Source: Pseudomonadota bacterium
GTDB lineage: Bacteria > Pseudomonadota > Alphaproteobacteria > Rhizobiales > Pleomorphomonadaceae
NCBI GenBank assembly: GCA_018262505.1
Contig: JAGSYV010000057.1
Coordinates: 1 to 64,000 of the forward strand
Direction of reading: 5' to 3'
DNA length: 64,000 bases
The stretch's first letter is position 1, and every line of letters starts with the position of its first letter. The position numbers and the translations under genes are program-made. Below the pieces are notes generated by a model that made no database searches, was not told the origin of the DNA, and saw only the letters and a program-made list of their open reading frames with translations. This document shows, in pieces, positions 1-64,000 of this stretch.

Positions 1-1
1 T

Positions 2-874
2 GACAGCCGCGACGGTGTGATCTGGTACGACGGCAAGTTCGTCGACTGGAAGGACGCCAAGGTGCATGTTCTGACCCACGCGCTCCACTATGGCAGCGCC
101 GTCTTCGAAGGCGAGCGCGCTTATGGCGGCGAGGTCTACAAGCTCAGGGAGCACAGCCAGCGGCTGATCGAGTCGGCCGAGATTCTCGGCTTCAAGCTGC
201 CCTACGGTCTTGAGGAGATCGAGGCGGCGACCAACGCGACGCTCGCCCGCTCGGGCCTCGTCGATGCCTACGTCCGACCCATCGCCTGGCGCGGCTCGGA
301 GAATATGGGTGTCGCCGCCCCCAACAATACCATCCACATGGCGATCGCCGTCTGGGAGTGGCCGAGCTATTTCAGCCCCGCCGAGAAGCTGAAGGGCATC
401 CGGCTGACCTGGGCGCCCTATCGCCGCCCCGATCCGATGACCATCCCCTGCAAGTCGAAGGCGGCCGGTCTCTACATGATCTGCACCATCTCCAAGCACG
501 CCGCCGAGGCACAGGGCTACACGGATGCCCTGATGCTCGACTATCGCGGCTATGTGGCGGAATCGACCGGCGCCAACATCGTCTTCGTTCGCGATGGCGA
601 GTTGCACACGCCGGATCCGGATTGCTTCCTCGACAGCATCACTCGCCAGTCGGTGGAGGCGATCGCCGCCCGCCACGGCATCAAGGTCAACCGCCGGCAC
701 ATCCTGCCGGAAGAGCTTGCGAGTTTCACCGAGGCCTTCCTGGTCGGTACCGCCGCCGAGGTGACGCCGATCTCCGAGATCGGCGAGTATCGCTTCAAGC
801 CGGCGAAGATCAGCGAGCTGCTGATGCGTACCTATCTCGAAGAAGTGCAGCCCAAGAAGGCCGCCGCCGAGTGA
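2..874 (+). CDS. ilvE: Branched-chain amino acid aminotransferase, 5' partial
   Basis: PLP-dependent transaminase (fold type IV) that interconverts leucine, isoleucine and valine with their 2-oxo acids. The N-terminal HALHYGSAVFEGERAY block is typical of IlvE, and the PLP lysine lies in the segment KSKAAGLYM. The later block GYVAESTGANIVFV is the cofactor-phosphate region. The reading frame is open back to base 2, and the residues before the first in-window GTG (DSRDG) match the usual start of the protein, so the true start codon lies just outside the window. A rho-independent terminator follows. Family assignment is firm; the choice of ilvE over a close D-amino-acid transaminase-like relative is very likely. 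Confidence 0.93.
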   Translation, partial: DSRDGVIWYDGKFVDWKDAKVHVLTHALHYGSAVFEGERAYGGEVYKLREHSQRLIESAEILGFKLPYGLEEIEAATNATLARSGLVDAYVRPIAWRGSENMGVAAPNNTIHMAIAVWEWPSYFSPAEKLKGIRLTWAPYRRPDPMTIPCKSKAAGLYMICTISKHAAEAQGYTDALMLDYRGYVAESTGANIVFVRDGELHTPDPDCFLDSITRQSVEAIAARHGIKVNRRHILPEELASFTEAFLVGTAAEVTPISEIGEYRFKPAKISELLMRTYLEEVQPKKAAAE

Positions 875-899
875 TCGGCTGGCCAAGCTGACGAACAAG

Positions 900-930
900 C
901 CCCGCTGCGCGACGCGCGGTGGGGTTTTTC
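900..930 (+). terminator. Rho-independent terminator of the aminotransferase gene
   Basis: An 11-bp GC-rich stem with two G-T wobbles and a 3-nt loop is followed directly by TTTTTC, 25 nt after the stop codon. Confidence 0.85.
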
Positions 931-950
931 ATGGGACAATTTGCGTGCGG

Positions 951-1229
951 TCAGCGATACCAGGTCGGTCCGACAACCAGCCTGCGGACCGTGAAGATGC
1001 CGCCCACCAGGGCGATCATGACGGCAAGCCAGAACAGAATTCCCATACTCTGGAAATAGAGGAGAATGGCCAGGACGGCAGCCAGAGGCGCCAAAAGCCA
1101 GATCGCAAGGAGGAAGACCAACCCTCGGGATTTTCGATTGAAGTATACATAGCCTTTCTCCGCACCGCACGCAGGGCAGATAGAGCCGCGGTCTGGTATA
1201 TTCGTCAAACAGTACGGGCAGTGCGCCAT
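951..1229 (-). CDS. Small zinc-ribbon membrane protein
   Basis: 92 residues. The N-terminus has two CxxC pairs (Cys 4/7 and 18/21) forming a likely zinc ribbon, preceded by the usual MAHCPYC start. Two hydrophobic segments follow, around residues 36-58 and 62-80, so it is probably a small inner-membrane protein with a cytoplasmic zinc ribbon. No enzymatic motif is visible and the function is unknown. It is convergent with the aminotransferase gene and shares the terminator region. Confidence 0.7.
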   Translation of the reverse strand: MAHCPYCLTNIPDRGSICPACGAEKGYVYFNRKSRGLVFLLAIWLLAPLAAVLAILLYFQSMGILFWLAVMIALVGGIFTVRRLVVGPTWYR

Positions 1230-1237
1230 TTCATAGC

Positions 1238-1654
1238 CTATATTGGAAAGTAACTTAACGGGCTTTCTGCATATATATTATTTATGTTTTGTACCTTAAC
1301 CTGATCAAGGCTTTGTCGACATCTTTCCAGATCGTGTCTGGGGTTCGTTTCTGGTGTGGCAAACGTATTGTGGGGCAGTGAATCGAGGAAATCTTCCAAC
1401 TCCGCGAGCTTCTCAAGCAGTGCGCGGCGGGCGAGCATTCCTTCCTCGGAGATGGCTGGAATTCGGAGGACACACTCCACGCTTGTCTGAAACTGCCTCT
1501 CGAGGCTCTCGGCTTTCTCTTCGCCAAGATATAAAGCGCCGGCAAGCCGAACACGCTGTGCAAGCGTGATACAGGCCATTTTGATGTTTCCATCCAGTTG
1601 AGCAAGCTGTTTGGACAGGATGGCGCTGCGCCTTTTCAGAAATTTAGGATGCAT
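1238..1654 (-). CDS. Hypothetical protein, helical
   Basis: 138 residues, not recognised. Start placed at the ATG of MHPKFLKRRSAILSK because a TTGAGG Shine-Dalgarno lies about 10 nt upstream; an upstream in-frame start would lack one. The protein is rich in Leu, Glu, Arg and Lys and probably forms helical hairpins. It sits in an AT-richer stretch (about 1.2-2.2 kb) unlike the surrounding backbone, directly downstream of another unrecognised frame. Both may be accessory or recently acquired. Confidence 0.5.
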   Translation of the reverse strand: MHPKFLKRRSAILSKQLAQLDGNIKMACITLAQRVRLAGALYLGEEKAESLERQFQTSVECVLRIPAISEEGMLARRALLEKLAELEDFLDSLPHNTFATPETNPRHDLERCRQSLDQVKVQNINNIYAESPLSYFPI

Positions 1655-1662
1655 GAATATCC

Positions 1663-1995
1663 TCAAATGGATTTCGTGAAATAACAAGAGCGGACGGTGA
1701 GAAAATATTCGTTATAAAGTCTACGCCATACTACTTGTGGTTCTTTTCTAAAAAATGTGCTCGTCTTAGGAATTCTCCCGGCAGCAAACGCTCGGGGCCT
1801 TCTTTCTGATGGGGGGTGCAAGTATATTTCGATCAAGGGATGCGTGATGTAACGAGCAACACGTTCCGCTTCAAAAAAATCGGGTACCATAAAGATGCCG
1901 TTTAGACTGTGCTCGGCATCCACTTGAAACAATAGCCTATCATAGACAAAAAGATGACAAAACAAAAGCAATAAAGCGGGAGAAATACCCGTCAA
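1663..1995 (-). CDS. Hypothetical protein, possibly a gene remnant
   Basis: An open frame of 110 codons starting at a weak TTG immediately after a stop codon; an internal ATG near 1890 is an alternative. The N-terminal part is hydrophobic (a run of Leu). No family is recognised. It ends 8 nt before the start of the next minus-strand gene and could be co-transcribed with it. The poor start and AT-richer composition mean it may be the tail of a truncated gene. Confidence 0.3.
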   Translation of the reverse strand: MTGISPALLLLFCHLFVYDRLLFQVDAEHSLNGIFMVPDFFEAERVARYITHPLIEIYLHPPSERRPRAFAAGRIPKTSTFFRKEPQVVWRRLYNEYFLTVRSCYFTKSI

Positions 1996-2157
1996 CTACG
2001 CTACATCCTCGCGCATCAAGCCAATGCCCTCCGTATATATGCCAGATATGCCGGTGCAAGGGGCTTCGATCACCTTCCTTGGGGCGCGTAAGGCGATGGG
2101 AATTATCCAATTTGGTCTTCTTTACCTTCGGTTGCGGCAACAATAGCATCAATTTGA

Positions 2158-2463
2158 TCGGTTGCATATTATGGCAAGACCTTCGTCAGCGCTCATCGCG
2201 CTCTCGGCTTGTCCCTGTCGGCCGGGTTGCCATATCGAGCTGGATGTCTGGAGGAACAGCTCGTGCCTCTTTCCGATCCGTGGGACAGCCGGCAAGCCAC
2301 TTTGCTGCGCTCCGCCCATCGTTATGTCTGGCCGTCCGAGCTGAACCTCATGGCGCAGATGGCCGGCTTCGAGCAGGAAGAGCGGTTGGCGGACTGGGGT
2401 GGAACGCTCTTCACCGCCGGGTCCGGGGCGCACGTCTCCGTCTACCGGCTTGCCACCCGGTGA
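2158..2463 (+). pseudogene. C-terminal remnant of a class I SAM-dependent methyltransferase
   Basis: The frame encodes a C-terminal segment including HRYVWPSELNLMAQMAGF, then RLADWGGTLFTA and HVSVYRL. This is the characteristic end of many class I SAM methyltransferases (helix, hydrophobic WPSEL turn, final strand and HVSVY). There is no SAM-binding N-terminal domain: a TGA stop closes the frame just upstream at 2155 and no good start codon or ribosome site is present. Called as a decayed 3' fragment; the residues before about 2250 may come from something else. Confidence 0.6.
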
Positions 2464-2543
2464 TGGACGAGCGACAAGGCGTATGGATGAGGCTCGGCGG
2501 GTACTCCAGCAAATGAATCTGGAGCATTCGCCCCGCTAGGGCG

Positions 2544-2795
2544 TCAGCTCTTTGCGGTCGCCTGCCGCTTCAGCACATCCACGCAGGCCGACGTCAGCTG
2601 GCTTTTGTGGTCGGCAAAGCATTGACGCAGCCCATTGCTTCCCGGCTGGAAGTCACTGCAAAAGCGCTGGTAGTCGGCCGAGCAGGCGCGTCGCATTTCC
2701 GAACGCGATGGAGGGCTGGATTGATCGACCGTCTGTGCGACCGCCGCCGAGGCGAACAAGCAGAGAAGGGCAACGGAGACCGTACGAAGCAACAT
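2544..2795 (-). CDS. Secreted cysteine-rich repeat protein
   Basis: 83 residues. The start is the ATG of MLLRTVSVALL with a GGGAGG ribosome site 6 nt upstream. A cleavable signal peptide ends at about AVAQ. The mature part carries the spacing C-x7-C, PGSNGLRQC, LTSAC typical of the cysteine-rich GLG1-type repeat (PF00839), found in small periplasmic proteins of rhizobia. Function unknown; probably a disulfide-stabilised periplasmic protein. Confidence 0.7.
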   Translation of the reverse strand: MLLRTVSVALLCLFASAAVAQTVDQSSPPSRSEMRRACSADYQRFCSDFQPGSNGLRQCFADHKSQLTSACVDVLKRQATAKS

Positions 2796-3094
2796 CTTTA
2801 CCTCCCTCGGCGGCACCGTCGTCCGGTGCCGTCCGCATGGTAGCCGCCACAGCGATGGGGAGCATAATGGTGAGGCGGCGGAACGACAATAACAGGCGGT
2901 GCAACACGGACAGACCTTTCCGCCATTGTCATGTCCAGCCGGTCGAACGACTTCGGCTTGGGTAATGCCCTCGGAAATGGCTCTGCTCGGCCAAGCGCGG
3001 AAGCTTCATCAAGCCGTAAGTGTTTCATGATATGAAGGATTAGCCGGTGATGGCGGGCGCGACAGCTCGCAACTGGCTGGGGAAGGGGCACATT

Positions 3095-3385
3095 ATGAAA
3101 TCAGGATTCGTCGCGGCCGGTATCGGCGCACTGTTCGCCATTCTGCCGACGTTGGCCGCCGCCGGCGAGAAGGTCGACATGGCCGAACTCACCTGCAAGC
3201 AGTTCCTGGCCGATGAGGAAGGCATTCTGCCGACCGTCATCTGGATCGACGGCTATCTCAGCCACCAGAGCGGCAACACGGTGATCGACATGGATCAACT
3301 GGTGGAGAATGTGAAGCAGATCGCCAACGACTGCGCCTCCGAGCCCGACAAGAAGATCATGGATCTGGTGCCGCAAGACGAATAA
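3095..3385 (+). CDS. HdeA/HdeB-like periplasmic protein
   Basis: 96 residues with a signal peptide cut near TLAAAG. The mature part contains the ELTCKQFLADEEG motif and a second Cys in ANDCASEP, the pair that forms the single disulfide in HdeA-type acid-stress chaperones. The start is the ATG of MKSGFV with GGAAGGGG upstream. The HdeA/HdeB superfamily is clear from the pattern; an actual acid-chaperone role is inference. A strong hairpin terminator lies about 155 nt downstream. Confidence 0.75.
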   Translation: MKSGFVAAGIGALFAILPTLAAAGEKVDMAELTCKQFLADEEGILPTVIWIDGYLSHQSGNTVIDMDQLVENVKQIANDCASEPDKKIMDLVPQDE

Positions 3386-3540
3386 TCCCAATTCGCGAAG
3401 ATGCTGACGCATCCGCTCATTGAGGCTATTGCCGATTTCTCATCTGCATCAGAGGCATGAGAAATCGGCAAGCGGAATACCAAGAGTCATTTTCAATGCA
3501 TCTTGGTGTAATCCGCCACAACTGTCCGTTCAGCGTCAAA

Positions 3541-3580
3541 GGACCGCTCCCTGGCCGCCGGCCGGCGAGCGGTCTTTTCA
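3541..3580 (+). terminator. Rho-independent terminator, possibly bidirectional
   Basis: The arms GACCGCTC and GAGCGGTC flank a GC-rich inner stem and are followed by TTTT on the plus strand. It lies between the HdeA-like gene and the convergent DUF1499 gene, whose stop codon it touches. Confidence 0.75.
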
Positions 3581-4183
3581 TTTGGCTGGGGCTGGCCGGG
3601 CGGGAGTGGGCTTGGCGGGCGCCGGTTGGGCGGGCGCGGGCGCCGTCGGCGTGGTGGCCGCCAACTGGGCATCGATGGCGGCGATCAGCGCCACGACGTT
3701 GGCGGTGTTGCGGCCGAGGTCGTAGTAGCCGATCTGGCTGCGCGAATAGATGTAAAGGAAGGAACCGCCGCCGCGGGCGGGCGTGACCATCAGCGACAGC
3801 GTCGAGGGCATGCGCAGGGCCGGCGAGAAGACGATCGCCCTGAGGCGCGTGTTGACCGGATTGGCGCCGACGACGCGCACCTTGCCGGGCAGATGCCGCA
3901 CCACTTTCTCGACGACGGCGAACAAGGAGGCCGGCGGCAGGTCGTAACGGCGTGTCTCGATGTCGGGGATGCCCTTTTTGCATTCGTCAGCCGGGCAGGC
4001 GAGGCTGTCGTTGAGCTTGCCGGTGCGCGAGGGCACCGAAAAATCATAGGGGCCGAGATCGGGCGACCCGAATACCGCTTCCCAGCTGGCTTCCCGGCCG
4101 TAGGTGTTGAAGGCCAGCACCAGGAGCGCGAACGCCCCAAAGAGGGCCGCGAACACCAAACCGAGGAAACGCAAAGGGGACAT
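3578..4183 (-). CDS. DUF1499 domain membrane-anchored protein
   Basis: 201 residues. One N-terminal transmembrane segment (about residues 7-27) is followed by a DUF1499-like domain: the block SPALRMPSTLSLMVTP and the repeated SRSQIGYYDLGRN motif match that family. The C-terminus is a low-complexity tail of alternating Ala, Pro and Lys. Function of DUF1499 is not established; it is usually membrane-anchored. It lies 12 nt downstream of another small membrane protein gene on the same strand, so the two are probably one operon. Confidence 0.75.
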   Translation of the reverse strand: MSPLRFLGLVFAALFGAFALLVLAFNTYGREASWEAVFGSPDLGPYDFSVPSRTGKLNDSLACPADECKKGIPDIETRRYDLPPASLFAVVEKVVRHLPGKVRVVGANPVNTRLRAIVFSPALRMPSTLSLMVTPARGGGSFLYIYSRSQIGYYDLGRNTANVVALIAAIDAQLAATTPTAPAPAQPAPAKPTPARPAPAK

Positions 4184-4195
4184 TGGATACCGGGG

Positions 4196-4606
4196 TCACG
4201 AGCGCGAGCGATCCCAGCTTTTAACCCGATTGAACAGGGCGCGCCAGAGGTCGGCGGATACCGTCAGCCAACCGGCCAGGACCGCCATGACGACGATCAT
4301 GGCCAGGCTGTTCGACTGGCCGCCGGTCGGGGCGATGGCGTAGCTCATGTCGCGCGATAACGCGGTCGCGAAAGGAACGGGATCGCCGGCGGGGTGGATG
4401 GCGCCGGTTGCTGCGTCGAGGGTGGCAACGGCCGGCGCGACCTCGGCCGCTCTGACCGGCGACAGGCTGGCGAACAGCAGCGTCACCGCCAGGATCAATG
4501 AGGTGGCAACGGCGATGACGATCGAGGCGCCGGCGCCGACGGAAAGTTCATGACCGCGTCCGGTGGTGGAATTGAAGGCTGTGTCGTCGATCCTGTCGGT
4601 CATCAT
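4196..4606 (-). CDS. Hypothetical membrane protein
   Basis: 136 residues, starting at MMTDRID where AAGGACGAG gives a good ribosome site; longer readings start upstream without one. Two hydrophobic segments, near the middle (SIVIAVATSLILAVTLLFA) and near the C-terminus (SLAMIVVMAVLAGWLTV), suggest two membrane spans with a periplasmic loop. No family recognised. It is immediately upstream of the DUF1499 gene, so the two products may act together. Confidence 0.6.
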   Translation of the reverse strand: MMTDRIDDTAFNSTTGRGHELSVGAGASIVIAVATSLILAVTLLFASLSPVRAAEVAPAVATLDAATGAIHPAGDPVPFATALSRDMSYAIAPTGGQSNSLAMIVVMAVLAGWLTVSADLWRALFNRVKSWDRSRS

Positions 4607-4931
4607 TCTCGTCCTTGCCGCTTCAGTTTCCGGCCGGGCCTTCGGTCGGTGACTGTCGATGGCCAAAGGAATGCCCCGCGAATGGGTCGCGTCGATGCCG
4701 GGAATGAGGTGGGTGACGGGAGATATCATGGCGATTTCGTGGCGGGGTTAACACTTGACCGGTGGAGGGTTGGTGGAGAAGATGAGGGAGTTACGAATCT
4801 CCAGTTCTTTCAGTATGTTGGGCGGCACCGCTCGCGTGGTTTGGTTAACGCCGCGTAAACCCGAAAGCTTGCTTTTTCCGCATCGCCAACTGGTGGCGGC
4901 GGCCGCGCAAGGCCTCGAACCGGATTGCGTC

Positions 4932-4972
4932 CCGCTCAAATATAGTTGTATCATGCAACTATATTTGAGCGG
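4932..4972. promoter_or_regulatory. Perfect inverted repeat operator of the MarR-GNAT gene
   Basis: Two 17-bp arms with no mismatch (core AATATAGTTG / CAACTATATT) are separated by 7 nt. It ends 10 nt before the proposed GTG start, so it covers the ribosome site. A bound regulator would block both promoter escape and initiation; the simplest reading is autorepression by the downstream MarR domain. Confidence 0.8.
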
Positions 4973-4982
4973 AGCTGCAGAA

Positions 4983-5918
4983 GTGAAAGCCGATCCTTTC
5001 CTCGTTGAGGACATCCGTTCCCTGTCGCGGGCGATGGTTCGCGCCTGGGGGTTCATGGGCGGCGATTTCGCCGGCACCGATCTGTCGCCGTCGGCGGTGC
5101 ACGCGCTGATCGAAATCGAGAAGGGCGGCCTCACGGCAGGCGAGCTTGGCGCCCGCCTGCGCCTGGAAAAATCCAGCGTCAGCCGCATGCTGCACAAGCT
5201 GGTGGCCTCCGGCGACGTGGAGGCAGCGGCGGCGGAGACCGACGGCCGCGTCAAGAGGCTGTCGCTGACCACGGCCGGCAGGGCGCGTGTGGCGGCCATT
5301 CACGCTTTCGCGCGCCGGCAGGTCGCCGATGCGTTGTCGCGCCTGAACCCCGGCGAGGACCGCGTCGTGCTCAACGGGTTGCGCCTTTACACCCAGGCGC
5401 TTGGCGGAGGGGTGGGCGAGGATGCTCCGGCGATAGAAATCGTGGAGGGTTATCGGCCTGGCCTCATCGCCCGGGTCACCGAAATGCACGCGCTCTACTA
5501 CGCGCGGGAGCATGGACTCGGCCGGCGCTTCGAATCGCTGGTGGCGGGCGGTCTGGCTGATTTCTGCGGCCGTCTGGACAACCGGCGAAACGCGATCTGG
5601 ACGGCCGCCGCCAAGGGCCGCATCGTCGGCTCGGTGGCCATCGACGGCGAGGACCTGGGTGCCGGTATCGCCCATCTGCGCTGGTTTATCCTTGCCGACG
5701 GCCTGCGCGGCGGCGGGGTTGGAAAAAGACTGCTGGACACCGCCCTGGCCTTTGCCGACGGGCAGGGCTTCGCCGAGACGCATCTGTCGACCTTTTCCGG
5801 TCTCGATGCCGCTCGTCATCTCTATGAATCGCGGGGCTTCGTGCTGGCCGAGCAGCATGCCGGCGCCCAATGGGGCAAGGAACTGCTGGAGCAGTCTTTT
5901 ATCCGGCGCCGGAAATGA
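4983..5918 (+). CDS. MarR-family regulator fused to GNAT acetyltransferase
   Basis: 311 residues. The N-terminal about 140 residues form a winged helix (LTAGELGARLRLEKSSVSRM recognition region, then the ETDGRVKRLSLTTAGR wing), and residues about 150-310 are a GNAT fold with the acetyl-CoA loop LRGGGVGKRLLDTAL. Such bifunctional MarR/acetyltransferase proteins are known in proteobacteria. Start chosen at GTG 4983 because GGAG lies 8 nt upstream; an in-frame ATG at 4953 would sit inside the operator palindrome. The substrate of the acetyltransferase and the inducing ligand are unknown. Confidence 0.85.
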   Translation: MKADPFLVEDIRSLSRAMVRAWGFMGGDFAGTDLSPSAVHALIEIEKGGLTAGELGARLRLEKSSVSRMLHKLVASGDVEAAAAETDGRVKRLSLTTAGRARVAAIHAFARRQVADALSRLNPGEDRVVLNGLRLYTQALGGGVGEDAPAIEIVEGYRPGLIARVTEMHALYYAREHGLGRRFESLVAGGLADFCGRLDNRRNAIWTAAAKGRIVGSVAIDGEDLGAGIAHLRWFILADGLRGGGVGKRLLDTALAFADGQGFAETHLSTFSGLDAARHLYESRGFVLAEQHAGAQWGKELLEQSFIRRRK

Positions 5919-5919
5919 A

Positions 5920-5950
5920 AAGGGACCGGAGCCGAAGCTCCGATCCCCCA
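5920..5950 (-). terminator. Terminator of the aspartate aminotransferase gene
   Basis: On the minus strand an 11-bp stem with one mismatch and a TTCG tetraloop is followed by TTTTC, 24 nt after the aatA stop. It also lies just after the plus-strand MarR-GNAT stop, but has no T run in that direction. Confidence 0.8.
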
Positions 5951-5973
5951 ATGTTTGGTCTATATCTTCAGGC

Positions 5974-7248
<1,275 letters not shown>

Positions 7249-7356
7249 TCAAACCGCGCGAAAAGCAAGCAATTCCGGTTCCCGAAATAGAACTTCGGCC
7301 GCCTGCCGGGGAGCAGACGGCCGATATCCAGGTATGCGCCGGGTGGCTATCAGGCG

Positions 7357-9045
7357 TCAGGCGGCGCGGATGCCGTCGAGCAGGGCCTTGAACTGTTCGT
7401 TGAGGCGGGTGGCGTTGTCGGCCAGCATGCGGGCGGTCGCCTGCATCCGGTCGGCGCCGGTGCCGGTTTCGGCGGCGTTGCGATAGACGGTCTCGACCCG
7501 GCGGACGATGCCGTTGGTGCCGTTGGCCACCTCGGTGATCGAGCGGGCGATCTCCTGCGTTGCCGCCTGCTGTTCCTCGGCGGCGGCCGCCACGTCGTTG
7601 GAGGCGGTGTGCATGCGCTTGATGGCTTCGCCGATGCCCTTGATGTTGCCGACGGCATTGTGGGTGGCGGCCTGCAACTGATCGATCTGGGCGGAGATCT
7701 CCTCGGTGGCCTTGGCCGTCTGGCTGGCCAGCGTCTTCACTTCCTGTGCCACCACGGCGAAACCCTTGCCGGATTCGCCGGCGCGAGCGGCCTCGATGGT
7801 GGCATTGAGCGCCAGAAGGTTGGTCTGCTCGGCGATGCCACGGATCAGTTGAACGATGTCGCCGATGGTCTGGGAGCCGCTGGCCAGCGTCTGCACGTCG
7901 TGGTCGGTGCGCTCCACCTGTCCCACCGCGTCGGCGGCGAGGCGGGAGGCGGTCAGGATGCGCTCGCCGATCTCGCGGGCGCTGGTCGCCAGTTCCTCGG
8001 TGGCGCCGGCCACGGTCTGGACGTTGTCGGTGGTCTGACCGGCCGCCTGCGACAGTTCGCCGGCGGCGTTGCTCGTCTCGCCGGCGCTGCCGGACATGGC
8101 GGCGGCCGTCACCTGCATATCGCTGGCGGCGATCGACAGCGACGAGATGAGCTCGCCGACCTGACGTTCGAAATTGGCCGCGACCTCATTCATCATGCGG
8201 TGGTGTTCGACCGCCGCCTGGCTGTCGCGCTGTTCCGCCTCCTTCTGCAGACGATGCCGCTCGGCAAGATCGTTGTGGAACCCCGTGACAGCGCCGATCA
8301 TTGCGCCGATCTCGTCGCGACGGTCGGCATCCGGCAGATCGACGGCGAGATCGCCGTCGGCCATGCGATGCATCGCCGTGGTGAGGGCGACGATCGGCCG
8401 GGCAATGCCGCGATTGGCGAGCAGCAGGCTGATGCCGATGCCGGCAATGGTGGCGACGGCGGCCGAAACCAGGAGCACGAAGGCCGAACGGTCGGCCTGG
8501 GCACCGGCGTCGGCGCGGGCGGCCGCCATCTTGTCGGAGGAATAGGTGCTGTAGATTTTCACCTTGGCGGTGACGTCCTTCTGTTCGTCGAGCGCCTTGC
8601 CGAGCGTGGCTGCCACGGCTGCCTTGTCGCCGGTGGCGGCAACATCGACCATGGCGTCGATCGCCTTGAAGTAGGCTTCCAGCGAGCTACGAACGTCGGA
8701 TAGCTGCGTCTTCTCGGCGGCGTCGGCGACGGCTTCGAGCTTGGGCAGGCGGGCCAGCATCTCGGATGACCGCTTGGCGGCTTCGGTCTTGAAATCCGCC
8801 GCTTTTTCCGGGGCTTGCGCCAGCTGGTAGGTCATGCGGCTGATGGCGATGATGTCAACGCGGAGGTCCATCGCCTCGCGGGCTGCTTCTTCCGAGCGGC
8901 CGACGTCGGTGTAGGTTTCCGTCGTCGACCGCAGTTCAACCCAGCCGATGATGGCGATCGCCACCGCGACAAGGCCGACCAAAAGGACAACGGCCAGGAT
9001 CTTCCGAGCAATCGAGAGGTTTTTCATCGGGGGCTTCGCCTTCAT
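7357..9045 (-). CDS. Methyl-accepting chemotaxis protein
   Basis: 562 residues. A membrane span (about 12-32) is followed by a periplasmic four-helix-type sensor domain, a second span (about 185-207), a HAMP domain around 210-262 and a long coiled coil. The signalling hairpin is unmistakable: [20 protein letters not shown] followed by [16 protein letters not shown]. It senses an unidentified periplasmic ligand and controls CheA through CheW. No che genes are nearby, so it is an orphan receptor. The start could also be the ATG six codons in (MKNLSIARK). Confidence 0.93.
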
Positions 9046-9255
9046 TCGGCCTTAGGTCACGTTGAGCAAATGATTGGCGAATATGTCTAATTTGAAGTTA
9101 ATTGAGACCTGCGGGCCTAATGTTTGACGGCGAGTATTCGCGCTCCCAATGATCGGCATCGACTTGTTCAAGGTGAACTCGCCTTGTGCTTCAGGCTGTC
9201 AACGCTGGTGACTACGCCGTTCTTCACAAAAGTCCGACCGGCGGCTCCCCTTGCC

Positions 9256-11805
9256 CTAGCAGACGATCGAGATGGGACCGCCGCGATATTCGACTGAAAT
9301 TCCCGCAGCCGGCGTCATCGGCGAGACGCCCGGACGGATGCGATGGATCGTCAGGTGCCGCTTGTCCGGCATGCCGGCGTGGGCGCCGCGGCATTGCCCG
9401 ATGTGAAGCGTGCTTTCGGCATCGTTCCAGGCGAAAGAAATGCGGGCGCATTCGCCGCGTTGATAGCCGAGCGTAAGGCCATCGTCCTCGTAGAGTTCAA
9501 AGCTGCCGTCGCGACCGGGGAAGACGTAGATGTCCAGCGTGTCCTGCACCATGCCGGCGGTCGATTGCCTGATGGGGCCGAGCGGCAGGATGCTGCCGGC
9601 GCGCGCATGCAGCGGGATGCGGTCGAGCGGGCTCGGGACGTCGTGAATACGGCCGCCGGCCCGATGCTCGCCGGTCCAGACATCGAACCAGCCGCCGTCG
9701 GTTTCCGGCAGATAGACGGGCCAGGTGTCCACGCCGGCCGCCAGGACCGGGGCGACATGCAGCGCCCTGCCGAACATGTAGCTGTGGACCTCGTCGAGCG
9801 CGCAGGGATCGTCGGCGAAATCGAATACCAGGGGCCGCATCATGGGAATGCCGGCCTCCGCCACCTCCGCGGCCGTCGCGTAGATGTAGGGCAACAGGCG
9901 ATAGCGGAGTTCGAGATAGGCCCTTGAGACGGCCTCGACCTTGTCGCCATAGCGCCAGAACTCGGTGTCGGTCTCGAAGCCGTGGACGCGCTGCATCGGC
10001 AGGAAGGTGGCAAACTGGAACCACCTGAGGAACCGTTCGCGATAGGCTTCGTCGTCATATTGGCCGGGGCCGGGGCGGAAGAAACCGCCGGCGTCCACCG
10101 TCCAGTAGGCATAGCCTGATGCCGCCATGTTGAGGCCGGCGGCGATCTGGTTGCCGAGCGTCGCCCAGTCGTTGCCGACATCGCCGGACCAGGTGAAGGC
10201 GGGATAGCGCTGCTGGCCGAGGAAGGCGCAGCGGGTCAGGATCAAGGCGCGGGTGTCGGGCACGGCGGCCTGCCAGGAGTCCGAGACGGCGCGGGTGACT
10301 TCAAGGGGGTAGGCGAGCTGGACGTGTTCGCCGCGTCCGGCGGCAGTCATGCGGCCGGCCAGGTCGTCATTCTCAGGTTCGGTGGCGTCCTGCCACCAGG
10401 CGTCGATGCCGAAGCGCCTGAGACGGGTTTCCTGCTCGGCGGCATAGAAGGCGGCGGCGTCGGGGTTGAAGAAGTCCACCCAGTCGGTGCCCTCGATGAA
10501 GTAGCCGCGACGGACAAACTCCTGGCCGAGCTCCGAGGACGGATCGATGCGCGCCCATACCGACAGCATGAAGCGGGCATCGCGCCGGTGCACCTCGTCG
10601 ATCAGCCGCTTGGGATCGGGGTAGTGCGCCTCGTCGAAGCGCATGGCATTCCAGCCGTGCGAGCCCCAGTATTGCCAGTCCTGGACGATGACATCGAGCG
10701 GCAGCTCGCGGCGGCGGAACTCGTCGAGCGTATCGATGATCTCGGCCGAGGAGTGGAAGCGCTCGCGGCAATGAACGTAGCCGAAGGCCCAGACCGGCAG
10801 CATGGGCGTTGCGCCGAGGAGCTGGCGGTAGCCGCCCATCACTTCGGCGGCGCTGGGGCCGGCGATCACCACATAGTCGATGGCGTCGGTGACCGGCGAC
10901 CGCCAGACCGTGCGATCGGTGACCGGTCCGTAGTGCAGGACCGGCTCGTCGGTTTCGTTGGCTTCGACGCGCACGATGTGGCGGCCGGGCGTGAGGTCGG
11001 CAAAGAAGCTGGTGGTCGGCGGGAGCCAGAAGTTGTCGTGATCGGCAAGGGTCTGGCCGTCGATCTCGACCCGGTAGCGGGTGCCCATTGTCTTGCCGAT
11101 GTCGAGCAGCATCGCTTGCCGGCCGCCCGTGGTGATCTGGATCTCGCCCTCGAAGACGGCCATGCGCCGCTCGACGTCGGCGCCGCCCGAGGAGGTGGTG
11201 ACCGTGGCGGTCTGCGCCTTGCCGACGGCGCGCTTCACCAGGGCGATCCGGTGTGGCGGCGGATTGAGTTCGCTCTGGCCGCGGTGGTGCCAGATCAGCC
11301 CGTAGCCTTTGCTGGACAATAGGAAGGGCAGGCTGATCTGGGTGTTGACCTGAGTGAGGCGGCGCGGCAGGCCGCGCAGATCGAGCGCGCCATCCTGAAA
11401 GCAGCCGGTGCCGTAGAGGTGCTCGTCGGGCGGACAGGCGAAGGCCTGCTTGGCGACGTGGACCGTTTCGCCGCCGAGCTTGTCCGCCGCCAGCCACCGT
11501 CCCGCTTCGATCTCGCTGAGCAGGAGCGTGCCGTCCGGTCCGAAGAAGCGCAGACGGCCGGTCGCCTCCATCACTTCGCAGGTGAGATGCGGCAGCGTGA
11601 GGCGGGTGGTTCCACTGCCCGCGCTGACGGACGCGGCGACAGCCGGCAGATCGTCCACCAGGATCCGGCTTTCGGGCATCGTCCCGTCATGTCCGCTGGG
11701 TGCGAAGCGGACCCGGAAGGCCCGGTCGCTCAGCGCTGCGACGGACAGCACGCCGCCGGGGTAGGCCTTGGTGAAGTCCGGCTTGGAAAGAGTGCGTGTG
11801 GTCAT
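9256..11805 (-). CDS. GH31 family alpha-glycosidase (alpha-xylosidase/glucosidase type)
   Basis: 849 residues. The N-terminal GH31 beta-sandwich carries an inserted beta-rich module at about residues 215-300 (PPTTSFFADLTPGRHIVRVE) resembling the PA14-like insert of some alpha-xylosidases. The barrel follows: the nucleophile aspartate is in WWQDATEPE (about residue 473) and the acid/base aspartate in FTWSGDVGND (about 542). It hydrolyses non-reducing alpha-linked glucose or xylose. No signal peptide is visible, so it acts in the cytoplasm on imported oligosaccharide. It is last in a LacI-controlled operon with an ABC importer. Substrate (isoprimeverose-type versus malto/isomalto) cannot be fixed from sequence alone. 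Confidence 0.9.
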   Translation of the reverse strand: MTTRTLSKPDFTKAYPGGVLSVAALSDRAFRVRFAPSGHDGTMPESRILVDDLPAVAASVSAGSGTTRLTLPHLTCEVMEATGRLRFFGPDGTLLLSEIEAGRWLAADKLGGETVHVAKQAFACPPDEHLYGTGCFQDGALDLRGLPRRLTQVNTQISLPFLLSSKGYGLIWHHRGQSELNPPPHRIALVKRAVGKAQTATVTTSSGGADVERRMAVFEGEIQITTGGRQAMLLDIGKTMGTRYRVEIDGQTLADHDNFWLPPTTSFFADLTPGRHIVRVEANETDEPVLHYGPVTDRTVWRSPVTDAIDYVVIAGPSAAEVMGGYRQLLGATPMLPVWAFGYVHCRERFHSSAEIIDTLDEFRRRELPLDVIVQDWQYWGSHGWNAMRFDEAHYPDPKRLIDEVHRRDARFMLSVWARIDPSSELGQEFVRRGYFIEGTDWVDFFNPDAAAFYAAEQETRLRRFGIDAWWQDATEPENDDLAGRMTAAGRGEHVQLAYPLEVTRAVSDSWQAAVPDTRALILTRCAFLGQQRYPAFTWSGDVGNDWATLGNQIAAGLNMAASGYAYWTVDAGGFFRPGPGQYDDEAYRERFLRWFQFATFLPMQRVHGFETDTEFWRYGDKVEAVSRAYLELRYRLLPYIYATAAEVAEAGIPMMRPLVFDFADDPCALDEVHSYMFGRALHVAPVLAAGVDTWPVYLPETDGGWFDVWTGEHRAGGRIHDVPSPLDRIPLHARAGSILPLGPIRQSTAGMVQDTLDIYVFPGRDGSFELYEDDGLTLGYQRGECARISFAWNDAESTLHIGQCRGAHAGMPDKRHLTIHRIRPGVSPMTPAAGISVEYRGGPISIVC

Positions 11806-11855
11806 GATACCCGGAATTTTGCTGTGGGATGGAGGAGGCCGATCGTCAACGGTGG

Positions 11856-12674
11856 TCAGCCCTTGACCGAGCCGCTGGTCATGCCGGCGATGATGAAGCG
11901 CTGGCCCATGAGATAGATGACGATGACCGGGATGATGGTGAGCAGGATGTCGGCGGAGACCAGGTTCCAGCTGCTCTGGTACTGGCCGAAGAAATTGTAG
12001 ACGGCGAGCGTCATCGGCCAGTTGGAGCTGCTGTTGAGGTAGTAGAGCGGCATCATGAAGTCATTCCAGATATTGAGGAAATTCAGGATGCCGGCGGTGA
12101 CGAGCACTGGTTTCAAGAGCGGCAGGATCACCAGGAAGAACAGCTGCCGCGGTCGACAGCCATCGATGATCGCCGCTTCGTCGAGTTCGCGCGGGATGGT
12201 GTCGACGAAGCCGTAGATCAGGAAGATCGAGAAGGGCACCTGCAGGGCGGCGTAGAGGATGATGATGCCGATCTTGGTGTTGATGAGGTGGGTGACCTGC
12301 ATCATCGTGGTCAGCGTGAAGAAGTTGATCGGCAGGGCGATGCCCATGATCAGGAACAGATAAAGGAAGCGGTTGAAGCGCGTTCTATGGCGCGACATGA
12401 CGAAAGCCGCCATGGCCGAGACCAGCGTGGCGAGGACGGTGGCCGAGGTGGCATAGAGCAGGCTGTTGAAGAAGCTCTGGAGCAGCTTGCCCTTCTCGAT
12501 GGCGATCAGAAAGTTCTCGAAATGCAGCTCGGTCGGCAGATCGACGCTCATCGTGCTCGCCTCGGGCGTGGATTTGAGCGCGTTGATGGTGATGAGATAG
12601 ACCGGCAGCAGCATGATCAGGCTGGCCAGAAAGGCGGCGAGATGGGCAGCGGTGGCGCGCAGATTCCTAGGCAT
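11856..12674 (-). CDS. ABC sugar transporter permease, MalG type
   Basis: 272 residues with six predicted spans. The EAA loop that contacts the ATPase reads ELDEAAIIDGCRPRQLFFLV. Start taken at ATG MPRNLRATA because GAGGAG lies about 10 nt upstream; a GTG 15 nt earlier is less likely. It is 11 nt downstream of the MalF-type permease gene and 50 nt upstream of the GH31 gene. Together with the binding protein it forms a CUT1 carbohydrate importer. Confidence 0.92.
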   Translation of the reverse strand: MPRNLRATAAHLAAFLASLIMLLPVYLITINALKSTPEASTMSVDLPTELHFENFLIAIEKGKLLQSFFNSLLYATSATVLATLVSAMAAFVMSRHRTRFNRFLYLFLIMGIALPINFFTLTTMMQVTHLINTKIGIIILYAALQVPFSIFLIYGFVDTIPRELDEAAIIDGCRPRQLFFLVILPLLKPVLVTAGILNFLNIWNDFMMPLYYLNSSSNWPMTLAVYNFFGQYQSSWNLVSADILLTIIPVIVIYLMGQRFIIAGMTSGSVKG

Positions 12675-12685
12675 CGCTTGGCTCC

Positions 12686-13564
12686 TCACTCGCGATCCGA
12701 CTGGCGTTCCATCACCCGGATCACCAGGTAGCCGGTGACCACCAGGATCAGGAACAGAATGCTGGAAATGGCGGTGCCGAGCCCGAACTGGCCCTTGGAG
12801 AAGGCCTTGAAGATCTCGGTCGACAGCACCTCGGTGGCATAACCCGGCCCGCCGTTGGTCAGTGCGTAGACGATGTCGAACACGCGCAGTCCGTAGAGGA
12901 CGTTGAGCACGGTGACGATCATCAGCGCCGGCATCAGCATGGGGAGGGTGATGAAGCGGAACTTGGCCCAGGCGCTGGCGCCGTCGATAGAGGCGGCCTC
13001 GTAGAGATCCTTGGGGATGGTCTGCAGGCCGGCGAGCAGGATGACCATGATGTAGCCGATGCCCTTCCAGCTATCGGCGCCGATCACCGAATAAAGCGCG
13101 ATGCGCGGGTCGGTCAGCCAGGGGAGCGCCAGCGCGTCGAGGCCGATGCCGCGCAGCGCGCTGTTCAGAAGCCCCGAGGCCGGATCGAGGATCGAGCGGA
13201 AGATCAGGGCGACGACCAGCGTCGGCAGGATCACCGGCAGATAGATCAGCACGCGATAGCCGTTGACGAACCAGCGGACGCCCTGGTTGAGCAGAAGCGC
13301 CAGCGCCAGGCCGAACACCGTCTTGATGATGATCGTCCAGAAGGTGAAGAGCAGCGTGTTGCCGATGAACGACAGGTAATTCTCGTCCGGCGACAGGATG
13401 GTGCGGAAATTATCGAGGCCGACGAACTCGACCTCGTCGGAATAGCCGCTCCAGTCGGTGAACGAATAGGCGATGCCGCTGAGGCTCGGAATGATGAAGA
13501 ACGTCACATAAAGGACGAGGGCCGCGACAACGAAGGTGAACGGATAGGACCTGTGCGATTTCAT
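12686..13564 (-). CDS. ABC sugar transporter permease, MalF type
   Basis: 292 residues starting at MKSHRSYPFTFVV. It has six membrane spans, the periplasmic loop typical of CUT1 MalF-like subunits (YSFTDWSGYSDEVEFVGLDN) and the EAA motif DLYEAASIDGASAWAKFRFI. Partner of the adjacent MalG-type permease. No ATP-binding subunit is encoded in the operon, so a shared MsmK/UgpC-type ATPase elsewhere must energise it. Confidence 0.92.
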   Translation of the reverse strand: MKSHRSYPFTFVVAALVLYVTFFIIPSLSGIAYSFTDWSGYSDEVEFVGLDNFRTILSPDENYLSFIGNTLLFTFWTIIIKTVFGLALALLLNQGVRWFVNGYRVLIYLPVILPTLVVALIFRSILDPASGLLNSALRGIGLDALALPWLTDPRIALYSVIGADSWKGIGYIMVILLAGLQTIPKDLYEAASIDGASAWAKFRFITLPMLMPALMIVTVLNVLYGLRVFDIVYALTNGGPGYATEVLSTEIFKAFSKGQFGLGTAISSILFLILVVTGYLVIRVMERQSDRE

Positions 13565-13659
13565 TGCGATGTTCCGTCGCTCGCGGTCGCCCCCGGCCAG
13601 GGAGTCGATGCTCCGAGGCCGAGGGAGACGGCGCCAAGCCGAGGCGAAGCAGGGAGGGG

Positions 13660-14988
13660 CTACTTCTTCCAGGCGGGATCCCTGGCGGCCTTGGCGAGAT
13701 CGGCGCGACGCTTGTCGATGTTGGCGAGCACCTTGTCCGGCCCCATCGATCCGGTGAACATGGCGGTCAGGTCGGCGCCGATGTCCATCCACTGCGGGTT
13801 CACGTAGGCGACGGCGGTCTGATAGACGGTGCCGCGCGCCTCCTTGTGGCTGTCGAACAGCGCCTGCACGTCGGGGCTGAACTTGCTCTTCGCCCCCGTA
13901 AAGGGCAGCGTCATGGCGGTCGGCGTATTGTCGATGAAATAGTCGACGTTCTCCGGCTCGGCGAGGAACGCCAGATATTGCTTGGCCGCATCGACGTGGG
14001 CCGAACCTGCGTAGATGAAGTGGGTCGGTCCGGCCGGATTGATGTTGACCTGCTGGTTGTCGGCGAGCGGCATCAGGAACACGCCGATGTCCGACGCCTT
14101 CATGTCCGGGTAGTCGTGCTCGACCAGCGAGCCGAAGCCGGTATTGGCGAGCACCATGCCCACCTTGCCACTGGCCATCGCCTTGGAGGCGCCGGTGTAG
14201 ACGTCGGCGAGGGCGTTCTTGCCCATGTAGCTGAGGTCGAACATTTCTTTGAGCTCGGTGACGGCCGAGAGCATGGTCGGGTTGCCGGCAAAGGTCGCCT
14301 TGTTGGCGTTGAGCGCATCGGCAAGGCCGGGCGTCACCTGTTCAAAGCGCGGGCCCAGCTCGGGGAACCACAGTACGTGGTGCCAGCCATCGGCGACCGG
14401 CTCGTAGATCGGCTGGATGCCGTTGTCGAGGAGCTTCTGGCAGGCGGCCTTGAACTCGGCGTAGCTCTTGGGCTCGCTGAGGCCATATTGAGCGAACAGC
14501 TTCTTGTTGTAGCTGATCACCCAGGTGTTGCCGAGAATGTCCCAGTAGGTGAGGCCATAGAGCTTGCCCCCCAGGGTGGACTGGGCGGCGATCAGCTTGT
14601 CTTCCTTGGCCGCCCACGGCTCGTTCGTCAGATCGACGGCATTCTTCTCGACGTTGTACTGCAGCTTGAGATCGGTGACGCCGCTCTGGCCGCCGAACAG
14701 GTCCGGGCCTTCGCCGGAGTTCAGCTTGGTCTGCAGAACGTTGAAATACTGGCCCGACGGCAGGATCTGGAAATCGATGGCGATCCCGGTCTTTGCCTCG
14801 AACTTCTTGGCGAGCGCCTGCTCGGCGTCCTTCACCCAATCCTGGCTGGCCATATAGGTCAGCGTCACCTTGTCCGCCGCGAAGCTGGCCCCGCCCGTCA
14901 AGGCGAACACCAGGCACGAAGCGCCGGCCAGGGCCAGCATATGCATCGCGCCCCTGGCGGTCGTGCGATTTTCATGTGTCGCTGTCAT
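13660..14988 (-). CDS. ABC sugar transporter substrate-binding protein
   Basis: 442 residues. Start at ATG MTATHENR with GGGAGG 7 nt upstream. A signal peptide ends around GGASFAADK. The mature protein is a type 1 extracellular solute-binding protein (MalE-like): VTLTYMASQDWVKDAEQAL, then the GEGPDLFGGQSG hinge region. It delivers an oligosaccharide to the two permeases downstream. First gene of the operon, 310 nt from the divergent lacI-type gene. Confidence 0.92.
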   Translation of the reverse strand: MTATHENRTTARGAMHMLALAGASCLVFALTGGASFAADKVTLTYMASQDWVKDAEQALAKKFEAKTGIAIDFQILPSGQYFNVLQTKLNSGEGPDLFGGQSGVTDLKLQYNVEKNAVDLTNEPWAAKEDKLIAAQSTLGGKLYGLTYWDILGNTWVISYNKKLFAQYGLSEPKSYAEFKAACQKLLDNGIQPIYEPVADGWHHVLWFPELGPRFEQVTPGLADALNANKATFAGNPTMLSAVTELKEMFDLSYMGKNALADVYTGASKAMASGKVGMVLANTGFGSLVEHDYPDMKASDIGVFLMPLADNQQVNINPAGPTHFIYAGSAHVDAAKQYLAFLAEPENVDYFIDNTPTAMTLPFTGAKSKFSPDVQALFDSHKEARGTVYQTAVAYVNPQWMDIGADLTAMFTGSMGPDKVLANIDKRRADLAKAARDPAWKK

Positions 14989-15137
14989 AGAATCCTCCCT
15001 TGTTGCGTGTCCCAATGGACCGCGCCGTCCTCCTCAGGCGGCTTCGATCCGCAAACCTCATCCGTCACAATTCGCGGTGCGCCGATCCGAAGCGCCCGAT
15101 CCGGCCGACATCTCCCTTGTTATGGCAGTTTTCCGCC

Positions 15138-15155
15138 ATTGTAAGCGCTTACAAT
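15138..15155. promoter_or_regulatory. LacI-type operator, copy 1
   Basis: Perfect 18-bp palindrome ATTGTAAGCGCTTACAAT with the central CG step typical of LacI/GalR operators. It is identical to the copy centred 87 bp downstream; both sit between the divergent binding-protein and regulator genes. Confidence 0.9.
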
Positions 15156-15224
15156 TGTTGTGCTGTTTTCTCCATCGCCGTCCGTTGCATCCTCTCCGGA
15201 CAGACTTGAGATCGTGGCTGTGTT

Positions 15225-15242
15225 ATTGTAAGCGCTTACAAT
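15225..15242. promoter_or_regulatory. LacI-type operator, copy 2
   Basis: Second perfect copy of ATTGTAAGCGCTTACAAT, 55 nt before the regulator start codon. With the other copy it allows repression of both directions, possibly by looping. Confidence 0.9.
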
Positions 15243-15297
15243 GCTAAGTTCGTCGCTCACTGTCTGTCAATGGGGTGGCGAACGATCGGAGGATTTT

Positions 15298-16335
15298 ATG
15301 AGGGGAATCGCCCGTCTGGCCCGGGAACTCGGCGTGTCCACGGCCACCGTATCCCGCGCGCTCAACGGCAATCCCAACGTCAACGCCGAGACGCGGCAGA
15401 AGGTTCTGGAAACGGCGCAGCGCCTTGGTTATGCCGCCAATCAGGCGGCGCGCTCGCTTGCCCAGGGCGTCACCCATTGCGTCGGCCTGATGATCGAGCT
15501 CGATCAGGAAAGCACCGCCAGCACCGACTATTTCTTCATGGGGGTTGTCGAGGGCATGCAGGCGGTTCTGGCCGCCCATGGGCTCGACCTCCTGGTGCTG
15601 CCCTGCGCCAAGAGCCAGGACAACTTCACCTTTCTCCAGCGCTTCGTGTCGCGCGGCGCCGTCGACGGCATGATCCTCGCCGAAACCAGGCGGATCGACC
15701 CTCGCATCGATCTCTTGCAGGAGTCGGGCATTCCCTTCGTCACGTTGGGGCGAAGCGACAGTGGCAGCGGCTATTCGTGGATCGACCTCGATTTCGAAGG
15801 GGTCATGGCGACCGCCGTCGATCGCCTGGTCAAGCAAGGCCACAGGCGCATTGCCGTGACGGTGCCCTCCAGCGATGCCAACTACGGCGCCATCTTCGCC
15901 CAGGCCTATCGCGACAACCTCGTCCGGCACGGCCTGGAAGTCGACGAAACGCTGATGTTCCCGACCCGCCGTCGGGAAGACGACGGCGACAGCGTCGTTG
16001 ACGGTCTGCTTGACCGGCCCGCCCCCGCCACGGCGATCATCCTGTTCTACGAGGTGACGGCCATCGGCATCTACCGGCGCCTCGCCGAAAGGGGTCTCAA
16101 GCCCGGTCGCGATCTGTCGGTTATCGGCTTTCGTGGCGAGGACTCGGTGCGCTTCCTGACGCCGCAGGTCACCTGCTTCCACCTGTCGCTGCAGGACCTC
16201 GGCATGGCCGCGGCCCGCGCCATGCTGGCGCAGATCCCCATGACGGCCTCGGATGTGTCGCCGGGCGTCGTGCAGTGCCGGGTGCCCCTGTCGCTGGTGC
16301 CGGGCGAGAGCGACGGGCCGGTTTCGCGGCGCTAA
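15298..16335 (+). CDS. LacI-family transcriptional regulator
   Basis: 345 residues. The start MRGIARLARELGVSTATVSR follows GGAGGA; the helix-turn-helix and the hinge helix with LAQG are canonical, followed by a periplasmic-binding-like sugar domain with the WIDLDFEG segment. It is divergent from the GH31/ABC operon, with two operators between them, so it most likely represses that operon and itself until an alpha-glycoside or its product binds. Confidence 0.93.
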   Translation: MRGIARLARELGVSTATVSRALNGNPNVNAETRQKVLETAQRLGYAANQAARSLAQGVTHCVGLMIELDQESTASTDYFFMGVVEGMQAVLAAHGLDLLVLPCAKSQDNFTFLQRFVSRGAVDGMILAETRRIDPRIDLLQESGIPFVTLGRSDSGSGYSWIDLDFEGVMATAVDRLVKQGHRRIAVTVPSSDANYGAIFAQAYRDNLVRHGLEVDETLMFPTRRREDDGDSVVDGLLDRPAPATAIILFYEVTAIGIYRRLAERGLKPGRDLSVIGFRGEDSVRFLTPQVTCFHLSLQDLGMAAARAMLAQIPMTASDVSPGVVQCRVPLSLVPGESDGPVSRR

Positions 16336-16681
16336 ATCCTGAAACGGTCCGCATGGCGTCAGGTCAGGATCGCCCAAGCTGCTGGAGCGCTGCTCTTCTC
16401 ACCAACAGCCTGACGAAAACCCAAAGCCATTCAGGTGACTGTCAGCTTCACATGGTCTTCTGTCCGATGATGGCGGGCGAGATCATCGCTCGGCGCAATC
16501 ATGTCGGGAATTCGTGTGGTAACCCGCCATGCGGCGCGATTGGGGGATTGAATGGACATGCCAGACGCGCCCTTGCCGCGTCTTGAACGCCGACTGCGCG
16601 ATGGCGTCGGGCAGCGTCACAACGGCTGACGAAGCCGATTGTGCCATCACGATCTGAAACAACTCGACCTGCGAGCTCGAT
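16336..16681. other. Intergenic region without recognised content
   Basis: About 346 bp between the LacI-type gene and the membrane protein pair. I see no convincing coding frame, hairpin with a T run, or repeat. It probably holds the promoter of the downstream pair. Confidence 0.4.
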
Positions 16682-17239
16682 ATGCCGGTGATACTTCGCA
16701 TCCGAAAATACCATGCCTTGTTCGTGCTTCTGGTGCCGATCGCCTACCTGTCGGCTGAGGAGGGCGATATCCACTTCTGGGTCGGATATGGTCTTCTGGC
16801 CGTTCTTCTGGCGTGGTTGCTGTCGCAGCTGTTCGGCGGGCGCCAGAGCAGGCTGTCGCGCCATCTGCCACGATTTGGCGGAATGACCCTGGCCGATGCT
16901 CTGACACATCGCGCGGTCAGCAAGAGTCTGGTTCTCGGAATACTCCTGTCCCTCATCGGCACCGTCGGCACCGGTGTGGCCCTCGACCAGGGGCAGACGC
17001 TGGGGATCGCCCAGAGCGAGATGGTCACGCCTGCCTTGGCCGACGACGGTGAAGGCGATGAGGAGGGAGGCGAGCGCGAGAGAGAAGACGGCGGGTTGCT
17101 TGGCGAGATTCATGAGACGCTGGCCAATCTTCTCATGATCTTGATCGGTGTTCACATTGCCTATGTCCTGGTCCTCAAGCGTTCGCTGGCCAAGCTGATG
17201 CTGTTCTGGCCTCAGGGCAGCGCCAACGCGGCACGCTGA
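16682..17239 (+). CDS. Cytochrome b561-like membrane protein
   Basis: 185 residues with four hydrophobic segments. The pairing RKYHALFVLLVPIAYL / DIHFWVGYGLLAV and, near the C-terminus, LGEIHETLANLLMILIGVHI gives four histidines in the positions used for haem ligation in the bacterial cytochrome b561/Ni-hydrogenase b-subunit family. An unusual acidic, Gly/Glu/Arg-rich loop (about residues 120-140) precedes the last pair of helices. It is short for the family and the start lacks a strong ribosome site, so a distant or divergent member. Confidence 0.6.
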   Translation: MPVILRIRKYHALFVLLVPIAYLSAEEGDIHFWVGYGLLAVLLAWLLSQLFGGRQSRLSRHLPRFGGMTLADALTHRAVSKSLVLGILLSLIGTVGTGVALDQGQTLGIAQSEMVTPALADDGEGDEEGGEREREDGGLLGEIHETLANLLMILIGVHIAYVLVLKRSLAKLMLFWPQGSANAAR

Positions 17240-17271
17240 TACCCAATCGGCGGCAACTTCAGGAGCACCAC

Positions 17272-17649
17272 GTGAATTTGGAAGATCTTTTCAAGCAAAC
17301 CAAGGGCCGGGTTTCTCAGAAACACCGCTTCCCTCACGAGCATTCCTCGGATCGAGACGATCGTTTCGGAGGAATCGGCGCGTTGCTCAATCGCGCTCAA
17401 CGGAATGGCAAATACCGCGGTGAAGAACACGACATCTCGTCGGTTCTGAGGCCCATACTTCAGAACAGAGGCCTGCTCATCGCGGCCCTTGTAATCCTCC
17501 TGCTGCTGGGACTCTCGGGGCTGGCCATCGTCCTGGCAGCTTTGCCGCTCATCGAAAGTGCCTTCGCTTTTCTGCTCGAAAACGGCCTCGGCGGGGTCGT
17601 GGATACGGTTACGCCCTATGCCGAGAAGATCTGGAAGGGCAGCAACTGA
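17272..17649 (+). CDS. Hypothetical small membrane protein
   Basis: 125 residues, GTG start, 32 nt after the b561-like gene and probably co-transcribed. The N-terminal half is hydrophilic with many His, Arg and Asp residues; a hydrophobic segment (LLIAALVILLLLGLSGLAIV) follows, then a second weaker one. No family recognised. Confidence 0.55.
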   Translation: MNLEDLFKQTKGRVSQKHRFPHEHSSDRDDRFGGIGALLNRAQRNGKYRGEEHDISSVLRPILQNRGLLIAALVILLLLGLSGLAIVLAALPLIESAFAFLLENGLGGVVDTVTPYAEKIWKGSN

Positions 17650-17752
17650 GCGCACTTTCCGAGTAGGTCGATCCACTCCCGGGACCTCTGGCCTTGCCGG
17701 TTGTCGCACCGACGGCGTCGTAAACGAAGGCGATGGGCCGGTGTTCTGGCGT

Positions 17753-17793
17753 TAGAGCGCTGTTCGATCTGATTGAATCAGATCGGCGCTCTA
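17753..17793. repeat. Palindromic intergenic repeat (GATCTGATT type)
   Basis: Outer arms TAGAGCGC / GCGCTCTA enclose an inner perfect palindrome with arms CGATCTGATT / AATCAGATCG. The same architecture recurs at 31365, so it belongs to a dispersed REP-like family. Confidence 0.7.
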
Positions 17794-17809
17794 AGCTTTT
17801 CTTTTGGAA

Positions 17810-17852
17810 GCATCATCTTGTCGATCCTCGTTTCACTCCGGTCGGATGATGC
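17810..17852. repeat. Second palindromic unit next to the first
   Basis: Arms GCATCAT / ATGATGC enclose GATCC and GGA, and TCTAAG follows, as after the preceding element. Probably a degenerate member of the same family placed in tandem. Confidence 0.45.
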
Positions 17853-17896
17853 TCTAAGCCAGGGCTCGGCCGCTGGAGAACGTTGGCTGACCCTTT

Positions 17897-18217
17897 TCAA
17901 GACAGGATGTCAGTGGCCTTGTGGTCGGGATCGACGCCGTCGATCAGGATGGCGACACCGGACGAATTGCCCGTCCTGAGCGGCAGGATCGCGCGATAGG
18001 CGGGCGAGTCGTACCAGGCCCGTGCCGTCGCGAGGTCCGGGAAGGCGATCACGATCAGATCGTCGGGCCACGAGCCCTCCAACTCGATCTTCGGACCGCC
18101 GTGAATGATGAACCTGCCCTCGAAGGGGGCGAGGGTCGCATCGATGCGTGTGAGGTAGGTCACGATCTCCGGTCCCATCTTCACGTCGGTCAGCCGTGCC
18201 ACTGCGAAGGCGGCCAT
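17897..18217 (-). CDS. DUF1330 family protein
   Basis: 106 residues, ATG MAAFAVARLTDVKMG preceded by GGAG. The segment DDLIVIAFPDLATARAWYDS followed by PAYRAILPLR is the hallmark of DUF1330, a dimeric ferredoxin-like (ABM-type) fold. Function unknown; members are cytoplasmic and often stress- or detoxification-linked. It is divergent from the NTF2-like/XRE pair, with a 23-bp palindrome between them. Confidence 0.88.
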   Translation of the reverse strand: MAAFAVARLTDVKMGPEIVTYLTRIDATLAPFEGRFIIHGGPKIELEGSWPDDLIVIAFPDLATARAWYDSPAYRAILPLRTGNSSGVAILIDGVDPDHKATDILS

Positions 18218-18301
18218 GCGCTTTCTCCATCCGTCGTCGATCAATGCGCCGCACGGGTTGTCCGGGGCTCGCAGCAAGCCTCGTCCGTCAGGGCGGTCCG
18301 C

Positions 18302-18324
18302 TCAATTACCTCCGAGGTAATTGA
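18302..18324. promoter_or_regulatory. Perfect palindrome, possible operator of the XRE regulator
   Basis: Two 11-bp arms TCAATTACCTC / GAGGTAATTGA around a single C. It lies between divergent genes about 85 nt from the DUF1330 start and 130 nt from the NTF2-like start, well placed for control of both. Confidence 0.6.
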
Positions 18325-18373
18325 AGCCGCGACGGGCTGCCCTCAGTCTTGCCTCTGCGAACGACGCATCCGA

Positions 18374-18417
18374 GCAATTCCAGCAAAAGTGGTTTGCGGT
18401 TTTGCGTTGGGAATTGC
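18374..18417. repeat. Rhizobial-type palindromic intergenic element
   Basis: Arms GCAATTCC / GGAATTGC with an inner AAAA/TTTT pairing and the core CAGCAAAAGTG. Elements of this form are scattered between genes in many Hyphomicrobiales; only this copy is seen here. Confidence 0.5.
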
Positions 18418-18451
18418 GTAGACGCAAAAAGACTGATCGTTGGAGGCAATG

Positions 18452-18823
18452 ATGACCCATGCAACTGAGATCGCAGCCCGCTATATCGCCGCCTGGAACG
18501 AGAAGGATCCGTCGCGGCGAAATGCGCTGCTGGCGGCGCACTGGACCGAAGACGCCGAATATGTCGATCCCATGATGGGCGGCAAAGGGCGAGGCGAGGT
18601 GGGGGCGCTGATCGGTGCCGTCCATGAGCGGTTTCCGGGCTTCCGCTTTGCGTTGTCGGGGAACGCCGACGGCTATGGCGACCGGGTGCGCTTTTCCTGG
18701 ACGCTTGGCCCGGAAAGTGAGCCCGATATGATCGTCGGCACGGACTTCGTTCTTCTCGACGACCATCGGATCAAGGCGGTCGCGGGTTTCCTGGACAAGA
18801 TTCCGGCCGGCGGCTCGGACTGA
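18452..18823 (+). CDS. NTF2-like/SnoaL-like domain protein
   Basis: 123 residues. The start is ATG MTHATEIAARYIAAWNEKD, 5 nt after GGAGG. The YIAAWNEKD start, EDAEYVDP strand and FALSGNADGYGDRVRFSW pattern match the SnoaL/NTF2-like cone fold used by ester cyclases and small hydrolases. Catalytic identity cannot be read. It is 12 nt upstream of the XRE regulator gene, so one operon. Confidence 0.8.
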   Translation: MTHATEIAARYIAAWNEKDPSRRNALLAAHWTEDAEYVDPMMGGKGRGEVGALIGAVHERFPGFRFALSGNADGYGDRVRFSWTLGPESEPDMIVGTDFVLLDDHRIKAVAGFLDKIPAGGSD

Positions 18824-18835
18824 CGGAGGGGGACG

Positions 18836-19645
18836 ATGGAAGAAACTGTTCCGAGGGCGAGCGATTTCCTGCGCAGCTGGCGGCAGCGGCGCCGGCTCAG
18901 CCAGCTCGACTGCGCGCTCGAGGCGAATATCTCGCAGCGGCACCTGAGCTTCATCGAAAGCGGTCGCGCCACGCCCAGCCGGGACATGCTGCTCCATCTC
19001 GCCGAATGCCTGGACATCCCGCTGCGGGAGCGCAACGCCGCGCTTCTCGCGGCGGGGTTTGCCCCCGTCTACCCGGAACGGCGACTGGACGATCCGATGA
19101 TGAGCGGTGCCCGCGAGGCGGTCGACAGACTGCTGAAAGGGCATGAACCGTTCCCGGCGCTTGCCATCGACCGTCACTGGAACCTCCTAGCGGCCAACGC
19201 CGCCCTGGCTCCCTTGCTCATCGAGGTCGAAGACCGGGATCTGCTCGCCCCTCCCGCCAACGTGCTGCGGCTCAGCCTTCATCCGAGGGGGCTGGCGCCG
19301 CGGATCGCCAACCCTCCGGAATGGCGGGTCCATCTTCTCGAGCGTCTGCGACGCCAGATTGCCACCACGCAGGACGAGGCGCTGAGCGGGCTTCTGGTGG
19401 AACTCGCTGGCTACCCCAGCGACACCGCGCGGCACGAGGCGTCAGCCGAGCATGGCGCCGTTCTCGTTCCTTTGCGCCTGAAGACGCAGCGCGGCGAGCT
19501 GTCGCTGATTTCGACGACCACCGTCTTTGGCACGCCGCGTGACATCCTGCTTTCCGAGATCGCGATCGAGGCCTTCTTTCCGGCCGATGCCGCAACCCGC
19601 CAAATCCTGGAAGCCTGGCCGGCGGTGTCGTCTGCCAGTGCCTGA
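18836..19645 (+). CDS. XRE-family regulator with MmyB-like ligand-binding domain
   Basis: 269 residues. The N-terminal helix-turn-helix (SQLDCALEANISQRHLSFIE with SGRATPSRDMLLHLAECL) is followed by the MmyB-like C-terminal domain (PF17765 type): FPALAIDRHWNLLAANAAL, then WRVHLLERLRRQI and the final TTTVFGTPRDILLSEIAIE. These regulators bind small hydrophobic ligands. It probably controls its own operon through the palindrome upstream, and possibly the DUF1330 gene. Confidence 0.9.
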   Translation: MEETVPRASDFLRSWRQRRRLSQLDCALEANISQRHLSFIESGRATPSRDMLLHLAECLDIPLRERNAALLAAGFAPVYPERRLDDPMMSGAREAVDRLLKGHEPFPALAIDRHWNLLAANAALAPLLIEVEDRDLLAPPANVLRLSLHPRGLAPRIANPPEWRVHLLERLRRQIATTQDEALSGLLVELAGYPSDTARHEASAEHGAVLVPLRLKTQRGELSLISTTTVFGTPRDILLSEIAIEAFFPADAATRQILEAWPAVSSASA

Positions 19646-19664
19646 CACTTTCGGGACGAAGGTC

Positions 19665-19692
19665 AAAAAAAAGCCAGGCACGAAGCCTGGCT
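19665..19692 (-). terminator. Rho-independent terminator of the lsrB-like gene, bidirectional
   Basis: Stem AGCCAGGC / GCCTGGCT with a 5-nt loop. On the minus strand it is followed by eight T residues, giving a strong terminator about 155 nt after the LysR-family stop; on the plus strand only a weak ATTAGTTTT follows. Confidence 0.85.
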
Positions 19693-19845
19693 ATTAGTTT
19701 TGGAATGCGGTTCGCAGGGACGACCCGCACCTTCCAGAGGGGAACAGCTGAAGATTCGCTTTCGCGGATCATCGGTGTTTTCCGTTAAGGGAAAACGCGA
19801 GTCCTGCGCGGGATGCACAATGATACGTTGGCGATGTTTGCCAGG

Positions 19846-20736
19846 TTAATATGACCAGCGCTGGGCCTTGGACACCAGGAAGTCGCGGAAGGCGTGGACG
19901 CGCGCCGAGTTTCGGAGTTCGTCGGGGTAGACGAAATAGGTGTCGTAGGACAGGAGATCGACCTCGGGGATCAGCTGCTGCAAGCCGGAGTCCTCCTCGA
20001 CGATATAGTCGGGAAGAAGGGCGATGCCGACACCGCGCTGCACCGAATGCTTGATGGCGACAAGGTTGTTGACGCGCAACACCGGCAGGCGCGGATTGTC
20101 ATAGGGCCGGCCGACGCTTTCCAGCCAGTTCATGTCGCGCAGGTAATTGGGCGCGGCGACGCCGAAGGTGATGATCCGGTGCTGGTCGATATCCTCGATG
20201 GTCTTGGGGCTGCCGAAACGTTTGATGTAGGCCGGCGAGGCGAACAGGTGGAAGTGCACCGTGAACAGCTTGCGCTGGATCAGGTCGGGCTGGGTCGGCT
20301 GGCGCAGGCGGATGGCGACGTCGGCCTGCCGCATGGCGAGGTCGAGTTCATCATCATTGAGAATCAGCTGCAGTTGCACATCGGGGTAGAGGTCGACGAA
20401 TTCGTCGACGCGCGAGGTCAGCCAGGTGGAGCCGATACCGACGGTGGTGGTGACGCGCAGCGACCCGGAGGGGCGCTCGCGGCTGTCGGTCAGCCGGCCC
20501 TGCACGTCCTCGAGCTTCAGCAATACGTCATGGGCGGCGCGATAGAGCAGCTCGCCCTGTTCAGTGAGAATGAGGCCACGGGCGTGGCGGTGGAACAGCG
20601 GCACGCCGAGATCCTGCTCAAGGGCGCTGACCTGACGGCTGACGGCGGACTGGCTCATGTTCAGCGTGTCGCCGGCATGGGTAAAACTACCGGCATGGGC
20701 GGCGGCATGGAATATTCTGAGCTTGTCCCAATCCAT
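19846..20736 (-). CDS. lsrB: LysR-family regulator, LsrB/VtlR type
   Basis: 296 residues. The N-terminus MDWDKLRIFHAAAHAGSFTH and the helix-turn-helix SQSAVSRQVSALEQDL are very close to LsrB of Sinorhizobium and VtlR of Brucella, and the gene has the same neighbours as in Sinorhizobium (trxB, then lrp). LsrB controls LPS and glutathione/oxidative-stress genes. Oddly, the protein contains no cysteine at all, although redox sensing through cysteines is described for Sinorhizobium LsrB. Start taken at MDWDKL; a much longer upstream reading runs through repeat DNA and is rejected. Confidence 0.85.
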   Translation of the reverse strand: MDWDKLRIFHAAAHAGSFTHAGDTLNMSQSAVSRQVSALEQDLGVPLFHRHARGLILTEQGELLYRAAHDVLLKLEDVQGRLTDSRERPSGSLRVTTTVGIGSTWLTSRVDEFVDLYPDVQLQLILNDDELDLAMRQADVAIRLRQPTQPDLIQRKLFTVHFHLFASPAYIKRFGSPKTIEDIDQHRIITFGVAAPNYLRDMNWLESVGRPYDNPRLPVLRVNNLVAIKHSVQRGVGIALLPDYIVEEDSGLQQLIPEVDLLSYDTYFVYPDELRNSARVHAFRDFLVSKAQRWSY

Positions 20737-20847
20737 CGCGTCCCCCTTTGCCGCCCCCATCGCTGCTGACGGCCGATCTCGGCCACCGCTCTCTCGTCGG
20801 AGCAAGAACCAGACGACGGGGCCGGTCTTGCCGCTCCTTGTTTTGTC

Positions 20848-20889
20848 CCATCCGCTTGTCCGAAAAGTTTGGCAACTTTTCGAAGAGGC
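20848..20889. repeat. REP-like palindrome, copy 1 of 5
   Basis: CATCCGCTTG then TCCGAAAAGT-TTGGC-AACTTTTCGA. Member of a family with inner stem CCGAAAAGT / ACTTTTCGG and outer GCATCC / GGATGC. The first of three tandem copies in the lsrB leader. Confidence 0.75.
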
Positions 20890-20917
20890 TCGTGATTTCT
20901 TCCTATTGCATCCTTTT

Positions 20918-20951
20918 ATCCGAAAAGTGTGAAAACTTTTCGGGTACATGC
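20918..20951. repeat. REP-like palindrome, copy 2 of 5
   Basis: GCATCC, TCCGAAAAGT, then ACTTTTCGGG and ATGC. Middle copy of the tandem triplet. Confidence 0.75.
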
Positions 20952-20963
20952 TGTGCCTCGGCC

Positions 20964-21006
20964 GCATCCGCTGATCCGAAAAGTCTGCAACTTTTCGGGT
21001 TGATGC
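20964..21006. repeat. REP-like palindrome, copy 3 of 5
   Basis: GCATCCGCT, then CCGAAAAGT-CTGCA-ACTTTTCGG, then GATGC. Nearly identical to the copies at 35060 and 43550; last of the tandem triplet, just before the trxB stop region. Confidence 0.8.
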
Positions 21007-21067
21007 TCTAGGTTCAACGCTTCCTCGTTCCGGCGCAAGCCCTGAATTGCGCCGTTGCGCCAGTTGC

Positions 21068-22030
21068 TTACGCAACCTTTGTATCAGTTTCCAAGGCGCC
21101 GATGTAGCGTTCGGCCTCCAGCGCCGCCATGCAGCCCATGCCCGCCGCCGTCACCGCCTGGCGGAAGTGCTCGTCAGTGACGTCGCCGGCGGCGAACACG
21201 CCGGGCACCGACGTCGCCGTCGAATCGGGCGCCGTCCAGATATAACCCGACGACTTGAGGCGAACCTGACCGGTGAACAGCGAGGTGGCCGGGGCATGGC
21301 CGATGGCGACGAACACGCCGTCGGTGGCAACGTCGCGCGTGTCGCCGGTGACCATGTTCCTGAGGCGGACGCCGGTAACCGAGGGGGGGAAGCCCTCCTT
21401 GCCCAGCACCTCGTCGACGACGCTGTTCCAGATCACCTCGATCTTGGGATGGTTGAACAGGCGGTGCTGCATCACCCGCTCGGCGCGGAAGGCCTCGCGG
21501 CGGTGCACCACCGTCACCTTGTCGGCGTGGTGGGTGAGATAGAGCGCTTCCTCGACGGCGGTGTTGCCACCGCCGACCACCACCACATGCTTGCCGCGAT
21601 AGAAGAAGCCGTCGCAGGTGGCGCAGGCCGACACGCCGAAGCCCTGGAACTTGTGCTCGGACGGCAGGCCGAGCCAGCGCGCCTGGGCGCCGGTGGCGAT
21701 GATCAGCGCGTCGGTGGAATAGGTGTCGCCGGAATCGCAGGTGAGCTGGAACGGCCGCTTGCTGAGGTCGACCGAGGTGACGATGTCGGAGACGAGGCGG
21801 GTCCCCATGTGCTCGGCCTGGCTGCGCATCTGCTCCATCAGCCAGGGGCCCTGGATGGCGTCGGCAAAGCCGGGGTAGTTCTCGACATCGGTGGTGATGG
21901 TGAGCTGGCCGCCCTGCTGCAGGCCGGCGATCAGGATCGGCTCCAGCATGGCGCGGGCGGCATAGATGGCGGCGGTGTAGCCGGCCGGGCCGGAACCGAT
22001 GATGAGGGCCTTGGTATGGGTGTGCGTCAT
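21068..22030 (-). CDS. trxB: Thioredoxin-disulfide reductase
   Basis: 320 residues, full length. FAD-binding GSGPAGYTAAIYAAR at the N-terminus, redox-active CATC in VSACATCDGFFYRGK, NADPH-binding GGGNTAVEEALYL and the C-terminal FAD motif GVFAAGDVTDEHFRQAVTA. It reduces thioredoxin with NADPH in the cytoplasm. Divergent from lrp and upstream of lsrB on the same strand; lsrB lies 331 nt beyond its stop with three repeats between, so separate transcription is likely. Confidence 0.97.
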   Translation of the reverse strand: MTHTHTKALIIGSGPAGYTAAIYAARAMLEPILIAGLQQGGQLTITTDVENYPGFADAIQGPWLMEQMRSQAEHMGTRLVSDIVTSVDLSKRPFQLTCDSGDTYSTDALIIATGAQARWLGLPSEHKFQGFGVSACATCDGFFYRGKHVVVVGGGNTAVEEALYLTHHADKVTVVHRREAFRAERVMQHRLFNHPKIEVIWNSVVDEVLGKEGFPPSVTGVRLRNMVTGDTRDVATDGVFVAIGHAPATSLFTGQVRLKSSGYIWTAPDSTATSVPGVFAAGDVTDEHFRQAVTAAGMGCMAALEAERYIGALETDTKVA

Positions 22031-22309
22031 GCTCGTCTCGTTGCGTTCGCCGGCCGCGATGCGGTTCCGGCTGGACGCCGGCCGGCGGCGTCTGGAATCG
22101 GTTGAATGGTAGGTGCCCGACGGAGCGGTTTCAAGGCGGCGCGGCCTCGGCGGGCCTTGGTGCGGTTCGTCGTCCCCTGCCGAATGGCTTTTGTAACGGT
22201 TGACCGGGTTATAATATGTGTTCGTGTCGCCGAAAGATGCTTTCGTCGCGACGACCGGAACGGTATGTTCCGGGCCGAAACGCGAGCCGCCGGCTCCGGA
22301 GGATGTGAC

Positions 22310-22771
22310 ATGAAGGCCCGTCTCGACGCCATCGACTGGAAGATCCTGCGCGAGTTGCAGGGCGACGGGCGGATGACCAATGTCGAGTTGGCGAGCCGCG
22401 TCGGCATCTCGGCACCGCCGTGCCTGAGGCGCGTCAGGGCGCTAGAGGAAGCCGGTGTCATCCAGGGCTATCGGGCGCTGATCGACGAGAAGACGCTGGG
22501 CTTCGACGTGACGTTGTTCGCCTTCATTTCGCTGACCTCCCAGTCGGAAGCGGAAATCCTGGCCTTCGAGGCGCGGGTGAAGAACTGGCCGCTGGTGCGC
22601 GAGAGCTGGATGCAGTCGGGCGAAATCGACTTCATCCTGAAATGCGTCGCCCCCGACCTCAAGACCTGTCAGAACTTCGTGATCGAGCAGCTGACGGCGA
22701 CGCCCAACGTCGGCCAGGTGCGCACCAGCCTGACGCTGCGGCAGGTCAAGAACGAGCCGGTGATCGTCTGA
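22310..22771 (+). CDS. lrp: Lrp/AsnC-family regulator
   Basis: 153 residues, start ATG after CCGGAGGA. The AsnC-type helix-turn-helix (MTNVELASRVGISAPPCLRR) is followed by a RAM effector domain. It matches the Lrp gene found next to trxB in Sinorhizobium. Such regulators respond to amino acids and act as octamers. The 279-nt divergent region with trxB probably holds both promoters. Confidence 0.9.
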   Translation: MKARLDAIDWKILRELQGDGRMTNVELASRVGISAPPCLRRVRALEEAGVIQGYRALIDEKTLGFDVTLFAFISLTSQSEAEILAFEARVKNWPLVRESWMQSGEIDFILKCVAPDLKTCQNFVIEQLTATPNVGQVRTSLTLRQVKNEPVIV

Positions 22772-22966
22772 ATCCCGCCTTGGCGCCCGGATCGCAGCCT
22801 TTTCCCGCCTTGACGTAAGCGTTCGTCGCGCTGTTGACAGGCGCCGCCGGGCGTAGCATTTCCCTGCGGTCTATTTTTAGGCGGCCTTTTGTGCGAAAAG
22901 TCGCGCGGATTTTGGGACCGCCGCTTATCTGTCGCTTTGGCCGGCGGGACCGGTTGGACGTGGAGT

Positions 22967-24775
22967 ATGCACTTGAACTTCCTGAAGGGCCGGCTCGAAG
23001 GTTTCGTCGGAACGGAGCAGAAGCTCGGGCCGCTGGTGCGCCTTTTCCGGGCCAATTTTCGCCCCTATGCTTGGCGTTACGCCTACGCGGTTGCGATGAT
23101 GCTCATCGCCTCGGCTGCGACGGCCGGTAGCGTCTATATCCTCAAGGACATCGTCAACAAAATCTTCATTGAGAAGAGCCAGGGACTGGTGTTGACCATC
23201 GCCGGCCTCATCGTCGGCATCTATCTCGTCAAGGGCTTTGCGACCTATTTTTCGTCGGTAACGCTGACCAAGATTGGCAACAGCATGGTCGCCCACCTGC
23301 AACGGCAGCTCTATGGGGCGATGTTGAAGCAGGATATCGCCTTCTTCCAGCGGCATACTCTCGGCGACATCATGGTGCGCATTTCGCAGAACGCTGGCGC
23401 GGCCCGATCGGCGATCGATCTCATCGTGATGAGCCTTGGCCGCGACTTGTTCACTCTGGTGTCGCTGGTGAGCGTCATGGTGTGGCAAAACCCGATGATG
23501 TCGCTGCTGTCGCTGGTGATTGCTCCCCCAGCCGTCTTTGGTATCACCCACCTGCTCAGGAAGGTGCGTTCTGCGGCGCGCAAGGAGGTGATGACCTCAG
23601 CCCAGATCGTCACCATCGTGCAGGAGAGTGTCCAGGGCATTCGCGTCGTCAAGTCCTTTGGCCTCGAAGATCGGTTGCGCCGGAGTTTCGATGCGGCCAC
23701 GATCAACTCGGAGCGGCTTGCCAACCGCATGGCCACGCTGGGTGCTCGTTCGAGCCCGTTGATGGAGACGCTGGGCGGTTTTGCCATCGCTTTCGTGGTG
23801 CTGTTCGGTGGCTACCAGATCGTCCACTACAACGCCGATCCCGGTTCCTTCTTCTCCTTTATCGCGGCGCTGATAATGGCCTACGAGCCAGCGAAACGGC
23901 TGGCCCGCTTCAACCTCGACCTCGAGAGATCGCTGGTCGGCGTGCGCATGATGTACGAGGTGCTCGATCTCGTTCCTGAGCTGCAGTCGGCTCCGGACGC
24001 TATCGAGGCCGAGTTCGACGCGGCCATCGTTAGCTTCGACCGCGTCGATTTCGCCTATGGCGAGGCGCCGGTGCTGCGGGAGCTCAGCCTGACGGCGCCG
24101 GCCAATTCGGTGGTGGCGCTGGTCGGTCCCTCCGGTGCCGGCAAGTCGACGGTGTTCGCGCTGGTCGAGCGCTTCTACGATCCCAAGGGCGGCGCGATAC
24201 TGATCAACGGCACCGATATCCGCCGCTTCACCGTGGAATCGCTGCGCCGGCACATCGCGCTGGTGACGCAGGACACCTTCCTGTTCGATGGTACGGTGGC
24301 GGCCAACATCGCCGACGGCCGACCGGACGCCACACCCGCCGAGATCGAGGCGGCGGCGCGCGACGCCAACGCCTACGAGTTCATCATGGCGATGCCCGAC
24401 GGTTTCCAATCGCGGGTCGGCGAGGGCGGCGGCAATCTGTCCGGTGGGCAGCGCCAGCGCATCGCCATTGCTCGCGCCATCCTCAGGCAGGCGCCGATCC
24501 TGCTGCTCGACGAGGCGACCTCGGCGCTTGACGCCCAGGCCGAACGCGATATTCAGGAAGCGCTGGGCCGGCTGATGAAGGGGCGGACGACCTTCGTTAT
24601 CGCTCATCGCCTTGCCACCGTGCGCGATGCCGACGTCATCTACGTCATGGATAGAGGCGAGGTGGTGCAATCCGGCAACCACGCGCAGCTGATGGCCGAA
24701 GGCGGGCTCTACGCCCATCTCCGGGCGCTGCAGTTCAAGGACGAAAAGCCGACCATCGAGGCGGTGGCGGGCTGA
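22967..24775 (+). CDS. ABC exporter, MsbA-like (fused TMD-NBD)
   Basis: 602 residues. Six membrane spans in the first 330 residues, then a nucleotide-binding domain with Walker A VGPSGAGKST, signature LSGGQRQR, Walker B ILLLDEATSALD and the switch histidine in FVIAHRL. This is the lipid-A/LPS-core flippase type. Its place beside a run of glycosyltransferase genes suggests transport of an LPS or other envelope lipid intermediate, but drug or lipid export cannot be excluded. The start is the ATG of MHLNFLKG; its ribosome site is weak. Confidence 0.88.
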   Translation: MHLNFLKGRLEGFVGTEQKLGPLVRLFRANFRPYAWRYAYAVAMMLIASAATAGSVYILKDIVNKIFIEKSQGLVLTIAGLIVGIYLVKGFATYFSSVTLTKIGNSMVAHLQRQLYGAMLKQDIAFFQRHTLGDIMVRISQNAGAARSAIDLIVMSLGRDLFTLVSLVSVMVWQNPMMSLLSLVIAPPAVFGITHLLRKVRSAARKEVMTSAQIVTIVQESVQGIRVVKSFGLEDRLRRSFDAATINSERLANRMATLGARSSPLMETLGGFAIAFVVLFGGYQIVHYNADPGSFFSFIAALIMAYEPAKRLARFNLDLERSLVGVRMMYEVLDLVPELQSAPDAIEAEFDAAIVSFDRVDFAYGEAPVLRELSLTAPANSVVALVGPSGAGKSTVFALVERFYDPKGGAILINGTDIRRFTVESLRRHIALVTQDTFLFDGTVAANIADGRPDATPAEIEAAARDANAYEFIMAMPDGFQSRVGEGGGNLSGGQRQRIAIARAILRQAPILLLDEATSALDAQAERDIQEALGRLMKGRTTFVIAHRLATVRDADVIYVMDRGEVVQSGNHAQLMAEGGLYAHLRALQFKDEKPTIEAVAG

Positions 24776-25744
24776 TTAGCGTTTTCCCTCGCTTAGCCGC
24801 TGCCACGCGGCCAATACGGCGTCAGCAACATCGCTCGTCGAGTTGATTGGCGGGTAGGTGCCGCTGGCCGGCGCCACAGGGAAGCGGCCGACGTGCGCTT
24901 GCTGACTGAGAAGAGCGATGAACGTGTCGATCTTTGGGTGACCGCCAGAGGGGTGGAAGATCTGGATCGGCCGGCCGGTGGTGGCGGCTTCGCCGATCAT
25001 GTTGGTGGAATCGGCGGTGACGATCAGTTCGTCGGCCAGCGCCATGTAGGCGGCCAGCGGATTGGCGCCTTGGCCATTCCAGAAGACGACGCGGTCATTC
25101 TGCTCGGCGAGTGACCTGAGCGCGCCTGCCAGCACCGGCGGCGTGCGCCTGGAGGCGGTGATCATCAGCGAGGCGCCGGTAGTCAGCCGTTCCTTGAGCC
25201 CGGTGATGAATCCGGTGATGTCATCCGGCGTGAAGCGATGGTGGCGGCTGTCGCCGCCCACCAGCACGGCGAGGCGCGGCGGCGGCAGGGCCGCGAGATC
25301 GGCCGGCGGATTGGCGCGGATTGCGTCGAGCCGGGCCGGCGGCAGGCGGTTGGGCGCCGTCGTCACCACCTTGACCGACGGACCGCGCAGTTTGTCGTGC
25401 GCCTGGACGATGATGAGGTCGGCACCGTGGCGGTGCGTCCTCGGGTCCTTGAACAGCACCGTGCAGGTGGCCGGCGACAGGTGCTTCAGATGCCGGAGAT
25501 AGGCGACGGCCCGTCGCCCGGTGGCCAGGCAGATGTCCGGGTAGGGCGGGGCGAGCGGCGAGCCGGGCTGGTCCGGCCGGTCGCGCCAGTCGATCGGTCC
25601 CCAGGGCATCAGCCAGGTGAAAGGCGCGCGCGGGTGGACGCGGCGGACCTCCGGCGTGACGCCCATCGCCTCGGCGATGCCAGTCAGCGGTTGCTCGTCG
25701 CCCGCCTTGCCATCGGTGAGGATCCAGACCGAGGGCAGGGTCAT
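24776..25744 (-). CDS. ELM1-family protein (GT-B fold, formerly DUF1022)
   Basis: 322 residues. SVWILTDGKAGDEQPLTGIA at the N-terminus and, later, ADELIVTADSTNMIGEAATT with GRPIQIFHPSGGHPKI are the signature of the mitochondrial-fission-ELM1 family, which is widespread in alphaproteobacteria and has a glycosyltransferase-B-like fold. It is translationally coupled (4-nt overlap) to a GT4 gene, so it likely works in the same polysaccharide pathway; the biochemical role is not established. Confidence 0.88.
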   Translation of the reverse strand: MTLPSVWILTDGKAGDEQPLTGIAEAMGVTPEVRRVHPRAPFTWLMPWGPIDWRDRPDQPGSPLAPPYPDICLATGRRAVAYLRHLKHLSPATCTVLFKDPRTHRHGADLIIVQAHDKLRGPSVKVVTTAPNRLPPARLDAIRANPPADLAALPPPRLAVLVGGDSRHHRFTPDDITGFITGLKERLTTGASLMITASRRTPPVLAGALRSLAEQNDRVVFWNGQGANPLAAYMALADELIVTADSTNMIGEAATTGRPIQIFHPSGGHPKIDTFIALLSQQAHVGRFPVAPASGTYPPINSTSDVADAVLAAWQRLSEGKR

Positions 25745-26892
25745 GGCGCGGTGTCCATCAGGCGGCGGTAGGCGGAGAATTCCTGTTCCAGCATGCGCGT
25801 CGTGGTGTAGTTCTCAAGCACGAAGGCGCGGCCGGACCGCCCCATCTCCTTGAGCCGCGAGGGAGAGGCCAACGCTTCGCCGATGGCGCGCGCCATGGCC
25901 TCGGCGTCGCCGGGCGTCACCAGCCAGCCGGTGCGGCCGGGCAGCACGGTCTCGCGGCTGCCGCCGTGGTCAGTGGCGATCACCGGCGTTTCCATCGCCT
26001 CGGCCTCGATGGCGGCGCGGCCGAAGGCCTCCGGCTCGGTGGAGGCGGAGAAGGCGAGGTCGGCGGAGGCAAGCAGGGCCGGCACGTCACGCCGGCTGCC
26101 GGCGAGAACGATCCGCTCGGCAAGGCTGTGGCCGTCGATACGCGCCTTGAGATTGGCGATGGTCCGCTCGTTGCCGCTGCCGACCAGCACCAGGCGCCAG
26201 GGGTGGTCGGCGAGGCGGGCGAGCGCGTCGACCAGCACGGCGTGGCCCTTCCAGCCGGTGATGCGGCTGACCATGATCAGCATCGGCTCGCCATCGCCCA
26301 CGCCGAATTCGTGCCGGATGGCCGCCCGTTGCTCGGCGCTGACACTCGCCGGATCGAACAGGTCCGGCTGGATGCCGCGTGCCGCCACCACGATGCGACC
26401 CTTGGGATAGCCGTAGACGGTCTCGATATGATCGCGGATGAACTGGGAGTTGGCGACCACCAGGGGACCGCGCAACATGACGCGATTGTAGAACCGCTTC
26501 AGCGCGTTGCTGTGGCCATAGACGCCGTGAAAGGTGGTGAGGAAGCGGCAGCGACGGTGGGCAAGCCGTGTCGCCAGCCATCCGGCCCAGGCCGGTGCCC
26601 GGCTGCGGGCGTGGACGATGTCGATCGCCTCGCGATCGATCAGCTTTGCCACGGCAAAGGCGTTGCCGATGATAGACCAGGGGGATTTGCGGCCGACCGG
26701 AAGGACGAAATGCGTGGCGCCGCCGGCCTCGACGGCCGTTACCAGGTCGCCGCCGCCGCTCGCCACGAAGTTGACGATGCCCTTGCCGCGCAGGTAGCCG
26801 ACCATCTCCACGGTGGAGCGCTCGACCCCGCCGTCGCCAAGCGCGGGGAGAAGTTGCAGGATGCGGGGAGCATTTTGAACTGGGCTGGACAT
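25741..26892 (-). CDS. Glycosyltransferase family 4
   Basis: 383 residues, GT-B fold. The N-terminal ALGDGGVERSTVEMVGYL loop binds acceptor, and the C-terminal domain has SRITGWKGHAVLVDAL and the nucleotide-sugar motif ASTEPEAFGRAAIEAEAM with the two glutamates of the EX7E signature. Retaining transferase, cytoplasmic, for an LPS or envelope glycan. It starts 6 nt after the preceding GT4 gene and overlaps ELM1, so three genes in one operon. Confidence 0.9.
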   Translation of the reverse strand: MSSPVQNAPRILQLLPALGDGGVERSTVEMVGYLRGKGIVNFVASGGGDLVTAVEAGGATHFVLPVGRKSPWSIIGNAFAVAKLIDREAIDIVHARSRAPAWAGWLATRLAHRRCRFLTTFHGVYGHSNALKRFYNRVMLRGPLVVANSQFIRDHIETVYGYPKGRIVVAARGIQPDLFDPASVSAEQRAAIRHEFGVGDGEPMLIMVSRITGWKGHAVLVDALARLADHPWRLVLVGSGNERTIANLKARIDGHSLAERIVLAGSRRDVPALLASADLAFSASTEPEAFGRAAIEAEAMETPVIATDHGGSRETVLPGRTGWLVTPGDAEAMARAIGEALASPSRLKEMGRSGRAFVLENYTTTRMLEQEFSAYRRLMDTAP

Positions 26893-26898
26893 GCTGTC

Positions 26899-28008
26899 TT
26901 ATAGGCCGGTCGGCACCGGCAAATCCACGGCATTTGGGGACGACGAAGGCAGGTACTCGCCGAGCTTCCGCGCCCAGGTCTGCGCGAGGGCGTGGTCTTG
27001 CGCCGCCGCGCCGAGGCGGGTGCGGAGATCGGCGTCGGACAGCAGGCGCGTCAGTGCCGAAGCCACCGCTTGCCCGTCGGCGCCGTCGCAGAGCAGGCCG
27101 GTCTCGCCGTCCTTGATGGCGTCGGCCGCGCCGCCGTCGGTGCCGCCCAGCGAGGGTTTGCCGTACCAGCCGGCTTCCAGATAGACGATGCCGAAGCCTT
27201 CGACCGATGCCCCTTCGCGCCGGCTCGGCATGGCGAACACGTCGCAGAAGGTGAGGAGCGCCGCCTTTTGGCGCTCGTCGATGCGCCCGAGAAAATGGAT
27301 GTTCGCGGCGGCCGGCGACGACCGCGCCATCTCTTCGAGGCGCGGTCGATCGGCACCATCGCCGGCGATCAACAGCCGCGCGGCCGCCAGTATCGGGTGT
27401 GCCGACATGGCATCGATCAGCCGGTCGATGCCCTTGCGCGGTTCGAGGCGGCACAGGGAGGCGATGGTGAGGCCGGTGCCGAACTTCCGCGCGATCTCGG
27501 CGATGGCGGTAGGATCGGCGGCCGGCTGTGGCTGGACCGGCGGCGTCACCACCGTCAAGCGCCCGGCATCGACATAGGGCGCCGCCAGCGAAGCCGTGTA
27601 ATGAGAATTGGCGATCACCCGCGTCGCCTTGGCCAGCGCGGCGCGAATACGAGCGGTCTTGGCCTCCGATGGATGCGGCGGGAACTCCATGCCATGGGCG
27701 AGGCAGATGACGGGCTGGCCCGAGGGCTGGAAGCGCTCCAGGCTTTTCCAGCTATCGGCAAAGACCGCATCGACCCTGCCGGCGCGGACCACTCGCTCGG
27801 CGGCCTTGGCTTTCAACCAGCGACGGAGCGGCTTGAAGCCGCGATAGCGGCGGATCTGGTAGCCGGGCATCGCCGACGGATCGGGCTCGCCGTCGGCCAG
27901 CACCAGCAACTCGGCACCCGAAGCTGCGATCGTCTCTGCCAGCCCGCCCATCATGTTCTCGATCCCTCCGATCTTCGGAGGGAAACACTGCGTCAGCATC
28001 AAGTGCAT
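26899..28008 (-). CDS. Glycosyltransferase family 4
   Basis: 369 residues, start ATG with GAGGAGG upstream. CFPPKIGGIENMMGGLAETI is the GT4 N-terminal acceptor loop; CRLEPRKGIDRLIDAM and SRREGASVEGFGIVYLEAGW are the donor-binding motifs with EX7E. First gene of the ELM1 operon. In the related Sinorhizobium region the comparable position is held by lpsD/lpsE-type core transferases; orthology needs a tree. Confidence 0.9.
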   Translation of the reverse strand: MHLMLTQCFPPKIGGIENMMGGLAETIAASGAELLVLADGEPDPSAMPGYQIRRYRGFKPLRRWLKAKAAERVVRAGRVDAVFADSWKSLERFQPSGQPVICLAHGMEFPPHPSEAKTARIRAALAKATRVIANSHYTASLAAPYVDAGRLTVVTPPVQPQPAADPTAIAEIARKFGTGLTIASLCRLEPRKGIDRLIDAMSAHPILAAARLLIAGDGADRPRLEEMARSSPAAANIHFLGRIDERQKAALLTFCDVFAMPSRREGASVEGFGIVYLEAGWYGKPSLGGTDGGAADAIKDGETGLLCDGADGQAVASALTRLLSDADLRTRLGAAAQDHALAQTWARKLGEYLPSSSPNAVDLPVPTGL

Positions 28009-28170
28009 CCGATCCTCCTCGGCGGGTGGCCGCGTGCCTTACGATTGCACATTGACTTACAGCATTGAGCTTTCAGAAAAAAGCGCCGCCGACCGCCCTC
28101 AACCGGCCAGTTCCGTCGGCTTCCGGCGCGTGCTAGGACAGACGGTGTCGCGCCAATCGAGGACCCCCCC

Positions 28171-28956
28171 ATGTCACCCCTACCACTGTCCGTCTTCGTG
28201 ATCTGCAAGGACGAGGCCGATCGGCTGGGTCTGGTGCTGGAGGCCTTGGACGGATTGACGGATGACCTGGTGATCGTCGACAGCGGCTCGACCGACGGCA
28301 CCCTCGATATCGCCCGTCGCCATACGACACGCGTCTACCATCGCGACTGGACCGGCTTCGGCGAGCAGAAGGTCTACGCCGAAAGCCTCTGCCGGCACGA
28401 CTGGGTGCTCAACCTCGATGCCGACGAAGTGCTGCTCGACGAGGTGAAGGCATCGATCCGTTCGGTGTTCGCAGAGCCGGAGGAGGGGCGTGCCGCCGCC
28501 TATTCGCTCAGGATCCGCCATGTCAGCCGCTTGGCACCCAGCCTTCAACCCGGTCTCTTTAACCCGACCAACGTCACGCCCCGCCTGTATGACCGGCGGC
28601 GGGCCGGCTTCAAGTCGAGCGCCGTCCACGACAAGGTGGAGATCCGCGATGGCGGCAAGCCGGCAACGCTGAAGGGCGATGTCGCCCATATCTCCATGAA
28701 ATCCTTTGCTCACATGTGGGATAAGATCCGCAGCTACAGCGAACTGTCGGCCCGCGATTGGGCGCAGAAGGGGCGCAACCCCGGGATCTCCAGGCTGATC
28801 GCCGATCCCATCTGGTTTTTCGTCAAGAACTATTTCATCCGCCGCCTGTTCGCCGTCGGCGCCGAAGGCTTCGTCATTGCCGTCAGCCTCAGCGCCGGCC
28901 GGGCGCTCAGGATCGCCATGACCTGGGAGGAAAGGCGGAAGCTGCGGCTTTCCTGA
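28171..28956 (+). CDS. Glycosyltransferase family 2, LpsC/WaaE type
   Basis: 261 residues. The N-terminal GT-A domain has LSVFVICKDEADRLGLVLEA, IVDSGSTDGT, and the metal-binding DADE in LNLDADEVLLDEV. This is the WaaE/KdtX-like family that adds glucose to inner core or related sites; in Sinorhizobium the corresponding gene is lpsC. The C-terminal hydrophobic stretch suggests membrane association. Divergent from the GT4/ELM1 operon. Confidence 0.88.
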   Translation: MSPLPLSVFVICKDEADRLGLVLEALDGLTDDLVIVDSGSTDGTLDIARRHTTRVYHRDWTGFGEQKVYAESLCRHDWVLNLDADEVLLDEVKASIRSVFAEPEEGRAAAYSLRIRHVSRLAPSLQPGLFNPTNVTPRLYDRRRAGFKSSAVHDKVEIRDGGKPATLKGDVAHISMKSFAHMWDKIRSYSELSARDWAQKGRNPGISRLIADPIWFFVKNYFIRRLFAVGAEGFVIAVSLSAGRALRIAMTWEERRKLRLS

Positions 28957-29140
28957 GAAGCGGGCGCGCTGCCACCCCCCGATCCGCCTATCGTCGATCC
29001 GCCGTTGCCTTGGCATTCCGTTGTGTCGGCCTGTTCCACAGTCGGTGGCTCGTGGGCGCCCATGCTTTTTTGTTGTGCGGGGAAACGTTTGTACCTAGAA
29101 AAATACAGAAGAGCTGCAAATTTCAACCTATGGACGCATT

Positions 29141-29875
29141 ATGGCTTTGTTTGATCTCTGCGTGACCGCTTCCCGCCGTCCGGATCTTCTGGCCATAACG
29201 CTTGAGAGCTTTTCCGATCGCATTTTCTCGCATTGCAAGCCGGACCGCGTGTTCGTGAATCTGGACCCCATTTTCGGTTCCGAGGAAAACCATCTCGCGG
29301 TGGTTTCTCTCGTGCGCGACCGGTTTCCGGCTGCGACCATCTTCGAGCCCGAGACGCCTTGCTTCGGCGCGGCCGTAAAGCGGCTGTGGTCGGCCACAGA
29401 GGCGGATTACGTCTTCCACATGGAAGACGATTGGGTGGCCAATTCCGATGTGACGGACGAAATATTCCGTCCCTTTGAAGACCCGCGCATTCAGCAGGTG
29501 TCGTTTCATAGAAATCAGAATTGGGATTTCCGAAAGAAGGGGCACTTCCACGAGAAGAAGGACTATTTCAGGATACTGGGACTGAAGCTGCCGTTTTATA
29601 AGGCCACGCCCCAGTTCACCACCTCTCCCTCCATATTGAGGGGCGAATTCGCTCGCGTCGCCGCGGCCCTCATGGATCCGGGTCATGATCCGGAGAAGCA
29701 GTTTTACTCGTCGGTGAACCTGGAACTCGAAAGGTTCGTCAAGCCGTTTCGCAACTATATCTACTCCCAAGACGGTGGGCCGGTGATCCGGGATATCGGA
29801 TGCGAGTGGCGCGACACGCGGGGCATTCAAAAAGTCATCAAGGACGGGATTTCGACCTGGGAAATGCCGGCATAG
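29141..29875 (+). CDS. GT-A type glycosyltransferase-like protein
   Basis: 244 residues. FDLCVTASRRPDLLAITLES start, then the acidic metal motif in YVFHMEDDWVANSDV, and a C-terminal segment EWRDTRGIQK. Resembles GT2-like proteins of surface-polysaccharide clusters. Lower GC than the neighbours and a weak ribosome site suggest it is a more recent arrival in the cluster. The sugar transferred is unknown. Confidence 0.7.
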   Translation: MALFDLCVTASRRPDLLAITLESFSDRIFSHCKPDRVFVNLDPIFGSEENHLAVVSLVRDRFPAATIFEPETPCFGAAVKRLWSATEADYVFHMEDDWVANSDVTDEIFRPFEDPRIQQVSFHRNQNWDFRKKGHFHEKKDYFRILGLKLPFYKATPQFTTSPSILRGEFARVAAALMDPGHDPEKQFYSSVNLELERFVKPFRNYIYSQDGGPVIRDIGCEWRDTRGIQKVIKDGISTWEMPA

Positions 29876-29934
29876 TCGAAGGCCAATCTGTCAAAGGCTC
29901 CCGGTTTGCATGTCGGAGATCGGGAATTGGGTGC

Positions 29935-30774
29935 TCAATTCGCCGTCAGGGCCACGTTCCGGAAGAGGATGGTTGTCCGCTCCGGCCGCATTCCGACCAT
30001 CTCGAAGCCATTCCGCAACAGCAAATTGACCACGTCTGGCGCTGTGCTGGCCCTTTCCTTGCCTCGCTCGAAGCCACAGTCCGCTGTTATATAATGGATT
30101 TTTGGCAGAATGCCCTTGGCCCCCTCCAGCACTTCCGGTTCCGCACCTTCCGCCTCCAGCTTTAGCAGGAACACATCGTCGATGTTCTTCTGCCGGCAGT
30201 AATCATCCAGCGTGATCGCATCGACCGTCACGATGGTGTCGAACCCATCCATCTCGATTGCCGAGGAATCGGCGCTTTTCTTCTTGCTGTAGAACGTCAG
30301 AATTTCGGTCTTTTTCCAAAGCGCCGCCTTTGTGCAGGTTCCCAAGGGATTGTTGAGCTGACACAACCGATGTTCCGGTTCGCTCGGCTCAAAGGCGTGA
30401 TAGTTCAAGGTTTTCGATTTTAGCCGGAGGCCCATGCCGACCTCGCCGATATTGGCGCCGCAATCGATAATCGTGGCATTCGGCGGTATTTCCATGTTTT
30501 CCAACATGTAGTCTTTCAGGAGACTTTTGAGGCGCCCGCTTATACTCGATTTGTAAAAGGGCGTGCGTCTTGGAAAGGCATAATGGATCTTTGCGCTCCG
30601 GGTGTCGGTCGCGATCAGGTATCCGTCTTGCGCTTCAATCCGTATTTTCCAGGCCCGACTTATGAAAGTATAAAACTGCATTCTTTGGCAAAATAATTCA
30701 GGAGAGGTGGTCTCCCAAAGGAATCTTGTCTTCAGCTTCTGCATCGTATTCGTGAATATTGGGAGATGTCTCAT
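29935..30774 (-). CDS. FkbM-family methyltransferase
   Basis: 279 residues. The SAM-binding segment NATIIDCGANIGEVGMGL and the later LKLEAEGAEPEVLEGAKGIL are the two signature blocks of FkbM methyltransferases, which O-methylate sugars of surface polysaccharides. Codon use is AT-richer than the backbone (like the convergent GT-like gene), consistent with acquisition as a unit. The start could be the second Met (MQKLKT). Confidence 0.85.
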   Translation of the reverse strand: MRHLPIFTNTMQKLKTRFLWETTSPELFCQRMQFYTFISRAWKIRIEAQDGYLIATDTRSAKIHYAFPRRTPFYKSSISGRLKSLLKDYMLENMEIPPNATIIDCGANIGEVGMGLRLKSKTLNYHAFEPSEPEHRLCQLNNPLGTCTKAALWKKTEILTFYSKKKSADSSAIEMDGFDTIVTVDAITLDDYCRQKNIDDVFLLKLEAEGAEPEVLEGAKGILPKIHYITADCGFERGKERASTAPDVVNLLLRNGFEMVGMRPERTTILFRNVALTAN

Positions 30775-31364
30775 TTCAGGGCTCGCTTCGCCGTGGTATA
30801 TCTACCCTCGGGCCTGTCTTGCCTGCGAATGTATAACTGCGGAGCAGCCCAGGCACTTCGTATGGCAGTGGACGTCGTAGGGTATCTCGCGCGCCGACTC
30901 GCTGGCCTGCTCCATCACCTTGCGCGAAGACGATGACGTCAACGGTCGCCTGGGGGACGGCCTGGTGAGGCTTGTCGAGCTGCGCACCCTCGGTGGACTC
31001 GTAGACCTTTGCAAACGGTCCCTTGCAGCGCCGGTCGCCGGAACCGGCGTTCGGAACGCGGCAGCCCGGCAGCAGGGATACGGCAAAAGCGGCCGGCGCA
31101 TGGGCCAGCCATTTCCTCGATGACTTCACGGATCAGCTCCCCCCGAAGCGCCGCATAGAGCCACATTCAGAAACGTGGGAAAGCTCCCCATCTCCGGATG
31201 TCAGCGTGGCTGAAACTTCCACAGTTGACTGCCGAAAGGAAGAGGACGGGAGCGTTTTGCTCGAAATTATCGTCGGTTAGGTAAGCATGGCAGGTTTGCC
31301 GCCGGCTCCTCGCCCGTTACGCGGTCTTGTTTCCCGTCTTTTCCCGCCTGGAGCAGCCGCTTTT
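30775..31364. other. Region without a recognised intact gene
   Basis: About 590 bp between the FkbM gene and the GT4 operon end. Several overlapping short frames exist on both strands, the longest (minus, 30776-31129) beginning with a hydrophobic stretch ending LLPGC like a lipoprotein signal, but none resembles a known family or has a good ribosome site. Best read as degenerated DNA. Confidence 0.4.
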
Positions 31365-31389
31365 CGATCAGGTTGATTCAACCTGATCG
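31365..31389. repeat. Palindromic repeat overlapping a gene end
   Basis: Perfect 12-bp arms CGATCAGGTTGA / TCAACCTGATCG around one T. Same design as the element at 17753. It supplies the last codons and stop of the GT4 gene. Confidence 0.7.
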
Positions 31390-32438
31390 GCGGGTGCTCT
31401 AGACGACAGAAACGCCAGGTAGGCGTCGGCGATGGCTCTTCGGGAATGGCTCGCTTCCAGCTTGGCGCTGGCCGCTTCCACCAGGCGAGGGCCGAGGGTG
31501 GGGTCGGCGATCAGCCGGCCAAGCGCGGCCGAGACGGCGGCGTGATCGTCGATCGGGGCGAGCAGGCCGTTGACGTCATCCTGGATCAGCCAGCTCGGGC
31601 CTTCGCTGGCCGTGGCGACCACCGGCTTGCCGGCCGCCCAGGCTTCGAGCACCACGTTGCCGAGCGGCTCGTGGCGCGAGGGGATGGAGAGCGCATCGGC
31701 GGCGGCGAGATAGGGGCCGGGGTCCATGCTCCAGCCGAGAAAGCGCACGCGGTCGGCGCAGCCGAGATCGGCGGCGAGCCGGCGCAGCTTGTCTTCCTCC
31801 GGGCCTTCGCCAACCAGCCAGAGCACGGCATCCGGCAGGGGTGCGACCGCCCGGATCAACGTATCGAAGCCCTTGCGGTCGACGAAGCGGCCCATGCCGA
31901 GAACGACGAAGGCGCCTTCCGGCGTGTCGAGCTTGGCGCGGTCGATCGGCGTTCCCTTGCGCACATCGGTGAAGTTGGAGATGACGCGGGTACGATTGAT
32001 ATCCCAGCCGATGCCGGCGGCGGCGCGGGCGATGTCCGGCGTATTGCAGACGAGGTAGTCGCAGTTGACGAAATAGTCGAGCCGCTCGGGATAGTCGCCG
32101 AGGCGGGCGGCCGTCAGGATATTGGGATCATTGGGGATCCAGCGCGTCGCCTGCGGCATCCACGACATCATGGCATGCGGGCGGAAGGCGCGGTTGATCC
32201 TGGCGATGCGCCGGTTGGTGAAGAAGCGGGCGATGTGGGAGCGGCTGAACCCCATCTCCTCGATGCCGCAGACCGCCTCGATGTCCTTCTTCCAGACCCG
32301 GTCGGGAAAGATCAGGGCCTTCTGCTCGACGCCCCGCTCGGCCAACGCGTTGACGAGGCTGACGAAGAAGCGCTCGGCGCCGCCCTTGATCCCGAGGTGG
32401 ACGTGGACCACCCGCAGTGCTTCGCCTTCAGGGACCAT
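31368..32438 (-). CDS. Glycosyltransferase family 4
   Basis: 356 residues. VHLGIKGGAERFFVSLVNAL acceptor loop; GMGRFVDRKGFDTLIRAV and SRHEPLGNVVLEAWAAGKPV for donor binding. The start overlaps the stop of the upstream GT2 gene by one base (TGATG), so they are translationally coupled. The last residues are encoded within a palindromic repeat. Retaining GT-B transferase for LPS core or a related glycan. Confidence 0.9.
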   Translation of the reverse strand: MVPEGEALRVVHVHLGIKGGAERFFVSLVNALAERGVEQKALIFPDRVWKKDIEAVCGIEEMGFSRSHIARFFTNRRIARINRAFRPHAMMSWMPQATRWIPNDPNILTAARLGDYPERLDYFVNCDYLVCNTPDIARAAAGIGWDINRTRVISNFTDVRKGTPIDRAKLDTPEGAFVVLGMGRFVDRKGFDTLIRAVAPLPDAVLWLVGEGPEEDKLRRLAADLGCADRVRFLGWSMDPGPYLAAADALSIPSRHEPLGNVVLEAWAAGKPVVATASEGPSWLIQDDVNGLLAPIDDHAAVSAALGRLIADPTLGPRLVEAASAKLEASHSRRAIADAYLAFLSSRAPADQVEST

Positions 32439-33385
32439 CAGTTGCCATCCAGGGTGCTGTAATAGTTGGGAAGGATCGTGAAGAGGCCCCGGAAGATGCC
32501 GAGGCCACGGGCCAGCCGCAGCCGGCCGCGATAATAGCTGTGGGTCGCCTTCTCCAAGCCCAGGCGCTTGCCCGGCCAGAACAGGGCGACGGTCAAGGCA
32601 CCGCCGATCAGGCGGCGGATGCCCTTGAGGGCGAATTTCGCGAAAGTGCGCGGGGCGCCGCGCCGGATCTTGGCGGCGAGCACCTGGGCGGCGGCGGTGG
32701 ACTGCACGCGGGCGATCAGCCGTTCCGGCTGCACGCGGCTCGCCGGGATGGTCTCCTCGACGAAGGCGTCGGGCGACCAGACGATGCGGTAGCCGAGTTT
32801 GTGGGCGCGAGAGAAGAAGTCGATATCCTCGTAGCCGAAGGTCAGCGCCTCGGCAAAGCGCAAGCCGGCACCATCGGGGCGGATCAGCTTGGCACTCAAG
32901 AGCGTGTTGTTGGTCGGCGCCTCGTTGAGCGGCATGCCGGCCGGGCCGACGATCGGCTTCAGGAGCTTCCACCACTTGGGCGGCGGCGCCTCATAGCTGC
33001 GGCGCACCGGGCCGGACACCACGTCGGCGCCGTGCTCGATGGCCGTCCGCATCAGCGCGGCGAGCCAAGTAGGATCGGCGCGCTCGTCGTCGTCGATCAG
33101 CACGATCCAGTCGTAGCCGTTGGCAAGACCGACCTCGAGCGTCTTGTTGCGGGCAAACGGTATGCCGCGGCGCGGCTCCTGGTAGTAGCGGACCTTGACC
33201 GGCGAAGCGGCCGGCACGTTTTCGACGACGCCGCGCGAGTTCGGTGTCGCGTCATTCTCGACGACACAGACCTCGACCTGCCAATCGGCCTCAAGCTGCT
33301 GCGCGAGCAGCGATGCGACGCAATCCTGCAGCATGCGCGGCCGCTCCGCCGTGCAGACCATGATGCCGATCCGCGTTTCGCTCAT
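32438..33385 (-). CDS. Glycosyltransferase family 2
   Basis: 315 residues. IGIMVCTAERPRMLQDCVAS, then the DxD-type metal site in WIVLIDDDERADPTWL and the product-side motif FGYEDIDFFSRAHKLGYRI (ED of the inverting mechanism). The C-terminal basic and hydrophobic helices suggest membrane association. Sits 4 nt after the upstream GT4 stop; middle gene of a three-gene operon. Confidence 0.9.
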   Translation of the reverse strand: MSETRIGIMVCTAERPRMLQDCVASLLAQQLEADWQVEVCVVENDATPNSRGVVENVPAASPVKVRYYQEPRRGIPFARNKTLEVGLANGYDWIVLIDDDERADPTWLAALMRTAIEHGADVVSGPVRRSYEAPPPKWWKLLKPIVGPAGMPLNEAPTNNTLLSAKLIRPDGAGLRFAEALTFGYEDIDFFSRAHKLGYRIVWSPDAFVEETIPASRVQPERLIARVQSTAAAQVLAAKIRRGAPRTFAKFALKGIRRLIGGALTVALFWPGKRLGLEKATHSYYRGRLRLARGLGIFRGLFTILPNYYSTLDGN

Positions 33386-33389
33386 CTAG

Positions 33390-34472
33390 TCAGGCCCCCA
33401 TCCCCTTGTGGACGCTAGCATAGATGTCATCGAGTTGGGCAGCCGACCGCTCGATGGTGAAAGCGGTCTCCACTCTTTTTCGACCCTCTACGGCAAGGCG
33501 ATGGCGCAGCGCTTCGTCATTGACGAGGCGGCTGATCGCCTCGGCGATGGAGGCGGGATCGTCGGGATCGATGGCCAGCGACACGCCGTCGGCGATCTCA
33601 CGGAGGCCGCCCCGCAGCGACGAGATCAGCGCCGCGCCGCCGGCCATGGCCTCGATCGCGGTGCGGCCGAACGGTTCTTCGAAACGCGACGGCACAAGGG
33701 CGATGGCGGCGGTCCGGAAGGCCTCGCGCACGACGCTATGCGGCTGGTCACGCAGGATCTCGGTCCGGGTGCCGAGCGGGCGCAGCGCGTCGGTCACCTC
33801 GGCCGCGTAGCCGGCGTTGCCATCGAGACCGCTGAGGATGAAGCGGATACGCCAGTCGGGGGCTTCGATAAGGGCCGAGACGGCGGCGCGCGCCGCTTCC
33901 AGCACGCCCTTTTCCGGCACGGCCCGGCCGACGAACAGGACTTCGCGGCGCCTGGCGTCAGTGGCGGGCCATTCGCCGAGGTCGAGGCCGTTGTGCACCA
34001 CGTGGGTTTTGGCTTCGAGGCTGGGGAATGTTTCGATGAGACGGTCGCGGCAATAGGCGCTGATCACGATGATCCGGGCAAAAGGCGCGTATTTCCGTCG
34101 CTCGAGCCAGCGGCCGAGGAAACCTTTTGGCTGCTTGGGGTTGTTGTGCCGGTGCAGCAGCACTGGACGATCGCCGAAGCGGGCGGCGATGCGCCGGGCC
34201 GAGGGGATGTGCTGGTGGACCACCACCAGATCGGGCCGTTCGCTTGCGGCCGCAGTGGCGAGCGCATCGGCGAAGGCGGACTGGCTTTTGCCGGCGCGGG
34301 ACAGGCCGATGAAGCGCACGCCGTCGAAAGGCTTCTCCAGGGTCTCACCGATGACGACGGTCTCGTCGCGATAGCGGGAAAAGCGGACGAAGTCGTAGGC
34401 GCAGAGGTCGATCGCGGTGGCCCTGTCGGGGCCGAAGTGCGTTCCGCGGGGCAGGATGACGGCAATTTTCAC
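33390..34472 (-). CDS. Glycosyltransferase family 4
   Basis: 360 residues. MKIAVILPRGTHFGPDRATA start, LLHRHNNPKQPKG, then VGRAVPEKGVLEAARAAV and SRFEEPFGRTAIEAMAGGAA with the EX7E glutamates. First gene of the three-gene transferase operon, 55 nt downstream of the greA remnant. The position next to greA corresponds to lpsB in Sinorhizobium, but the N-terminal sequence does not look like LpsB, so no symbol is given. Confidence 0.88.
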   Translation of the reverse strand: MKIAVILPRGTHFGPDRATAIDLCAYDFVRFSRYRDETVVIGETLEKPFDGVRFIGLSRAGKSQSAFADALATAAASERPDLVVVHQHIPSARRIAARFGDRPVLLHRHNNPKQPKGFLGRWLERRKYAPFARIIVISAYCRDRLIETFPSLEAKTHVVHNGLDLGEWPATDARRREVLFVGRAVPEKGVLEAARAAVSALIEAPDWRIRFILSGLDGNAGYAAEVTDALRPLGTRTEILRDQPHSVVREAFRTAAIALVPSRFEEPFGRTAIEAMAGGAALISSLRGGLREIADGVSLAIDPDDPASIAEAISRLVNDEALRHRLAVEGRKRVETAFTIERSAAQLDDIYASVHKGMGA

Positions 34473-34527
34473 TTGGCGTCGCAGTCCCGAATGGGCGTCG
34501 CGCCGGAGGACCGGCGCGACCTCAACC

Positions 34528-34924
34528 TCACCTGAACATCACGTCCAGAATCTCGTAGCCACGCGCGCCCCCGGGGGCGGTGACTTCCACGGAATCGCCC
34601 ACCGACTTGCCGATCAGGGCGCGGGCGATCGGCGAGGAGATGGAGATGCGGCCGCCCTTCACGTCGGCCTCGGCATCGCCGACGATCTGGTAGGTCTTGT
34701 GTTCCTCGGTGTCCTCATCGATCAGCTTCACCGTGGCGCCGAACTTCACCGTCTTGCCGGTGAGCTTGGAAATATCGATGATCTCGGCGCGCGACAGCAT
34801 GTCCTCGAGTTCGGAGACGCGGCGCGATCGCCGCGATGATGCGAGGCCGTTCCTCGGATTTGCGCCGCTGCAGCTCGCTCTCGAGAGCGGCATGCCCAGC
34901 GGCGGTCATCGGGATCTTTTCCAT
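34528..34924 (-). pseudogene. greA: Transcription cleavage factor greA with internal frameshifting deletion
   Basis: The N-terminal part from ATG 34924 reads [18 protein letters not shown] to RIIAAIA, and the C-terminal part in another frame reads [13 protein letters not shown] to the end of a normal GreA C-domain. Between them, near 34830, the usual segment of about 26 residues is missing, including the DLSENAEY tip whose acidic residues coordinate the catalytic metal. The remaining 397 nt plus 77 nt would restore a 157-residue protein, so about 77 nt are lost and the frame is broken. As read, no functional GreA is made. A second greA copy, or a sequencing/assembly error, is possible. Confidence 0.85.
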
Positions 34925-34940
34925 CGGTCTCAAGGCCTTT

Positions 34941-34977
34941 CAAAAAATCACAGCGCCCGGTGCCAAAGGCACCGGGC
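34941..34977 (-). terminator. Possible terminator between carB and greA
   Basis: A perfect 10-bp stem GCCCGGTGCC / GGCACCGGGC with a 3-nt loop. On the minus strand it is followed seven bases later by six T residues. The offset T tract makes it weaker than a canonical terminator. Confidence 0.55.
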
Positions 34978-35059
34978 CGCGATGTTTCCTGTGCCGTCGG
35001 CGTCGAGCCCCTTTCGGGCTCCTACCGTCGGCTCTGTGACACGGGCACGCCGCCTTTCC

Positions 35060-35103
35060 GCATCCGCTTTTTCCGAAAAGTCTGCAACTTCTCGGGCAGA
35101 TGC
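35060..35103. repeat. REP-like palindrome, copy 4 of 5
   Basis: GCATCCGCT, then CCGAAAAGT-CTGCA-ACTTCTCGG, then AGATGC; one mismatch in the stem relative to the copies at 20964 and 43550. Confidence 0.8.
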
Positions 35104-35125
35104 CTAGCGACACGCCAATTCTGTC

Positions 35126-38563
<3,438 letters not shown>

Positions 38564-38818
38564 CTTCACTCGCGTGTAAACGCGGCCGGTGCGCGGGGCA
38601 CCGACCGGGGCGGGCAGCAAGAAGGGTGATCGTCGTTCGGACCGTTGCCGGGCTTATAGAGGAAAAGCGCGCGGCCGCAAACCCCGCTCCGCTTGAATTG
38701 GCGGCTTTGTTAGGCAGGTTTGCGATTGGCGCAGCTCTGTATCGTCTCGCAAGCTGGAGCCGTTGCTTTTGCTCATGGGGGCAGGGTATCGAAAGGGGCT
38801 GGAAGCGGGGAGGCGCGA

Positions 38819-39322
38819 GTGACCGGAAACAGCATGACGATCAGGCGCCTTGAGGCCACTGACGTGGATATCTTCAAGCGCATTCGCCTCGAAGCGCTTC
38901 GCCTAGAGCCTGCGGCCTATGCCGGCACCTACGAGGACTGGTCGGGTCTCTCGGACGAGGAGTGGCGCATGCGCATGAGCGAGCCCGTGTTCGCCGCCTT
39001 GGAGGGCGACGAACCGGTCGGTCTGACCGGCCTCATTCGCCTGCGGGGGATCAAGATGGCCCACCGCGCCACCATCGTCATGGTTTACCTGCGCCAGAGC
39101 CTGCGCGGAACGGGCTTGGCGTCGGGTCTCCTGAGCGCCGCGGCCAGCCATGCACGCGATATCGGCATCCGGCAGTTGGAGCTGAACGTCAGAGCCGAGA
39201 ACATCCCGGCGATCCGCTTTTACGAGCGGGAAGGCTTTATTGAGGTGGGCCGGATTCCCGGCGGTTTTCTACACGAGGGCCGTGAGATCGACGACGTGAT
39301 GATGGTGCGTCGGATCGTCTGA
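38819..39322 (+). CDS. GNAT-family N-acetyltransferase
   Basis: 167 residues from the GTG, which has GGGGAGG 6 nt upstream; the ATG of MTIRRLEATDV five codons later is an alternative. Acetyl-CoA binding is shown by VYLRQSLRGTGLASGLLSAA and the C-terminal strand ALRFYEREGF-like segment AIRFYEREGFIEVG. Related to ribosomal-protein or small-molecule acetyltransferases; substrate unknown. Divergent from carB. Confidence 0.88.
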   Translation: MTGNSMTIRRLEATDVDIFKRIRLEALRLEPAAYAGTYEDWSGLSDEEWRMRMSEPVFAALEGDEPVGLTGLIRLRGIKMAHRATIVMVYLRQSLRGTGLASGLLSAAASHARDIGIRQLELNVRAENIPAIRFYEREGFIEVGRIPGGFLHEGREIDDVMMVRRIV

Positions 39323-39398
39323 TTGCCGGGGAAAGTTTCGCGACGGCGCAGGCGCGGCCGGGCAGGTTGCCGATGTCCTCGGACCCGTATATCCGCGC

Positions 39399-39565
39399 CC
39401 TATATCAGCGTCGCGCCTCTTTCGGCCCGAGGTCCTCTGCCTTCGCAGAGGAAGACAGCATGATGGCAGGCCGTGCGAGCGTCTATGTAGCTGTTTTCTA
39501 AATATAAATTTCCTGTCTTCCTCTGCGAAGGCAGAGGACCTCGGGCAGGATTGGGCGAGCGACTC
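39399..39565. repeat. Long hairpin element A (MITE-like)
   Basis: Perfect 34-bp inverted arms (39425-39458 and 39513-39546) surround a 54-nt AT-rich spacer, and each arm contains its own hairpin CCTCTGC-CTTC-GCAGAGG-like. Outside the arms lie the box CCTATATCAGCGTCGCG and, at the other end, CATATAG. Element B at 45696 shares the boxes, arm design and AT-rich spacer. Confidence 0.75.
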
Positions 39566-39620
39566 ATATAGAGCGCCGGCTGAATTGGCCGCTTCCCGAG
39601 GAGTGCGACAACGCGCGTTT

Positions 39621-39851
39621 CTACCCCACGGCTTTGGGCTCGCCCGCTTCGCTGCCGTCGAAATCGCGGATGCCTTGGCTGATCGCCCAGCAGGCAAGGC
39701 GCACGTGCTTGGGGATCGGCACCCGACGGCCGGCGCGTTCGCCCCGCTCGTAATACTGGATCATTCGGCGCTTGAGCCCGAGGTGTTGCGCCGCCTCGTC
39801 CTGCGTCAGGCCCTGGCGCTGCCGCCAAGCGCGAAACGTCTCTGCGTCCAT
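39621..39851 (-). CDS. Small XRE-type helix-turn-helix protein
   Basis: 76 residues. The N-terminal two thirds are a Cro/CI-like domain: FRAWRQRQGLTQDEAAQHLG followed by LKRRMIQYYERGER, with the start after GGAAGAGG. Short, with no ligand domain, so a DNA-binding protein of the type seen in TA modules or phage remnants, but no toxin-like partner is adjacent. Target unknown. Confidence 0.8.
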   Translation of the reverse strand: MDAETFRAWRQRQGLTQDEAAQHLGLKRRMIQYYERGERAGRRVPIPKHVRLACWAISQGIRDFDGSEAGEPKAVG

Positions 39852-40015
39852 GCCTCTTCCACACCCCTACAACCCGAAGGAGAACTTGCCTCAAGCCGGG
39901 CGATTTGTCCACCGCGCCAAAAGCCAAGCCGGCAAGGAAATGAAGCGCCTCTTCTGCTGCCATGAAACGGCAGTGGGTGGCATTAGGTTTCAATGCAGGA
40001 CACCGGAGGCCGCAG

Positions 40016-40471
40016 ATGGACGCCCTCGAAGATTTCATCATCCGTGCCAAGGCGGCGACCTATGCCGGCGGCGGCGCCCCGGCGGTGAGTTGCCGGCCGG
40101 GATCGCACGATCTTGCCTTTGCCGACGGCGACTATCGCTATCTCGACAGCTATTTCGGCGGCACCGATTTTTCCGGCCAGGAAGTGGTGTGGCGGGGCGA
40201 CCGGCCGGTGTGGGCCATGGGCTACCATGGCCGGGTGCTGCGCGACGATCTGATCAGCGGCGCGGAAGCCGGCGCCACCATCAAGAAGGCACTCACCAAG
40301 CTCTATGGTGAGCATCGCTTTCTCGGCGGCTTCCGCTTTCGCGACGGCGGCCATGACTATATCGACATCGCCGACGGCGACTACCGGGCCTTCTTCGGCT
40401 TCGAGGAGATACGGGTGCGCGAAATCCGTGCCTACGGGTTGCGCTACTTCGGTGGACTCATCCGCGATTGA
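40016..40471 (+). CDS. DUF5680 domain protein
   Basis: 151 residues, ATG after GGAGG. FIIRAKAATYAGGGAPAVSC, then the repeated YLDSYFGGTDFSGQEVVW and VWAMGYHGRVL blocks match DUF5680, a domain also found fused to helix-turn-helix regulators. Here it stands alone, near a small XRE gene transcribed the other way. Function unknown; the domain resembles small ligand-binding modules. Confidence 0.8.
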   Translation: MDALEDFIIRAKAATYAGGGAPAVSCRPGSHDLAFADGDYRYLDSYFGGTDFSGQEVVWRGDRPVWAMGYHGRVLRDDLISGAEAGATIKKALTKLYGEHRFLGGFRFRDGGHDYIDIADGDYRAFFGFEEIRVREIRAYGLRYFGGLIRD

Positions 40472-40627
40472 TAGCGCTTTCACTTTCTCGTTGGACGGCA
40501 TCCCCACTTCACGGAACTGACGTTCAACTGTCATCGAAACGATAAGCAGGCTCCCTAGCGTCCGCTCCCGAACCGTTCATCCCGCAAAGAACGGACCGCT
40601 TTACCCAACGCTTCCCGGGAGTGTGTC

Positions 40628-41767
40628 ATGAACCGCCGTGAATTTCTGATGGTCAGTGCGGCCGCCGGCCTTGCCGCGTCTACCCGCTTCGCCGCCGCTG
40701 CGACGCGCCTCGATATGTACACGGCGTCCGACGCCAACATCTCGGATTTCTTCAACAACGTCATCAAGCCGGCCTTCGAGGCCGCCAACGCCGGTATCGA
40801 GCTCAACGTGGTGATCGCCCGCCCGTCGGCGGCGCTCGACGCCGTGGCACAGCGCGCGCTCGCGGCTCTGTCGGCCAAGGCCGATCCGCAGATGGACTTC
40901 ATCGAGGCGTATGAGCCGATGCTGCCGGCCGGCGGCATCGAGGCCGGTCTGTGGACCGACTTCAGCAAGGCCGGCCTCAAGAACTACGGCGCGGTCAACA
41001 AGCTGGCGATCCAGACCACCTTCGGTCTGCCCTATCGCGGCTCGCAGGTGCTGCTCGCCTATGACACCACCAAGCTGCCCAAGGACAAGGCGCCCAAGAC
41101 CTTCGCGGACCTCGTCGCCTGGATCAAGGCCAACCCCGGCCAGTTCATCTACAATCGCCCCGACAAGGGCGGTTCGGGCTTCAACTTCGTCAACCGCGTT
41201 CTGCATGAAGTGTCAGGCCGCGACCCCGGCAAGTTCAAGGTCGACAATTTCAATCAGGCAACGGCCGACGAGGTTCTGGGCAAGACCTGGGCCGTGCTCG
41301 CCGATCTCGCCCCCTCGCTCTACCAGAATGGCTCCTATACCGCCGGCAACACCGCCTCGCTGCAACTGCTCGCCCAGGGCGCCGTGACCATGATCCCGGC
41401 CTGGTCCGACCAGGCGCTGCAGGCGATCGCCAAGGGCGTGCTGCCCGAGACCACCGGCCTCGTGCAGCTCTCCGATCTCGCGCTGTGCGGCGGTTTCTCC
41501 CAGGCCGTCATCCCGACGAATGCCGCCAATCGCGACGCTTCCTTGAAGTTCGCCGACTTCCTGCTGCTGCCGGAGACGCAGGCGGTGATCATCGAAAAGC
41601 TGGGTGGCTTCCCCGGCGTCGACTGGTCGAACCTGCCGAAGGCCTTGCACGACAAGTATGCCGACGTCATCCCGTCCTCCATCCCGACCTTCCCGTCGGG
41701 CGACTGGACCAAGGCGGTGCAGGACGGCTGGTACCGCAACGTCGCCCCGAATATCTCGCGCACCTGA
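40628..41767 (+). CDS. ABC transporter substrate-binding protein, Fe3+/polyamine/phosphonate type
   Basis: 379 residues. The N-terminus MNRREFLMVSAAAG resembles a twin-arginine signal, and GGGAG precedes the start. The mature protein is a type 2 binding protein (PF13416/13343 kind) like those for iron(III), spermidine, thiamine or 2-aminoethylphosphonate. First gene of a five-gene operon that ends in a glycerophosphodiesterase, so an organophosphate or glycerophosphodiester ligand is suggested by context; sequence alone does not fix it. Confidence 0.88.
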   Translation: MNRREFLMVSAAAGLAASTRFAAAATRLDMYTASDANISDFFNNVIKPAFEAANAGIELNVVIARPSAALDAVAQRALAALSAKADPQMDFIEAYEPMLPAGGIEAGLWTDFSKAGLKNYGAVNKLAIQTTFGLPYRGSQVLLAYDTTKLPKDKAPKTFADLVAWIKANPGQFIYNRPDKGGSGFNFVNRVLHEVSGRDPGKFKVDNFNQATADEVLGKTWAVLADLAPSLYQNGSYTAGNTASLQLLAQGAVTMIPAWSDQALQAIAKGVLPETTGLVQLSDLALCGGFSQAVIPTNAANRDASLKFADFLLLPETQAVIIEKLGGFPGVDWSNLPKALHDKYADVIPSSIPTFPSGDWTKAVQDGWYRNVAPNISRT

Positions 41768-41777
41768 TCCGGTCGCC

Positions 41778-42635
41778 ATGGTCACCGTGTCCCACCCCAG
41801 GGCAGAGGGAGGGAGGCTTTCGGGCCTCCTTCTCGTCGCCCTTCCGGTCGTTCTGCTCATCTGGCTGGTGCTGTGGCCGGTGCTGCAGGCCTTCGTCGGC
41901 ACGCTGTATTTCCCGGGCAAGGGCTTCAGCGCCGCCTCCTACGTCTATTTCTTCTCCGACGCCTACAGCCTCCGGAATCTCTGGCTGACGCTGTGGGTCA
42001 CCGCGCTCACCTCGGCCTTGCGCGTCGCCTTCGCCATGCCGATCGCCATCTACCTGCGCTTTCGCAAGGGTTCTATCGCCGCCTTCGTCCAGAGTCTGGC
42101 GCTGTTCCCGATGTTCGTGCCGTCGGTGCTGGTGGCCTATGCCTTCATCCGCGTGCTCGGTCCCAACGGCATCATCGACACGCTGCTCGTCGCCGTGCAT
42201 CTGCCCAAGCTGCCCAGCCCCTATCTGGCGCCGGCCGGCCCGATCATCGGTCTGGTCTGGGAAGGCTTGCCGCTGACGCTGCTGTTGCTGCTGTCCGGCC
42301 TCGGCCGCGTCTCCACCGCTTCGGTGGAAGCCGCCCGTGATCTCGGCGCCAAGGGGTGGACGATCTTCACGCGCATCATTCTGCCGCGCATCCAGAGCTC
42401 GATCATCGTGGCGCTGGCCTTCAACGTGCTCGGCCTGTTCTCCGCCTTCACGCTGCCCTATCTGCTCGGCCCCGCCTCGCCCGAGATGATGGGTCCCTAC
42501 ATGCAGCGCACCTTCTCCGACAATGCCGATCCGCTCAACGCCACCACGCAGGCGGTGATCACCTTCGCCTTCTGCGCCGCCTTCGGCGTCATCTACGTGC
42601 GCGCCATCGCCAAGGGCAGAAAGGGACCGGCATGA
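41778..42635 (+). CDS. ABC transporter permease (PotB/ThiP-like)
   Basis: 285 residues, six spans, EAA motif in VEAARDLGAKGWTIFTRIIL. 10 nt after the binding-protein stop and overlapping the next permease by 4 nt (ATGA). One half of the channel of the importer. Confidence 0.92.
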   Translation: MVTVSHPRAEGGRLSGLLLVALPVVLLIWLVLWPVLQAFVGTLYFPGKGFSAASYVYFFSDAYSLRNLWLTLWVTALTSALRVAFAMPIAIYLRFRKGSIAAFVQSLALFPMFVPSVLVAYAFIRVLGPNGIIDTLLVAVHLPKLPSPYLAPAGPIIGLVWEGLPLTLLLLLSGLGRVSTASVEAARDLGAKGWTIFTRIILPRIQSSIIVALAFNVLGLFSAFTLPYLLGPASPEMMGPYMQRTFSDNADPLNATTQAVITFAFCAAFGVIYVRAIAKGRKGPA

Positions 42636-43501
42636 CCGACCTCGCACCCCTTTCGCCCTTCGATGCATCGCCGGCGGCGGTCGGACGGATTGTCCGGCGT
42701 GAGCCGGTCGACTGGACCGGCATCGCCTTCCTCACCGGCCTCGCCGTGGTCGTCCTGTTGCCGCTGATCGTTACCGCCGTCTGGGCCTTTGCCGAGATCT
42801 GGCGCTTCCCGGCCATCGTGCCGCAGCGCATGGGCCTTGGCTATTGGCAGGACACGCTGTCGCGCAATGACGTCTGGCAGGCGCTGTGGTTGTCGCTCAG
42901 CCTCACCACGACGGTAACGGTGATCTCGGCGGCCATCTGCTTTCCGGCGGCCTATGCCTTCGCTCGCCTGGATTTTCCAGGCCGCAACCTGTTGTTCCTC
43001 GCCTTTCTCTCCGTGCAGGCTTTCCCGAAATTCGGCCTGATCGTCGCCACCGCCACCATCTTCCTGACGCTGCACCTCGTCGGCACCTTCTGGGGTGTCG
43101 TGCTGATCCAACTGGTCGGCACGCTGCTCTACATGATCTGGATCCCGGTTTCCGCCTTCCAGGGCGTCGACCGGCGGCTGGAGGAAGCGGCACGCGACGT
43201 CGGCGCCGGGCCGATGCGGGTGTTCTGGTTTATCACCTTGCCGCAGGCCCTGCCGACGCTGTTTGCCGCCCTGCTCATCACCTTCGTCAGCACGTTCTAC
43301 GAGACCGACGCCGCCTGGCTGATCGGCCTGCCCAACGTGCGCACCATGCCGATGGTGATGATCTCCTTCATCAACAACGCCCTCGAAGTCCAATATGGCG
43401 CGGTGTTGTTCGTCTTCCTCTGGGTGCCGTCCTTCGTCTTGATGCTGGCGGCCCGCCGGGTGATGGGCGCCGATGCTTTCGCAAAGGGCCTCGGCGGCTG
43501 A
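42632..43501 (+). CDS. ABC transporter permease (PotC-like)
   Basis: 289 residues. The hydrophilic N-terminus of about 25 residues is followed by six spans; EAA motif in LEEAARDVGAGPMRVFWFIT. Overlaps the upstream permease gene, so the two are made in equal amounts. Followed by a REP-like palindrome before the ATPase gene. Confidence 0.92.
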   Translation: MTDLAPLSPFDASPAAVGRIVRREPVDWTGIAFLTGLAVVVLLPLIVTAVWAFAEIWRFPAIVPQRMGLGYWQDTLSRNDVWQALWLSLSLTTTVTVISAAICFPAAYAFARLDFPGRNLLFLAFLSVQAFPKFGLIVATATIFLTLHLVGTFWGVVLIQLVGTLLYMIWIPVSAFQGVDRRLEEAARDVGAGPMRVFWFITLPQALPTLFAALLITFVSTFYETDAAWLIGLPNVRTMPMVMISFINNALEVQYGAVLFVFLWVPSFVLMLAARRVMGADAFAKGLGG

Positions 43502-43549
43502 TTTCCCTCAAAGCCTGACCCAAAACTCTACTGGGGCGGGCATCTCCGG

Positions 43550-43593
43550 GCATCCACTTGGTCCGAAAAGTCTGCAACTTTTCGGGCGGATGC
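43550..43593. repeat. REP-like palindrome, copy 5 of 5
   Basis: GCATCCACTTG, then CCGAAAAGT-CTGCA-ACTTTTCGG, then CGGATGC. It lies inside an ABC operon, between permease and ATPase genes, where it could act as an mRNA processing or attenuation hairpin. Confidence 0.8.
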
Positions 43594-43723
43594 CTGAACT
43601 TCGATTTCTGCGCTTCCGGTGCTCACGAACCTTAAGTTCGCTCCGCTCCGGTTCTCGAAACCATCGCCATCTGCCTCGCCCCAGCGAGTTTCGGATCAGG
43701 CTCTCACAGTCAGGACAGATCCT

Positions 43724-44797
43724 ATGGCTCAGGTTCGATTGAGCGGCATCGCCAAGACGTTCGGCAAGGTTACGGCGCTCGACGCCATGGATCTGGTGAT
43801 CGATGACGGCGAACTCGTCTGCCTGCTGGGGCCGTCGGGCTCCGGCAAGTCGACGCTTCTGCGCATCATCGGCGGTTTCGAGATGCCGAGCGAGGGGACG
43901 ATCGCCATCGACGGCGTCGACGTCACCGACCTGCCGCCGGAGCAGCGTCCCACGGCCATGGTGTTCCAGAGTCACGCCCTGTGGAGCCATATGACTGTGT
44001 TCGGCAACGTCGCCTTCGGGCTGAAGCTGCGCCACCTGCCCAAGGCGGAGATCCGCGACCGCGTCGAGCGGGTGCTCGATCTCGTCGGCCTCTCCGGCTA
44101 TGGCGCGCGCCTGCCGAGCCAGTTGTCGGGCGGCCAGCAACAGCGCGTGGCGCTTGCTCGCTCGCTGGTGATCGAGCCGAAGATCCTGCTGCTCGACGAA
44201 CCGTTCGCCAGCCTCGATCAGCATCTGCGCGAACGCCTGCGCGACGAGGTACGCGACATCCAGCAGCGCCTCGGCATCACCGCCGTGTTCGTCACCCACG
44301 GCCAGGACGAAGCGCTGGCGATTTCCGACCGCATCGTGGTGCTGGCCGATGGCCGCATGCAGCAGGTTGGCCGGCCCGGCGAGATCTATGCCGAGCCGAA
44401 GACCGCCTTTGTCGCCGGCTTCATCGGCGCCATGAACATGCTGGACGGCACGCTCGCCGACGGAGAAATCCTGGCGAGCGGTTTGAGGCTTCCTGCCGAG
44501 GGCAGCGGCCTGGCCCGGCTCGCCATCCGCCCCGAAGACATTTCGCTGACCGAGCCCGAGGAAGGCCGCACGATGACAGTGCGCCGGATGATCGATTTCG
44601 GCGCCCATGTGGTGATCGACGGCAAGCTCGCCGACGGGACCCATTTGCGCATCCAGACCGACAAGGCGATCCGCGTCAGTCAGGGCGAGCAGATCGGCAT
44701 CTGCGTCGAAAGCTGGACGGTGTTCACCGATGGCGACGAGCCGCGCCGCTACCGCTCCGACACGGTGCGCTCCTTTCGCGGTGCCCGCTATGCATGA
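43724..44797 (+). CDS. ABC transporter ATP-binding protein (PotA/UgpC-like)
   Basis: 357 residues. Walker A GPSGSGKST, signature LSGGQQQR, Walker B ILLLDEPFASLD and the H-loop AVFVTHGQDEAL, then a C-terminal TOBE domain from about residue 245 (LARLAIRPEDISL). Energises the adjacent permeases. Start chosen at MAQVRLSGI with AGGA upstream. Overlaps the phosphodiesterase gene by 8 nt. Confidence 0.93.
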   Translation: MAQVRLSGIAKTFGKVTALDAMDLVIDDGELVCLLGPSGSGKSTLLRIIGGFEMPSEGTIAIDGVDVTDLPPEQRPTAMVFQSHALWSHMTVFGNVAFGLKLRHLPKAEIRDRVERVLDLVGLSGYGARLPSQLSGGQQQRVALARSLVIEPKILLLDEPFASLDQHLRERLRDEVRDIQQRLGITAVFVTHGQDEALAISDRIVVLADGRMQQVGRPGEIYAEPKTAFVAGFIGAMNMLDGTLADGEILASGLRLPAEGSGLARLAIRPEDISLTEPEEGRTMTVRRMIDFGAHVVIDGKLADGTHLRIQTDKAIRVSQGEQIGICVESWTVFTDGDEPRRYRSDTVRSFRGARYA

Positions 44798-45659
44798 TCT
44801 TGGCGAACCGGGTCTCGACCTCTACCGCGCCGGCCATCGCAGCCGGTTGAAGTGGCACATGGGGCGGCGCGTCCGCTCCGACGTGCCGTTCACGCCGAGC
44901 CGGGTGCAGGAGGCGATGGCGCTGGGCGCCAGCTTCGAGGTTGATCTCAACCCGCATGCCGCCGCCGGCTTCGCCGTGCTGCATGATGAGACGCTCGATC
45001 GGGAGACCGATGGCCACGGGCCGGTCGGTTCAGTGCTGCCGGATGATCTCAAGCGGCTGAAACTGCGCCGTCCCTCCGGCGAGATCACCGACGAGAAGGT
45101 GTTGCTGCTCGACGATCTGGCGGATCTGGTGCGCGGCGGTGCGGTGCATCCGGAAACGCTGATCCAGCTCGACCTCAAGGTGGGGATCGACGCCATCAGC
45201 GCGGCGGCCGTCGAAGCCTTTGCCAAGGTGATGGCCGGCGTTGCGTCGCATTTCATCCTCTCGGGCGGCGACCGCGCGGCGGTGGCGCAGCTTGGCCGGG
45301 CGACGGCCGGCCTCAACCTCGGCTTCGATCCCTGCAATGACGGCACGGTGCCGATGATCGAGGCGGGCGGCGATCTCAAGGCCTTCGTCGCCGATGCGCT
45401 GGCGGCGTTGCCGGAGGCGAGCCTCATCTATCTCGACTACCGGGCGGTGCTGGCCGCCGATCGACTAGGGTTCGACCTGATCGGCGCCTTCCACGCAGCG
45501 GGCAAGCGCATCGACGCCTATACGCTCGATCTCCAACACCCCGGCGCCGACGACAGCCTCAAGCGGCTGATCGAGCTCAAGGCCGACCAGATCACCACCA
45601 ACGAGCCCGACGCGGTGGCGCGGCGGGCGGTTGAGTTGGGGGTGGCGGAGAGAAGCTGA
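44790..45659 (+). CDS. Glycerophosphodiester phosphodiesterase family protein, cytoplasmic
   Basis: 289 residues, no signal peptide. The barrel motifs are recognisable but divergent: AGHRSRLKW in place of the usual HRG, FEVDLNPHAAAGFAVLHDET for the metal-binding strand, and LDRETDGHGP. The ENT motif normally after HRG is not seen. The enzyme would release glycerol 3-phosphate from imported glycerophosphodiesters. The 8-nt overlap with the ATPase gene indicates tight coupling to transport. Confidence 0.82.
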   Translation: MHDLGEPGLDLYRAGHRSRLKWHMGRRVRSDVPFTPSRVQEAMALGASFEVDLNPHAAAGFAVLHDETLDRETDGHGPVGSVLPDDLKRLKLRRPSGEITDEKVLLLDDLADLVRGGAVHPETLIQLDLKVGIDAISAAAVEAFAKVMAGVASHFILSGGDRAAVAQLGRATAGLNLGFDPCNDGTVPMIEAGGDLKAFVADALAALPEASLIYLDYRAVLAADRLGFDLIGAFHAAGKRIDAYTLDLQHPGADDSLKRLIELKADQITTNEPDAVARRAVELGVAERS

Positions 45660-45695
45660 CGTTTGGCCTCAGGGTGACAGGTCGGGCACGACGGC

Positions 45696-45858
45696 CTATA
45701 TCGGCGTCGCGTTCCATCCTGCCTGAGGTCCTCCGCCTTCGCGGAGGATGACCCCTTATAGATACGCTATGTATATGATTTTTATATATAATTTACCTGT
45801 CATCCTCCGCGGAGGCGGAGGACCTCAGGCCGAAAAGGGCAAGGGGCTAATATAGGTC
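45696..45858. repeat. Long hairpin element B (MITE-like)
   Basis: Arms of 31 bp (45721-45751 and 45800-45830) differ at one base and surround a 48-nt AT-rich spacer. Outer boxes CCTATATCGGCGTCGCG and ATATAGG mirror those of element A at 39399. It sits between convergent genes. Confidence 0.75.
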
Positions 45859-45862
45859 CCCC

Positions 45863-46699
45863 TCACGCTATAAAGCGTTCCACCAGCCACGGATGAACGG
45901 TCTGCGTCGCTGCCAGCACGGCGCCGGTCTGCGGAATGGCATTTCCATCGAAGCCGCTGACGATGCCGCCGGCCTCCTCGACGATCAGCACCGACGCCGC
46001 GTAATCGTGTGGCGACAGGCCGTCCTCGAAGAAGGCGTCGTGGCGGCTGGCCGCTACATAGGCAATCGACAGCGCTGCCGAGCCCATCCGCCGCATGGTT
46101 GCGGCGTGGTCCATCACCTCCATCAATACTTCGCGATAGCGGGCGACGTTCATCGACTTCACCTGGCCTGGGATCGGCAGGCTGGCGCCGATCACCGCGT
46201 GGTCGATGTCGCGATCGGTCCGGATGGTCAGCGGCGCGCCGTCGAGAAAGGCGCCCTTGCCGCGCTCGGCATAGAACAGCTCGTCGCGCATCGGGTCGTA
46301 GACGACGCCGGCGTCGATACGGTCGCCGCGCAGGAGCGAGATCACCACGCCGAAGAAGGGGATGCCCCAGGCGAAATTGGTGGTGCCGTCGATCGGGTCG
46401 ATCAGGAAGCGCGGTGCGTCGGGGCCACGGTCGCGGTCGCCGGCCTTCTCCTCGCCTTCGATCGACCAGCCGGGAAAGGCCGTGCCGAGCGCGGTGGCGA
46501 TCGCCTTTTCCACGGCCACGTCAGCCGCCGTCACGTAATCGCGCGCGCCTTTCTCGTCCACCTTCGCCTGACCGCAGGCCGAAAAGTGCTGGCGGGCAAT
46601 GTCGCCCCCCAAGCGGGCGGCGGCGATCATGGTGGCAAGCAGCGGAGAGGGGGCTTCGATCTCGGGCATGTCCAGACTCGGGCTAGAGGAAAGACGCAT
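45863..46699 (-). CDS. Inositol monophosphatase family protein
   Basis: 278 residues from ATG MRLSSSPSL; an ATG ten codons later (MPEIEAP) is an equally possible start. The metal-dependent phosphatase motifs are IEGEEKAGD, LIDPIDGTTNFAWGIPFFG (metal ligands DPIDGT) and, near the C-terminus, PHDYAASVLIVEEAGG. Substrate could be inositol phosphate, histidinol phosphate or PAP; the family does not separate these by eye. Confidence 0.9.
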   Translation of the reverse strand: MRLSSSPSLDMPEIEAPSPLLATMIAAARLGGDIARQHFSACGQAKVDEKGARDYVTAADVAVEKAIATALGTAFPGWSIEGEEKAGDRDRGPDAPRFLIDPIDGTTNFAWGIPFFGVVISLLRGDRIDAGVVYDPMRDELFYAERGKGAFLDGAPLTIRTDRDIDHAVIGASLPIPGQVKSMNVARYREVLMEVMDHAATMRRMGSAALSIAYVAASRHDAFFEDGLSPHDYAASVLIVEEAGGIVSGFDGNAIPQTGAVLAATQTVHPWLVERFIA

Positions 46700-46800
46700 C
46701 TCAATGCGCCGACGAGACGACAGTTCTGTGTCAGCCGGCAACGAGAGGAACTTGCGGCTCGCATTCCTGTTATAACCTTTGGAAATGCGGAGGGCCGGGC

Positions 46801-47653
46801 ATGCAGTGGAGAGGGCGTCGCCAGAGCGACAACATCGAAGACGTCCGGGATAGTGGTGGTGGCTTTTCCGGCGGCGGCATGCGCTTTCCAGGCGGCGGCT
46901 TTGGCGGTGGCGGACGCGGCGGTGGCCTTTCCATCGGCGGACTGATCGTCGTCGGCCTGGTGTTGTGGTTCCTCGGGATCAATCCGCTGGTGCTGCTCGA
47001 CGGCAGCATGGGCAGTTCCACCCTCGGCAGCGGCTCGACGGCCATCGATCGGCCGCGCGCCGGCCAGCCCGACGAGATGCGCGATTTCGTCGCCACCGTG
47101 CTGGGCGACACCGAGGATACTGTTTTCCGGCCAGATGCGCTCGGCCTGCGGCTTTGCCAGCGCAGCGAGCGGGCCGTTCTATTGCCCCAACGACGGCAAG
47201 GTCTACATCGACCTCGCCTTTTATGATGAGCTGCGCCAGAAGTTCGACGCGCCCGGCGACTTCGCTCAGGCCTATGTGATCGCCCACGAGGTCGGCCATC
47301 ACGTGCAAGACCTCCTCGGCGTGCTGCCGGCCTTCAACCGGAAGCGCCAAAGCCTCGGCGAGGCCGCCGCCAACGCGCTGTCGGTGAAGGTGGAGTTGCA
47401 GGCCGACTGTTACGCCGGCGTCTGGGGCCATTATGCCGAGAAGAAAGGCATTCTGGAGCGCGGCGACCTCGATGAAGCGCTGAACGCTGCCACCCAGATC
47501 GGCGACGACGCCATCCAGAAGCGGACGCAGGGCTACGTGGTGCCGGAAAGCTTCAATCACGGCTCGTCGGCCGATCGCAAGCGCTGGTTCAAGATCGGCT
47601 TCGACAAGGGGGATGCCGGGGTGTGCGATACGTTCAAGGCGACGAGGCTTTGA
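46801..47653 (+). pseudogene. Neutral zinc metallopeptidase (YpfJ family) with frameshifting deletion
   Basis: The first frame gives the family N-terminus MQWRGRRQSDNIEDVRD, a Gly-rich stretch, a membrane span and DFVATVLGDTEDT. The second frame gives LFSGQMRSACGFASAASGPF and the zinc site AYVIAHEVGHHVQ with the downstream AADCY-like glutamate region (ELQADCYAGVWGHY). The linking segment of about 19 residues (WxxIF to LVL) is missing near 47120, with a frame change, so roughly 55-60 nt are lost. As it reads, the catalytic domain cannot be translated from the normal start. A sequencing error is possible. Confidence 0.85.
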
Positions 47654-47654
47654 A

Positions 47655-47715
47655 TTCCATAATTAAAGCAAATACATACCTGACAAAGGCGCCGGATCTC
47701 AGGCCGAAAGGAAGG
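47655..47715. repeat. Possible decayed end of a hairpin element
   Basis: AT-rich AAATACATACCTGACAAAG followed by CTCAGGCCGAAAGG resembles the right end of element B (TTACCTGTCATCC to CTCAGGCCGAAAAGGG). No intact left arm is present. Confidence 0.35.
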
Positions 47716-47800
47716 GAAAGGTCCATCCGACGGCCTTCGCGTTGCGGCCCTGTGTCGGCCAAGCGTTCGTCTTGTCGGAGGTGGAGCTGGCGAGTTGGAT

Positions 47801-48424
47801 TTAGTCCACTGCCGGTTCATCCCGGTTGTCTTGCCGCACCTCCAGGATTCGGTCGACCAGCCCCCATTCCAGCGCCTCCTCGGCGGTCATGAAGCGGTCG
47901 CGATCCATGGCGCGTTCGAACTCTTCGTAGGTGCGTCCGCAATGCTCGGCATAAAGACGCGTCATGCGATGCTTGATCTGTTTGATCTCCTCGGCATGGA
48001 TGAGCATGTCCGATGCCTGTCCCTGAAAGCCGCCGGATGGCTGATGGACGAGGATGCTGGCGTTGGGCAGCGTCGCCCGGTGCCCGGGCTCGCCCGCCAT
48101 CAGCAGGAAGGAACCCATCGAGCGGGCCGTTCCCATGCAGAGCGTATGCACGGGCGCGCGGATGTAGCGCATGGTGTCGTACATGGCGAAGCCGCTGGTC
48201 ACCATGCCGCCGGGCGAGTTGATATAGAGGTTGATCGGCAGCTTGGGGTTCTCCGCTTCGAGGAACAGCAGCTGCGCGCAGACCAGCGCGGACACCCCGT
48301 CGTTCACCTCGCCATTGAGGAAGATGATCCTCTCGCGAAGCAGGCGAGAGTAGATATCGAAGGATCGCTCCCCTCGGCTCGATTGTTCGACGACCATAGG
48401 GACGAGTTGCATCGCTTCGCGCAT
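47801..48424 (-). CDS. clpP: ATP-dependent Clp protease proteolytic subunit (ClpP-like)
   Basis: 207 residues. [20 protein letters not shown] start, [14 protein letters not shown], catalytic serine in [12 protein letters not shown] (usually GQAASMGS), histidine in [17 protein letters not shown], and aspartate in [14 protein letters not shown]. It is not next to tig or clpX and is divergent in the serine loop, so it is more likely a second ClpP paralogue than the housekeeping copy. Degrades unfolded proteins with a Clp ATPase. Confidence 0.9.
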
Positions 48425-48465
48425 TGGCGAATTCCAATCTTCTAGCGTTGAAGGGAAGCTTGCCG

Positions 48466-48825
48466 TCAGGCGGCGAGCATGAGGGTGAGGTTGTTGCTGT
48501 TGGCGGCGGTGCCGGTCAGCCGATCGAACCGCGCGTCGGTAAGCTCGTGAATGATCCTGAGACTGGTGCCGCCGGTGGCGTTGGGGGTAATCCGAAAGGT
48601 GACCACGCTTTCGAGAAACGGCGGTTCGCTTTCGCGCATTCTGTAGCGAACCTCCTGCTCCGGCACGAGGGAGCTGGCCTCGGGATCGGCCAATGCTTTC
48701 CGCGGCAACCAGGCCTCCCGAAACTCGGGAACGCTGATGGCGCGCCAGACCTTGTGCGGCGGTTCGTCGAGTTCATATTCAAGCTCGACGGCCATTTCTC
48801 GATGCCCGATCTTTCCGTTGCTCAT
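48466..48825 (-). CDS. SRPBCC (AHSA1-like) domain protein
   Basis: 119 residues from [20 protein letters not shown]. The [18 protein letters not shown] segment and [17 protein letters not shown] helix-grip end mark the START/AHSA1 fold, which binds hydrophobic ligands. Overlaps the ArsR-type regulator gene by 4 nt; the ArsR-SRPBCC pairing is common in alphaproteobacteria and the regulator likely controls both. Confidence 0.87.
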
Positions 48826-49136
48826 TGATCCATATCCTTCAGCAGGGCCTTGAGAGCGTCGACGCGCGCCGGCCAGTAGGCGCGATATTTCGCCAGCCAT
48901 CCGGCGATGAGCGCCAGGCCGTCCGGATCGACTTCATAGTTCACAAAGCGTCCCTGCCGTTCTTCCCGCACCAGCTTCGCGCCCCGCAGGACCGCGAGAT
49001 GTTGTGACATGGCGGGCTGGCTGATGTTCATGCCGGCGCGCAAGTCGCTGGCATTCATGCTGCCGGCCGCCAGCTTCTCGAAGATCGCGCAGCGGGTGGG
49101 ATCGGCCAGAGCTTTGAAGATGGTGTTCTCGATCAT
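48822..49136 (-). CDS. ArsR-family metalloregulator-like protein
   Basis: 104 residues from MIENTIFKALADPTRCAIFE. Winged helix with SDLRAGMNISQPAMSQHLAV recognition helix. The metal-binding ELCVCDL motif of ArsR/SmtB is absent, and its place is taken by GSMNASDL, so it probably belongs to the non-metal group found upstream of SRPBCC genes. The operator palindrome lies directly upstream. Confidence 0.9.
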   Translation of the reverse strand: MIENTIFKALADPTRCAIFEKLAAGSMNASDLRAGMNISQPAMSQHLAVLRGAKLVREERQGRFVNYEVDPDGLALIAGWLAKYRAYWPARVDALKALLKDMDQ

Positions 49137-49141
49137 GTCGA

Positions 49142-49163
49142 CACATAAGCACGTACTTATGTG
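49142..49163. promoter_or_regulatory. Operator palindrome of the ArsR-type gene
   Basis: Arms CACATAAG / CTTATGTG with a near-symmetric centre ACGT, immediately upstream of the start codon at 49136. Typical of ArsR-type autoregulation. Confidence 0.7.
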
Positions 49164-49273
49164 ATTTGCAAGCCGTCCCATCTTGCAGCCGATGGACCAA
49201 CAGCGCTGCCGGCGGCTGAAGGCGGATAGCAGGATATTGGCCGTGTCCGATTGACACCGGTTCGCTCCATTTG

Positions 49274-49285
49274 GTACATTTGTAC
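49274..49285. promoter_or_regulatory. Short palindrome upstream of the RHH-like gene
   Basis: GTACA-TT-TGTAC, 26 nt before the start codon; possible operator or promoter element for the RHH-MFS pair. Confidence 0.4.
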
Positions 49286-49311
49286 ATAGATACACGAAAA
49301 TGGAGGTCACG

Positions 49312-49578
49312 ATGGCCGGACCGGTGGTGGAGCGGGTGCAGACGGGCATTCGCGTTGAGAAGCGCATTCTGAAGGTGTTGAAGGCGCTGGCCGAGCATGC
49401 CGACATCACGCTCGGCGATCTCGTTGAGGGCATCGTGCTGCACGCCTTCGAGGGCAAGGCGCCGTTTTCGCCGGAGACTCTGGAGGTGATCGCCCAGCTC
49501 AAGGCCATTTACGGCCTCGATCTCGATGCCGGCGCCAGCCACAAGCTGACCGAACGGGGGGAGGGCGGCGGTGACTGA
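49312..49578 (+). CDS. Ribbon-helix-helix-like small protein
   Basis: 88 residues from MAGPVVERVQTGIRVEKRIL with GGAGG 5 nt upstream. The beta-strand/helix pattern VERVQTGIRVEKRILKVL with the second helix LGDLVEGIVLHAFEG looks like a CopG/Arc-type fold. Its stop overlaps the GTG start of the MFS gene by 8 nt. Likely a small regulator of the exporter, but a DNA-binding role is inference. Confidence 0.65.
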   Translation: MAGPVVERVQTGIRVEKRILKVLKALAEHADITLGDLVEGIVLHAFEGKAPFSPETLEVIAQLKAIYGLDLDAGASHKLTERGEGGGD

Positions 49579-50803
49579 CGCCCTCCCCGAAACTCGCCGG
49601 GGCGGCGGCTTCCTGCTCGCCACCGCCTTTCTCGACGCCGCCGGCTTCGGCTTGGTGCTGCCGGTACTGCCAGCACTGATCGCCTCGCTGACCGGCGAAG
49701 GCATGGGCGCTGCCGCCGTCGAGGGCGGCCGGCTGACCTTCGTCTATGCGGCGATGCTGTTCCTGTTCTCGCCGCTGATCGGCAGCCTGTCCGACCGTTT
49801 CGGCCGGCGGCCACTGTTGATCCTCGCCGTCGCCAGCTTCGCGCTCGACAATCTGATCTGCGCGCTGGCGCCGTCGCTCATCTGGCTCTATCTCGGCCGC
49901 CTGTTGTCGGGTATTTCCGGCAGCATCGGGCCGACCATCGGCGCCTATATCGCCGACACCTCGGCACCCGACGATCGCGCCCGCCGGTTCGGCCAAGTCG
50001 GCATGGCCTTCGGGGCCGGCTTCGTGCTGGGGCCGGCGCTCGGCGGCCTCGTCGGCGAGCTGTCGCCACGGGCGCCTTTTCTGGCCGCCGCGCTGCTGGC
50101 CGTCGTCAATGCATTTGTAGGCTGGGCGTTTCTGAAGGAAAGCCTGCCCGTCGAGCACCGGCGTCCGCTGGTTCTCGCCAAGGCCAATCCATTTGGCGCG
50201 CTACGCTTCATCCTTGGTGCCGCCGGCATCGGCCTGCCGATCGTCGTGCTGGTGCTGATGCAGGTCGCCCACGACTCGCTGCCGGCCGTCTGGACCTTTT
50301 CGCTGAAGGAGCGGTTCGGTTGGGGCGAGCGGGAGATCGGCCTGACGCTAACCCTGGTCGGCGTGGTGATGACGGTGGTGACCGGCGTCGTCGTCGGTCC
50401 CTCGGTGAAGCGGTTCGGCGAGCATGGCGCGGCGATGGTCGGGCTTGTGGTGGCCGGCATCGGCTTCCTGGGCTTTGCCTTCGCCACATCCGGCCTGATG
50501 ATCACGCCGTTCATCGCCGGTTTCGCCTTCATTGGCCTTGTCGGGCCGTCGCTATCGGCGCTGATGAGCCGGCGCGTCGCCGCCGATCGGCAAGGCGAGC
50601 TGCAAGGGGCGATCGCCGCCGTCAAGGGCATCACCATGGCGCTGGCGCCGATCCCGATGACCGAGCTGTTCGGCTATTTCACCTCGGATGCCGCGCCGAT
50701 CCGCTTTGCCGGCGCGCCGTTCCTGCTGTCGGCGGTGCTGATGGGGATGGCGCTGGTGGTGATCGGGGCGGATCGGAGGTCATCATGCCAACGAGGATCT
50801 TGA
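49571..50803 (+). CDS. MFS drug exporter, TetA-like
   Basis: 410 residues starting at GTG. Twelve predicted spans; the loop 2-3 motif GSLSDRFGRRPLLIL and helix-5 segment RLLSGISGSIGPTIGAYIAD place it in the DHA1/TetA-like group (TetA(A)/(B)-type). Proton-driven efflux of a drug or metabolite; a tetracycline claim is not supported by sequence alone. Translationally coupled to the upstream RHH-like gene. Confidence 0.9.
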   Translation: MTDALPETRRGGGFLLATAFLDAAGFGLVLPVLPALIASLTGEGMGAAAVEGGRLTFVYAAMLFLFSPLIGSLSDRFGRRPLLILAVASFALDNLICALAPSLIWLYLGRLLSGISGSIGPTIGAYIADTSAPDDRARRFGQVGMAFGAGFVLGPALGGLVGELSPRAPFLAAALLAVVNAFVGWAFLKESLPVEHRRPLVLAKANPFGALRFILGAAGIGLPIVVLVLMQVAHDSLPAVWTFSLKERFGWGEREIGLTLTLVGVVMTVVTGVVVGPSVKRFGEHGAAMVGLVVAGIGFLGFAFATSGLMITPFIAGFAFIGLVGPSLSALMSRRVAADRQGELQGAIAAVKGITMALAPIPMTELFGYFTSDAAPIRFAGAPFLLSAVLMGMALVVIGADRRSSCQRGS

Positions 50804-50824
50804 AGGGTGGGTGGCATTTTGCTA

Positions 50825-50841
50825 CCTATAGAATGTATAGG
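50825..50841. promoter_or_regulatory. Operator of the ParD-like/zeta toxin-antitoxin operon
   Basis: Arms CCTATA / TATAGG around GAATG, overlapping the GGAGG ribosome site of the antitoxin. This is the position used for autorepression in type II toxin-antitoxin operons. Confidence 0.65.
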
Positions 50842-50849
50842 AGGCGATA

Positions 50850-51206
50850 TTGGCTCAGTCCGTGAAGCTTGCCGACGACATTATGGCCCTTGTCCGGCGC
50901 GAGGCCGATCTTCGCAGCCGCTCCGTTGCTGGCCAACTCGCGCATTGGGTCAGGCTCGGTCGTGCAATCGAGCTTTCCGGCACTTTCGACTACGCGCGGA
51001 TTACGGCGGCGCTCGAAGCCGGTCTCGATACGACGGAACTCAGCGAAGAAGAAGAGGCCGCTTGGCTCGACGAGTTTACCGCCAAGATGGCGGAGCCATC
51101 GGCAACCGAGGTGGCGTTCTTTGCAAAGCGTAACGGGCTCGGCCGTGGCGTCGGTCTCGATGCCGGTGGCAATCTCGTATATGCAAAGGGTGATGTGGCC
51201 GAATGA
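50850..51206 (+). CDS. ParD-like antitoxin
   Basis: 118 residues from a TTG start with AGGAGG 5 nt upstream. The N-terminal VKLADDIMALVRREADLRSR-SVAGQLAHWVRLGRAIE matches ParD-like antitoxins (PF11903), a ribbon-helix-helix fold. The C-terminus, rich in Ala, Glu and Lys, would bind the toxin. Overlaps the zeta toxin gene by 4 nt and has a palindrome at its ribosome site. Confidence 0.82.
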   Translation: MAQSVKLADDIMALVRREADLRSRSVAGQLAHWVRLGRAIELSGTFDYARITAALEAGLDTTELSEEEEAAWLDEFTAKMAEPSATEVAFFAKRNGLGRGVGLDAGGNLVYAKGDVAE

Positions 51207-51790
51207 GGCCCAGCCTGATCCTGCTTGCGGGGCCCAATGGAGCCGGCAAATCCACGCTCTACGAAACGCGTGTCGCCCCAAGTTTCGCCGCCCCTTTCAT
51301 CAATGCTGATGCCATTCAACGCGATGAACTGAAAGACGTTTCTCCCGAGGCTTCCTACAAGGCGGCCGAGATCGCCGCGGCTCGCCGATCAAGGATGCTG
51401 ACGGAGGGCAAGAGCTTCGCGACCGAGACGGTATTCTCGCACCCTTCGAAACTGGACATCATCGAGGTTGCCCGGAGGCAGGGATATATTGTCATCGTCA
51501 TGCACGTCGGCGTCGATAGTCCCGATCTTTCGATTGCTCGCGTCAGGGAGCGTGTCGCCGAAGGTGGACATGATGTGCCCGAGGACAAGGTTCGCGCCCG
51601 TTTTGAGCGAGGTGGCACCTTGATCCGTCAGGCTGTGCTGTGCGCCGATCGTGGCCTGGTATTTGACAACTCAAGGCTCAACGAGCCGCCTCGACAGGTC
51701 CTTGTGTTTGCAAACGGACGTCTGACCCAGGCTGCAGCCTACCTGCCGCGATGGGTGCTGTCGATTTACGCCGACGACCTCGTCATCTAG
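51203..51790 (+). CDS. Zeta toxin family protein
   Basis: 195 residues. The P-loop AGPNGAGKSTLYE and the later FATETVFSHPSKLDIIEVAR and VKVARFERGG-like segment (DKVRARFERGG) mark zeta toxins, which phosphorylate UDP-GlcNAc or related nucleotide sugars and block wall synthesis. The usual epsilon antitoxin is replaced here by a ParD-like protein. Translationally coupled to it. Confidence 0.88.
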   Translation: MRPSLILLAGPNGAGKSTLYETRVAPSFAAPFINADAIQRDELKDVSPEASYKAAEIAAARRSRMLTEGKSFATETVFSHPSKLDIIEVARRQGYIVIVMHVGVDSPDLSIARVRERVAEGGHDVPEDKVRARFERGGTLIRQAVLCADRGLVFDNSRLNEPPRQVLVFANGRLTQAAAYLPRWVLSIYADDLVI

Positions 51791-51846
51791 CTCCCGCGTA
51801 GCGTTCTCCGAAAGCCGGTTTTCACTTTCCGGCTGAAGGGCTCGGC

Positions 51847-53046
51847 TCACACCCGCTCAGGCACCGGGGCTTCGCCCTTCTTCTCGCGGATCAGGTTGAC
51901 GAAGCGCTTGAAGAGATAGTGGCTGTCCTGCGGGCCGGGGGAGGCCTCGGGGTGGTACTGCACCGAGAAGGCCGGCTTGCCTTTGACGCGCAGGCCGCAG
52001 TTGGAGCCGTCGAACAGCGACACGTGGGTCTGCTCGACATTGTCCGGCAGGCTGTCGGGATCGACGGCGAAGCCGTGGTTCATCGAGGTGATCTCGACCT
52101 TGCCGGTGGTGTAGTCCTTGACCGGATGGTTGGCGCCGTGGTGGCCCTGGTGCATCTTCATGGTCTTGCCGCCGAGGGCGAGGCCCATCATCTGGTGGCC
52201 GAGGCAGATGCCGAAGGTGGGGATACCCGAGTCGATCACCGCCTTGATGGTCGGCACCGCATAGTTGCCGGTGGCGGCCGGGTCGCCGGGGCCGTTGCTG
52301 AGGAACACGCCGTCCGGCTGGTGGGCGAACACTTCCTCCGCCGTGGCGGTGGCCGGCAGCACCACCACCTCGCAGCCTTCGTCGACCAAGAGCCTGAGTA
52401 TGTTGCGCTTGATGCCGAAGTCGAGGGCGACGACCTTGTATTTCTTGGCCTGCTGGTGGCCGTAGCCCTTGTTCCAGGCCCAGCTTGCTTCCGTCCAGTC
52501 GTAGCTCTGCGGGTTGGTGACCTCGATGGCGAGGTCGAGGCCCTCGAGGCCGGTCCAGGCCTTGGCCTTGGCCTTCAGTGCCTCAAGGTCGAACTTGCCA
52601 TCGGGCGAATGGGCGATGACGGCGTTGGGCATGCCCTTGTCGCGGATCAGCGCGGTCAGCGCCCGGGTATCGACGCCGGTGATGCCGATGATGCCGCGCG
52701 TTGCCAGCCAGGCGTCGAAGCCTTTCAGCGAGCGGTAGTTGGAGGGCTCGGTGACCTCGTCCTTCAGCACCACACCGCGCACACCGCTCTCGGCCGCCAT
52801 GTTGACGGTCTCGATGTCCTCGTCGTTGACGCCGACATTGCCGATGTGCGGGAAGGTGAAGGTGACGATCTGGCCGGCGTAGGAGGGATCGGTGAGGATC
52901 TCCTCGTAGCCGGTCATTGCCGTGTTGAAGCAGACCTCGGCCACCGCCTCGCCGCGCGCGCCGATGCCGAAGCCCTCGATGACGGTGCCGTCGGCGAGCA
53001 CCAGAACGGCGGTGGGCACGGGTTCCTGCCAGGCGGCGGTGGTCAT
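51847..53046 (-). CDS. carA: Carbamoyl-phosphate synthase small subunit
   Basis: 399 residues, full length. The N-terminal CarA domain begins VLVLADGTVIEGFGIGARGE; the C-terminal glutaminase has the nucleophile cysteine in PTFGICLGHQMMGLALGG and the H/E pair in FSVQYHPEASPGP. It supplies ammonia to CarB. It is 13 kb from carB in this window and on the same strand; the two are separately transcribed. A weak hairpin follows the stop. Confidence 0.97.
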   Translation of the reverse strand: MTTAAWQEPVPTAVLVLADGTVIEGFGIGARGEAVAEVCFNTAMTGYEEILTDPSYAGQIVTFTFPHIGNVGVNDEDIETVNMAAESGVRGVVLKDEVTEPSNYRSLKGFDAWLATRGIIGITGVDTRALTALIRDKGMPNAVIAHSPDGKFDLEALKAKAKAWTGLEGLDLAIEVTNPQSYDWTEASWAWNKGYGHQQAKKYKVVALDFGIKRNILRLLVDEGCEVVVLPATATAEEVFAHQPDGVFLSNGPGDPAATGNYAVPTIKAVIDSGIPTFGICLGHQMMGLALGGKTMKMHQGHHGANHPVKDYTTGKVEITSMNHGFAVDPDSLPDNVEQTHVSLFDGSNCGLRVKGKPAFSVQYHPEASPGPQDSHYLFKRFVNLIREKKGEAPVPERV

Positions 53047-53225
53047 GGCGGACGCTCCTTTGGGCTGAAAAAGGCATCACGGATGGCGCGGCGGCGCACC
53101 AAAAGGCCGGCGCGGCGGACCGCCCGGCAGATCTGAGGCTACATAGGCGAGCGGGCCGTCGCCGTCAATGACGGTATCGGCGACGCAAGCCGGACGTTGC
53201 CTGCTTTTTTGAGGTAGGTTGACGC

Positions 53226-53245
53226 GGTAATGCATGTGCATTACC
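53226..53245. promoter_or_regulatory. Operator of the PrlF/YhaV toxin-antitoxin operon
   Basis: Perfect palindrome GGTAATGCA-TG-TGCATTACC, 30 nt before the antitoxin start; well placed for autorepression by an AbrB-type antitoxin. Confidence 0.7.
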
Positions 53246-53274
53246 TTATCTGCCCAGCAGGTGTGGAGGCGCTT

Positions 53275-53601
53275 ATGTCGGCGTTGGTGCCCGAAGAGTC
53301 GAAGCTTACCGAGCGCTATCAGACGACGGTTCCCAGCGGTGTCCGCAAGCAATTGCGGATCGGCAAGGGCGATCGCATTCGATATCGGGTCGAGGCCAGC
53401 GGCCGCGTTTATATCGAAGCCGTGCGCGACGAAGAGGGCGACCCGGCATTGGGTGCTTTCCTCGATTTTATCGAGGCGGACATCAAGGCCCACCCCGAGC
53501 GGCTGAAGGCCTTCGATGGCACGTTGCACGATCGCTTGCAGGCACTGGTCCGTCATGTCGATGTCGACCTTGATGCGCCGCTTTCCGAAGATGACGAATG
53601 A
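53275..53601 (+). CDS. prlF: PrlF-type antitoxin
   Basis: 108 residues from ATG MSALVPEESKLTERYQTTVP, with GGAGG upstream. SKLTERYQTTVPSGVRKQLR and GDRIRYRVEASGRVYIEAVR form the swapped-hairpin AbrB-type DNA-binding domain of PrlF (SohA). Overlaps the YhaV-type toxin gene by 4 nt. Confidence 0.88.
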   Translation: MSALVPEESKLTERYQTTVPSGVRKQLRIGKGDRIRYRVEASGRVYIEAVRDEEGDPALGAFLDFIEADIKAHPERLKAFDGTLHDRLQALVRHVDVDLDAPLSEDDE

Positions 53602-54116
53602 CGCCCTCGGAATCACGGACTGCCGCGCCTCTCGTCGTCAATGGCTGGGCGATCTTTGCGCATCCGATTTTCCTCAACCAGATTGAAGCGCTGGTCGAGG
53701 AGGTGGAGGCGCGCAAGACTCGCGATCCCGCCAATTATCAGAAGAAGAACTGTACCAAGCGTCTGGCGGCCATCTTCAAGCTGATCAGCGAAAACATACC
53801 GTCCGACCCCGATGGCGCGCCGTTCCGGCAGGGCGACACGCTGGGAGAGGGCCGCAAACACTGGTTCAGAGCCAAGTTCTTCCAACAGTACAGGCTGTTT
53901 TTCAGGTTCGATGAGGTGGCCAGGATCATCGTGCTGGCATGGGGGAATGACGAGGCGACGTTGCGCGCTTGTGGAAGCAGAACCGACGCCTATGCCACAT
54001 TTAGATCCATGCTGGCGGACGGCAATCCGCCGGATGATTTTGCATCCCTGTTGAAGGCGGCGAAGGCATCGGCCGAACGGTTCAGGAGCGCCGTCGAGGC
54101 GGCTGGAGATCGCTGA
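53598..54116 (+). CDS. yhaV: YhaV-type toxin
   Basis: 172 residues. LVVNGWAIFAHPIFLNQIEA, then KHWFRAKFFQQYRLFFRF and IIVLAWGNDEATLR are the blocks of the YhaV family, RelE-like translation-dependent mRNA interferases. ATGA overlap with prlF ensures coupled translation. Confidence 0.88.
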   Translation: MTPSESRTAAPLVVNGWAIFAHPIFLNQIEALVEEVEARKTRDPANYQKKNCTKRLAAIFKLISENIPSDPDGAPFRQGDTLGEGRKHWFRAKFFQQYRLFFRFDEVARIIVLAWGNDEATLRACGSRTDAYATFRSMLADGNPPDDFASLLKAAKASAERFRSAVEAAGDR

Positions 54117-54145
54117 CGCGGGCGGTCAAGCTTCGGCCGGACATC

Positions 54146-55120
54146 TCATTGCCCTTTCAGCAGCGGGCCGATGGTTTCGATCTTGTTGGTCCAGACATAG
54201 CCGTCGAAGCCTTCCGGGATCTTGGCGGCGAGTTCCGGCGTGTCGATGCCGGCCGTGAAGTCGCTGCCGCCATAGGGGCCGACCAGGATCACGTCGGTGT
54301 CGGCGTCGCGCATGCGCTGCATGAAGCGGTTGGGCCAGCCCCAGGCATAGGGCGCGTAATCGATCGGCAGGGCGACAATCGTGTTGCGGCAGGCGGCCGG
54401 CAGGATGCCGGTCCAACCATAGGCCTCATAGGGAAGAAGGCAGGCCTTGAGAGAGGACTTGTCGAAACCCTTGAGGCCGTTGACCGCCGCCTCGGCCGCC
54501 CGCGTCGGCTCCTCGCCGCCATAGACGCCGAAGGTGGCGTCCTTCGCCTTGGGATTGGCGTTGAGCATAGCGGCCATCGCTTCACCCTCTTCCACGCGCT
54601 GGCTCTTGAAGTTGACGAGGAAGGAGCCGTCCGGGAAGGCGGCGTAGACCTCGTCGAGGCGCGGCATCAGGCCGACGCCCTTGCCGCGCAACGGAAAGGT
54701 CTTGCCGCCGTCGGCGGTGTAGCCGTAGCCGACATCGAGCGTCTTCAGCACCGGCCAGGGCGTTTGTTCGGTGACGCCGTGGCCGTTGGTGCGGCAGTCG
54801 AGCGTCCAGTCGTGCAGCACGGCGAACACCTTGTCGGGCGTCAGGTGGATGTCGAGCTCCACCACGTCGGCGCCGGCCGCGAAGGCGGCACGCATCGAGG
54901 GGAGGGTGTTCTCGAGAAAATCGTGGCTGGGCGGATCGGTGCGGTTGGCTGTGCAGGTTTCGGCGTCGACGCCGTCATGCGAAAAGGTCTGGTGAACGCC
55001 GCGATGGGCGATGATGCGCGGCGAGTCGTTGCCGGCCGGCGCGGCCAGCCAGGAGGCGTTGAGAAGGTAGACGGCAACGGCGACGACGACGACGCCACCC
55101 ATGGTTTTCTTGCCGCGCAT
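54146..55120 (-). CDS. Glycerophosphodiester phosphodiesterase family protein, exported
   Basis: 324 residues from ATG MRGKKTMGGVVV with GGAGG upstream; a signal peptide or N-terminal anchor covers about residues 6-24. Catalytic motifs are intact: IAHRGVHQTF, FLENTLPSMRAAF, VVELDIHLTPD and VLHDWTLDCRTNGHG. It would cleave glycerophosphodiesters outside the cytoplasmic membrane, complementing the cytoplasmic homologue at 44790. Upstream of a TSUP permease gene on the same strand. Confidence 0.9.
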   Translation of the reverse strand: MRGKKTMGGVVVVAVAVYLLNASWLAAPAGNDSPRIIAHRGVHQTFSHDGVDAETCTANRTDPPSHDFLENTLPSMRAAFAAGADVVELDIHLTPDKVFAVLHDWTLDCRTNGHGVTEQTPWPVLKTLDVGYGYTADGGKTFPLRGKGVGLMPRLDEVYAAFPDGSFLVNFKSQRVEEGEAMAAMLNANPKAKDATFGVYGGEEPTRAAEAAVNGLKGFDKSSLKACLLPYEAYGWTGILPAACRNTIVALPIDYAPYAWGWPNRFMQRMRDADTDVILVGPYGGSDFTAGIDTPELAAKIPEGFDGYVWTNKIETIGPLLKGQ

Positions 55121-55178
55121 ACGGGCCTCCGTTCGAGCCGCTGGCGAAGGGGTAAATTCCAAATGCGGCGGCTTGCTG

Positions 55179-55937
55179 TCAACGCAGGATACCGTCGAGC
55201 AGCGGCAGGCCGATGACGACGGCCAGCGCGATCAGGCTGAGGCAGATGCGGCGGAAGGTGATCTCGGAGGCGACACCGAACAGGCGCGCACCGCCCCAGA
55301 GACCGAGACCATAGGCCGGTGCGGTCATCAGACAGAGCGGCACCAGGGCGGTGACGAACAGGCCGCCCCAGAGATAGTTGAGAAGCGTCAGCGCCGTCGA
55401 CACCTCGAAATAGAGGACGATGTTGGCGCGGACGATGTTGGCCGGAATGGCGCCGCCCAGCCAATAGGCGATCACCGGCGGCCCTCCCACCTGACTGGCG
55501 CCGGAGAACAGGCCCGACAAGGCGCCGACGCCGACGGTGAGCGGCGCCTTGGGCCGGCCGTGGTAGCGCCAGCCGGTGAGCAGCAGTCCCAGAAGGGCGG
55601 CGCAGATGGCGATGATCGCCCAGCGAATGGTCAGCGGATCGAGGTGGGTGAGCAGGTAGACGCCGGTGGGGACGCCGACAATGGCGCCGAGCGACATCAC
55701 CGCCACCTCGCGCCGATCGGCGCGGCGGAAGGCGTCGGGCACCAGACCGACGGTGGTGACGGCGTCGATGATCAGGATCACCGGCGCGGCAAGGCGCGGG
55801 CCGATCAAGGCGCTGGCCACCGGCATGAAGATCAGCGCCGCGCCGAAGCCGGAAAAGCCGCGGGCAAGGCCGGCGATGAAGGCGGTGACGATGAGCAGCG
55901 TCAGCGGGATGGGCGTGAGATCGGCGGGAATCCACAT
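55179..55937 (-). CDS. TSUP family (TauE/SafE) permease
   Basis: 252 residues, eight hydrophobic segments. Two internal repeats carry the family motif: LARGFSGFGAALIFMP and LSGLFSGASQVGGPPVIAYWL. Such permeases move sulfite, sulfonate-derived or other small organic anions. 58 nt upstream of the exported phosphodiesterase gene, so probably co-transcribed. Confidence 0.92.
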   Translation of the reverse strand: MWIPADLTPIPLTLLIVTAFIAGLARGFSGFGAALIFMPVASALIGPRLAAPVILIIDAVTTVGLVPDAFRRADRREVAVMSLGAIVGVPTGVYLLTHLDPLTIRWAIIAICAALLGLLLTGWRYHGRPKAPLTVGVGALSGLFSGASQVGGPPVIAYWLGGAIPANIVRANIVLYFEVSTALTLLNYLWGGLFVTALVPLCLMTAPAYGLGLWGGARLFGVASEITFRRICLSLIALAVVIGLPLLDGILR

Positions 55938-56034
55938 GAACGGCGACTCGAAAGAACGCCGGGCCGGCGCCCACTCGTCCTAGCGCATCAAGCGAGAAAG
56001 CAGGAACCGGTTTCTTTCTCCGGAAAGATCCATT

Positions 56035-56505
56035 TTACCGCTGAGTTAGCTGTCGCCTCATGAAGAGACTTATGGGGGTTGCGGTATAGGGCGGGAAAGG
56101 CTCGCAGGCTTGATACCCTCCGCGGCGATAGAGCTGTTGTGCCTCGATATTGCGGACGCCAACTTCCAGCAGCATCGCGCCGGCTCCCCGTTTCAAGGCG
56201 TGGGCTTCCGCTCCTTAAAGAAGCGCCATACCGACACCCGCGCCACGCGAACTGGCGTCCACGATCATGCGCTTGAGTTCCATCATCTGATCGCTTCGGT
56301 CGAACAACACGCACAAGCCGACCGCCTTCCCGGCGATACGGGCGACGACAACGTAGGTGTCCGGCTTTGCGAGCGACTCGGCGGTGATCGGCCGACGGTA
56401 TTCACCTGGATAAAGCATCGCCGCCACGGCGTCCGACTGCGACAGAAGCAACGAGACTTCCGTCTGCAGCGGCTGTTCGATGTCGACGGAAATTCGGTCC
56501 ATCAA
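56035..56505 (-). pseudogene. GNAT acetyltransferase interrupted by an in-frame stop
   Basis: Residues 1-96 read as a GNAT N-terminal half (DTYVVVARIAGKAVGLCVLF, then RGAGVGMALL), then an in-frame TAA at 56215-56217, and the same frame continues with GAEAHALKRGAGAMLLEVGV, IEAQQLYRRGGYQACEPFPP, to a normal end at 56035. The halves match the two parts of one GNAT domain, so this is a single nonsense mutation, not a frameshift. The first part alone lacks the final strands and should not fold. Confidence 0.8.
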
Positions 56506-56564
56506 GGTAGAACACGTGTTGGCAAAAAGGGATCAGCCGACATGATTGCCGCCGACGCCCTTTG

Positions 56565-56666
56565 TCAACGAACCTTCGCGTCGCGGGCGGCCACGTCGCC
56601 GAGAATTGGCACCTCGAAGACAACCTGACGCTCCTCACCCAGTTGGGCAAGATCGCCAAGGGATAG
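56565..56666 (+). pseudogene. C-terminal remnant of an NTF2-like/SnoaL protein
   Basis: The frame reads GGHVAENWHLEDNLTLLTQLGKI to a TAG stop, the classic end of SnoaL-like ester cyclase/NTF2-fold proteins (xxxExWxxxDxLxLLxQLG). No start or N-terminal part precedes it. Confidence 0.6.
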
Positions 56667-56710
56667 CTTGAAGCGGGCGATCCCGAGGGTTGGCTCTCGG
56701 GACCGCAAGC

Positions 56711-58048
56711 TCATTTGGCGCCGGTGACGCGCCAGATGACGTTGCCGACGTCGTCGGCGACCAACAGGCCGCCGCGCGCGTCGGGCGTGACGCCGACCGG
56801 CCGGCCCTGGGCCTCGCCCTTGGCGTCGATGAAGCCGGTCAGCACGTCGCGAGGGCTGCCGGCCGGCTTGCCGCCGCTGAACGGCACGAAGATCACCTTG
56901 TAGCCGGCGAACGGCTTGCGGTTCCACGAGCCATGCTGGCCGACGAAGGCACCGGCCTTGTACGGCTGGGGCAGGCCGCTGTTATTTGCGATCGCCAAAC
57001 CCAGCGAGGCGGTGTGTGCGCCGAGCGCGTAATCGGGAACGATGGCCTTGGCGACGAGATCGGGCCGGGGCGGATTGACGCGGCTGTCGACATGCTGCCC
57101 GAAATAGCTGTAGGGCCAGCCATAGAAGCCGCCATCCTTCACCGAGGTCATGTAGTCCGGCACCAGATCGCTGCCGAGTTCGTCGCGCTCGTTGACCGAC
57201 GTCCACAGCGTGTTGCCGGAGAAGCTGAGGCCGTTGGGGTTACGGAGGCCGGTGGCATAGGGGCGATGGGCGCCGGTGCGGATATCCACCTGCCAGATCT
57301 GCGCCCGATCGCCCTCAACAGCCATGCCGTTTTCGCCGACATTGCTGTTGGAGCCGATGCTGGCGTAGAGGAGGCGGCCATCCGGGCTGGCGACCAGGTT
57401 CTTGGTCCAGTGATGGTTGATGGTGCCGCCGGGCAGGTCGGTCAGCTTGGTGCCCGGGCCGGTGATGGCGGTGGCACCCCGCTTGTAGGGGTAGCGCATG
57501 ATGGCATCGGTGTTGGCGACGTAGAGATTGTTGCCGACCAGCGCCATGCCATAGGGCGAGTTCAGTCCGGTCAGGAAAGTGCTTCTGACATCGGCGACGC
57601 CGTCGCCATTGGTGTCGCGCAACAGGGTGATGCGGTTGGCGCTCGGCCCGCCGGCCCCGGCATGCGCCATCAGCCGGCGCATGACGAAGCCCTTGAGGCC
57701 AGGGCTGTCGTCGGGCTTGGGCGGCGTCGCCGTTTCAGCCACCAGTACGTCGCCGTTCGGGAGCGCCAGGACGTTTCGCGGGTGGTCGAGGCCGGCGGCG
57801 AAGGCGGTGACCTTCAGACCCGGTGCCGCCGTCGGCATCTCGCCGGATGGCCAGCCGACGGCCGGCGCGACGTTGACCGTGGGAACGGCGCTTCGGACCG
57901 GCTTGACGATCTGGGGGGCCGGCCCAATGTCGGCGTTGGGCGGCAGCAGGGAATGCTCGGCGCAGCCGGCGAGGCCAAGCGCCGCCAGCGGGAGAAGGAA
58001 ATAAAGCGCCGGCGCAGTGACGCGCCCAGAAACCCCGAAACCGCGCAT
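56711..58048 (-). CDS. PQQ-type sugar/sorbosone dehydrogenase family lipoprotein
   Basis: 445 residues. A lipoprotein signal ends LAALGLAGC, so the protein is anchored in the periplasm. The beta-propeller has the family blocks FAAGLDHPRNVLALPNGDVL, GLNSPYGMALVGNNLYVANT, FGQHVDS and FVGQHGSWNRKPFAGYKVIF with the conserved His and Arg residues for PQQ-like quinone and sugar binding. Likely a sorbosone/aldose dehydrogenase-like protein; quinone dependence is family-based. Confidence 0.88.
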   Translation of the reverse strand: MRGFGVSGRVTAPALYFLLPLAALGLAGCAEHSLLPPNADIGPAPQIVKPVRSAVPTVNVAPAVGWPSGEMPTAAPGLKVTAFAAGLDHPRNVLALPNGDVLVAETATPPKPDDSPGLKGFVMRRLMAHAGAGGPSANRITLLRDTNGDGVADVRSTFLTGLNSPYGMALVGNNLYVANTDAIMRYPYKRGATAITGPGTKLTDLPGGTINHHWTKNLVASPDGRLLYASIGSNSNVGENGMAVEGDRAQIWQVDIRTGAHRPYATGLRNPNGLSFSGNTLWTSVNERDELGSDLVPDYMTSVKDGGFYGWPYSYFGQHVDSRVNPPRPDLVAKAIVPDYALGAHTASLGLAIANNSGLPQPYKAGAFVGQHGSWNRKPFAGYKVIFVPFSGGKPAGSPRDVLTGFIDAKGEAQGRPVGVTPDARGGLLVADDVGNVIWRVTGAK

Positions 58049-58149
58049 GCCAAGTCTCCATCCCAGTAAGGGAAATTACGCTGAGCGCATCAACGTGGAC
58101 TGTCAAGCCGAGGGGGCTCGATGCTGCCGGCGGCGGCCAGCGAATAGGG

Positions 58150-58710
58150 CTAGAGGGCGACGGAGAGCCAGGGCCATCTGGCCTTGTAGTCCTGGCATTT
58201 CCGGAGGAACGGGCCGGTCTGGGGATTGTTGGGATTGATCCGCAGGATGCCGTCCCACATGTCGCCGAAGCCGTTGGGCGCGTAGACGTCGCCCGTGCCG
58301 AGGCCGATCCCGAACAGGGTGCAGGCGATCAAGAAGCGGTCTATCCCATCCTCGACGCGCGTCAATCGCGGGCAGGGTGCACCGAACTTCTCGGGGTACC
58401 AGAGATGAACGCGAGCCTGGTTTCTGATTTCAACCTTGCCCGCCAGATCGCCGAGCAGTTCCCCTGCCTTACGGATCACGGCGTCTTCTGTCTCCCACGA
58501 CAGATCGCTGGGGTCGAAATAAAAGACGTCGTAATCCCGGATCGCCCAATCGGGTGCGTTGCCGATCTTGAGATTCCACACGGTCTGGAACAGGCAGCCC
58601 GCCGTCAAGGTGCCCTGGGGCAGCCTCAAAGCGGGAAGGATTTCCAGAAGTGTGCGGTTCGTCTCGTTCTGCTTTATCAGTTTGACGAAATGTGACCTGG
58701 AGATTGGCAA
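58150..58710 (-). CDS. Nucleotidyltransferase-like protein (DUF925)
   Basis: 186 residues if translation starts at the TTG of LPISRSHFVKLI, which has AGAGG 8 nt upstream; the longer upstream reading has no support and would overlap the hydrolase. LTAGCLFQTVWNLKIG and IRDYDVFYFDPSDLSWETED are the DUF925 signature, with a DYDVFYFD metal motif like minimal nucleotidyltransferases. RNA or small-molecule substrate unknown. Confidence 0.85.
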   Translation of the reverse strand: MPISRSHFVKLIKQNETNRTLLEILPALRLPQGTLTAGCLFQTVWNLKIGNAPDWAIRDYDVFYFDPSDLSWETEDAVIRKAGELLGDLAGKVEIRNQARVHLWYPEKFGAPCPRLTRVEDGIDRFLIACTLFGIGLGTGDVYAPNGFGDMWDGILRINPNNPQTGPFLRKCQDYKARWPWLSVAL

Positions 58711-58747
58711 TCCGTCGCCTCTGTGGTGAGCGTTGCCGCCGCCCTGT

Positions 58748-59827
58748 TCAATGCCGGTCTGGCGAGGGCGTTTCCGCGCTTGGAGCCGGTCCCTGCTCAG
58801 GGAGGGCCTTCGCGAGGAAATCGAGGATGAGCCCGGCCACCTGATCATGAATGGCTTCCCGCCCTCTCGTTCCGCCGTCCTTGCAGACGATACCGTCGCC
58901 CGGCGTGTCCTGCTCGATCAATTCGATAGCGCCCGGCTTGCAGAGTTGCATGAAGCTGAAATGCATCGCGTCGGGGATTTCGATGTAGGTCGTGGTTGCC
59001 TTCGGCAGGTTTTCGGCGAGGTAGCCAGACTCCAGCTTGGCCGGCAGGTCGCCGATATCGATGCCCGCGCCGAAGATCAGCGCCGGCACGTGGATGGCGG
59101 CAAGGCTTTCCGGCGTGAAGCCGCGGGCCAGCCCGAGATCGAGCGAGACGAAGGCGCCCACCCGGGGATCGCTCATGTCGGCATCAAGGGAGCCGGCGTT
59201 TGTCGGCGTGATGCCGAGTTCGGGGGCAAGGCCGCAGGTGCGCGGGTTCGGCTGGGCCTTGCAGTCGTCCAGGAAACGGCCGGGACTGAAGCGCGCACCG
59301 GCAAGGGCGGCCACCGTCCATCCGCCGAGGGAATGGCCTATAGCGGCGATGCGATGTGGCGTGATCGCCCCGGCTAGGGCAGGGCCGGCGGTCAGGGCGT
59401 CGATCACCCGGCTGAGATCGTGTGGGCGCTCCCAGAGCCTGGCGGCCTCGGACGGAGACTTGTCGAAGGTGGTCGTGCCCGGATGATCGGGCGCTGCGAC
59501 GACATAACCACGTTGGACAAGGTCTGCCGCCAGCCAGCCGAGGTTTCGCCAGCTGCCGCCATAGCCGTGGGACAACACGACGAGCGGGTGCGCCGCGTAG
59601 GCCGGCTTGGCGTTGGTGATGGCGGGGATGCCATGGAAGACGCGGTTGGCGCCCACTTCCGCGACCGGGGCCGCATCATCGGTCGGATACCAGATGCTGA
59701 TGTGGAGCGGCCGGCCGCCGCTCCCGCCCGGCAACGTGGCTTCCTTGAAGCCGACGGTGCCGGCGGCTTGCGCGGCGGACAGTAAAAGGGCGGCCAGCAA
59801 GACGGCGGGCAGGACGGATCTGAGCAT
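58748..59827 (-). CDS. Alpha/beta hydrolase, secreted (dienelactone hydrolase/PAF-acetylhydrolase-like)
   Basis: 359 residues from ATG MLRSVLPAVLLAALL with GGAGG upstream; a signal peptide ends near AAQAAG. The nucleophile serine is in IAAIGHSLGGWTVAAL, with HPLVVLSHGYGGSWRNLGWL forming the oxyanion region and a histidine in PDAMHFSFMQ. Probably an esterase or lipase acting in the periplasm; substrate unknown. Confidence 0.88.
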   Translation of the reverse strand: MLRSVLPAVLLAALLLSAAQAAGTVGFKEATLPGGSGGRPLHISIWYPTDDAAPVAEVGANRVFHGIPAITNAKPAYAAHPLVVLSHGYGGSWRNLGWLAADLVQRGYVVAAPDHPGTTTFDKSPSEAARLWERPHDLSRVIDALTAGPALAGAITPHRIAAIGHSLGGWTVAALAGARFSPGRFLDDCKAQPNPRTCGLAPELGITPTNAGSLDADMSDPRVGAFVSLDLGLARGFTPESLAAIHVPALIFGAGIDIGDLPAKLESGYLAENLPKATTTYIEIPDAMHFSFMQLCKPGAIELIEQDTPGDGIVCKDGGTRGREAIHDQVAGLILDFLAKALPEQGPAPSAETPSPDRH

Positions 59828-59922
59828 GGGGACCTCCGGCAAGGATTGAATGGCTATTCCTTGCCGGATGCCGAAGCAACCGGAGACCTCAAACACGATC
59901 GAGGACCGATTTCAGGCCGCGC

Positions 59923-60468
59923 TTACAGCGCCTTTTCGACCGCCTCGACGACGATCTCCGCCTCGGGCGTGGTGTCGGGCGAGAAGCGGTCGATGACGGT
60001 GCCGTCGCGGCCGATCAGGAATTTCTCGAAGTTCCACAGCACTTCCGGCGGCTCGGTCGGTGTGATGCCGTAGCCGACGAGGGCGGCGCGGAAGTTGGTG
60101 CCGGGCACGGTGCGCGCCTCGGGCTTCTCGGCGATCAGTGCCTTGTAGAGCGGGTGCTTGTCAGAGCCGGTCACCGCGATCTTGGAAAACATCGGGAAGT
60201 CGACGCCGAAGGTGGTCGAGCAGAAGGTGGCGATCTCGGCGTCGGTGCCGGGCTCCTGGCCTTTGAAATCATTGGCCGGGAAGCCGAGCACGACGAGGCC
60301 GCGATCCCTGTAGTGGTTGTAGAGGCTGACGAGGCCTTCATACTGCGGCGTCAGGCCGCACTTGGAGGCGGTGTTGACGATAAGCAGCACCTTGCCGAGC
60401 CAGGGCTTCAGCGTGGTGGGCTCGCCAGCGAGCGTGGTGAGCGGCAGGTCGAACAGGGCATTGGTCAT
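59923..60468 (-). CDS. Glutathione peroxidase (BtuE-like)
   Basis: 181 residues. The peroxidatic cysteine is in NTASKCGLTPQYEGL, the catalytic glutamine region in VLGFPANDFKGQEPG and the tryptophan in LWNFEKFLIGRDG: a complete thiol peroxidase tetrad. Reduces hydroperoxides with glutathione or thioredoxin. Ribosome site AAGGA. Possible operon with the membrane protein gene upstream. Confidence 0.94.
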   Translation of the reverse strand: MTNALFDLPLTTLAGEPTTLKPWLGKVLLIVNTASKCGLTPQYEGLVSLYNHYRDRGLVVLGFPANDFKGQEPGTDAEIATFCSTTFGVDFPMFSKIAVTGSDKHPLYKALIAEKPEARTVPGTNFRAALVGYGITPTEPPEVLWNFEKFLIGRDGTVIDRFSPDTTPEAEIVVEAVEKAL

Positions 60469-60498
60469 GGGCGTATCCTTCCGGGTTCGGAGGCCAGT

Positions 60499-60879
60499 TC
60501 AGAAGGGCTTGACGGTCATCAAACCATAGATAGCGACCAGCGTGACGATCTGGACGACGAGGGCGATGGCGAGCGTGCCGCTGGCGCCGAGGGCGAGCGC
60601 CTTGCGGCCGCGCACGCCAGCTGCGCCATGCAGCGCCACCGCGATCAGGCCGAGCCAGGGGAAGACGTGGGTGAGCCAGGCGCCCATCCAGACGATGACG
60701 AGGCCGGTAATGCCGGCAAGGCCGGTAGTCGCCATGGCGGCGATATAGGCCGGCTTCCAGAGGCGAGGCGCCGGCTGGTGCCGGAGCGTCGGGATAAGGG
60801 CGAGGGCCGCCCACAGCACGGTGGCGAGGCAGCCGAGCATGGCGAAGCCGCGATGGGCTTCGTAGAATGCGATGTACAT
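60499..60879 (-). CDS. Hypothetical four-span membrane protein
   Basis: 126 residues with four hydrophobic segments (AMLGCLATVLWAALALIPT, PAYIAAMATTGLAGITGLVI, FPWLGLIAVALHGAAG, GTLAIALVVQIVTLVAIYGL). Starts after GGGAG. No family recognised; 30 nt upstream of the glutathione peroxidase gene on the same strand. Confidence 0.72.
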   Translation of the reverse strand: MYIAFYEAHRGFAMLGCLATVLWAALALIPTLRHQPAPRLWKPAYIAAMATTGLAGITGLVIVWMGAWLTHVFPWLGLIAVALHGAAGVRGRKALALGASGTLAIALVVQIVTLVAIYGLMTVKPF

Positions 60880-61066
60880 CGGAACTCCCTAGGCGGGTCT
60901 GTGGATTTTCTGAGTTCGTGAGGATGGTATCCTATTCGTCAAGTGGGCGTCCTCGCAAAATTTCGTGTGAGCGACGAGCTCGCCAGATGCGAGGCTGCTA
61001 TGATCGACCGGGAGTATGATGCTCCTGCGCTTTGCATTGGGGGCCTGCGTCTGAGTATATGGCGGC

Positions 61067-63097
61067 ATGCGCTTTGAACCCTCCCTTCTCGACCAGATCC
61101 GGGCCCGGCTGCCGATCAGCCAGGTGGTGGGACGGCGCGTCACCTATGATAAGCGCAAGAGCCAGCCGGCGCGCGGCGATTTCTGGGCCTGCTGTCCGTT
61201 TCATAAAGAGAAGACGTCGTCCTTCCACTGCGACGACCGGCGCGGCATCTACCATTGCTTCGGCTGCGGGGCGACGGGCGACCACTTCAAGTTCCTGACC
61301 GAAACCGAGGGGCTGACCTTCCCGGAAGCCGTCGAACGGCTGGCCGAGGAGGCGGGCGTGACGCTGCCGAAACCCGATCCGCGCGACCGCGAGCGCGAGG
61401 CGGTGCGTGTCGATCTGGCCGGCGCCTCAGAGATCGCCGCCAAGTTCTTCGAACAGAAGCTGCGCTCGCCCGAGGGCAAGCCAGCCCGCGACTACATGCT
61501 GCGGCGCGGCATTCTGGAGAAGACGTCGATCGAGTTCCGCTTTGGCTACGCGCCGGACGAGCGGGACGGCCTGAAGCGCCACCTGATCCAGAACGGCGTC
61601 ACGGAAGAGACGGGCGTTGCCGCCGGCCTGCTGATCAAGCCGGAAGACGGCCGGCCCGCCTACGATCGCTTCCGTGGCCGGCTGATGATCCCCATCCACG
61701 ACGAGCGCGGCCGCGTCGTCGCCTTCGGCGGCCGCACGCTCGATCCGGAAGGACAGCCCAAGTATCTCAACTCGCCGGAGACGCCGCTGTTCCACAAGGG
61801 GACGATGCTGTTCAACGTCCACCGGGCGCGCGAGGCGGCACACAAGTCGGGGACGATCATCGTCACCGAGGGCTATATGGACGCGATCTCGGTCTATCAG
61901 GCCGGCATCCGCAACGTCACCGCCGCCCTCGGCACCGCCTTCACGGAGGACCACATCGCCCGCCTGTGGCGGTTTGCGGCCGAGCCGGTGATCTGCTTTG
62001 ACGGCGACAAGGCCGGCGTGTCGGCCGCCCACCGGGCGATCGACCGCATATTGCCGGCCCTTCGCAGTGGCTATTCCTTCAACTTCTGCTTCCTGCCCGG
62101 CGGCCAGGACCCCGACGACATCGTGCGCGCCGGTGGCGCCGACGCCTTCCTCGCGGAAGTCGCCAAGGCCCGGCCGCTCTCGGAAGTGCTGTGGGACCGT
62201 GAGGTGGCCGACGCCCGCGTCGACACGCCCGAGCGCAAGGCGGCGCTGGAGGCGCGCATCGACGAACTGGTCCGCCAGATCAAGGACGAGCGCGTGGCGC
62301 GGCGCTATCGCCTCGCCCTGCGCGTCAACCTGTCCGAACTGTTCTGGAGCCACGACCGTCGCGGTCGAGGTGAGGGGCGCGGCGACTACCGGGGTGAGGG
62401 CAGAGGCGAGGCGAGAGGTGAGTTCCGGGGTGAGGGGCGGGGTGGCGAGCGGCGCGACGGCCGGCGCGAAGGGCAAAGCCTTGCCGTCTCGGCCGAGATG
62501 CGGCCGCCCAACGAGCCGGATCTTGCCAATATCGAGCGGGTGCTGCTCGGCCTGTCCGTCGAATATCCCGACCTTTATGAGGCCAACATGGAGCGGCTCG
62601 CCCGGCTGGATTTCCATGTGGCGGCGCTGGAAGACTTCAAGCAGGCGCTCTACCGCATCGCCGTCGACTTCGACGCGGACTCGGTCACCGACTTCTACGA
62701 GGGCCTCGATGCCCGCTTCTACTTCGTGCTCAACGAGGTGCACGGCGATGAGATGAAGCGCGAGGACGGCGTCAGCATCGGCCGTGGCCACAAGCTCCGG
62801 GAGCGGCTACCGATCCTGCGCTTCCATCCGCCGGAGAGCTTCGTCGAGACCTGCTTCGATCTCTTGGTCGAGCGGCTGTCGCTCCGGGCGCTGACCGCCG
62901 ACATCGAGCGCGACATGAAGACGGTGACCGCCGACACCGACGAGAGCTTCACCGCCTACATCTACGAGCTGACGCGCGACCTCAACCGCCGACGCGAGGA
63001 ACTGTTCCGCCGCGAACAGGAACTGGCCGAGGAGGCAAAGGCCATCCGCGATGCCACGACGGGCGGGCCATCGGCGCTGCCGGCTTTGTGGAAATAA
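61067..63097 (+). CDS. dnaG: DNA primase
   Basis: 676 residues. The N-terminal CHC2 zinc finger (WACCPFHKEK and YHCFGCGATGDHFKF), the TOPRIM catalytic core (VTEGYMDAISVYQAGI and CFDGDKAGVSAAHRAID) and the C-terminal helicase-binding part (DFHVAALEDFKQALYRI) are all present. Between core and C-terminal domain, about residues 428-470, lies an unusual linker of repeated Arg-Gly-Glu units (RGEGRGD, RGEGRGEARGE). Makes RNA primers for replication. Followed by rpoD, as in many alphaproteobacteria. Confidence 0.96.
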   Translation: MRFEPSLLDQIRARLPISQVVGRRVTYDKRKSQPARGDFWACCPFHKEKTSSFHCDDRRGIYHCFGCGATGDHFKFLTETEGLTFPEAVERLAEEAGVTLPKPDPRDREREAVRVDLAGASEIAAKFFEQKLRSPEGKPARDYMLRRGILEKTSIEFRFGYAPDERDGLKRHLIQNGVTEETGVAAGLLIKPEDGRPAYDRFRGRLMIPIHDERGRVVAFGGRTLDPEGQPKYLNSPETPLFHKGTMLFNVHRAREAAHKSGTIIVTEGYMDAISVYQAGIRNVTAALGTAFTEDHIARLWRFAAEPVICFDGDKAGVSAAHRAIDRILPALRSGYSFNFCFLPGGQDPDDIVRAGGADAFLAEVAKARPLSEVLWDREVADARVDTPERKAALEARIDELVRQIKDERVARRYRLALRVNLSELFWSHDRRGRGEGRGDYRGEGRGEARGEFRGEGRGGERRDGRREGQSLAVSAEMRPPNEPDLANIERVLLGLSVEYPDLYEANMERLARLDFHVAALEDFKQALYRIAVDFDADSVTDFYEGLDARFYFVLNEVHGDEMKREDGVSIGRGHKLRERLPILRFHPPESFVETCFDLLVERLSLRALTADIERDMKTVTADTDESFTAYIYELTRDLNRRREELFRREQELAEEAKAIRDATTGGPSALPALWK

Positions 63098-63113
63098 CAA
63101 TCGGTGACCAGCC

Positions 63114-63182
63114 GAATCGGTCGGGCAGCGTCTGATTCGGACCGAATCACGAGATTCTCTTGCGAATCACCCTTGCGGAATC
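63114..63182. promoter_or_regulatory. Dense cluster of six GANTC (CcrM) sites upstream of rpoD
   Basis: GAATC or GATTC at 63114, 63134, 63144, 63153, 63164 and 63178. Two of them form the palindrome TGATTCGG-A-CCGAATCA (63133-63149). GANTC is the site of the cell-cycle methylase CcrM in alphaproteobacteria; such density is far above chance and lies in the dnaG-rpoD intergenic region of 323 bp. The remaining 240 bp before rpoD shows no further clear signal. Confidence 0.75.
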
Positions 63183-63420
63183 CGTTTGCGCCGCTAAATA
63201 CACCTTTCCGGGGATTTTCGGCGGGTCGGCAGCGGCCCGCCTGTTTGGCTATGGTCTCAGCGATGCCGTGCGTTTTCCAGAGCGTCAGGGTTAAGTTGGG
63301 CTTAAGGCCTCACCCTTATTGGTAGCGCGGAGCCGCATATCGGGACCTTTTTGTCTCGTGGCGAGTTGAGCGAGTGGCAGACGCAGGCGTAACGGCGCCC
63401 GGCGGACGGCGGAGATGACT

Positions 63421-64000
63421 ATGGCAACGAAGGCCACCGAAAACGACGAAGTCCAGGATACTGCTGGCGAAGGGCCGGATGGGCCACTTCTCGACCTCAG
63501 CGATGCCGCCGTCAAGCGGATGATCAAGCTCGCCAAGAAGCGCGGCTATGTGACCTATGACGAACTGAACGAAGTGCTGCCGTCGGACCAGAACTCGTCC
63601 GACCAGATCGAAGACATTTACGCGATGCTCTCGGACATGGGCATCAACGTGGTCGATTCCGAGGAGGCCGAGGAGGCCCCCGCCGACGACACCCCGTCCG
63701 AGGAAGAGGGCGAGGTTGCCGAGACCACCGGCACCGCCGTCGCCAAGACCACGACGACCCGCGAGCCGACCGACCGCACCGACGACCCGGTGCGCATGTA
63801 CCTGCGCGAGATGGGCTCGGTGGAGCTGCTCTCCCGCGAGGGCGAGATCGCCATCGCCAAGCGCATCGAGGCCGGCCGCGAGGCGATGATCGCCGGTCTC
63901 TGCGAGAGCCCCTTGACCTTCCAGGCCATCATCTTCTGGCGGGATGAGCTCAACGAGGGCAAGATCCTCCTGCGCGACATCATCGACCTCGAAGCGACCT
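63421..64000 (+). CDS. rpoD: RNA polymerase primary sigma factor, 3' partial
   Basis: The first 193 codons. Region 1.1 (LLDLSDAAVKRMIKLAKKRG then YVTYDELNEVLPSDQNSSDQ), an acidic Glu/Ala/Thr-rich linker, then region 1.2 DPVRMYLREMGSVELLSREG and EIAIAKRIEAGREAMIAGLC. ATG after GGCGGAG. The gene continues beyond the window. Housekeeping sigma-70. Confidence 0.97.
   Translation, partial: MATKATENDEVQDTAGEGPDGPLLDLSDAAVKRMIKLAKKRGYVTYDELNEVLPSDQNSSDQIEDIYAMLSDMGINVVDSEEAEEAPADDTPSEEEGEVAETTGTAVAKTTTTREPTDRTDDPVRMYLREMGSVELLSREGEIAIAKRIEAGREAMIAGLCESPLTFQAIIFWRDELNEGKILLRDIIDLEAT

Follow-up and report, generated by a model that had tools for sequence, protein, structure and literature searches.

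A frameshifting 77-nt gap in greA of a Pleomorphomonas-group draft genome is probably an assembly artefact

Results

The greA gene examined here lacks 77 nt that carry the catalytic tip of its product, and we consider it very probable, from comparisons of sequence, that this gap arose in the assembly. Faulty assembly is the most likely source because other conserved genes in this draft have short gaps like it, and greA is most likely intact, and would work as usual, in the living organism. A first-pass annotation of this DNA had been titled for a non-functional GreA and had also allowed that the assembly had lost a short segment; given the similar gaps elsewhere and the lack of decay in greA, it is the second of these readings that we favour.

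The stretch of DNA analysed, hereafter the window, spans positions 1-64,000 of contig C179 (75,189 bases), which belongs to a 5.28 Mb draft in 257 contigs with an estimated completeness of 89.85%. Within it, greA runs on the minus strand from an ATG at 34924-34922 to a stop codon at 34530-34528, and a single reading frame of ~157 residues was not found for it. The first part, a ten-residue opening through to RIIA, codes for 31 residues, at which point the frame breaks; the remainder, which opens with a 15-residue stretch and extends from RVSELED through DVMFR to the stop, is read in a different frame. Profile searches found the N-terminal coiled-coil domain incomplete and the C-terminal globular domain present (Table 1).

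Table 1. Positions in the window of the greA halves, of neighbouring or affected genes and of the junctions at which bases of relatives are absent.
Feature	Position	Strand	Evidence
greA 5' part, first coiled-coil helix up to RIIAAI	34824..34924	-	PF03449 positions 1-31 of 71 only; 31 codons stop-free
greA 3' part, RVSELED to stop with globular domain, other frame	34528..34823	-	PF01272 E = 1.3e-28; no premature stop
greA junction, 77 nt of relatives absent, 0 shared bases	34823..34824	.	4/4 syntenic relatives
carB, carbamoyl-phosphate synthase large subunit	35126..38620	-	NF003671 1627.5 bits; mechanically listed ORF, true start probably further in
carB junction, 57 nt absent, in frame	35282..35283	.	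4/4 relatives
Intergenic junction, ~144 nt absent, conserved in three relatives	19764..19770	.	Alignment with G012, G010 and G003
Putative neutral zinc metallopeptidase frame	46946..47653	+	PF04228 positions 117-290 of 290 only; 5' part in other frame

We compared greA with its syntenic counterparts in four genomes of the same genus, namely G012 (a genome in one contig), G010, G003 and G001. At the junction, no base of the window faces 77 bases of the relative in all four alignments, and this is not a chance alignment because the flanking 60 nt on each side are 85-98% identical across the four comparisons. The absent stretch corresponds to 26 residues in most same-genus relatives, and its loss both removes the part of the protein that bears the DLSENAEY motif and shifts the frame. 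The first-pass annotation was thus accurate in its coordinates, in the 77 nt that it held to be missing, in the loss of the DLSENAEY stretch, in the placing of the two halves in different frames, each of which is free of stops when read in its own, and in the length of the restored gene, since 397 + 77 nt give 158 codons, or 157 residues and a stop. The acidic residues of the tip, which we take to fall within DLSENAEY, are absent from the product of the gene as it stands.

A complete PF03449 match (positions 1-71) and the motif DLSEN(A/S)EY are retained in all 29 loci of our first set of relatives, and DLSENxEY is kept in 80/80 loci when the best 80 of 429 from a search of named genomes are considered; the two sets overlap, with some genomes in both. 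Natural variants of greA that lack the tip were not seen among these 29 relatives and best 80 of 429 loci. At greA, the closest of the named relatives belong to Pleomorphomonas; a conspecific genome to compare with was not found. In E. coli GreA, the tip acids are given as D41 and E44 (PMC7527559).

The rest of the genome was searched for a second greA, as the first-pass annotation had proposed, and none was found; the model of the GreA N-terminal domain matches the broken gene only. In a draft that is 89.85% complete, this failure to find a second greA or a greB leaves their absence unproved. The model of the GreA/GreB C-terminal domain has one further match in the genome, on contig C15. We rejected this protein as a second GreA on account of its Rnk_N N-terminus and lack of a GreA coiled coil, and it scores 136.3 bits against NF004396 (nucleoside diphosphate kinase regulator; cut-off 109).

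Unless it happened very recently, a real deletion leaves signs of decay behind. Purifying selection is retained in both halves of greA when each is read in its own frame. For the C half compared with G012, dN is 0.026 and dS is 0.268, while the intact pair from G012 and G010 gives 0.057 and 0.528. We found no relaxed selection and no further disabling changes in either half, with dN and dS like those of intact relatives and no stop codon, and the low dN/dS and stop-free halves rule against greA being a decaying pseudogene.

The greA gap has company within the window. The neighbouring gene, carB, has a gap 459 nt away that removes 19 residues in frame from the C-terminal MGS-like domain, of which profile positions 2-58 of 94 are matched; in one of the alignments with G010 this gap appears split. 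In the zinc metallopeptidase gene, 56 nt are absent near position 47120 with a change of frame, as judged against G012, the sole fetched relative that aligns there. The intergenic gap of ~144 nt was called against G010 and G003, and against G012 is uncalled and visible in the alignment. Separately, at the corresponding place, G012 lacks ~3.3 kb of the window (16320-19657) and G010 roughly half of that segment.

Twenty further stretches of the same genome were sampled, eight of which were mapped to G012 and G010, with the matching regions and some extensions of them taken for comparison, and one gap detector was run on the window and these eight contigs. This covered 251,860 bases, of which 213,518 aligned to G012 and 199,489 to G010. 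Segments common to both relatives and absent from the window's genome occur at seven sites: 77 nt in greA, 57 nt in carB, ~3,460 nt on C60, 42 and 22 nt on C10, 86-87 nt on C40 and 87 nt on C20. The reverse case, a segment present in the window's genome and absent from both relatives, occurs at none. Applied to the relatives in that output, this rule gives one site at which only G012 is without a segment (25 nt, C40) and two at which only G010 is (36 nt, C15; 93-95 nt, C20), so that sharp losses in unrelated genes are in excess over the relatives, with seven specific to this genome against one and two. G012 alone carries an extra segment at two sites (100 nt, window; ~141-144 nt, C100) that both G010 and the window's genome lack, which indicates that sharp differences in length also occur between other genomes. 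When every pairwise call is counted, including those that the third genome leaves unsettled, losses number 11 in this genome against 4 in G012, 11 against 4 in G010, and 4 against 4 between G012 and G010.

Several points bear on how these counts are read. The number of specific sites is small, at seven, and the weakest is that on C40, whose junction with G012 does not resolve. Because the window was picked for its gap, the two sites in it raise the rate artificially; with the window set aside, there are five sites in 187,860 bases. The defect is patchy, with no gap specific to this genome on half of the eight contigs (C30, C15, C100 and C140). Despite the division of the draft into 257 contigs, there are no Ns in the window or in 19 of the 20 sampled stretches, the remaining one (L140) being all N.

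The genes hit on the other contigs encode an ABC ATPase (42 nt; ABC_tran/OB_MalK), a GH20 protein (22 nt; Glyco_hydro_20), a thiamine-binding protein (86-87 nt; Thiamine_BP) and a PMT-type protein (87 nt; PMT_2). Together with greA, carB and the zinc metallopeptidase gene these make seven short coding gaps, four of which shift the frame (77, 56, 22 and 86 nt) and three of which keep it (57, 42 and 87 nt). Abrupt larger losses were also observed, of ~3.5 kb at 10446 in L131 (contig C60) relative to both relatives, and of ~1.9 and ~5.4 kb at 2531 and 5531 in L129 (contig C40) relative to G010; these may be real differences in gene content or larger drop-outs.

A gene-by-gene count of intact, split and stop-containing genes did not separate the three genomes by splits or stops (137/6/6 for the window's genome, 136/5/8 for G012 and 136/4/12 for G010), many of the split and stop calls appearing to be antisense or over-extended ORFs that blur it. 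Within this count, the only support for an artefact comes from in-frame losses of at least 14 residues, of which there are three in the window's genome and none in G012 or G010.

Short direct repeats are often the points joined in real deletions. By a simple measure, which set out from alignment ends that overlap at some sites, the junctions have 0-3 bases in common, and on re-checking, the best junctions share 0-1 exact bases at all eight short gaps, the one on C40 being resolved against G010 only. With 0-1 exact shared bases at resolved junctions, deletion between repeats is unsupported. A hairpin or GC cause is likewise unsupported: the dropped segments have a GC content (0.51-0.71) near that of their flanks (0.53-0.72), and only one of the eight, that of 42 nt, ranks with the most stable folds nearby.

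Discussion

Because the gaps are sharp, recur and outnumber those of two relatives, and because greA shows no decay, we infer that they originated in the assembly and not in the cell. The draft would then contain places where correctly ordered and oriented pieces have lost tens of bases from between them, or perhaps a few kilobases, with no Ns to mark the loss; greA would hold one such drop-out and carB, 459 bases away, another. Joining of pieces over an unassembled gap without filler is an example of a route by which this might arise. A counterpoint is that the junctions have no shared stretch where a k-mer assembler would need one, and such an assembler would not jump without it.

The alternative that survives best is that a genuine recent deletion inactivated greA, with transcript cleavage lost or left to the activity of RNA polymerase itself and too little time elapsed for decay, although we regard this as unlikely. 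The sequence as given does lack the segment between clean flanks, and life without GreA is possible, greA mutants having been described in the literature (e.g. PMC3078854). Three of the seven short gaps in coding sequence preserve the frame, a pattern that real deletions under selection could likewise give, and by the gene-by-gene count broken genes are in no general excess in the draft. Against this, greA, carB, the zinc peptidase gene, the ABC ATPase gene, the GH20 gene and others would each have had to suffer a recent deletion of their own, at a higher rate than in the two relatives compared; neither half of greA is under relaxed selection, and no similar loss occurs among the loci compared. 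That a 5-Mb bacterium recently underwent a burst of deletions in unrelated genes is less probable than that ordered pieces were joined across unassembled gaps. The full scenario, in which a burst of small deletions, with hardly any shared bases at the junctions, has really only now removed the catalytic tip from the sole GreA of a free-living Pleomorphomonas-group alphaproteobacterium, as well as short stretches of carB and several further genes, strikes us as quite improbable.

Least plausible, to the point of being very hard to credit, is that the 121-residue ORF at 34893-34528, which starts with ATG and spans the C half with its well-conserved globular domain, encodes that domain with a new N-terminus as a factor that only binds RNA polymerase: its first ~20 residues derive from N-half DNA read out of frame, while it is the original frame of the N half that is under selection, and the tip motif is lost in none of the compared loci.

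If the gaps are, as we favour, drop-outs of the assembly, the consequence is one of caution, in that broken conserved genes in this draft genome are not to be read as biology without a check of the reads. Roughly extrapolated to 5.28 Mb, seven losses in 251,860 bases would mean such places numbering on the order of a hundred. Were the loss in greA true, it would mean that loss of GreA is tolerated in a species where no other Gre factor was found.

Compared with known systems, the gene in the window most closely resembles greA of Pleomorphomonas spp. (e.g. P. oryzae DSM 16300, locus L045). It lies beside carB, as in the four syntenic relatives, and its protein identity to 10 same-genus genomes is 87-100% for the N half and 90-96% for the C half; the relatives differ in having the 26-residue tip stretch with DLSENAEY, whereas the window greA is without the 77 nt. 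The Rnk-type regulator on contig C15 has the GreA/GreB C-terminal domain in common with GreA, and differs in carrying Rnk_N where GreA has its coiled coil. Spurious pseudogenes made by assembly are a known problem (PMC11017572). The case described here is like those treated by Cooley and Wright (2024, PMC11017572) in that conserved genes seem broken in an assembly; the problem described there involves frameshifts and internal stops, whereas the draft genome of the window has sharp losses of at least 22 nt.
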